Origin: a virus
Virus record (IMG/VR): IMGVR_UViG_3300047586_000059
Coordinates: 1-28,417 of that record
Length of the DNA stretch: 28,417 bases
Direction: 5' to 3' (one strand)
The notes beneath the pieces were generated by a model. It saw only the letters and a program-made list of their open reading frames with translations. It was not told the origin of the DNA and searched no databases. The position numbers and the translations under genes are program-made. Positions 1 through 28,417 of the stretch are shown piece after piece (position 1 is the stretch's first letter; each line of letters begins with the position of its first letter).

Positions 1-1481
1 TCATAATCCGGCACGGGATCAGGCTCGGTGTTGTCATGTTTGAATTGATACACTTCTCGCGCTTTAATAAATACGCCGCTTTGCTCATCGCCATGGTAAA
101 ATGTTACTGCCTTCGGTTTCTGTATGAAAATCTTATCGCTCGTACCATCCTTTAGAGGTAGGAATGTTCCGTAAGACGTTGAATGATTCCTTTGCGTTAT
201 TAATCTCAGACGATAACATTTATTCGCAGAGTCATAAAATACTATCGGAGTGAATCCGAAGTTCCGGGCCAAGACGATCAATAAATCCTTCGCTGTTTTG
301 CAATTATAAGGATCCCCTGGAAAATCATCCCAGCATGCATCATTCGTATCGATATTCAAAGACAATACAGTCGGATCAGTGCTCAAAAAAACTTCATCGC
401 TTTCGTTGGTGCGGAAATATCTGAAATCATGATTATCGATAATCGGCAATGCCAGTGCTGCGGTGTCCGTTCCGAGTTGATACATGAACTCTGCAAACAT
501 CCGCATGACATTGAGAATATTATGTCCGGCATTTTGTACTGGTTCTAAATGCCTGCTTGCTTGAATGGCTGTTATGATATCGGCAATGTCGATGTCGTCA
601 AGTTTGTTTAAGAACGATATCGCCGTGAATTTTGCATGCCTTCTCGCCATCGTGGCATCTACGAATGTTTCGGGAAAATCTTTTGTCTCGAGATCAATGG
701 AGCCGATAAATTCTGTGATGGTAGAATTTCGTCTTACTCGAATATCGCACGGCTGCATGAGCAAATCATAAAAGAAATTATCCTTGTCGATGAATTCAAA
801 ATCCATATTTTGGATCGTTTGTTCCGTTGGATTGCTGGGATCTTCGCCTTCTAAGCTCTCATTTCGATTTCCCATGCTGACAAGTAGATTCTGGGTTGGA
901 ACATCCAACTCTGTGAGCGTGCTGTTGAAAAATTCTATCGTGTACACTTCACCCTTAATCGTCACATCGGGGAGCGTGTATTGCGGAACGATGGGATCGA
1001 CTATCGCGGCGAAGTTTGCCTGAATCGTTGCATTGCCGTAATAAATTCTAACCGATAACGACGGATTGGCTACATCTCCGAAGAACTGTACTGTGCCGCC
1101 TGTTACAGTCCAGTTGACAAAATTATATCCAGTAGTTGGAATGGCTTCGATTGGAGTCCATGCACCCTCTTGAATAGTTGCTCTCATCCCGGATTGCGGA
1201 TCTGTTGTACCGTGGCCGTCATTGGTCAGAGTGAGAGAATAAAGTCCAGCGGCGAAGTTTGCTTGAATCGTTGTATCTTCTGTGATCGAAACCCATGTTG
1301 AGCTATGGGAAGCATTATCAAATGTTGCCGATCCCGATATCACCGTCCAATTGACAAAATGATAGCCGGCATTATCCATAGCCTCAATCAGAGTCGGTAC
1401 ACCGGACTCATGTGTAATAGGTACCGATGGATCTGTAGTACCATGTCCATCATTTTGTATGGTGAGAAGGAAGGAAGGCAT
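1..1481 (-). CDS. Tail-tip/baseplate-type protein with two N-terminal InlB-like repeats (3' end cut by window)
   Basis: An open frame starts at ATG 1481-1479 (TAATG overlap with the tape measure stop) and stays open to base 1, giving 493 visible residues. Residues about 5-78 and 82-159 are two copies of one repeat: both carry the motif NDGHGTTDP near the start, GY-x-FVNWTV in the middle and TIQANFA at the end. This pattern is the divergent InlB B-repeat/bacterial repeat family seen in surface adhesins. The remainder, from about residue 165, is not recognised by family but sits directly after the tape measure gene, where distal tail or tail-tip proteins lie in siphophages. I infer a tail-tip or host-contact protein with an adhesin-like N-terminus. 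The C-terminus is outside the window. Confidence 0.8.
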   Translation of the reverse strand, partial: MPSFLLTIQNDGHGTTDPSVPITHESGVPTLIEAMDNAGYHFVNWTVISGSATFDNASHSSTWVSITEDTTIQANFAAGLYSLTLTNDGHGTTDPQSGMRATIQEGAWTPIEAIPTTGYNFVNWTVTGGTVQFFGDVANPSLSVRIYYGNATIQANFAAIVDPIVPQYTLPDVTIKGEVYTIEFFNSTLTELDVPTQNLLVSMGNRNESLEGEDPSNPTEQTIQNMDFEFIDKDNFFYDLLMQPCDIRVRRNSTITEFIGSIDLETKDFPETFVDATMARRHAKFTAISFLNKLDDIDIADIITAIQASRHLEPVQNAGHNILNVMRMFAEFMYQLGTDTAALALPIIDNHDFRYFRTNESDEVFLSTDPTVLSLNIDTNDACWDDFPGDPYNCKTAKDLLIVLARNFGFTPIVFYDSANKCYRLRLITQRNHSTSYGTFLPLKDGTSDKIFIQKPKAVTFYHGDEQSGVFIKAREVYQFKHDNTEPDPVPDY

Positions 1482-3739
1482 TAGATATTAATCTTCAGAT
1501 TTTTCGTTTTACGATTTTCGACGATAAATAATAATTTCCTATCGTCGATCGTTGCGGTAAGTTCCAACTTGGAGAGATTGTCATTGAGCATCGACAATTG
1601 ACGTTCCATCCTCTTCGTGGATATCTGTGCAGATATCTGATTTCGTGACTCCTGAATCGATCTATACCCTGCAACGTTGATTCCATCGCGGGCGATCAGG
1701 TCTAAGGTCTGCGGAATTAAATAATCCTTCGCAGCGGTCATAAAGTCTTGTTCGGGTGCTACATATTCATTATCATCGCCCTCACCGATCATGGCAAGCG
1801 TAGGCTTTGTGATCCGAGTACCTTTGGCGAGTCCTTGGGGTTGCGTGGATGTAATTGCTGCCACGTCTGCAAGACCGGCGGCGATAACTATTGCAGCGAG
1901 AATCTCTCCTATGATCGGCCCAACGGTTAGGGCTTTGGCCGCCGCTTCGTACGTGTTGACAGTCGCTTGGGCTATTGCAAATGCTTTTTGTACTTCCCAT
2001 GCGCTCTTCATCGATGCCCGGTATTTGGCATCCATCTCTTTGTCGAGTGCATCTTTTTTCGCGGCATACTCTACATTGATTGCGTCCTTTGCTTTTTGCG
2101 TTTTCGCATGGTCAAGCTTTTCTTGTTCTTCTGTATTTAAAGCATCTTCACGGGTTTTCTTTTCATTGTTTAAATCGTTGCGGACGGAATTGTCCTTCAC
2201 GTTGACGAGTTCATCGACGGCATGGGATGCAACACGCATGGTTTCACTTTCGGCCTCGGCTAATCTTTTCTCATCCTTATCCTGTTTGCCGAGTTTTGAA
2301 TCGATATCATCAAGTAAAGTTTTTCGTTCCCTCAGAAGTTGGTTTCGCTCTTCTTCGGTAAGATTCAAATTCATTAATTTGTAGTTGATTATATCGACAT
2401 TGTGCTGTTCTTCACCGGCGGAACCTGTATCGCCGTAATATGCGCCTGGCGGTTTCTCTTTTGCAGTTGCGTCCTTCTGATCCTGTGCTTTTTTCTCTGC
2501 GTCTGTTTTCTGGCCGATCAACTTAATATTGCCTTGAAGTGCGTCATTCTGCATTCGCATCTGGAAGAGTTTGTTTTGTTCATAGTCCAGCTCTTCACGC
2601 GTGAGCGGCTTCAAACCCAACTCAATGCGCTCAAGATTTATTTTGTTGAGTTCTTCGAGACGGTGTTCCTTTGCGGTCCCCAATTCAGCAATGGCGAGTT
2701 CGTGCTTCTTCTTTTCGATATCAAGGCCGAGACGATCTATTTCACTCTGACTTTCCGATATGTTTTGTTTCTTTTCAAGCTCAGAGACTTCATCCTTCAA
2801 CAGAGGAATACGTCCCATATTGTTTTCGATCAATGAGAGGTCATGCTTTTTTTTGTCAATGTCCAGTCCGAGTTGATTGATTTCATTCTGATTTTTCGAG
2901 AGGTTCCTTTTTATTTCGAGTTGCGAGATTTCTTCCTTTAACTCTGGAATTAAACCGGTCTCCTGTTTCTCGAAAACGTCCTTATATTGTTTTTGAAGTT
3001 CCAGAATCTTATTTATTTGATCTTCATAATCCTTTACTGTCGTTCCTCCAATATCTTCCCTGCCAAGTTTCCCAAAATCAAAATGTATTCCTCCTTCGCC
3101 AATTTTCATTTTATCGAGTATGGCCTGTTCGGAATTTATTTTTTCTCGTAAATCGGCGAGGATTAATTCTTTCGGTGCAAGTTTCAGATCAACCAATAAT
3201 TGGTGTTGTTTTTCCAGCGAGGCGTTAAGACTATCACCCGCTTTTTGGGATTCTTTAAAATAACTAATCAATCCCGCGCCCACTGTTATGATACCAGCAA
3301 TCGCGATAGCCGTTCCACCGGAAGCGAGTCCAAGTCCTGCGATAGCAAAATCGGCAACTTGAAAAGTTCCAATCCCTCCCATAATAGCAGAATCAAGTTT
3401 TTTCTGTGACTCCGTGGCATTAGCCGTGTCGCCTCGCAATGCCATGTAAGCCATTGAGATTCCCATAATGGCTTGGCGGGATTCTCTAAATAAGAATGCT
3501 TGCTCTCGCTGTGCTGTGCGTTGAGTGTGAATGAACTCGGTGAGCTTGTTAGTTTCTTTGCCGTGACTTACTATTGCATCGGTAGCACCGTCAATATCTG
3601 CTTTAAGCGCGCCAGCGCCATCAAGCTTCATCGCTGCGTTTGCCTGCCCTGCTGTTGCCTTTACAGCGGCGGGGATCTGATCCAGCTTTGCAAGTGCCGG
3701 ACCAATATCCATTCCGAGAGTTATATTCGCTTCAGGCAT
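1481..3739 (-). CDS. Tape measure protein
   Basis: A 752-aa protein following the frameshifted tail chaperone gene, the classic place for a tape measure. Residues about 118-160 form a hydrophobic Gly/Ala-rich stretch; long charged coiled-coil regions fill 170-580; a second hydrophobic segment covers about 603-630. The C-terminal part has the typical tape-measure wording AKGTRITKPTLAMIGEG near residues 638-654. A 47-residue coiled-coil unit is repeated at about 264-310 and 311-354 (motifs IPELKEE and IPLLKDE, both ending with GLDI-[DE]-KKKH). By the usual rule of about 0.15 nm per residue, the tail would be roughly 110 nm long. It acts as the length ruler inside the tail tube and is delivered with DNA. 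Confidence 0.9.
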   Translation of the reverse strand: MPEANITLGMDIGPALAKLDQIPAAVKATAGQANAAMKLDGAGALKADIDGATDAIVSHGKETNKLTEFIHTQRTAQREQAFLFRESRQAIMGISMAYMALRGDTANATESQKKLDSAIMGGIGTFQVADFAIAGLGLASGGTAIAIAGIITVGAGLISYFKESQKAGDSLNASLEKQHQLLVDLKLAPKELILADLREKINSEQAILDKMKIGEGGIHFDFGKLGREDIGGTTVKDYEDQINKILELQKQYKDVFEKQETGLIPELKEEISQLEIKRNLSKNQNEINQLGLDIDKKKHDLSLIENNMGRIPLLKDEVSELEKKQNISESQSEIDRLGLDIEKKKHELAIAELGTAKEHRLEELNKINLERIELGLKPLTREELDYEQNKLFQMRMQNDALQGNIKLIGQKTDAEKKAQDQKDATAKEKPPGAYYGDTGSAGEEQHNVDIINYKLMNLNLTEEERNQLLRERKTLLDDIDSKLGKQDKDEKRLAEAESETMRVASHAVDELVNVKDNSVRNDLNNEKKTREDALNTEEQEKLDHAKTQKAKDAINVEYAAKKDALDKEMDAKYRASMKSAWEVQKAFAIAQATVNTYEAAAKALTVGPIIGEILAAIVIAAGLADVAAITSTQPQGLAKGTRITKPTLAMIGEGDDNEYVAPEQDFMTAAKDYLIPQTLDLIARDGINVAGYRSIQESRNQISAQISTKRMERQLSMLNDNLSKLELTATIDDRKLLFIVENRKTKNLKINI

Positions 3740-4308
3740 TTACTTATTCCGTTCTCGTTCTCTTTCCCGCTCTAATATTCTCATCGATTCTCTCAGTGCT
3801 GATACTCTTCGTTCGTACAAAAAATCATACAAGACTTCAATACTCGTTCTCTTCGCAACAGGCAACGCCGTCAGTTCGCCGCCGGTGAGTGTGTAGAGGA
3901 TTTTGGATTTATCAGAGATTGGTTCGCGTCCTTCAAACTCTGGAGACTCTCCAAAAGCTTCGGCACATTCATCTTCGATAATTCGTTCTGCATTTCCAAG
4001 ATCTCTAAAACGCCTATCATTCCATTTGTGATAGCCACGTAGCCAGCGAAAAAATCCTTGAGCGCTTCGACCTCCACGTCCATATCGATGCGATGGAATT
4101 CTTCCAGTTGCTGTGCTTCAAGTTCCGGCGTCCATTCCTTGCCTTCGGGAATTAAAACATTCGCAAGAACTTTGAGACTGTTTTCCTGATCAAGGTTTGT
4201 TGTATCTTTGCCGCGGAGAATATCTGTGACGCGTTCGTATTGATCGTGGATGAGTTTAGGGATGTAGTACGTTTTCCCGAGCGCTTGGTATTTCTTTGCT
4301 TCTTCCAT
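3740..4308 (-). CDS. Tail assembly chaperone GT fusion made by -1 frameshift
   Basis: Reading frame 0 from ATG 4308 contains the heptamer T-TTT-TTC at 4054-4048 (codons 86-87). The -1 frame after it is open for 102 codons down to a TAA at 3742-3740, directly abutting the tape measure ATG at 3739. This would give a product of about 189 aa. The -1 frame reads as sensible protein (motifs RFRDLGNAERIIEDE, LTGGELTALPVAKRTSIEV, then an Arg/Glu-rich helix), whereas otherwise 3740-3870 would be non-coding. Siphophages and myophages commonly make gpG and gpGT this way just before the tape measure. The GT form would recruit tail tube subunits onto the tape measure. The frameshift is inferred from sequence only. 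Confidence 0.8.
3871..4308 (-). CDS. Tail assembly chaperone, short (G-like) form
   Basis: A 145-aa, mostly helical and acidic protein. Start ATG 4308 follows the Shine-Dalgarno CGGAGG by 7 nt. The frame stops at TGA 3871. It lies between the major tail protein and the tape measure gene, the position of lambda gpG and its analogues. Only the first 87 residues would be shared with the frameshifted GT form. The 58 residues after codon 87 read plausibly in this frame too, so this stretch is dual-coding. I do not see a named domain; assignment rests on position, size and the slippery site. Confidence 0.8.
   Translation of the reverse strand: MEEAKKYQALGKTYYIPKLIHDQYERVTDILRGKDTTNLDQENSLKVLANVLIPEGKEWTPELEAQQLEEFHRIDMDVEVEALKDFFAGYVAITNGMIGVLEILEMQNELSKMNVPKLLESLQSLKDANQSLINPKSSTHSPAAN
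4048..4054 (-). other. Programmed -1 frameshift slippery heptamer T TTT TTC
   Basis: On the minus strand the bases read T-TTT-TTC in the zero frame of the chaperone gene (codons GAT TTT TTC GCT). This matches X-XXY-YYZ with X and Y both T, so both tRNAs can re-pair after slipping one base back. The new frame continues TTT TTT CGC TGG. No strong pseudoknot was identified by eye downstream; the short repeat TGGCTA-CG-TGGCTA lies directly after it. Confidence 0.75.
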
Positions 4309-4350
4309 TTTGAAACCTCCGTGTATTTGATGATTGTGAGTGATTCAACA

Positions 4351-4379
4351 AGGGCATACCTCCTATTAGCGTATGCCCT
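4351..4379 (-). other. Strong hairpin between major tail protein and chaperone genes
   Basis: Nine-base-pair perfect stem AGGGCATAC/GTATGCCCT with an 11-nt loop, in the 137-nt gap after the major tail protein. In the transcribed direction it is followed by TGTTGAATC, not a T-run, so it is a poor intrinsic terminator. A T-run (CTTTTTA) follows only in the opposite direction. The loop and the start of the second arm contain GGAGG. It may protect the 3' end of the abundant tail tube message or reduce read-through to the chaperone gene. Confidence 0.6.
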
Positions 4380-4445
4380 ATTGCTTTTTATCGTGTCCGT
4401 AATCGTTCGAGGCTGTCGAACCGTATCTCAATCCCTTTTACAGGA

Positions 4446-5243
4446 TTAAGCCTCTGTAGCGACATATCCGTCGTTCGGCGAATTTACATGCAAAGTCGTA
4501 TAGGCACGGCTCACCGGTGCGAATGTGTTGGATGCTTTTGTCGGCGTCACGCTTGCATTGAAGCCGTACGCTACATCGATTTCATAAGCGCCAAACTCAT
4601 CTGTCTCTGTGGTTTTGGCTGTTCCATCCATCCAGCTCAACAACACACCTTCCACTGGGTCGCCGGTTTCAGAATCAAGAATAAATCCTGAAATCTTTTC
4701 TGTCGGACTTCCAACGGGAATGTTCAGCAACCGGCATTCATCTTTATCGCCGACAATTTCACGCGAGCCGGAAATGACATACGGCGCTACTTGACCGTTT
4801 CCAACTTTCACATCCTCATCGATGTGCGTCGTGATCGGTCGAAGCACCGTGCATGTCACACCGGCTGGTAAGGGTGTAACACCGAGAAGATCCGCGAGGG
4901 TCTTGTATGCACCGGCTTCATTCTCCGGAACCAACTCCGGAAGGTTCTCGCTATTGACCAGGACAATGCAATTCAATGCATTATCGAGATCCTCGAAAGC
5001 GGTGCTCGGTGCAAGCTTCGAGATGATTTGAATATTCACTTCCAACGTATTGGAAAGCGAATACTCAACATTCGAGCTGCTCATTTCCTTCTGCGTTGCT
5101 TTGCAGGTGTAGCCCGATTCTGCTTTGGCTATTCCAAGAACTTGCAGATCCGATGCAGCGATAGTGGAAATGCCCGAGAACGGAGTGGGCAACGTTGCCT
5201 TACGGCAAATGTAGGCATTCTGGTAATTGAATTGAGGAGGCAT
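4446..5243 (-). CDS. Major tail (tube) protein with C-terminal Ig-like domain
   Basis: A 265-aa protein; start ATG 5243 follows AAAGGAT by 6 nt. Position immediately upstream of the G/GT chaperone genes and tape measure points to the tail tube subunit. Residues 1-180 would be the tube domain; residues about 183-265 form a carboxypeptidase-regulatory/CNA-B-like Ig fold (ISGFILDSETGDPVEGV, then FGAYEIDV, then SVTPTKA). Lambda gpV likewise carries a C-terminal Ig-like domain displayed on the tail surface. The same domain type ends the protein encoded at 6247. The tube assignment is by context; the Ig-like domain is visible in the sequence. Confidence 0.7.
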   Translation of the reverse strand: MPPQFNYQNAYICRKATLPTPFSGISTIAASDLQVLGIAKAESGYTCKATQKEMSSSNVEYSLSNTLEVNIQIISKLAPSTAFEDLDNALNCIVLVNSENLPELVPENEAGAYKTLADLLGVTPLPAGVTCTVLRPITTHIDEDVKVGNGQVAPYVISGSREIVGDKDECRLLNIPVGSPTEKISGFILDSETGDPVEGVLLSWMDGTAKTTETDEFGAYEIDVAYGFNASVTPTKASNTFAPVSRAYTTLHVNSPNDGYVATEA

Positions 5244-5278
5244 GATAAAATCCTTTCTATAAAGTTAATTGTGATTAA

Positions 5279-5674
5279 TTATTCATAAGTGATACAGTCA
5301 AGCATTACTTCACGGGCTTTTTCACTACCGATCAATAACCCGCCGCGGTCAACACCGTTTTCTTTTACTCGAATCTTGAGACCAGCGAAATTCTTCATCA
5401 CATTCGTTGCCAATGTTTCCGCCGCGGCACAAGCGGTATCAAATGGAGTCTCGTGGGCCGAGACAACGCAATGCATGACGATGTTATGTTGCTCAACGCT
5501 GAATTTACCCGTTGAAATATATTCGCCTTGCGTTGGTCCAGCTTCGATTGCAACGATCGGAAGTTTGCCTTGAAGATCCTCTGACTCATCGAGTGTGCAT
5601 GCAATGATTGGATGTGCTTCATCCGGACCAATGAGACGCGCTTTGAGCTTCACTATTTCGGTGTAAAGGTTCAT
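5279..5674 (-). CDS. Tail completion / tail terminator-like protein
   Basis: A 131-aa protein whose ATG 5674 overlaps the stop of the preceding HK97 gp10-like gene by 4 nt (ATGA). It has an N-terminal helix and mixed alpha/beta character (IVAIEAG, VMHCVVSAHETPFDTACAAAETL). In HK97-like gene order the gene between gp10-like protein and major tail protein is a tail terminator or tail-to-head joining protein (lambda gpU type). Function is assigned by order and size only. Confidence 0.6.
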   Translation of the reverse strand: MNLYTEIVKLKARLIGPDEAHPIIACTLDESEDLQGKLPIVAIEAGPTQGEYISTGKFSVEQHNIVMHCVVSAHETPFDTACAAAETLATNVMKNFAGLKIRVKENGVDRGGLLIGSEKAREVMLDCITYE

Positions 5675-6246
5675 GCCATCATTGCCCGATAGTCGCGCTC
5701 GATTTTTGGAAGTGCTTGTCTCAACGCGAAATCAAAAAACTTGAAACCTTTTGTTCCATGTTTCGCAATTGCGAAAGCGATTGCCGTTGCTGCCTGAGTA
5801 TCTTGCCAATACTGATCCATTCGATTCCCGAGACGATTTCCATGCAAGCCTAAACGTGACATATCCTTTCCGCTGATCGTAACTCGTCTTCCAAGTATTG
5901 GACTCTTCACCGAATATCGTCCAGCGATTCCTTTGAGCCGGACCCAGTCTCGTATTTTATAAATCGGCGGCACTCCACCTGGAGCGCGTCCTTCGTGTGC
6001 ATAAAAAGCATAATCCAATGGAGAGAAAACAACGATTTTGATAAATGTTCCGAAGATGCTCGTTTCATAGGTGATGCTTTTTCGCAACTCGCCGCTTGCG
6101 TTCTTTTTGTTTTCATCAAGCACTTTCACCGTTTCCGCTACCAAGAGATTCCCGACACGGTTTGCAAATCGTTCAACGATTATGCGGACTTGTTCCTTGA
6201 CTTCTTTGATTGCTTGTTCAGCCGATGTGAAAGAGGTGTCGGGCAT
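5671..6246 (-). CDS. HK97 gp10-like head-tail/tail completion protein
   Basis: A 191-aa protein starting at ATG 6246 directly after the TAA of the upstream gene. An N-terminal helix (EQAIKEVKEQVRIIVERFA) is followed by a region with LDYAFYAHEGRAPGGVPP at about residues 77-94. A 'Y-a-x-x-x-H-x-G-r' segment like this is a hallmark of HK97 gp10/bacteriophage minor tail completion proteins. It would join the tail to the capsid neck. It forms an ATGA-coupled pair with the next gene. Confidence 0.75.
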   Translation of the reverse strand: MPDTSFTSAEQAIKEVKEQVRIIVERFANRVGNLLVAETVKVLDENKKNASGELRKSITYETSIFGTFIKIVVFSPLDYAFYAHEGRAPGGVPPIYKIRDWVRLKGIAGRYSVKSPILGRRVTISGKDMSRLGLHGNRLGNRMDQYWQDTQAATAIAFAIAKHGTKGFKFFDFALRQALPKIERDYRAMMA

Positions 6247-6939
6247 TTATATCAATTCAATGGATACCGAATAATCTTGATTCACTTGTGAGGTCTTGAT
6301 CGCGGCATAATCGATATGAGTCGCCGTGAACGAGGCGAGAACGATTGAACCCCCCGTTTTTGTTGGCGTTACCGTGCCCGTCCAATTGTAGGGGACGGAG
6401 AGAACATAATCTCCATCTGCATTTGTGACCACCTGTTTCGTCACTCCAGCAACGACGTAGGTCATGAGTACGCCCGATCCGCCTGTGTGGCTGATGGAGT
6501 TTTCTATGTTCCCCGAAATCCAAAGAAGGCCCGGCGCTCCATGCAGTGCCGCCATTTGCGCTTTGCTCAATACCCGTGTGAAGGAACATTTAATTCCTTC
6601 GTACGTTCCATCGCCGTCAAGAACAGGATCAACGGTGAGGGCGACCTGTGTGAATAATAAATCTTGAGCGGGCGAATCATTTCCATCGGCGAAACTTACA
6701 TCAAGCTTTTCATTTGCGATTAGCACCGCGTAGAGATTCGCATAGTCCACATTGGAGTTTCCCATCAAGGTGAATTCAGCTTTGACATTGCTTCCGAGAT
6801 GATAGGCGTTTCCATCTGAAGCTTGTGGAGTCATTACGGCAGCCGGTGTGATCTTGACGCCGGTGTTTGCTTCAGGAGTGTACAGAGTTTCGGCGCCTTG
6901 AAGAAGTGTAATGGCGAATTGTCTGAGTATCTTTGACAT
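6247..6939 (-). CDS. Phage structural protein with C-terminal Ig-like domain (possible longer start at 7044)
   Basis: The preferred start is ATG 6939, preceded by AAAAGGATACTCCC, the same leader as the gene at 13135; this gives 230 aa. The frame stays open upstream to ATG 7044, which has its own AAGGAT 13 nt before it and would add 35 residues containing a single transmembrane segment (LLGILILACCAGILGY). The body is beta-rich. The last 90 residues form an Ig-like domain with GDYVLSVPYNW and TVTPTK, matching the C-terminal domain of the major tail protein. It lies between the tailspike and the tail completion genes. Role unknown: a tail or head decoration protein is plausible. Confidence 0.7.
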   Translation of the reverse strand: MSKILRQFAITLLQGAETLYTPEANTGVKITPAAVMTPQASDGNAYHLGSNVKAEFTLMGNSNVDYANLYAVLIANEKLDVSFADGNDSPAQDLLFTQVALTVDPVLDGDGTYEGIKCSFTRVLSKAQMAALHGAPGLLWISGNIENSISHTGGSGVLMTYVVAGVTKQVVTNADGDYVLSVPYNWTGTVTPTKTGGSIVLASFTATHIDYAAIKTSQVNQDYSVSIELI

Positions 6940-7063
6940 GGGAGTATCCTTTTCTTTTAATTTCTTATACTTACTTTCAGCTATTCTATAACCTAAGATT
7001 CCCGCGCAACAGGCGAGAATCAGTATTCCGAGTAATTGTATCATTGCTTTGAGTTTTATCCTT

Positions 7064-9550
7064 TTATTTCTTTGCTTCTAAAAGTTCAATTCTCTTTTCG
7101 AGTTCTTGAACCTTCAACCACAGAGTATTAATCACGTCTGCGTTATTTATTTCCTTTGACTCTTTTCCAAATAATTGCCCGTTGAATTCCTCTGCGAGGA
7201 ATCCCCTATACTCTATTTTTGATCTGCGTTCCGCATCAACATTGTTCCTGAAGTAAAAATCTGTCCTTGCATTATTCTTTGCAATTTCATTAGAAACCAT
7301 CTTGACTGAAACACTATCACTGTCTTTAAAGGTGAGCTTTCCCTTTTTATCAACACTTGGAATTCGGAGTTTATGATGTATCTGAACTCCTACACTATCA
7401 GGCACACTCTTTTCGTTGAACTGATCTAAGAATAATTCCTTCTTGAAGTTGAATTTTCGCGGAGATACTAATTTAAATTTTGAAAGATCTGCGGTGTAAT
7501 TTTGGATGTTTGTTTTCAATGCACTGGATGAACTTTGGACTAATGCACCGCCAGGGATGAAATAAGAATAGACCAATCCTGTTTTTGTCCCCGCCTTCAT
7601 AGTGTCAGTTCCATATATTGCTTTTGCTTGTGCCGTTCCTCCGATTATGGCGTTGTCATCTAACCTTAATCCTCTTTTGAACCATCCGCCAAGATTTACA
7701 GTAAGCATGGAGTCTATACCTGTTTCAAGTCCGATGCCGACGGTGCCGCTCTCTGGAACCAATACCGCATTAACAGTTCCAGATGAATTATTCAAAACCT
7801 GAATTGTATTCACCCAACCTCCAGAACCATACCCTTGAATAATCACACCCTTACCCATCGTTCCACTCGCAGTAGCAGCCATAAATTTTAAGCTGTATGC
7901 ATCTGAGGTAGAAATTTCCCCATCATTACCATTAGCTATGTGTATAAAACCCGATTGGATTGTTGTAGATCCTATAAAAATTTTATTTATAAACAATGTG
8001 TCGTATTGTAAACTCAATTTCCCCAAATTATACATCAAATTAGAAGATGGGTAAATCGAACCCCTCAATTTTATGGTATTCTCTCTTGGATTGGTTGTTA
8101 TTTGCATAACAGTAGTCAATGTCATTGCGTCAACTGGATTTAAAAAGTCAAGATTAAATGTGCCGTCTGCTGTATTATTGCGTAAGAACCACTTGTTAGA
8201 ATTTGTTCCGCGCAGTTCGAGTTGCGGCCGTGCAACATCTCCATAACTTTTTAATATGCTTTGTCCACTCATATTGGGTGCTGTAGCATCTTGGAATACA
8301 AGCGTATCACCCATGCTCGACCCCTGAAAGAAAACAGCAGTATCATTCCCTACCACATAAGGACTTCCAGAAATATATATGCTATCAAACATTTGAGATG
8401 TGTGAATACCATAACGAGTATTATTACTATATGCACCACCAATGATATTAATATACTTGCTTTGATTTACTGCTAAACCGTCTTTATTATTTTTAGCCAT
8501 GCAATTCACAAAACTAATATTTTTTTTCCCGCCGTATACGTTGAATCCAGCCAATCCGTTACCCATAGCACTATCGGCTGGATATCCTCCATCGTAGTCT
8601 GCGCTTGAGATTCCAGCTAAACAATTTACATACGATATGTTGTCGCTAAATTCGGAGTTAAACCCGCAAACAGAATCTCCGTATGCAACACATCCGATAT
8701 ATATTCCATTACGGATATTGTTATGCGTGAACCCTATCCCTAAGCCCTGGTTGTAAGAGGTACAATTTATCCATCGAATATCAGTGGAAGCATCGGCAGA
8801 AAATCCACTTACAGATGAATCACATCCTACGGAAATACAATTTATAAATGATACATGTGCAGTATTGACAGTTTGGAATCCCGCGCTTTCACTAACACCG
8901 TCTGGACGTTGACCCCGCATGTTTTGAGCCAAAACATTTTCAACGATTGCATATTTAAGATTACCGCCAAAACCTATTCCATACTGGACAAAGGTAGTTC
9001 CACCCCTGTTATTTGCCTTGTTTCCATCTATGGTTAAATCTTTGATAACAACATTATGCGCAGTTACAGTATCTTTGTTGGATATCAGAAATTGACCAGT
9101 TGATTGGTTCGCGGCACGCTTGATTGTTGTGGCATTAATGCCAGAACCTTCCAATGTAACATTATTGGGTATTCTCAGTGAAACGAGCACTGTTGTCGGA
9201 TAATATGCTACATTAAATATTCCCTCTAATAATTTAACTGTTCCACCACCATTATCCCAGACTGAATCTAAGGCTGCTTGAATTTGTATTTGATCTTCTA
9301 TGCCATCACAAATAAAATCTGCATGAGCTTTTTGCAGACTTGTAGAACTTGCCACAGTTAAAACAGTTGTGCCTTTTGTTGCCGCCATTGAATCTAACGC
9401 TTCCGGCAATCCTTTCACGAGATTCTGCGGTACAAGTTTTCCGCCGTACGTTTTTGCACTATCCGTTCCTTTGGGTGTGTACCATTCCACTTTTGTTTGT
9501 GCAGCAAGGAGAGTCGGTACGACAATTAAAAAGAATAAAATCCGTTTCAT
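7064..9550 (-). CDS. Beta-helix tailspike-like protein with signal peptide and S74-like C-terminal chaperone domain
   Basis: An 828-aa protein. Residues 1-17 are a Sec-type signal (KR, then FFLIVVPTLLAA, then Q). Residues about 55-430 resemble a pectate-lyase-3 right-handed beta-helix: it opens with ICDGIEDQIQIQAALDSV and continues with many short N/G-rich repeats. From about residue 674 there is SSSALKTNI, which resembles the Ser-x-x-x-Leu-Lys start of peptidase S74 intramolecular chaperone domains. This is followed by YRGFLAEEF and a final coiled coil LKVQELEKRIELLEA. S74 domains trimerise and self-cleave from phage spikes and fibres. I infer a receptor-binding or glycan-degrading spike. 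A cleavable signal peptide is unexpected for a virion spike made in the cytoplasm. Confidence 0.8.
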   Translation of the reverse strand: MKRILFFLIVVPTLLAAQTKVEWYTPKGTDSAKTYGGKLVPQNLVKGLPEALDSMAATKGTTVLTVASSTSLQKAHADFICDGIEDQIQIQAALDSVWDNGGGTVKLLEGIFNVAYYPTTVLVSLRIPNNVTLEGSGINATTIKRAANQSTGQFLISNKDTVTAHNVVIKDLTIDGNKANNRGGTTFVQYGIGFGGNLKYAIVENVLAQNMRGQRPDGVSESAGFQTVNTAHVSFINCISVGCDSSVSGFSADASTDIRWINCTSYNQGLGIGFTHNNIRNGIYIGCVAYGDSVCGFNSEFSDNISYVNCLAGISSADYDGGYPADSAMGNGLAGFNVYGGKKNISFVNCMAKNNKDGLAVNQSKYINIIGGAYSNNTRYGIHTSQMFDSIYISGSPYVVGNDTAVFFQGSSMGDTLVFQDATAPNMSGQSILKSYGDVARPQLELRGTNSNKWFLRNNTADGTFNLDFLNPVDAMTLTTVMQITTNPRENTIKLRGSIYPSSNLMYNLGKLSLQYDTLFINKIFIGSTTIQSGFIHIANGNDGEISTSDAYSLKFMAATASGTMGKGVIIQGYGSGGWVNTIQVLNNSSGTVNAVLVPESGTVGIGLETGIDSMLTVNLGGWFKRGLRLDDNAIIGGTAQAKAIYGTDTMKAGTKTGLVYSYFIPGGALVQSSSSALKTNIQNYTADLSKFKLVSPRKFNFKKELFLDQFNEKSVPDSVGVQIHHKLRIPSVDKKGKLTFKDSDSVSVKMVSNEIAKNNARTDFYFRNNVDAERRSKIEYRGFLAEEFNGQLFGKESKEINNADVINTLWLKVQELEKRIELLEAKK

Positions 9551-9560
9551 GATAATTTCC

Positions 9561-10118
9561 TTAAATTGATTTCTTTAAATTCACCATCGCTGTAACGCGG
9601 ACGACTTTGTTTGCTTCGCCGGTGAATGCTATCGAGAGTCCGCCGGTTGTCGTGTTTGCCGTGACTGTGATTTCCCAGTCTTCAAACCCATCTGGCAACG
9701 CAAGGATTCGAGGTGTGCCGATTAATTCGACGCTTGCAACTCCGTCACCGCGTTTGATTCCACCGTTGATAACAAAAACAGCTTCGGTATCTTCTACGTC
9801 TTTTCTTGTCGCTATCGCATCGATCTGATAGACGTAGGAAGTATTGTCTTCCAATTCGATTTCTTTTCCCTGCGCGTCCATTACGAGCGTGACCGGATCT
9901 GCGCTTGTGGAGCTGCCGACTAATTTATAATCGGTTCCCAGGTCTTTCGGGGTATTCTGAAGCGTGACCTGAGAGATCGCATCCTCGGATGTAAAGAGAG
10001 CTTTCGATGCTGGCGTAAGAAGGGCGTAATCCTCTCCTGTTATTTTCTTTCCCTTGCTGACTGCAATGTTGGCATCTTTATACGATGCCTTGCCGGTTAA
10101 TACATACGATCTGCTCAT
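9561..10118 (-). CDS. Phage structural protein, beta-rich, with N-terminal GKAS-type module
   Basis: A 185-aa protein; ATG 10118 follows AAGGATAAAACC. Residues 1-48 (VLTGKAS, KGKKITGEDY, LTPASKALF) match a module in the 88-aa protein at 12869-13135. The rest is beta-strand-rich, alternating Thr/Val/Ile with GGIKRGDGVASVELIG and a C-terminal strand VVRVTAMVNL. It lies between the transglycosylase and the tailspike, so it could be a spike adaptor or decoration protein. No named family is recognised. Confidence 0.6.
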   Translation of the reverse strand: MSRSYVLTGKASYKDANIAVSKGKKITGEDYALLTPASKALFTSEDAISQVTLQNTPKDLGTDYKLVGSSTSADPVTLVMDAQGKEIELEDNTSYVYQIDAIATRKDVEDTEAVFVINGGIKRGDGVASVELIGTPRILALPDGFEDWEITVTANTTTGGLSIAFTGEANKVVRVTAMVNLKKSI

Positions 10119-10122
10119 GGTT

Positions 10123-10710
10123 TTATCCTTGTAGTTCTTTTGTCAATCGTGGAATTCTCGTTAGGACTTCTTCACAATATTTCGGATTGCCGCCGCCATT
10201 CCATTTTTGGAGAGCGAGTTGGATCGATCCGCTTGCAAGTTTTTTCTTTTTGTTGAACCAACGACATCCCCATTCAACGGCAACGTCAAGATGATCACAG
10301 TAAAAGTCCAGTGCATTGATAACACAGAACGGACTCATCGGTTCGGCAAGAAGATTTCTCATTCCCTCATTCTGTTGCCCGAAATACCACTCGAAATAAT
10401 TCTTGCCGGAAGCATCGAAACATTCTCTTAAACTTTCCCCCATCATTTGCATGGTGGAATAGGACATGGCAAGCAATCCTTCAATGCACGTTGAGTATTC
10501 AAAATCCCGGGTGTACCGATCCATGTATCCTTGTTCAAGTCTCGGAACACTGCATTCATATTGGAGTACGTCGAAATGCCGATTGCCTTTCCGTCCGATG
10601 TTGTGTTCGCATTCCTGTTCGCAAATTGCGAGAACGAGAAACGGATCAAGTTCCATCCTTGGGGCAACGGCTTTGACAACTTCCCAGACTTGTCCGCGTG
10701 TGTAGATCAT
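10123..10710 (-). CDS. Lytic transglycosylase-like endolysin
   Basis: A 195-aa protein overlapping the stop of the preceding gene (TAATG). Residues about 15-35 (APRMELDPFLVLAICEQEC) match the start of SLT/goose-lysozyme-like domains, in which the Glu after the hydrophobic helix (here E31 or E33) is the catalytic acid. The C-terminal LQKWNGGGNPKYCEEVLTRI resembles the Slt 'A-Y-N-G-G-x-x-x-Y-x-x-x-V' block. Neither a signal peptide nor a membrane segment is visible, so it would need holin to reach the murein. It sits in a cassette with holin-like and spanin-like genes, which supports a lysis role. Confidence 0.75.
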   Translation of the reverse strand: MIYTRGQVWEVVKAVAPRMELDPFLVLAICEQECEHNIGRKGNRHFDVLQYECSVPRLEQGYMDRYTRDFEYSTCIEGLLAMSYSTMQMMGESLRECFDASGKNYFEWYFGQQNEGMRNLLAEPMSPFCVINALDFYCDHLDVAVEWGCRWFNKKKKLASGSIQLALQKWNGGGNPKYCEEVLTRIPRLTKELQG

Positions 10711-11009
10711 TATCGTTTATGTCCGACTTGATAATCCCGAATTTCTTTCAGCATCCCCTTCATCTCGTCATGCGATTTGTCGTTTGTTTTCTGCGCTTCC
10801 ATGTATAAATCCTTTCGGACGTAGGTTTCTTCTGAGTGAGTTATTGTTTCAAGTTTGCCCCATGCTATAGCGATAGAAACAATAATCGCCAAAACACCAA
10901 ATACCCACTTAACAAGATCAAAAGTAATTTGTTGTTTTGATTTGCCATAATAGTTCGTACTCTTGTCTGTGTTGCCTTGATTTTCGTTACTCAATTCCTT
11001 GGGTTCCAT
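10710..11009 (-). CDS. One-TM protein in the lysis cassette (holin or accessory lysis protein candidate)
   Basis: A 99-aa protein; ATG 11009 follows AAGGGGAACC. A polar N-terminus of about 30 residues precedes a transmembrane helix at about 32-50 (VKWVFGVLAIIVSIAIAWG) and a charged helical tail (KTNDKSHDEMKGMLKEIRD). One membrane span plus coiled-coil-like tail resembles small holin or haemolysin XhlA-type proteins. It lies between the lipoprotein spanin and the transglycosylase, so a role in membrane disruption is likely but not proven. Confidence 0.6.
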   Translation of the reverse strand: MEPKELSNENQGNTDKSTNYYGKSKQQITFDLVKWVFGVLAIIVSIAIAWGKLETITHSEETYVRKDLYMEAQKTNDKSHDEMKGMLKEIRDYQVGHKR

Positions 11010-11033
11010 GGTTCCCCTTCAGGATGGGTTCGG

Positions 11034-11537
11034 TTATGGTATAAATTTTTTTGCTATTGGCACCGAAACTCTCAAAACAATTAAAATGATCATGCCTAAA
11101 AATATGGCAGGTATCCAAAACTTTGCCGATGCCCAGAATATCCACCAATCGCCGGGAGTTTCTTTTGTCTCTGTGGTTTTTTTTGTGGCTTGGATGGTTT
11201 TTTCTTTCTCTTCCAAATCCGTCTGCATTTGAATAATCATTTTAGATTTTGCATTCAAGGAATCTCGCTGCACCTGTACCGTTTTCGTATAAAAACTAAC
11301 AGTTGCCTTCAATCCGTTCTGGTCAACTTCTGTTGTTCCCTTACAATAGGTTTCAAGATACCATCGACCGATTGAATCAATTTGAGAATCACGCAGAGGA
11401 AGTTCCACGGGAATTCCAACGGTGTCATGAACGACGGTAGCAGGAATCTTTATTGCATCGGTTGAAGTTGTAGTGGTTTCTTTAATGGTCCCGCACCCGA
11501 TGAGAATCAGTGCAAGAAATACCGTGATGAGTTTCAC
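11034..11537 (-). CDS. Unimolecular spanin candidate (lipoprotein with C-terminal TM)
   Basis: A 167-aa protein that starts at GTG 11537 behind the strong Shine-Dalgarno AGGAGG. The N-terminus is a lipoprotein signal with lipobox LIGC (Cys15). A periplasmic segment follows, with a coiled-coil-like stretch at about 85-125. A hydrophobic membrane helix lies near the C-terminus (WIPAIFLGMIILIVL) with a basic tail. Outer-membrane lipid anchor at one end and inner-membrane anchor at the other is the layout of u-spanins such as T1 gp11, which fuse the two membranes in the last lysis step. The neighbouring holin-like and transglycosylase genes support this. Confidence 0.7.
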   Translation of the reverse strand: MKLITVFLALILIGCGTIKETTTTSTDAIKIPATVVHDTVGIPVELPLRDSQIDSIGRWYLETYCKGTTEVDQNGLKATVSFYTKTVQVQRDSLNAKSKMIIQMQTDLEEKEKTIQATKKTTETKETPGDWWIFWASAKFWIPAIFLGMIILIVLRVSVPIAKKFIP

Positions 11538-11547
11538 TTAGAGCCTC

Positions 11548-11802
11548 CTATCCTTTTTCTGCTGCGATAGTCTTTTGATCGTTCACTATCGGCGATTCCG
11601 ACGCGACGCTATCGGCTGATTCATGTTCTTTGACATTTCCCCAAACTATCGAAGCAACACCTGCGGCGATTGCAGCGACAATCGTTGCAAATCCCAAATA
11701 ATCAGTAGAACCTTTTGAGATGAATTGATATGCGAGGAAAGTTATGCACAGAATAAATAAATATCCCAGCACGTTTTTTCTTCCACCAAGAAAATCTATC
11801 AT
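11548..11802 (-). CDS. Two-TM holin-like protein
   Basis: An 84-aa protein. I chose ATG 11802, which follows GAGGCAACCAGA; an in-frame TTG at 11823 overlaps the previous gene and is less likely. Two hydrophobic helices, about residues 12-30 (VLGYLFILCITFLAYQFI) and 38-55 (GFATIVAAIAAGVASIVWG), are followed by an acidic soluble tail. Small size, two spans and position at the head of a lysis cassette suggest a class II-type holin. The stop codon TAG lies within the Shine-Dalgarno of the spanin gene. Confidence 0.6.
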   Translation of the reverse strand: MIDFLGGRKNVLGYLFILCITFLAYQFISKGSTDYLGFATIVAAIAAGVASIVWGNVKEHESADSVASESPIVNDQKTIAAEKG

Positions 11803-11812
11803 TCTGGTTGCC

Positions 11813-12304
11813 TCATATTGCAATCATGGTCATCCCGCCCGCGTTGAGGATCGGCAACTCTTCGTCATCGGTTGTGTCGTCGTCCTCGACGGGCAGATAA
11901 GGAGATAAAAGATTCATCACTTGTTCACGTAAATTTGCTACCATCTGTTCAATTTGCCCTTGACTCATCAACTCAGATCGGCTTCCATCCCATCCCTTCG
12001 ATGAGACAATTCCGCGTCCAGAAGTTTCGATATTCAAAAAAGGGATTGCGTAGGCAAAGGCCAAAAGGTTTTCCGCTTTCGTGCAAAGGATGGATCGCTC
12101 TTCTGTTCCCGATTCTGCCAGGACTGCTGCGTATTGATCTATCGCTACAACATCGCCGTTCGCTTCCGTATTGAGCAAGCGCTTCATTTCAATCTGCGCG
12201 CTTATAACGTGCGGAGCCAGCATCGTATCTGATACCGACGCTGGCAAATTGCATTCAGAGCGGACGCCCGCAGCTGTGGAGAGTATGGTTTTATCAGCGA
12301 CCAC
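11813..12304 (-). CDS. Head-tail connector / head completion candidate
   Basis: A 163-aa protein beginning at GTG 12304 with a weak A/G-rich leader. It is predominantly helical (ISAQIEMKRLL, TKAENLLAFAYAIPFLNI) with an acidic, disordered-looking segment near the end (VEDDDTTDDEE). Proteins of this size and helical pattern with a 'YA...L' segment, located after the capsid gene, are often head completion proteins (gp6-like adaptors). I recognise no decisive motif, so the name rests on context. Confidence 0.5.
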   Translation of the reverse strand: MVADKTILSTAAGVRSECNLPASVSDTMLAPHVISAQIEMKRLLNTEANGDVVAIDQYAAVLAESGTEERSILCTKAENLLAFAYAIPFLNIETSGRGIVSSKGWDGSRSELMSQGQIEQMVANLREQVMNLLSPYLPVEDDDTTDDEELPILNAGGMTMIAI

Positions 12305-12312
12305 TTTTTCTC

Positions 12313-12732
12313 TTATGGCCGAGGAAGAATTATGAGCGATCCGTAAACATGCGCTGTTCCGGTGGTCGTATATTTAAACCGGACGTAAGGATCGGTATGC
12401 GGAATATACATTCGTAGTGCCCCTGCGCCAACTACTTGAGTGAAGACTGAATCGGCTATCCATTTTGTACCGTTTGGACTTCCATAGATCGCAACATTGA
12501 GTGTGCAAGCAGATGCAACAGTGTCTGTTATCAAATAACAAATCACGGATTTTGCACCGGACCCGAGATAAATGTTTCTCGTGGTTGAATCGATACCCGT
12601 TGCGTACGCATGAGCGGCCATGATGGTCGTCGGTAAATAATTTCCCTTGTAATCCTTATCCGCCGTCAACTGGGGAAATGCTACCGATACAACGAGTGCA
12701 ATCATAAGGGTTGCAAATAAAAATTGTTTCAT
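12313..12732 (-). CDS. Secreted-type beta protein in the structural module
   Basis: A 139-aa protein. ATG 12732 follows AAGGAGTTGAGACA. Residues 1-20 look like a Sec signal peptide (MKQ, then FLFATLMIALVVSVAFP, then Q). The mature part is beta-rich, with YGSPNGTKWIADSVF, YVRFKYTTTGTAHVYGSLII; such a C-terminal pattern is common in beta-sandwich phage decoration domains. A signal peptide would send it out of the cytoplasm, which argues against a capsid role and for an envelope or lysogenic-conversion role. Function unknown. Its start region is duplicated upstream. Confidence 0.6.
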   Translation of the reverse strand: MKQFLFATLMIALVVSVAFPQLTADKDYKGNYLPTTIMAAHAYATGIDSTTRNIYLGSGAKSVICYLITDTVASACTLNVAIYGSPNGTKWIADSVFTQVVGAGALRMYIPHTDPYVRFKYTTTGTAHVYGSLIILPRP

Positions 12733-12864
12733 TGTCTCAACTCCTTTTTAAATTGTGGAATAATTTTCGTTTCCGTTTCACTTACCAAAAAATTGTTTCA
12801 TTGTCTCAACTCCTTTTTAAATTGTGGAATAATTTTCGTTTCCGTTTCACTTACCAAAAAATTG
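12719..12864 (+). repeat. Perfect 69-nt tandem duplication containing a translation start
   Basis: Bases 12719-12795 equal bases 12788-12864 exactly, a 69-nt period with two full copies plus 8 nt. Each copy holds, on the minus strand, the Shine-Dalgarno AAGGAG, the start codon and the first codons of the secreted-type gene at 12313-12732. Complete identity suggests either a recent duplication or selection for sequence. Confidence 0.97.
12778..12801 (-). other. Seven-codon leader ORF created by the duplication
   Basis: The upstream copy of the duplicated start gives ATG at 12801 with the same AAGGAGTTGAGACA leader. It encodes M-K-Q-F-F-G-K and then TGA. It ends 45 nt before the true start at 12732. 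It could capture ribosomes and alter translation of the downstream gene, or be a by-product. Confidence 0.35.
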
Positions 12865-12868
12865 GCAG

Positions 12869-13135
12869 CTACTCGCCGTCCTGCGGATCGTCTTTTTCGG
12901 CTTGAAGCGTTGCAACCTTCCTCGCTTCATCGGCAAAGAGGACTTTCAAGTCATCGGGCAACGCAGCGACTTCTTCAGCCGAGATGCGATCGCCTTTTAC
13001 AATCCGTTTCTTTCCGATCAGCAAACTTGCTTTACCGACCAGGACCTTCATACCGCTTGCTTTGGCGGCGGCTTTTGCTTCTGCTTTCGCTTTTGCTTCG
13101 GCGGCTTTTGCAGCTTTGATTTCTTCGAGTGTCAT
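12869..13135 (-). CDS. Small Ala/Lys-rich phage protein with GKAS-type module
   Basis: An 88-aa protein. The start ATG 13135 follows AAAGGATACTCCC; a longer in-frame start at 13192 overlaps the capsid-gene terminator and is rejected. Residues 4-28 are a charged, alanine-rich helix. Residues 29-72 (VLVGKASLL, KGDRISAEEVAALPDDLKVLF) match the N-terminus of the 185-aa protein at 9561-10118. It lies just after the major capsid gene and its terminator. A head-associated adaptor is possible; no family was recognised. Confidence 0.65.
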   Translation of the reverse strand: MTLEEIKAAKAAEAKAKAEAKAAAKASGMKVLVGKASLLIGKKRIVKGDRISAEEVAALPDDLKVLFADEARKVATLQAEKDDPQDGE

Positions 13136-13167
13136 GGGAGTATCCTTTGAAATGATGAATAAAAGTT

Positions 13168-13191
13168 TGGGAGCGAAGTGACTCGCTCCCA
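13168..13191 (-). terminator. Hairpin terminator after the major capsid gene
   Basis: Nine-base-pair perfect stem TGGGAGCGA/TCGCTCCCA with a 6-nt loop, 17 nt after the capsid stop codon. In the transcribed direction it is followed by AACTTTTATTC, a modest T-rich tail. It probably ends most capsid transcripts while allowing some read-through to the downstream genes. Confidence 0.75.
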
Positions 13192-13208
13192 TTTCGTTTT
13201 TCTTTTTC

Positions 13209-14132
13209 TTACTCGCAATAAGCGATCTTATCGCTCAGTGCGTAGTTCGCATCGATATGCGCGTAGAGCGTGAACTCAACATTCCCCTCACGAGGTTTCA
13301 ACTGACGATAGGACTGCATCTCCCATCCAAAGCCGATGAACAGATTTTTCGGATCCGTGAGAACGACCGAACCGTACGGAATACCCGGAACGCCCATCAC
13401 AGGGATTCCGCCAAGGAATGCCATCGGGCGGCTTTGGAGGTATTGATCTCCCAAAGCTGTGACACGTTCGCCCATCTGTTCGCGGAACTCGATCTCCGCA
13501 TCCCCGTTTACGAAATAGACAAGCTGACCGATATCCTGTCGGTGTTTTTGAGGCAGGGTTTTGAACAGCGACGGAAGAACGGTTCCCTTCCAATCCGTTC
13601 CTGCACCACGAACATAGAGATGTGCATCTGCGTCGGCTAAAAGACGGACGATGTAACCGTCACAGATAACCAAGAAGTCGTGATCCGTTCCTGCACCGGC
13701 GGCTTTATCGCCATTCCACACAAGATCCACCAGGTCATTGCGAAATTGTTTTGCGAATGCAGAAACGACCAACGTTTCTGCGCCCTCCTTTTCAATGTTC
13801 CCGCGTAACCATTCGAAAGAAATGTCATACGCGAGATCGATGAACACCGGCGTGAGCGTACGTCTGACTGCCGACAATCCTTTGATTGCCGTGCTGGCCG
13901 TTTGTTCGACATGCTTCCGAATCAATCGGCTTGCAGCACCGAGAGAATCGAGATACCGCGTGGTGCGAATATCAAGCTCGATGGAAACCATTTTCAAGAA
14001 ACTACTTTGCTCTATGGTTGCATCGATAAAAGCATTACGTGCTTCATCCGGTAATATGCCGCCGGTTGCAAAATCTACGCCTTGAGCTTTTTGCACAAGA
14101 GCAATAATCTGTTCGTTTGTTAAAGGTTCCAC
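13209..14132 (-). CDS. Major capsid protein, P2-like/HK97 fold
   Basis: A 307-aa protein starting at GTG 14132 behind AAAGGATACAACC. It follows the protease-scaffold gene, as capsid genes do. N-terminal helix, then a region resembling P2 gpN-type capsids (TRYLDSLGAASRLIRKH, LTPVFIDLAYDISFEWLR), and a C-terminal domain with GIPVMGVPGIPYGSVVLTDP and EMQSYRQLKPREGNVEF. The pairing with a PBSX/P2-type portal fits the same lineage. It would form the icosahedral shell. The strong terminator after it suggests separate high expression. Confidence 0.85.
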   Translation of the reverse strand: MEPLTNEQIIALVQKAQGVDFATGGILPDEARNAFIDATIEQSSFLKMVSIELDIRTTRYLDSLGAASRLIRKHVEQTASTAIKGLSAVRRTLTPVFIDLAYDISFEWLRGNIEKEGAETLVVSAFAKQFRNDLVDLVWNGDKAAGAGTDHDFLVICDGYIVRLLADADAHLYVRGAGTDWKGTVLPSLFKTLPQKHRQDIGQLVYFVNGDAEIEFREQMGERVTALGDQYLQSRPMAFLGGIPVMGVPGIPYGSVVLTDPKNLFIGFGWEMQSYRQLKPREGNVEFTLYAHIDANYALSDKIAYCE

Positions 14133-14196
14133 GGTTGTATCCTTTCAAAAAGTTTTAATAAATAGTTTTCAAATTCCGTTTTGTAAATCGACCTGC

Positions 14197-14778
14197 TTAA
14201 ACGCGCAAGCCTCCGAGAAAATTCGTCTTTGCTTTCTTGACCGGCACTTCTTCGCCTTCGACTTGCCTGGAGCCTTTGGAGGCCTTCGCAACTTCTTCGA
14301 CGCGATCGGTTGCCTTCTTTACTTCGGCTTTAATGGCCGTGATTTCACCGGTCACTTTTGCAAGTTCATCGGTAAGGGGTTTGAGCCCTGTCTTCAACGC
14401 TTCAGTGATAATCGTTTGTACTTCTTCTGCTTTCATGGTCTTTTCTCCATCGGTTGTGGTTTCTGCTGTGGCAGCCGCTATCACATCGGATAGATTCTGT
14501 TGAGCAGTTTTTATTTTGTCTAAATTCTTTTGTGAAATTTTCTTTCCTGCTTTTGCAACGAGTTCCGTTTCGACATTCGCCTTGAATTGATCGAGGCTTG
14601 CAATGATTGCCGTTTTCTTATCGGTGATTGTTTCGTCGTTGAGGATATTGTAGATCGCATCGGTCAAAGCATAGGTTTTTGTTCGTATCTCCACCGCGGC
14701 AAGTTCCTCATTGAAATCTTTCTTCAGAGGGTTCAGTTTGTCGAATCCCGCTTTGAGGACTTTCAGGAATTCACTCAT
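14197..14778 (-). other. Possible nested scaffold start inside the protease gene
   Basis: In-frame ATG 14778 (Met168) begins exactly where the protease domain ends and has AAGG 11 nt upstream; it would give 193 aa. A second in-frame ATG at 14436 (Met282) has GGAG 9 nt upstream and would give 79 aa of coiled coil. Lambda Nu3 is made from such a nested start in the protease gene. Either, both or neither may be used here. Confidence 0.35.
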
Positions 14779-15279
14779 CGCGCCGTCACCTTTTTCCACT
14801 GACTCAATTCCCGATAGACCGGCCAGACTCAACCCGCCAATTTCACCGCTCTTAATCAGCGCCCAGATTTCTTCTGCAGCAACCTTAATGACCGTTACCC
14901 AGCTTCCAGATTTTGTCTGTGGGAACATCGGATCGGCTGAACGGAGAATAAAGTTTTCAACTACCGTGCTTCCGTTGGCTTCAAAATTATGCTGTGTGTC
15001 CACTTTGAGCAATCGTAAATTCTCAGAGAACTTGTGGCAAGCTTTTTCGATTTCGGAAGCGTTCGCTGTATCGCCCTGGGAGTCTACCGTATCAGGTTCG
15101 TACACTGTCGCATAGACAAGATGTTTTTCATCATCGGTTTTGATGATCTTAAATTCTTTGTTGAGATTCGGAGCGGCTTGATTTGCAGATTTGTAGATGA
15201 TGGACTTTCCGTTGGCGCCGGCGGTAACGAGCGAAAGGAATTGAACGTCGATATTTTTCAGAATCCGTTTTGCTTCCAT
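14197..15279 (-). CDS. XkdF-type prohead protease with C-terminal scaffold region
   Basis: A 360-aa protein; ATG 15279 follows AAAGGAAAATAAG. Residues about 45-160 are the XkdF-like serine protease: VYEPDTVDSQGD near residue 59, DTQHNF with candidate catalytic His97, and GGLSLAGLSG with candidate nucleophile Ser151. From about 168 onward the protein is helical and charged, ending in a coiled coil (VTGEITAIKAEVKKATDRVEEV) with a basic tail, as expected of a capsid scaffold. The protease would cleave the scaffold before packaging. Two in-frame internal ATGs (14778 and 14436) could give scaffold-only forms. It lies directly upstream of the capsid gene. Confidence 0.85.
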   Translation of the reverse strand: MEAKRILKNIDVQFLSLVTAGANGKSIIYKSANQAAPNLNKEFKIIKTDDEKHLVYATVYEPDTVDSQGDTANASEIEKACHKFSENLRLLKVDTQHNFEANGSTVVENFILRSADPMFPQTKSGSWVTVIKVAAEEIWALIKSGEIGGLSLAGLSGIESVEKGDGAMSEFLKVLKAGFDKLNPLKKDFNEELAAVEIRTKTYALTDAIYNILNDETITDKKTAIIASLDQFKANVETELVAKAGKKISQKNLDKIKTAQQNLSDVIAAATAETTTDGEKTMKAEEVQTIITEALKTGLKPLTDELAKVTGEITAIKAEVKKATDRVEEVAKASKGSRQVEGEEVPVKKAKTNFLGGLRV

Positions 15280-15313
15280 CTTATTTTCCTTTTTTAGATT
15301 AAAAAGTCTGTGG

Positions 15314-15359
15314 CAAATATAAGCGGGTTGTCAAGAGTTTCCTACGGCGAACTTCGCCG
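15314..15359 (-). promoter_or_regulatory. Candidate promoter (TATATTTG) with upstream palindrome
   Basis: In the 125-nt gap ahead of the protease gene, the minus strand has TATATTTG at 15321-15314, fitting the Bacteroidetes -7 consensus TAnnTTTG. The protease ATG lies 35 nt downstream. About 24 nt upstream is the palindrome CGGCGAA-G-TTCGCCG (15345-15359), a possible operator. No TTTG sits at the usual -33 distance. TTGACA at 15334-15329 is too close to be a sigma-70 -35. Confidence 0.4.
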
Positions 15360-15404
15360 ACTTTTAAAGCGGTGGATTTTAGAAGGAGTAGAAAAGAATA
15401 AAAA

Positions 15405-15599
15405 CTACTTTTTTAATAAACTCGGATAACCCTTTTTGATTGCGTTGGATATATTTTTTGTCATCAAATCAATGTCCAATTCTCGCAATGCTGCTGTTAA
15501 AATAATATTGCCGATGGAGTTTGCACTTGTGCCGGCATCTTGTGCGATCATCCTGATTTTATCCGCTACCGTCTCATCGATGATGTCAACATGGAGCAT
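15405..15599 (-). CDS. Ribbon-helix-helix-like small protein
   Basis: A 64-aa protein. I chose ATG 15599, one base after the preceding stop, with GAGG in the upstream gene's last codons. A short strand (LHVDIID) followed by two helices (ADKIRMIAQDAGTSANSIGNIILTAALREL) fits the Arc/MetJ ribbon-helix-helix pattern, which binds DNA as a dimer. It is the last gene before a promoter-like site and palindrome, so autoregulation of the capsid operon is conceivable. Presence in the head module is unusual for a regulator. Family assignment is by pattern only. Confidence 0.6.
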   Translation of the reverse strand: MLHVDIIDETVADKIRMIAQDAGTSANSIGNIILTAALRELDIDLMTKNISNAIKKGYPSLLKK

Positions 15600-15600
15600 A

Positions 15601-16491
15601 TTATGCGGCCTCGAAATAAGCAATCGTCGTACAGTTGCAATGAAAATGTACTGGAGGCATGACAACGCCCTTCTCTGCGAGTTGTGCGGCGTTCAATCCT
15701 TTGATCTGGTCAAGCTTCAACCAGGGCGCCGCTTCTTTCGCCGCTTCCGGAGTCGCAGCGTTCATAATTGCGTCGCGCTGGTCGACTAATGCGCCGATGT
15801 CAAATATCGTTCCGTTTAGTTCTAAGCAAATGTCGCACGTATGAGGACCAAGCAATGCTCGATATTCCACCTTCTGAATTCCGCCCGCTTGATACCCGGC
15901 GATCTTTCCGAACTCCCGGGTACGAGTAACGATATGATTCGAGAGTCCTTCCCAGTAGCTTTGCGATTTCTGGAATTGCTCGCCGAACATTTGCCTGAGA
16001 TATGTTCCCGCTTCGCTTCTGCTCATGTCTTGCTGGATGGTCCATTCAATATTCTTTTGAATCGCATCTTGCAGTTGCGCGTCATAATAGTTTCCGATCC
16101 AATATGTGCTATCGTTCTTCAGCCATTTTAAAGTTTTCAGATCTCGTTTGCCGAAAGCATAATCCGGCTGTGTGGTGATCGCTCCGAGGAGATATGTTTC
16201 TTTTTGAATCGCCGCGATGCCATCAATGAGTGCCTTGCCGTAGTTTCCACTACCAAGTTTTGAATTGAGTTTATCAATAACCTTTTGCGCATCCTTCTCG
16301 GTCATATCTCCTTTCTTGTTTTCAATGGCACTGATTGCCTCTTCGATTGCGTCCTTCGATTCCGATTGCCAATTACTGTTTAGCAGCTCGTGCAAGTCCT
16401 TCACGATCTTGTCATACTTGCCATCCTTCAGGAGAAACGCGAGAATGTCATCGACGGCAAGACGGAGTTCTTTGTAAAGCGGGATTGTCAT
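15601..16491 (-). CDS. Mu F-like / SPP1 gp7-like minor head protein
   Basis: A 296-aa protein located after the portal, as expected for this family. Residues about 175-225 are helical (SEAGTYLRQMFGE). The C-terminal half carries the Mu gpF signature: LLGPHTCDICLELNGTIF and, nearer the end, PPVHFHCNCTT. These Cys/His residues are typical of the family and probably bind metal. The protein joins the head interior with the portal and assists assembly or DNA ejection. Start ATG 16491 overlaps the stop of the tiny gene upstream (ATGA). Confidence 0.85.
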   Translation of the reverse strand: MTIPLYKELRLAVDDILAFLLKDGKYDKIVKDLHELLNSNWQSESKDAIEEAISAIENKKGDMTEKDAQKVIDKLNSKLGSGNYGKALIDGIAAIQKETYLLGAITTQPDYAFGKRDLKTLKWLKNDSTYWIGNYYDAQLQDAIQKNIEWTIQQDMSRSEAGTYLRQMFGEQFQKSQSYWEGLSNHIVTRTREFGKIAGYQAGGIQKVEYRALLGPHTCDICLELNGTIFDIGALVDQRDAIMNAATPEAAKEAAPWLKLDQIKGLNAAQLAEKGVVMPPVHFHCNCTTIAYFEAA

Positions 16492-16583
16492 CGTTTCGGT
16501 TCATCTCCTCCAAGTTTTAACCAGCACAATTTGATTAAAACTAAAACTCCGGCGCTTATCAAAAGCCACAAAGGTATTTTCAT
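16488..16583 (-). CDS. 31-aa single-TM microprotein between portal and head morphogenesis genes
   Basis: ATG 16583 overlaps the portal stop (ATGA), and its own stop overlaps the next ATG (ATGA). It encodes 31 residues: a hydrophobic core (PLWLLISAGVLVLIKLCWL) followed by a charged end (GGDEPKR). Its final codons include GGAGGA, which may serve as the Shine-Dalgarno of the next gene. Coupling at both ends is the argument that it is translated. The alternative is that the frame only exists to bridge two genes. Function unknown. Confidence 0.55.
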   Translation of the reverse strand: MKIPLWLLISAGVLVLIKLCWLKLGGDEPKR

Positions 16584-17923
16584 CCCACAACTTTCAATTG
16601 TTCTCGAATCTTGATGAGCATTTTAACAAACCGAAGCGCCTGCAAGTCTTCATTGCTTTTCACGACGGCTGCCGTGCGTGGAGGATAACCCAAACCCTTG
16701 CGCGCCTCTTCAATATCCAGCACTGATTCACCGTCAATGTTTTTCGTTGTGAGTAAACTAAAATACTGAGCATCAAGAGTGTCTTCGCTGGTCTCGATTT
16801 GATTGAGTTTGAAATTCAGGCTATTGATTTCCATCGCAGGAAGGATGAACGTGTTGAACATGAATTCTATTCGCATCTGCCTCGGTCGAATGCTGAGATT
16901 GCGGAACATCGCCATCTCCTCACGAGTAGCATTTACATCCCCTAACCCCCCAGCCCTTGTCAGTCCGACAAGTCTGCGAGGAACTCCATGAGCATCGACG
17001 ACTTCCTCGCGGTTATCTATCCGGAGAATGTGATAGGACGCCTCTTTCACTTCTGCCGCGATTGTCTTGATATCGATCTTTGAATCCGCTTCCTCGCTAT
17101 TCAGAACCAATGCTCCGCCGGCATCTTCAGCATCGATGCCTTTATAGTTTTTCGTGAGGAAGGATTTTATTGCCTTGCGAGAATCGACGTCCAACTTCCC
17201 CCCGCTCATCATAATGGCAACCCCGATCAAAAGGTCATTACTAAATCGTTTGATGTTGTAGGTGTTCGCATTACGATCAAGATACATCGCTGCAAGCGCG
17301 GTCATCCATTCGGGGATGCCATAATACTTTGACTTCGGAGCATATTGTTTGAGATGGATGTATTCATTCAATCCCTTGTTTCCCTCATCACCGAACCTTT
17401 TGAACTTTGCGGTCTCATCGAGAACCGCTTGACGGAGAAACACTATTTTGCTCTTCGCTTTTCCAACTTCCTCACGGACGAATGAACAATTCAATGCCGG
17501 CAAGTGAATCAATTCTGCAATCTTCCCGCCGTTGTTTCTTACACCCTCAAGAAAGCCATTGCCGAAGGTTTCAAAATCGATGCACCAATTAATAAGTGTC
17601 TCTACGAATTGCTGACCTTGGTTCTGCGCATGGAGGGTTTCAAAGTCTGACCATATCTTCTTTTCCTGTTCATTCGCCTTCTCGCCTTCCTTCGGTTGCA
17701 ATTCATATCCGAGTCCCACGGTGAGTTGAGCCTTGAGATTAATGCACCGGCCATGATAGGTATTGATCGAGGACATATCCGCAAGAATCGTTGGCGTGTA
17801 CGGAGCGGCGATAGAACCGAGTCCGAGGTTCTCTACCGGCGAGGCCATAATGTCGGCGCGCTTCTGAATCGGTGTCATTACGAGAATTTCGGCTTTGATA
17901 TGATCCGGATGTAATTTTTTCAT
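16580..17923 (-). CDS. Portal protein, PBSX/P2-like family
   Basis: A 447-aa protein just after the large terminase gene; ATG 17923 follows AAAGGTTGAAAAC. It has the portal order: an N-terminal region with MSSINTYHGRCINLKAQLTVG, a central part with IHLKQYAPKSKYYGIPEWM (the 'YGxPxW' motif typical of PBSX/P2 portals at about residues 209-216), and a C-terminal clip and crown helix region with ADIEEARKGLGYPP-like wording near 410. Twelve copies form the channel for DNA entry and exit at one capsid vertex. Confidence 0.9.
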   Translation of the reverse strand: MKKLHPDHIKAEILVMTPIQKRADIMASPVENLGLGSIAAPYTPTILADMSSINTYHGRCINLKAQLTVGLGYELQPKEGEKANEQEKKIWSDFETLHAQNQGQQFVETLINWCIDFETFGNGFLEGVRNNGGKIAELIHLPALNCSFVREEVGKAKSKIVFLRQAVLDETAKFKRFGDEGNKGLNEYIHLKQYAPKSKYYGIPEWMTALAAMYLDRNANTYNIKRFSNDLLIGVAIMMSGGKLDVDSRKAIKSFLTKNYKGIDAEDAGGALVLNSEEADSKIDIKTIAAEVKEASYHILRIDNREEVVDAHGVPRRLVGLTRAGGLGDVNATREEMAMFRNLSIRPRQMRIEFMFNTFILPAMEINSLNFKLNQIETSEDTLDAQYFSLLTTKNIDGESVLDIEEARKGLGYPPRTAAVVKSNEDLQALRFVKMLIKIREQLKVVG

Positions 17924-17940
17924 GTTTTCAACCTTTTGAG

Positions 17941-19278
17941 TTATACTATTTCTGCGCTTACGCCTGAATTTTTTAACATCAAATCAGTAAAAGCCCAAAC
18001 GAGTGCATCCATCCTGTTCGGGCTTTTATTTCCAGGGACCCAAGTGCACTGTTCATCTTCCAAATACGCAAAGCTTCCTACATGGTGTATCTTGCCCTGC
18101 TCATAGAGGGCAGCGACCGGCTCCGCTCTGACTGCTTTTCCGCGTGTAGCTGTCACGCCTCGATAACTTGCGGCCCTATCAATCGTTTTTATCGTTGTCT
18201 CTACCATCTCACCGCCGTAATTTATTTCTGCAACAATGCGATCGGCTTTGTGCGTATAGTAGGATCGTAAAACAACTTTCGACCATCCATTCGGTGACGC
18301 CCTCAATGATCGATCGTCAAGAACAAATCCATGTGTTTCTTCTTTTCCTTTGCAGCGACATTTTCCAATTCCACAAGTGACTATTCCACATTCCGCCGCT
18401 GTCTTTGCGCTTGAACCGCTTGGATCGACTGCAACAACGATACGAGATAATTGCGGCGCTCGATTTACCCTCAAGTCATCAAGCATTTTGTGATTCCACA
18501 AAGCGCCGTCAACATCTTCAACCAACTTGCCGAGGAGCTCCTGCTTTCCCAGTGTCGTTCCTTCATACTTTTTGATGATGGTTTCGATAAAGGCAGTAGC
18601 AAGGTTTCCGATATTATCATACGTCGAGCCGGCGGTTGTAACCGCATTCTCTAAAGCCATTAATGCTTTTACGATCTTGGTTCGCTTTGGTGTGGTAGTA
18701 ACAACACACTGAGGATGATCACCGAGACGAAGGCCAAACATGAGATTATCCCATGCTTCTTCGTATTGCCAAACCGCGGCTTCATCTGCCCATGCTTTGT
18801 GATGTTGGGGACCGCGTAAACGTCCAGGTTCATCTGCGCTGTATAATGTTGCCCTGCATTTGTTCGGCCATGTCAAACGACGTTTACTCGGTTCAAAAAT
18901 TGGATAGAACCATGGGGGAGAACATGCAAGAAGTCCACTTTCACCTTCGACCATAACATCCCTCGCATCCGCAGCTGTGGCACCAACTAATGCTATTCGT
19001 ATCGGGTCCGTGCTTTCTTCTACCCATTGCCGTATCGTTTCCGCTCCCGTTCGTGTTTTCCCAAATCCACGACCCGCGATAAGCCGCCAGTATGCCCAAT
19101 CGGTGCCAGGGGGGAGAAGTTGATTCTTGCGCGCCCAAAATTTCCAGTCGTAATATAATTTTTCAAGGTCGTCATCGCTGAATTCACTTAGTAAGTCCAG
19201 CCGATTTTTCTCGGGTAAACATGCCAGCGAGTTTGCTAACGACCCGTTCTCGGACGTTATCGATTTTAATTGGTCCAC
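17941..19278 (-). CDS. terL: Terminase large subunit
   Basis: I chose GTG 19278, which has AAGGAG 6 nt upstream, giving 445 aa; an in-frame start at 19314 is the alternative. From the GTG, Walker A is GRGFGKT at about 69-75, Walker B AWADEA at about 162-167, and the coupling motif TTTPKR at about 194-199. The nuclease domain opens with VVAVDPSG (Asp about 285), and a late Asp is in NRMDALVWAF. The DYDWKFWARKNQ-type lead-in before Walker A is usual for this family. It pumps DNA into the prohead and cuts concatemers. It overlaps the small terminase gene by 95 nt. Confidence 0.93.
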   Translation of the reverse strand: MDQLKSITSENGSLANSLACLPEKNRLDLLSEFSDDDLEKLYYDWKFWARKNQLLPPGTDWAYWRLIAGRGFGKTRTGAETIRQWVEESTDPIRIALVGATAADARDVMVEGESGLLACSPPWFYPIFEPSKRRLTWPNKCRATLYSADEPGRLRGPQHHKAWADEAAVWQYEEAWDNLMFGLRLGDHPQCVVTTTPKRTKIVKALMALENAVTTAGSTYDNIGNLATAFIETIIKKYEGTTLGKQELLGKLVEDVDGALWNHKMLDDLRVNRAPQLSRIVVAVDPSGSSAKTAAECGIVTCGIGKCRCKGKEETHGFVLDDRSLRASPNGWSKVVLRSYYTHKADRIVAEINYGGEMVETTIKTIDRAASYRGVTATRGKAVRAEPVAALYEQGKIHHVGSFAYLEDEQCTWVPGNKSPNRMDALVWAFTDLMLKNSGVSAEIV

Positions 19279-19684
19279 CTCCAGCTCCTTCAAATGCCAT
19301 ACGTTTCGGTGCATCTACTCCGAGCAATTGACACCGGCGATCTATACACCACTCGACGCGTTGTAAATACAGAAGCTTTCCATATCGTGTTCTTGTCTTA
19401 CCGGTTGATTTTTCGTAAAGCTGATTGTAGCGTCTTTCCAGTGAGTCGATCTTTGCAAGCTCTTCGGCAACGTGTTCCGTGATCATGGCGGTCGCTCTTA
19501 CTTTCCATTCTTCACGCATCGCTTTCAAATCGTTGCTGACAGTGCGCTGATCAATCTTCACTCCGTAGATTTCTGACAATGCCGCTGCTGTTTCGGTTTG
19601 TGTTTGACCGTGAAGATAAAGTTGAGCTGATAAGTGTTGACGATTGAGAAGTTCGGTAAGGTTCTTTGTTTTTGGCGCGGACAT
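19184..19684 (-). CDS. terS: Terminase small subunit
   Basis: A 166-aa protein immediately upstream of the large subunit. Residues about 15-60 form a helix-turn-helix (HLSAQLYLHGQTQTETAAAL, then RTVSNDLKAMREEW), followed by a long helical oligomerisation region (EELAKIDSLERRYNQLYE) and the ending QLLGVDAPKRMAFEG, which is typical for phage small terminases. It binds the packaging site and directs the motor. The start lies behind an A/T-rich leader (TTTCTAAAATAA) with no Shine-Dalgarno, unlike most genes here. Confidence 0.85.
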   Translation of the reverse strand: MSAPKTKNLTELLNRQHLSAQLYLHGQTQTETAAALSEIYGVKIDQRTVSNDLKAMREEWKVRATAMITEHVAEELAKIDSLERRYNQLYEKSTGKTRTRYGKLLYLQRVEWCIDRRCQLLGVDAPKRMAFEGAGGGPIKIDNVRERVVSKLAGMFTREKSAGLTK

Positions 19685-19720
19685 TTATTTTAGAAATTCC
19701 ATGATAGAAGTTTTCTTTTT

Positions 19721-19755
19721 CATAAAATAAAGCCGGCACTGTTACGATACCGGCT
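19721..19755 (-). terminator. Intrinsic terminator ahead of the late operon
   Basis: In the transcribed direction AGCCGG ... CCGGCT (19755-19750 and 19736-19731) with a 13-nt loop is followed by TTTATTTTATG. The stem can be extended by a G-T and an A-T pair. It sits between the last early gene and the small terminase gene, about 40 nt downstream of a promoter-like element, so it may stop early transcription and/or act as an attenuator. Confidence 0.7.
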
Positions 19756-19796
19756 CTCATCAGGAGTAAAACGAACGGTTGATCTTCCGCTCGGCA

Positions 19797-19828
19797 CAAA
19801 TATAACGATATCACAAGTTACAGTGCAA
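19797..19828 (-). promoter_or_regulatory. Candidate late promoter (TTG-N21-TATATTTG)
   Basis: Minus strand TATATTTG at 19804-19797 is preceded, 21 nt upstream, by TTG at 19828-19826. This matches the Bacteroidetes promoter layout of a -33 TTTG/TTG element and a -7 TAnnTTTG element. Expected transcription start is about 19790, giving a leader of roughly 105 nt that includes the hairpin at 19755-19721. Confidence 0.5.
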
Positions 19829-19837
19829 GGTTTACTT

Positions 19838-20077
19838 TTATACAACGTCTGTCAACCGCTTCTTCACATAGTCCGAAATCATTTTTAAAGGCGCAGGGTT
19901 TTTCTTTTCACAGTTCAAAATCTGCCAGCTATAACCGATAGATATATTCAACGCCCCTGCGATTTCCTTGTGTTGAATTTGCTTGAACGTCATAATCGTC
20001 TTGATCTGAAGCGCCGTCAATACTTCCGGCAAGTTGCACATAGGGATAGGGCATATCGATGGATCACACTTTTCCAT
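19838..20077 (-). CDS. Small HTH regulator, last gene of the early block
   Basis: A 79-aa protein; ATG 20077 follows AAGGTGAATC and overlaps the previous gene by 14 nt. Residues about 35-62 (HKEIAGALNISIGYSWQILN) read as an XRE-like helix-turn-helix. The N-terminus has three cysteines in C-x4-C-x4-C spacing, which could bind metal or be incidental. It lies next to the promoter-terminator region before the late genes, so control of the late promoter is a fair guess. No family named. Confidence 0.65.
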   Translation of the reverse strand: MEKCDPSICPIPMCNLPEVLTALQIKTIMTFKQIQHKEIAGALNISIGYSWQILNCEKKNPAPLKMISDYVKKRLTDVV

Positions 20078-20456
20078 GATTCACCTTCACGGCTTTCACC
20101 AGATCGATCCGTGTTTTCTGAAGGGCAATTAAATTCTTTGCCGTCTCGTTAATTGCCTCGGCTTGCGGGATGAAGTCCTTGTTCTCTTCGATATTGGCAA
20201 TCACCTTCATCAGCTTGTCTGCAAGGGATTCCAGCGGCCCATTCGTTTGCTGTGCGAAAAGCACCATGGCTTTGTCCATCTGGCTGCTTTTCGGAACATC
20301 CACAGGAAGAAATTCCACAAACTCTTTCTTGGGTACACGGATCCGGCGCTTGTCCGTGTAGACGTCGAAGAGATCACTGCTGATAAATTTAACTTCTTGT
20401 ATTTCGTGCTGCTCGCCCTTGTAGAGATATGTTTTTCCTTTAATAGGTTTAGGCAT
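20064..20456 (-). CDS. Phage protein of unknown function with N-terminal SH3-like pattern
   Basis: A 130-aa protein overlapping the HNH gene stop by 8 nt. Residues 5-50 are beta-rich (GKTYLYKGEQHEIQEVKFI, YTDKRRIRVPKKEFVEFLP), resembling a small SH3/Tudor-like barrel. The rest is helical (ADKLMKVIANIEENKD, INETAKNLIALQKTRID). It is coupled to the HTH gene. Function unknown. Confidence 0.6.
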   Translation of the reverse strand: MPKPIKGKTYLYKGEQHEIQEVKFISSDLFDVYTDKRRIRVPKKEFVEFLPVDVPKSSQMDKAMVLFAQQTNGPLESLADKLMKVIANIEENKDFIPQAEAINETAKNLIALQKTRIDLVKAVKVNHGKV

Positions 20457-21285
20457 AATTCCCGATGCTCCTTTCGAGTAATAGTTGCTGACGCTTCAGA
20501 TTGATTAATGCTTTGTTTTTCATGAGGGTATCAATGAGTTCCGGATCCCTTTTGCCATAATGCCCCATCGCTGCGACGACAGAAGCGACATACCGATCCG
20601 AAAGCCCGACAGAAGAGATCTGTGAATTCCTTCTTGCCAATTCCGAATCATCGATCATGATCAAATTGCTCAATCTTCGATGGATAGGATTGTTATCTTT
20701 GAAAACAATATTCATTCGCTTTGGAATTTTACCCCGACGTTTTTCCCATGTGTGACGGGTCCAGAAGATCCATTTGCCGTTGATCTTAATTCGCGGGACG
20801 AACTTTATAGTGCCATTGGTACGGTTTGCCCAGTAGCGGATTGTCCCTTCTTTCGCTTGCCCGGTTGTCAGCCAGCGTTTAATAGGGCATTGTTCGAACC
20901 GGCCGGCGTCGAGATTTCTTTGCTGTATTGCTTGAAGATCCTCAGTCGTGCGATGGAGATTGAGATAGTTCCGTTTCTTATTGATATGCTTCAATGTCCA
21001 TTCTTTGTTCTTTGGGAATTTCTTTTGGAATATTTCCGCGAGCTCGGTATCGCCGATCGTGCGGTAGTTCTGTTTCAATTCCCTCACCTGCTCAGGCGTC
21101 CAATATTCGAGCCGCATTCTGCACAGACCCAGCTCATAGAGTTTTGTCCTGGTTATGGTCAACGAGAGATCGAGAGCAGCTGCAAGTTGTCGGTTTGTCA
21201 TCGTTAAATGATTTCTCTGGAGAAACCCAATTTCTCTTTTACTAAAAATATACTTCCGGCCATTACAACTTCGATACTTAGACAT
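20449..21285 (-). CDS. HNH-type protein with N-terminal HTH region
   Basis: I chose ATG 21285, preceded by GGAGAAGAGGG; an in-frame TTG at 21306 is less likely. This gives 278 aa. The N-terminal 100 residues contain two HTH-like units (MTNRQLAAALDLS and DTELAEIFQKKF). The centre has RTNGTIKFVPRIKINGKWIF, then HTWEKRRGKIPKRMNIVFKD and NNPIHRRLSNLIMI, the wording of phage HNH_3 proteins, though the first His of the classical motif is not clear. It may be a nicking or homing-type endonuclease, or a DNA-binding derivative. HNH genes near the terminase are common in phages and can aid packaging. Confidence 0.7.
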   Translation of the reverse strand: MSKYRSCNGRKYIFSKREIGFLQRNHLTMTNRQLAAALDLSLTITRTKLYELGLCRMRLEYWTPEQVRELKQNYRTIGDTELAEIFQKKFPKNKEWTLKHINKKRNYLNLHRTTEDLQAIQQRNLDAGRFEQCPIKRWLTTGQAKEGTIRYWANRTNGTIKFVPRIKINGKWIFWTRHTWEKRRGKIPKRMNIVFKDNNPIHRRLSNLIMIDDSELARRNSQISSVGLSDRYVASVVAAMGHYGKRDPELIDTLMKNKALINLKRQQLLLERSIGNYA

Positions 21286-21772
21286 CCCTCTTCTCCGGCG
21301 GCACAAACGCTTTTCCTATAAGCGTAAAGAGATCTTCTTCTTCTTTCACAAATGTTGCCCGTTCGTCGGCATCGTACAGAATTCCGTTCCTACTGTGATA
21401 TCCTTTCTTGGACCAACCAACTGCAAGGACCTGATAAGAGAATTCTGCACTTCCGGTCCGGATTGCGTAAATCAATCCCCAGTTCGACGGCGTTGCCGTG
21501 AAAATATCCAGCTCAATATGTTCGCCATACTGCGTGACAAGGCGCTTTGTGGCCTTTGCGTTCCAATCGCCCCTGACTTTATTCCGCTGCTCGATCGTCT
21601 TCTTGTAGGTCGCCAGTTCTCTTCCGCGAGGAATACACACAATCTCAATATCGCCCACGTCCGGTTTCTTTCGTCTGACGCTTCCTGCTATTCGGCAATA
21701 TCCCGGTACACAACAAGGTATGAGCTGCTTGAGGATGTCGCCGGCGATGAGTTCCGCGTCGACGAGCTTCAT
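21278..21772 (-). CDS. Minimal polymerase-X-type nucleotidyltransferase
   Basis: A 164-aa protein, ATGA-coupled to the upstream gene. It contains the pol-beta palm signature: AGSVRRKKPDVGDIEIV at about 29-45, with candidate metal ligands Asp41 and Glu43, and a third, Asp89, in ELDIFTA. The thumb-like part follows (IYAIRTGSAEFSY, then GYHSRNGILYD). The lyase/finger domains of full pol X (about 330 aa) are absent, so this is a palm-plus-thumb form. It would transfer nucleotides to DNA or another substrate, perhaps in repair or end-filling. The substrate is unknown. Confidence 0.8.
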   Translation of the reverse strand: MKLVDAELIAGDILKQLIPCCVPGYCRIAGSVRRKKPDVGDIEIVCIPRGRELATYKKTIEQRNKVRGDWNAKATKRLVTQYGEHIELDIFTATPSNWGLIYAIRTGSAEFSYQVLAVGWSKKGYHSRNGILYDADERATFVKEEEDLFTLIGKAFVPPEKRDV

Positions 21773-21990
21773 AATATCAAACTCATTGGATATGCTTCAA
21801 TTTCTTTTGATGGTACAACACACTCATGTAGCTCTTTTTGGAATTGTGTCCCGTCCTCATCTTTGCCGATCGCAATCCGCGTAATGAATGCATGTATCTT
21901 TATTCCCGTTTCGGTCGTTCCTTCCCAAATTCTTGCGGGGACGCCGTTGAGCTTTACAATCTTTGTCGTGGATTCGATGCTGATTTTCAT
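21769..21990 (-). CDS. Small phage protein of unknown function
   Basis: A 73-aa protein starting ATG 21990 inside the preceding stop (ATGA). It alternates strands and turns (KISIESTTKIVKLNGVPARI, GIKIHAFITRIAI) and ends acidic-hydrophobic. It sits between unknown genes and the polymerase-X-type gene. No motif recognised. Confidence 0.65.
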   Translation of the reverse strand: MKISIESTTKIVKLNGVPARIWEGTTETGIKIHAFITRIAIGKDEDGTQFQKELHECVVPSKEIEAYPMSLIL

Positions 21991-22181
21991 ACCTTTATTT
22001 CTCCTATTTGTATTTTGTTAAATATCTGATTTGCAATTGATTGCATTCGAGCGCATTCTTTCTTTGTCAAGCCATAACCTGTATATCCGAATTGATCCCC
22101 TTTGAAGAATATCAGAATTGCGCCATCTTCTTGATACCTATCAACCAGTGTTCTCACTTCTTTGATTGTTGGATTTAGCAT
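21987..22181 (-). CDS. Small phage protein of unknown function
   Basis: A 64-aa protein whose ATG overlaps the previous stop (TAATG). It has a helix (IKEVRTLVDRYQEDG), a hydrophobic strand (AILIFFKGDQFGY) and a C-terminal helix (KKECARMQSIANQIFNKI). No motif recognised. It belongs to the coupled run of small early genes. Confidence 0.65.
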   Translation of the reverse strand: MLNPTIKEVRTLVDRYQEDGAILIFFKGDQFGYTGYGLTKKECARMQSIANQIFNKIQIGEIKV

Positions 22182-22393
22182 TATCTTTCCTCCTCAGGGT
22201 ACCAGATCCCTCTCCAGAATTCTTTATCGATGGTAATTGATGAATATTGTTTTTGACAAAAGACAATCCTTTCATTCACGGTCTTACTATTCGGGCATTG
22301 CCATATACCCTGCGGATGGTCCAGGAGCCAACTCCTCGGGACGACAAATCCCTCCTTGCATCGTGAGCATACAACCAGAAGGGTGTCGCTCAC
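22181..22393 (-). CDS. Small zinc-ribbon-like protein
   Basis: I chose GTG 22393, which overlaps the preceding stop (GTGA) behind GGAGAG; an ATG at 22417 has no good Shine-Dalgarno. This gives 70 aa. CSRC near residue 9 and a later WQCPNS and FCQ give four cysteines, suggesting a zinc-binding knuckle. The end is aromatic (FWRGIWYPEEER). It could modulate the HNH protein it is coupled to. Function unknown. Confidence 0.6.
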   Translation of the reverse strand: MSDTLLVVCSRCKEGFVVPRSWLLDHPQGIWQCPNSKTVNERIVFCQKQYSSITIDKEFWRGIWYPEEER

Positions 22394-22989
22394 GGGACTC
22401 TCCGGCGGATGAACCATGTTTTTTTACCGTCAGTGATTTTAGGAAGCTCCTCATATTCTCCATTGTGTGGATTAATAAACGCCTTCAGGTAGTTTCTACA
22501 TGTCTGTTGTGTCAAGCCGGATATTTTCGCCATTGCATCAAGTAATCCCTCTCGTTCTACTTCTATTTCTTTTTCGACTATCTTTTCGAACTCTTGATCT
22601 GCCAGAGGTTTTAGCTTGTCATTCTTAAACTCTGAGAGAGAGTTGATTCTTAATCCCGCTTCGTCTGTATATCTATCCTTATCTACCACACTCCTTTTCG
22701 TGTTTTGATTCAACGACTTAAGTGTCGCGTCGATGCAACCAGGACTAAACTTTCCTTTCCCTCTTGGCGTTTCCCGCACGTTGCAGGCATGCGCTGCCAA
22801 CACAATGTTGTTCCAATCCCAATCATTCGGATTTTCATTGACATGGTGTACGTCGAAACTTTTTCCTGTTCTTTTACGGTAGTTCTCTTCTTTCTCACAG
22901 TAATCGATCTGACAGAGATTACCGTCCCGCTTTCGGAGGATGTTTCGTATTTCTTCTTTTTCCCGCTGGGACTTATCGTTTAAACGCAT
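22390..22989 (-). CDS. HNH endonuclease-like protein
   Basis: A 199-aa protein starting ATG 22989. Residues about 14-72 carry an HNH-like core: RKRDGNLCQIDYC, then FDVHHVNENPNDWDWNNI with His48/His49 and Asn60/61, then AAHACN. This fits a beta-beta-alpha metal fold with partial zinc pairs. The C-terminal 100 residues are helical (LADQEFEKIVEKEIEVEREG, then TQQTCRNYLKAFI) and could bind DNA. It sits in the replication block, not next to the terminase. Whether it cuts DNA is inferred from the motif. Confidence 0.75.
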   Translation of the reverse strand: MRLNDKSQREKEEIRNILRKRDGNLCQIDYCEKEENYRKRTGKSFDVHHVNENPNDWDWNNIVLAAHACNVRETPRGKGKFSPGCIDATLKSLNQNTKRSVVDKDRYTDEAGLRINSLSEFKNDKLKPLADQEFEKIVEKEIEVEREGLLDAMAKISGLTQQTCRNYLKAFINPHNGEYEELPKITDGKKTWFIRRRVP

Positions 22990-22998
22990 CGGATTCCT

Positions 22999-23298
22999 TT
23001 AGTCCTTCGATGATAGCAGCTTGCCGTCATCGGCAATTGTCTTTGAATCTTCCTTCACCTTCACACCTTTGATCTGGATTTTTTCTTTCGCGTCGATGTG
23101 CTTCAACTCGATCGTGTGCCCTTTATGGTTAACCTTTTTCTTGCCCAGGCCTCGCATAATCTCGGCCATTTTTCCTTCCTGGGCTTCGAGCTTTAAAGCG
23201 AGTTCTTTCTCGTCGTCATAGAGATCTATCAATTTATCTGCGCACTTTGCAGCGGCCGGATTCTCCTTCGTGGAGAAGAGTTCATTCTGCTTGTTCAT
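22999..23298 (-). CDS. Phage protein of unknown function downstream of ParB-like gene
   Basis: A 99-aa protein. I chose ATG 23298 because AAAGGATGAACCC precedes it; a longer frame reaches into the ParB-like gene. It has a charged coiled-coil segment (LYDDEKELALKLEAQEGKMAEIMRGLG) and a beta-type end (VNHKGHTIELKHIDA, then IQIKGVKVKE). No family recognised. Close spacing suggests co-expression with the ParB-like protein. Confidence 0.65.
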   Translation of the reverse strand: MNKQNELFSTKENPAAAKCADKLIDLYDDEKELALKLEAQEGKMAEIMRGLGKKKVNHKGHTIELKHIDAKEKIQIKGVKVKEDSKTIADDGKLLSSKD

Positions 23299-23302
23299 GG
23301 GT

Positions 23303-24991
23303 TCATCCTTTCTTGCTCTTTTTCGCTTTCTTTGGACCGTTTTTCTTTTCAGCCATTTTCCGTTCACCGGCCGCCAGTATATTCATTGCTGATTCTAAAA
23401 TAGCGTTTTTAACCGACGCGGAGTTTTTTGCTTCCGGTTCCTTCACCGGCTCGGCATTCTTTTTCTCTTCCGCTTTCTCTTCATCCGATATCTTTTGGAG
23501 GATCGGTTCATGCTTTATTCCCAGTTCTTTGCAGGCTTTATAGATATCTGGATGGATCGAGCCGTCATATCTTACATCGAGAGTATATTTCTCACAGAGG
23601 AAGCCGAGATTGATTGTTTGAATAGTGGAAGGTGTAAACCCCTTCGGCTTGAATTGTTTTAAGTCGTAGGATATTTTTTCATGAATCAGTTCAGCCAATA
23701 TTTCGATGAGCCGCTTCTGTGGAAGATCCAATTTGTCCGGGATCTTGTTCCATATTTCGGTTGCAAGAGCTTTGAATCGTTTCTCACCTTTTTCGTTTTT
23801 GATCTTATCAAGCCGCTTTTGCTCTTCGTAGGATATCCGAGGCTCCGGGCCTCCGATTCCCGTTTCCTTCTTGTATTTCATCTCCTCCGAGAAATGCTGT
23901 TTGCATTCTTTCTTCGCCGAACAGATGAGAGCCGTCTTCCCTTTCGAATCCGCATCGATGAAAATTCCCGTCCGGGTAAACTTGCAGGGCTTGCCCTTCA
24001 CATATTTGAAACTTCGCTCCGTCATCGATCCCGGATGTCCTTCCGGCTTGCGCTGGTCCCGGGTGATCTCGACATATTTCTTTTTATCTATCTTCAATCC
24101 GTTTTTCAATCGCACCAGGAAGGCTTGTTGTTTCGCATGGTAGCATTCTGAGTCCGTGCAGAAGTCGCCCTTGCTGATATCGTCAAAGAGTTCCATGTTG
24201 AATCCGGTCCGCTTTGGACAAACAATGCAAGCACCGGCTTTCGGCAGCATCAGGGCATCCTTCACATCGAAAGCAGCTTTACGCAAGTCAAGATTGATAC
24301 GGGCATCGATGAACTCTTTGAGATCCTTCACCGAGCAAGCGGTCCGCGCATCTTGTCCCATGTAGTCTCTCGGATTATCTTCTGCTTTTATATCCGGATT
24401 CATGGAGTTCCCATATTCGTAATCTCCATGAAAGCGTTGCCAGTTCTTCATGGCAAATTCAAATGCCCGTTTCTGATCGACCGGCTGAAGACGGCACAAG
24501 AGAATTGCATGGCCTATGGTTAGTGCGTCAGCAAGAAATGCTTTCTTGGCCGGATCGATCAATGCGATAAGTTTCAATCGTTGCTCGACGTATGAGACGG
24601 GCTTTCCGATCCTGGCAGCCACGTCCGTTGTCTCGCCGGTCTTGCCGAGTAGCCGCCAGAGCCCCTCAGCCTCATCGAGGGGATGAACATCCTTGCGCTG
24701 GACAAAAGAAATGAGCTGCGCGTCGACCGCTTCATCGTCATTCATCACCCTGACATCGACCGGCACATCCGTTTCGCCCGTTACCTTTGCAGCTCGATAC
24801 CTGCGTTCACCGTCGATAATTTCATATTTCTCACCTTTCGGATCTAAGGGACGGCAGGTGATCGGATAGACGATTCCTTTTTCTTTGATGCTTTCGATGA
24901 GTTCCTTCATCGATGCTTCATCAAAACTTTTGCGCGGATTTGTTTTGCTCGGAATGATCCGGCTCATGGGTAAAGTTGTTATTTCTTTCAT
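23303..24991 (-). CDS. ParB/Spo0J-like protein with zinc-binding cysteines
   Basis: A 562-aa protein; ATG 24991 follows AGGAGGTAGT. Residues 18-23 are NPRKSF and 61-69 GERRYRAAK, the two ParB N-terminal boxes that bind CTP in the family. A helix-turn-helix lies at about 118-145 (DVAARIGKPVSYVEQRL). A cysteine cluster C255-x2-C258-x19-C278-x4-C283 (IVCPKRTG, then CTDSEC) probably binds zinc, and more cysteines follow (ICSAKKEC). The last 60 residues are Lys-rich. No ParA gene is visible. It could act in partition, transcription control or DNA loading. It is about twice the length of chromosomal ParB. Confidence 0.8.
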   Translation of the reverse strand: MKEITTLPMSRIIPSKTNPRKSFDEASMKELIESIKEKGIVYPITCRPLDPKGEKYEIIDGERRYRAAKVTGETDVPVDVRVMNDDEAVDAQLISFVQRKDVHPLDEAEGLWRLLGKTGETTDVAARIGKPVSYVEQRLKLIALIDPAKKAFLADALTIGHAILLCRLQPVDQKRAFEFAMKNWQRFHGDYEYGNSMNPDIKAEDNPRDYMGQDARTACSVKDLKEFIDARINLDLRKAAFDVKDALMLPKAGACIVCPKRTGFNMELFDDISKGDFCTDSECYHAKQQAFLVRLKNGLKIDKKKYVEITRDQRKPEGHPGSMTERSFKYVKGKPCKFTRTGIFIDADSKGKTALICSAKKECKQHFSEEMKYKKETGIGGPEPRISYEEQKRLDKIKNEKGEKRFKALATEIWNKIPDKLDLPQKRLIEILAELIHEKISYDLKQFKPKGFTPSTIQTINLGFLCEKYTLDVRYDGSIHPDIYKACKELGIKHEPILQKISDEEKAEEKKNAEPVKEPEAKNSASVKNAILESAMNILAAGERKMAEKKNGPKKAKKSKKG

Positions 24992-25011
24992 ACTACCTCC
25001 TGATGATTGGT

Positions 25012-25431
25012 TTATAGATCTTCTTCGATTTGTTCTCTTGTGTATCCGGGTTCGATTATTTCTTGAATTGTTTTGCCGGACTCTTTGGATTGTTGAATTA
25101 AGTCTTTACTTGATTTCTTTCGGTTGCAAGGAATGCCGTGTACCAGTTGTTTGTTCGTTTGGTGATTGAAGTCTTGCCGATTCGGATCAATATGATCGAC
25201 TTCATTGCGTCTGTCGGTTGCGGGTACGTAAAGAAAGAAATGGCAGATCGGACAGAATCCTTTTTGTGTGTTGAACATTTTTTGTTTTTCAGACGGAGAA
25301 GTTTTATCGCGGGGATCTCTTTCCGGGTTCACGCGTCGCCTATTATGCGCTCGGATAACTGCATCACAGTTGCCGACACCATGCTTTTTAATCCATTCAT
25401 CAAATTCGATTTGGCACTCTTTAAACGACAT
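25012..25431 (-). CDS. HNH endonuclease
   Basis: I chose ATG 25431, which follows GAGGAAAGCTG; an upstream GTG at 25467 is the alternative. This gives 139 aa. A basic region (RRRVNPERDPRD) precedes the HNH core: KGFCPICHFFL with C60/C63, EVDHIDPNRQDFNHQTNKQL with His80, and IPCNRKK with C102/N103. The zinc-binding pairs and DHID make this a typical free-standing HNH nuclease. It is a second such gene in the early block. Confidence 0.8.
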   Translation of the reverse strand: MSFKECQIEFDEWIKKHGVGNCDAVIRAHNRRRVNPERDPRDKTSPSEKQKMFNTQKGFCPICHFFLYVPATDRRNEVDHIDPNRQDFNHQTNKQLVHGIPCNRKKSSKDLIQQSKESGKTIQEIIEPGYTREQIEEDL

Positions 25432-25507
25432 CAGCTTTCCTCTTTTGTCAATTTGGGTGTATTCCACTGCTTTTTATGCTGTTCGTAATTGTTCCACTCG
25501 ATTTAGG

Positions 25508-25813
25508 CTACTTCTGCATCGCTGGATCCATCGATAGGGCTATTTTTGCGATTTCATCCTTTGAGAAGTATTGCTTTAAAAGACGTGTTCGGAACGTTCC
25601 GGCGATGCAAACAGGGTCTCTTTCCCATGGCGCGATAGTATCAAGCATTAATGCTATTTGCTCCATGGTGACGCCACTGTGTTTTCCGTTGATGAATTGT
25701 GAGAGGGTCGAATTACCCATGCGCCAGCGCCTTGCACATTCATTCTGTGTAAAGGATCGTGGATGCTTGAGGTATTTTTTTATCATCCGGCGAAGTTGAG
25801 CGTTAGTTTTCAT
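25508..25813 (-). CDS. XRE-family HTH regulator
   Basis: A 101-aa protein; ATG overlaps the previous stop (ATGA). Residues about 18-50 (SFTQNECARRWRMGNSTLSQF, then INGKHSGVTMEQIAL) form an XRE helix-turn-helix with the conserved 'S-T-L-S-Q-F-I-N-G' recognition region. The C-terminal half is a short helical domain. It is embedded in the early run rather than divergently transcribed, so it is more likely a Cro-like or middle-gene regulator than a lysogeny repressor; that is inference. Confidence 0.8.
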   Translation of the reverse strand: MKTNAQLRRMIKKYLKHPRSFTQNECARRWRMGNSTLSQFINGKHSGVTMEQIALMLDTIAPWERDPVCIAGTFRTRLLKQYFSKDEIAKIALSMDPAMQK

Positions 25814-26031
25814 TCTGTGTGCCCCCTAAATGTTTTTCCGTTTTTCGGTTGTGTGAATGTTTGATTGCCGTATGACCATATTGCGTTACAGCCAAGAAAA
25901 TCTTCGCAACTCTGTTTCATCTCCACCATGCTTTTATCGCATCGCTGGATAAATCGAGCAAAGGTTTCATTCTTTCTTTGGAATGGATTTTGAAACGGAA
26001 AGTCAAATCCATTGAGTGCTTTTTCATTCAT
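25810..26031 (-). CDS. Small phage protein of unknown function
   Basis: A 73-aa protein; ATG 26031 follows AGGAGTGTAGAGC. Basic and aromatic (FDFPFQNPFQRKNETF, then SMVEMKQSCEDFLG) with two cysteines. No motif recognised. It is ATGA-coupled to the XRE gene, so it could act in the same control circuit. Confidence 0.6.
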   Translation of the reverse strand: MNEKALNGFDFPFQNPFQRKNETFARFIQRCDKSMVEMKQSCEDFLGCNAIWSYGNQTFTQPKNGKTFRGHTE

Positions 26032-26042
26032 GCTCTACACTC

Positions 26043-26225
26043 CTATTCTTCATCATCGTTTGTCCAACATTCCATTTCTGCGTCCAATCCCTCTTCAGGT
26101 GTCAATCCTTCGGAATAAGATTCTTCGCTACTCTCGGCGATTCCCCTTGCCGATTCTTCATTAAATTCTGGAATTCGTTCAACCAGCAATCGGACGAATT
26201 CTTTTTGCCATTCTAAAAAACTCAT
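26043..26225 (-). CDS. Small acidic phage protein of unknown function
   Basis: A 60-aa protein. ATG 26225 overlaps the previous stop (ATGA); an in-frame ATG at 26240 is the alternative. A helix (FLEWQKEFVRLLVERIPEF) precedes a very acidic tail (EEGLDAEMECW, NDDEE). Acidic small proteins of this kind in early operons sometimes mimic DNA, but nothing here shows that. Function unknown. Confidence 0.6.
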   Translation of the reverse strand: MSFLEWQKEFVRLLVERIPEFNEESARGIAESSEESYSEGLTPEEGLDAEMECWTNDDEE

Positions 26226-26404
26226 TCTTTTGTACTCCATCGATCTGTTTTGTTGTCGTGCTTGAGTTCAACGGCTTGATCATGTTCTTCTAAAAGCTTT
26301 GGCGGAGGCGCTGTCGTATGTAACGCCTCCGCTGGATAGACATGGTGCACGGTGACTTGAAATGCTATCGTGATCAATATTCGTTCTCTATCGCGCTCAG
26401 ACAT
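26222..26404 (-). CDS. Small phage protein of unknown function
   Basis: A 60-aa protein whose ATG shares one base with the stop of the ACP-like gene (TAATG). It is rich in His and charged residues (ERILITIAFQVTVHHVY, then EEHDQAVELKHD). The tight coupling argues for joint expression with the ACP-like protein. No motif recognised. Confidence 0.55.
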   Translation of the reverse strand: MSERDRERILITIAFQVTVHHVYPAEALHTTAPPPKLLEEHDQAVELKHDNKTDRWSTKE

Positions 26405-26649
26405 TATCCGATATTCCTCATAACAAGATCAATGAGTTGCCCGACGGTTTGAGTGTTTTCCATTTCGTCCGTATCAATCGAAATGCCGAGTGTCTCTTCC
26501 AAATCGCCCACGAGTTCAATGAGTTGAAATTCATCCAGCCCTAATCCGCTTCTGATATCAACGCTTGCGCTCAGGTCGGTATCGTTCGTGGCAAGTCCCT
26601 GCAATATGAGAGTACCCTTGATTTGCATTTGTATTTCTTCGCGTTTCAT
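26404..26649 (-). CDS. Acyl-carrier-protein-like protein lacking the phosphopantetheine serine
   Basis: An 81-aa protein, the usual ACP length. The segment LGLDEFQLIELVGDLEETLG aligns with the ACP LGADSLDTVELVMALEEEF block, and the following region with the ACP third and fourth helices (TQTVGQLIDLVM). In ACP the Ser of D-S-L carries 4'-phosphopantetheine; here the codon is GAA and the residue is Glu (about position 39). Without that serine it cannot carry an acyl chain in the normal way. It may bind an ACP partner enzyme as a decoy or serve as a structural helical protein. ATGA-coupled upstream, TAATG-coupled downstream. Confidence 0.75.
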   Translation of the reverse strand: MKREEIQMQIKGTLILQGLATNDTDLSASVDIRSGLGLDEFQLIELVGDLEETLGISIDTDEMENTQTVGQLIDLVMRNIG

Positions 26650-26789
26650 TTAGTCCTCGTTGTATTAATCTTGGCGCCCTCTTCCATTCCCTTGTTAAAA
26701 GAATAAACGGCAAGAAAGACTTGAATCAAAAAGACTGCTACTGCCAAAGCAATCAGCCATTTCCAGTATTTTAAAATTTCCTTGATCAT
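26646..26789 (-). CDS. 47-aa single-TM protein upstream of the ACP-like gene
   Basis: ATG 26789 follows GAGGAATAGATC, 3 nt after the stop of the upstream gene. The stop overlaps the ACP-like start (ATGA). Residues 11-31 are hydrophobic (WLIALAVAVFLIQVFLAVYSF) with a polar, basic end. This is one membrane span, possibly N-in. The Shine-Dalgarno and tight coupling at both ends support translation. Function unknown; proximity suggests a membrane partner for the ACP-like protein. Confidence 0.6.
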   Translation of the reverse strand: MIKEILKYWKWLIALAVAVFLIQVFLAVYSFNKGMEEGAKINTTRTK

Positions 26790-26792
26790 GAT

Positions 26793-27002
26793 CTATTCCT
26801 CTCTTCTATTTTGTTTGTCTCGAAGGGCTTGCGCAATCTCTTTTGAACTTACCTCCCTTGCGTTCATACAGATTGCACGTTCACCGGAAGAAAAAGCAGT
26901 CCCTCCAAATTTCATTTTTGCTTCTTCCGGCGAATCAGCTTCTATAAACGATGGACCGTATGTTGCTGTCATACTTCCGTAACTAACTTTGTACATTGGC
27001 AT
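26793..27002 (-). CDS. Small phage protein of unknown function
   Basis: I chose ATG 27002 because AAAGGATAAGATC precedes it, giving 69 aa; in-frame starts further upstream have no good Shine-Dalgarno. A strand region (YKVSYGSMTATYGPSFIEA) precedes SPEEAKMKFGG, a pattern frequent in small phage proteins, then a helix (SSKEIAQALRDKQNR). No function assigned. Confidence 0.65.
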   Translation of the reverse strand: MPMYKVSYGSMTATYGPSFIEADSPEEAKMKFGGTAFSSGERAICMNAREVSSKEIAQALRDKQNRREE

Positions 27003-27101
27003 GATCTTATCCTTTTTTATAAAGGTACCGTGCCGCTGAAAGCATCCAGTCATGCAGGGGGACATGACTTTTTGCAGACAACGACACAGCCCAATGAGTG
27101 A

Positions 27102-28417
27102 TTAAATAATTTGTTCAATCGTTCCATCCTCCGGATGCAAATGCAATCGCTGTTGGACTTGTTGCCAAATTTCTGGAGTCTGTGTGATGAGAAACGTGTA
27201 ATATCTTCGCCCAAGTCTGAAAGCTTCCCGGGACATTTCAACAAAGTGTTGCTTGTTGTCCGGATCCAGAGCGCCGTCCTTTTCGTCCGCGAAATTGGTC
27301 AAGAATTCATGCCCTGATTTTTCTGAGTTGTAGATTCCGATAGAATCTTTTAATGCTTCCTCAACCCATACTTCTTGACCTCCGCTAAGATCTTCAACCA
27401 TCTTCTCACCTTCCGCGCCATAAACTCGGATGTCGAACGTCTCCACCTGTTTCTTTTTGTCTTTCGTCAAGCGCGTTGTTTCAAAGGCAATCTGAAACCG
27501 TGAGCCGAAAGTAGATGCGAGCAACTCGTTTGCGATCCTTGATACTTCCGGACCCGCTGCATCCAGCTCGAGGGCGGGTATTCCATCCTTGCTGCAAGCT
27601 CGATGCAAGAGTTTGTGATTTTCCAACGATGAGAGTTTGAATGTGAGATCCGATTCCATTACTTCTGCATCCGCTTTAAACGCATCCAGCTTCTTAATCA
27701 TTTCCTGGCGGAACTGGATATCGCCGATGGTTCTCGCCCGCCGTTCGCTTTCCTGTTTTTGTGCGTTGGCAGTTACGGAGAGAGCTTCCTTGTGCCGCTG
27801 GAAGGAAACGAGATCTTGTTGCGTTAAGAGAGACGCCTTTACCTCTTCCCATTTTTTGCGCTTGGCATCCGATTGCTTCATTGATTCCGAGAGTGTTTGC
27901 AGATGTTTCGTGCATTGATCTTCGCTTCTCTCTTTGAGACTGAGTAAGGCTTTTTGCTTTTCTTCAATCATCGATTCTGCAAGCCTCAACTCTTCAATCA
28001 ATGATTCCCAGTTTCCTTTTTCGAGATCCTCAACTTCCTTCTTGTTCTGAAGGTGTTGGCCGGCGTCGTACCCGATGGAGCGCTTTTGAGAATCCCATTC
28101 ATCCGGAAAGAATTCTGTCGGTAAGGAGAGAGATTGCTTCTGTTCTCGCAGCTCCTGGAGTCGTACTCCCAAGTTGTCAAGTCCGTTCTTTCCGCGGTAA
28201 TCCTCGTCTTCCAGTTCATCGGACCTGTTCTCGAGAAGATTGATCTTCCCGCGTGATTCCATTGCAGAAGAAAGCAGCTTGCATTGCTCAGGCAATCCGG
28301 AAATCTTGGAACATGGAACTTCGTCAATCAGTGACGTGGCTCTTTCTGCCTCTTCCAGCTCTCGATTCACACGGTTTAATTCTGTGTCGAACTGCTTATT
28401 CAATTCCCGCATGTCCG
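27102..28417 (-). CDS. SbcC/Rad50-like ATPase, C-terminal part (5' end cut by window)
   Basis: The frame is open through base 28417, so the N-terminus with Walker A lies outside. About 438 residues are visible. Numbered from Met at 28412: VPCSKISGLPEQCKLL at 32-47, where C34 and C44 may be a degenerate zinc hook; coiled-coil to about 230; the ABC signature LSGGQ at 342-346; then a Walker B/D-loop-like FLTNFADEKDGALDPDNK at about 370-387. This matches phage SbcC-like proteins, which with a nuclease partner (SbcD) process DNA ends. The gene may be followed upstream by such a partner, not seen here. Confidence 0.85.
   Translation of the reverse strand, partial: DMRELNKQFDTELNRVNRELEEAERATSLIDEVPCSKISGLPEQCKLLSSAMESRGKINLLENRSDELEDEDYRGKNGLDNLGVRLQELREQKQSLSLPTEFFPDEWDSQKRSIGYDAGQHLQNKKEVEDLEKGNWESLIEELRLAESMIEEKQKALLSLKERSEDQCTKHLQTLSESMKQSDAKRKKWEEVKASLLTQQDLVSFQRHKEALSVTANAQKQESERRARTIGDIQFRQEMIKKLDAFKADAEVMESDLTFKLSSLENHKLLHRACSKDGIPALELDAAGPEVSRIANELLASTFGSRFQIAFETTRLTKDKKKQVETFDIRVYGAEGEKMVEDLSGGQEVWVEEALKDSIGIYNSEKSGHEFLTNFADEKDGALDPDNKQHFVEMSREAFRLGRRYYTFLITQTPEIWQQVQQRLHLHPEDGTIEQII

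Follow-up and report, generated by a model that had tools for sequence, protein, structure and literature searches.

A predicted G/GT-type -1 frameshift at T TTT TTC ahead of the tail tape measure gene in an environmental phage

The gene preceding the tail tape measure gene of the virus studied here very probably encodes a G/GT-type pair of tail assembly chaperones, in which a -1 slip at the heptamer T TTT TTC joins a short G-like protein to a T-like extension. The window, i.e., the whole stretch of DNA analysed, is the IMG/VR record IMGVR_UViG_3300047586_000059 in full (28,417 bases), and its source is a virus of bacteria known solely from environmental DNA and without close known relatives. 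The G/GT frameshift proposed in the original prediction is supported by the position of the gene, the heptamer, the open frame and its abutment on the tape measure gene, together with a dual-coding signal, the absence of start codons from the -1 frame ahead of 3865, and a like layout in three head-module relatives.

The short gene lies at 3871..4308 on the minus strand. It is an open reading frame with an ATG, an upstream GGAGG and good 0-frame codon usage, and would yield a G-like tail assembly chaperone of 145 aa; from its stop to the tape measure start at 3739 there is a gap of 131 bases. The predicted T TTT TTC at 4054-4048 is present and in frame on the minus strand (4048..4054), where it covers codons 86-87 (Phe-Phe) and is the sole canonical in-frame heptamer of the overlap. 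The slip position, codon 86-87 of 145, is thus as anticipated and leaves 58 codons in the 0-frame, forming a dual-frame stretch at 3874..4047 (minus strand) supported by synonymous resampling. Counted from the C at 4048, the -1 frame stays open for 102 codons before TAA, and this candidate T-like extension (3740..4048, minus strand), recognized from the open frame and its codon statistics, reaches the tape measure start just as had been claimed: its TAA (3742-3740) abuts the ATG at 3739 with 0 nt between. The full open stretch of the -1 frame spans 4117-3740, or 126 codons with the stop included, and the +1 frame has seven stops within the overlap. Among 457 -1-frame runs taken from 28 further genes of the record, none reaches 126 codons and three reach 102.

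Under the frameshift reading, most ribosomes would read 4308-3871 in the 0-frame and produce the 145-aa G-like protein. At a rate that, like the slipping itself and the chaperone role, we infer, a minority of ribosomes would slip back one base at Phe86-Phe87 (TTT TTT) through tandem slippage of two Phe tRNAs, and would then read the -1 frame to the TAA adjoining the ATG of the tape measure gene, giving a predicted GT-like fusion of 189 aa (87 + 102). By analogy with lambda, the G-like parts may cover the tape measure protein, while tail tube subunits may be recruited by the T-like part; both would depart before the tail is completed.

Start codons bear directly on how the extension could be translated. 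From 4117 to 3865 the -1 frame contains no ATG, GTG or TTG, and the extension therefore needs a shift. It is very improbable that the extension is translated as an independent gene from a start codon of its own and not as part of a fusion, as might be suggested by one head-module relative (L047), where a similar gene is followed in the T position by an ORF that begins with an ATG, and by the ATT and ATC codons present in the -1 frame of the window. However, a start at the TTG at 3865, which has no clear ribosome site, would omit the constrained segment 4002-3907; with -1 start codons absent from 4117 to 3865, ordinary internal initiation cannot reach this constrained part, which begins near 4002.

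Canonical X XXY YYZ heptamers occur in frame 37 times in 7667 codons of the record; at that frequency, by simple arithmetic, the 82 codons with an open -1 frame should contain about 0.4. Because this class is so common, the heptamer by itself is weak evidence, although the exact T TTT TTC has no further in-frame site in the surveyed genes of the record and T TTT TTG has one. Past the heptamer, the codon usage of the -1 frame (-4.002) exceeds that of 97.5% of equal-length -1 windows, and 13/1615 -1 windows of that length are stop-free. We also resampled the overlap, holding the 0-frame protein fixed and redrawing synonymous codons at the record's own frequencies. Over the 58 codons, the -1 frame was open and at least as codon-like as observed in 0.02% of draws (P = 0.0002), and the overlap looks dual-coding because so few resampled sequences match it in both respects. 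For 4002-3907 alone, an open and codon-like -1 frame arose in 0.055% of draws (P = 0.00055); in the first 15 codons past the heptamer, resampling was uninformative either way. The original reading of most of the overlap as sensible protein in both frames therefore holds for the overlap as a whole and for 4002-3907, with those first 15 codons uninformative.

The reverse resampling, with the -1 frame fixed, gave an open and codon-like 0-frame in 0.8% of draws (P = 0.008). This result bears on whether a single true gene has been split by a mistake of one base in the sequencing or assembly of the T6 run, a concern that arises since the virus contig comes from metagenome data and the shift point is a homopolymer. 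An error of this kind is exceedingly improbable: the 0-frame stays open for 58 codons past the heptamer and remains codon-like once the -1 protein is allowed for, and a like layout is found in the separate contigs of three head-module relatives (L025, L045 and L070). The homopolymer, which extends to seven T in L070, also brings to mind slippage of RNA polymerase, which would add a U to the transcript in place of ribosome slippage. Yet six T is a short run for polymerase slippage, and the run lies in the exact codon phase for tandem tRNA slippage, making this explanation scarcely credible. A further reading of the two overlapping frames is that the C-terminal 58 residues of the 0-frame form a second functional domain of the short form only, so that two products would have different jobs rather than differing by an added T domain; we regard this as unlikely.

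The exact slip site deserves separate consideration. A codon-usage change point analysis prefers a switch near 3993 to one at 4048 by about 7 log units, which casts some doubt on the slip site. In keeping with a later switch, the mean distance from a tail chaperone slip site to the 0-frame stop is 26-36 nt in two published data sets (PMC10885494). It is conceivable, albeit quite unlikely, that the gene pair is real and ribosomes slip later, on a non-canonical sequence like CCA AAA (codons 135-136, 3906-3901), which lies 27 nt ahead of the 0-frame stop. But upstream of CCA AAA, in 4002-3907, the -1 frame is already open and codon-like at the P value of 0.00055 given above; from 4048 to 3871 there is no canonical heptamer, and an overlap of 61 codons is found in phage SPP1. 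T TTT TTC remains the preferred site.

The predicted folding of the RNA 3' of the heptamer is no more stable than that of shuffled sequences (z 0.68, -0.45 and -0.53), and no stimulatory hairpin was found there; a 3' stimulator of this kind is not among the traits that define the G/GT type. On the minus strand, GGAGG is found at 4071..4075, 16 nt upstream of the heptamer; 1.1% of coding positions have a GGAGG in the 22 nt upstream of them. For an upstream stimulator of the GGAGG type, the textbook spacing is about 10 nt, shorter than the 16 nt here, and this motif is a possible but unproven upstream stimulator of the shift. AlphaFold models were of low confidence (pLDDT 48 and 56), too poor a basis for comparing folds.

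We examined the packaging-to-tail genes on the minus strand, which comprise the terminase (19314-17941), portal, minor head protein, head maturation protease, capsid, neck, tail genes and tape measure. The tape measure protein (1481..3739, minus strand, 752 aa) matches phrog_1506 (2.6e-10) and phrog_3336 (1.4e-8), and a neck/tail completion protein (5671..6246, minus strand) matches phrog_5 (1.3e-7). On the same strand, a probable tail terminator (5279..5674) is assigned by position only, Pfam and PHROG searches having given no family, and a probable tail tube protein (4446..5243) has a C-terminal carboxypeptidase-regulatory-like domain (PF13620, 2.4e-5, under the Pfam cut-off). The PHROG search of this tube candidate gave no match, and its role is therefore deduced from position. 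The proteins of 4446-5243 and 6247-7044 have similar carboxypeptidase-regulatory-like domains at their C-termini (BLAST 6e-6), which suggests, from sequence likeness, two decorated tail or tube-like proteins. Elsewhere in the window, a perfect 69-bp direct repeat (12719-12864, 2.1 copies) lies over the start region of the gene at 12732-12313 and may reflect either true duplication or misassembly; at 27102-28412, part of an SbcC-like nuclease subunit, matching the C-terminal half of the phrog_77 profile, reaches the record edge.

Searches of the viral contigs found no relatives of the G gene, the tape measure, the neck protein (alone) or the portal; the phage collection held none of the G gene, tape measure, tube or extension, and the plasmids none of the G gene. 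Genome contigs scanned with TerL and capsid gave no matches, and the TerL relatives of the window have little in common with it beyond TerL. Since Pfam, PHROG and NCBIfam profiles gave no above-cut-off tail chaperone match for the G gene, we claim no named sequence family for it. A GtgE match in Pfam (E 0.0079, below cut-off) and a match to phrog_9907 (0.0028) were put down to chance. A weak match of the G gene in L060 (E 0.36) was set aside, as the locus turned out to be differently arranged; at L060:9046-9754, the end of a gene in the chaperone position is overlapped by a short ORF that follows it in a different frame.

Forty-six head-module relatives were gathered by capsid alignment, and L070 by neck alignment. 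Relatives lacking the heptamer or carrying stops in the -1 frame had been named beforehand as evidence against the frameshift; L025, L045 and L070 carry T TTT TTC or T TTT TTT together with an open -1 frame, and their tail genes are not sequence homologues of the G gene of the window. In the contractile-tail relatives L025 (11405-12351) and L045 (16018-16964), T TTT TTC is found in the gene ahead of the tape measure, and the -1 frame ends, as in the window, in a TAA next to the tape measure start codon. This pair differs from the window in that the upstream gene encodes a 250-aa T4_baseplate family protein (PF12322, 2e-14) and the slip site lies 30 nt before its stop. Between the two extensions, changes by -1-frame codon position number 8/1/26, with 26 synonymous and 4 nonsynonymous codon changes; on these counts, the -1 extension of the pair is under purifying selection. 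The syntenic L070 resembles the window in its all-T heptamer, its long overlap (96 bases before the stop) and a -1 TAA overlapping the tape measure ATG (resampling P = 0.011), but its heptamer is T TTT TTT and its gene has no sequence similarity to that of the window. L030, with a Phage_TAC_5 (XkdN-like) match, likewise has a heptamer, A AAA AAC, and a -1 frame after its tail chaperone, but differs from the window in a slip 3 nt before the stop and in its protein family; L042 also has A AAA AAC. In L047 and L057, a -1 frame is present and no canonical slip site is found. The control, Rhodobacter phage RcCronus, for which a joined product is annotated from its tail assembly chaperone, has an open -1 frame, with G GGA AAC located at the stop.

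Taken as a G/GT pair, the locus is an ordinary frameshift in a divergent phage, of a mechanism already known; correct gene calls for this phage group follow from it, and no new question is raised. The G/GT frameshift, including UUUUUUC and an SPP1-like early slip, recurs here in a phage without detectable tail-protein relatives in the collections searched, and this recurrence supports a mechanism conserved without sequence conservation. The lambda heptamer differs from the T TTT TTC of the window. As in the window, a -1 shift in the lambda gene before the tape measure gives G and GT, a system widely conserved despite low sequence similarity, whereas the lambda slip lies near the 3' end of G (PMC5009743) and that of the window 58 codons before the stop. 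The original prediction had implied that so early a slip is odd, but a matching one is found in SPP1, in which gp17.5 (173 aa) and gp17.5* (297 aa) have 112 residues in common and the shift is predicted at UUUUUUC (PMC6316719). By this published description, SPP1 shares with the window the UUUUUUC, the -1 direction, a long overlap and a gene position directly ahead of the tape measure. An early slip is thus nothing new, because SPP1 leaves 61 codons after its slip (112/173 shared), against 58 in the window (87/145), and the SPP1 fusion is the longer, at 297 aa compared with 189 aa.
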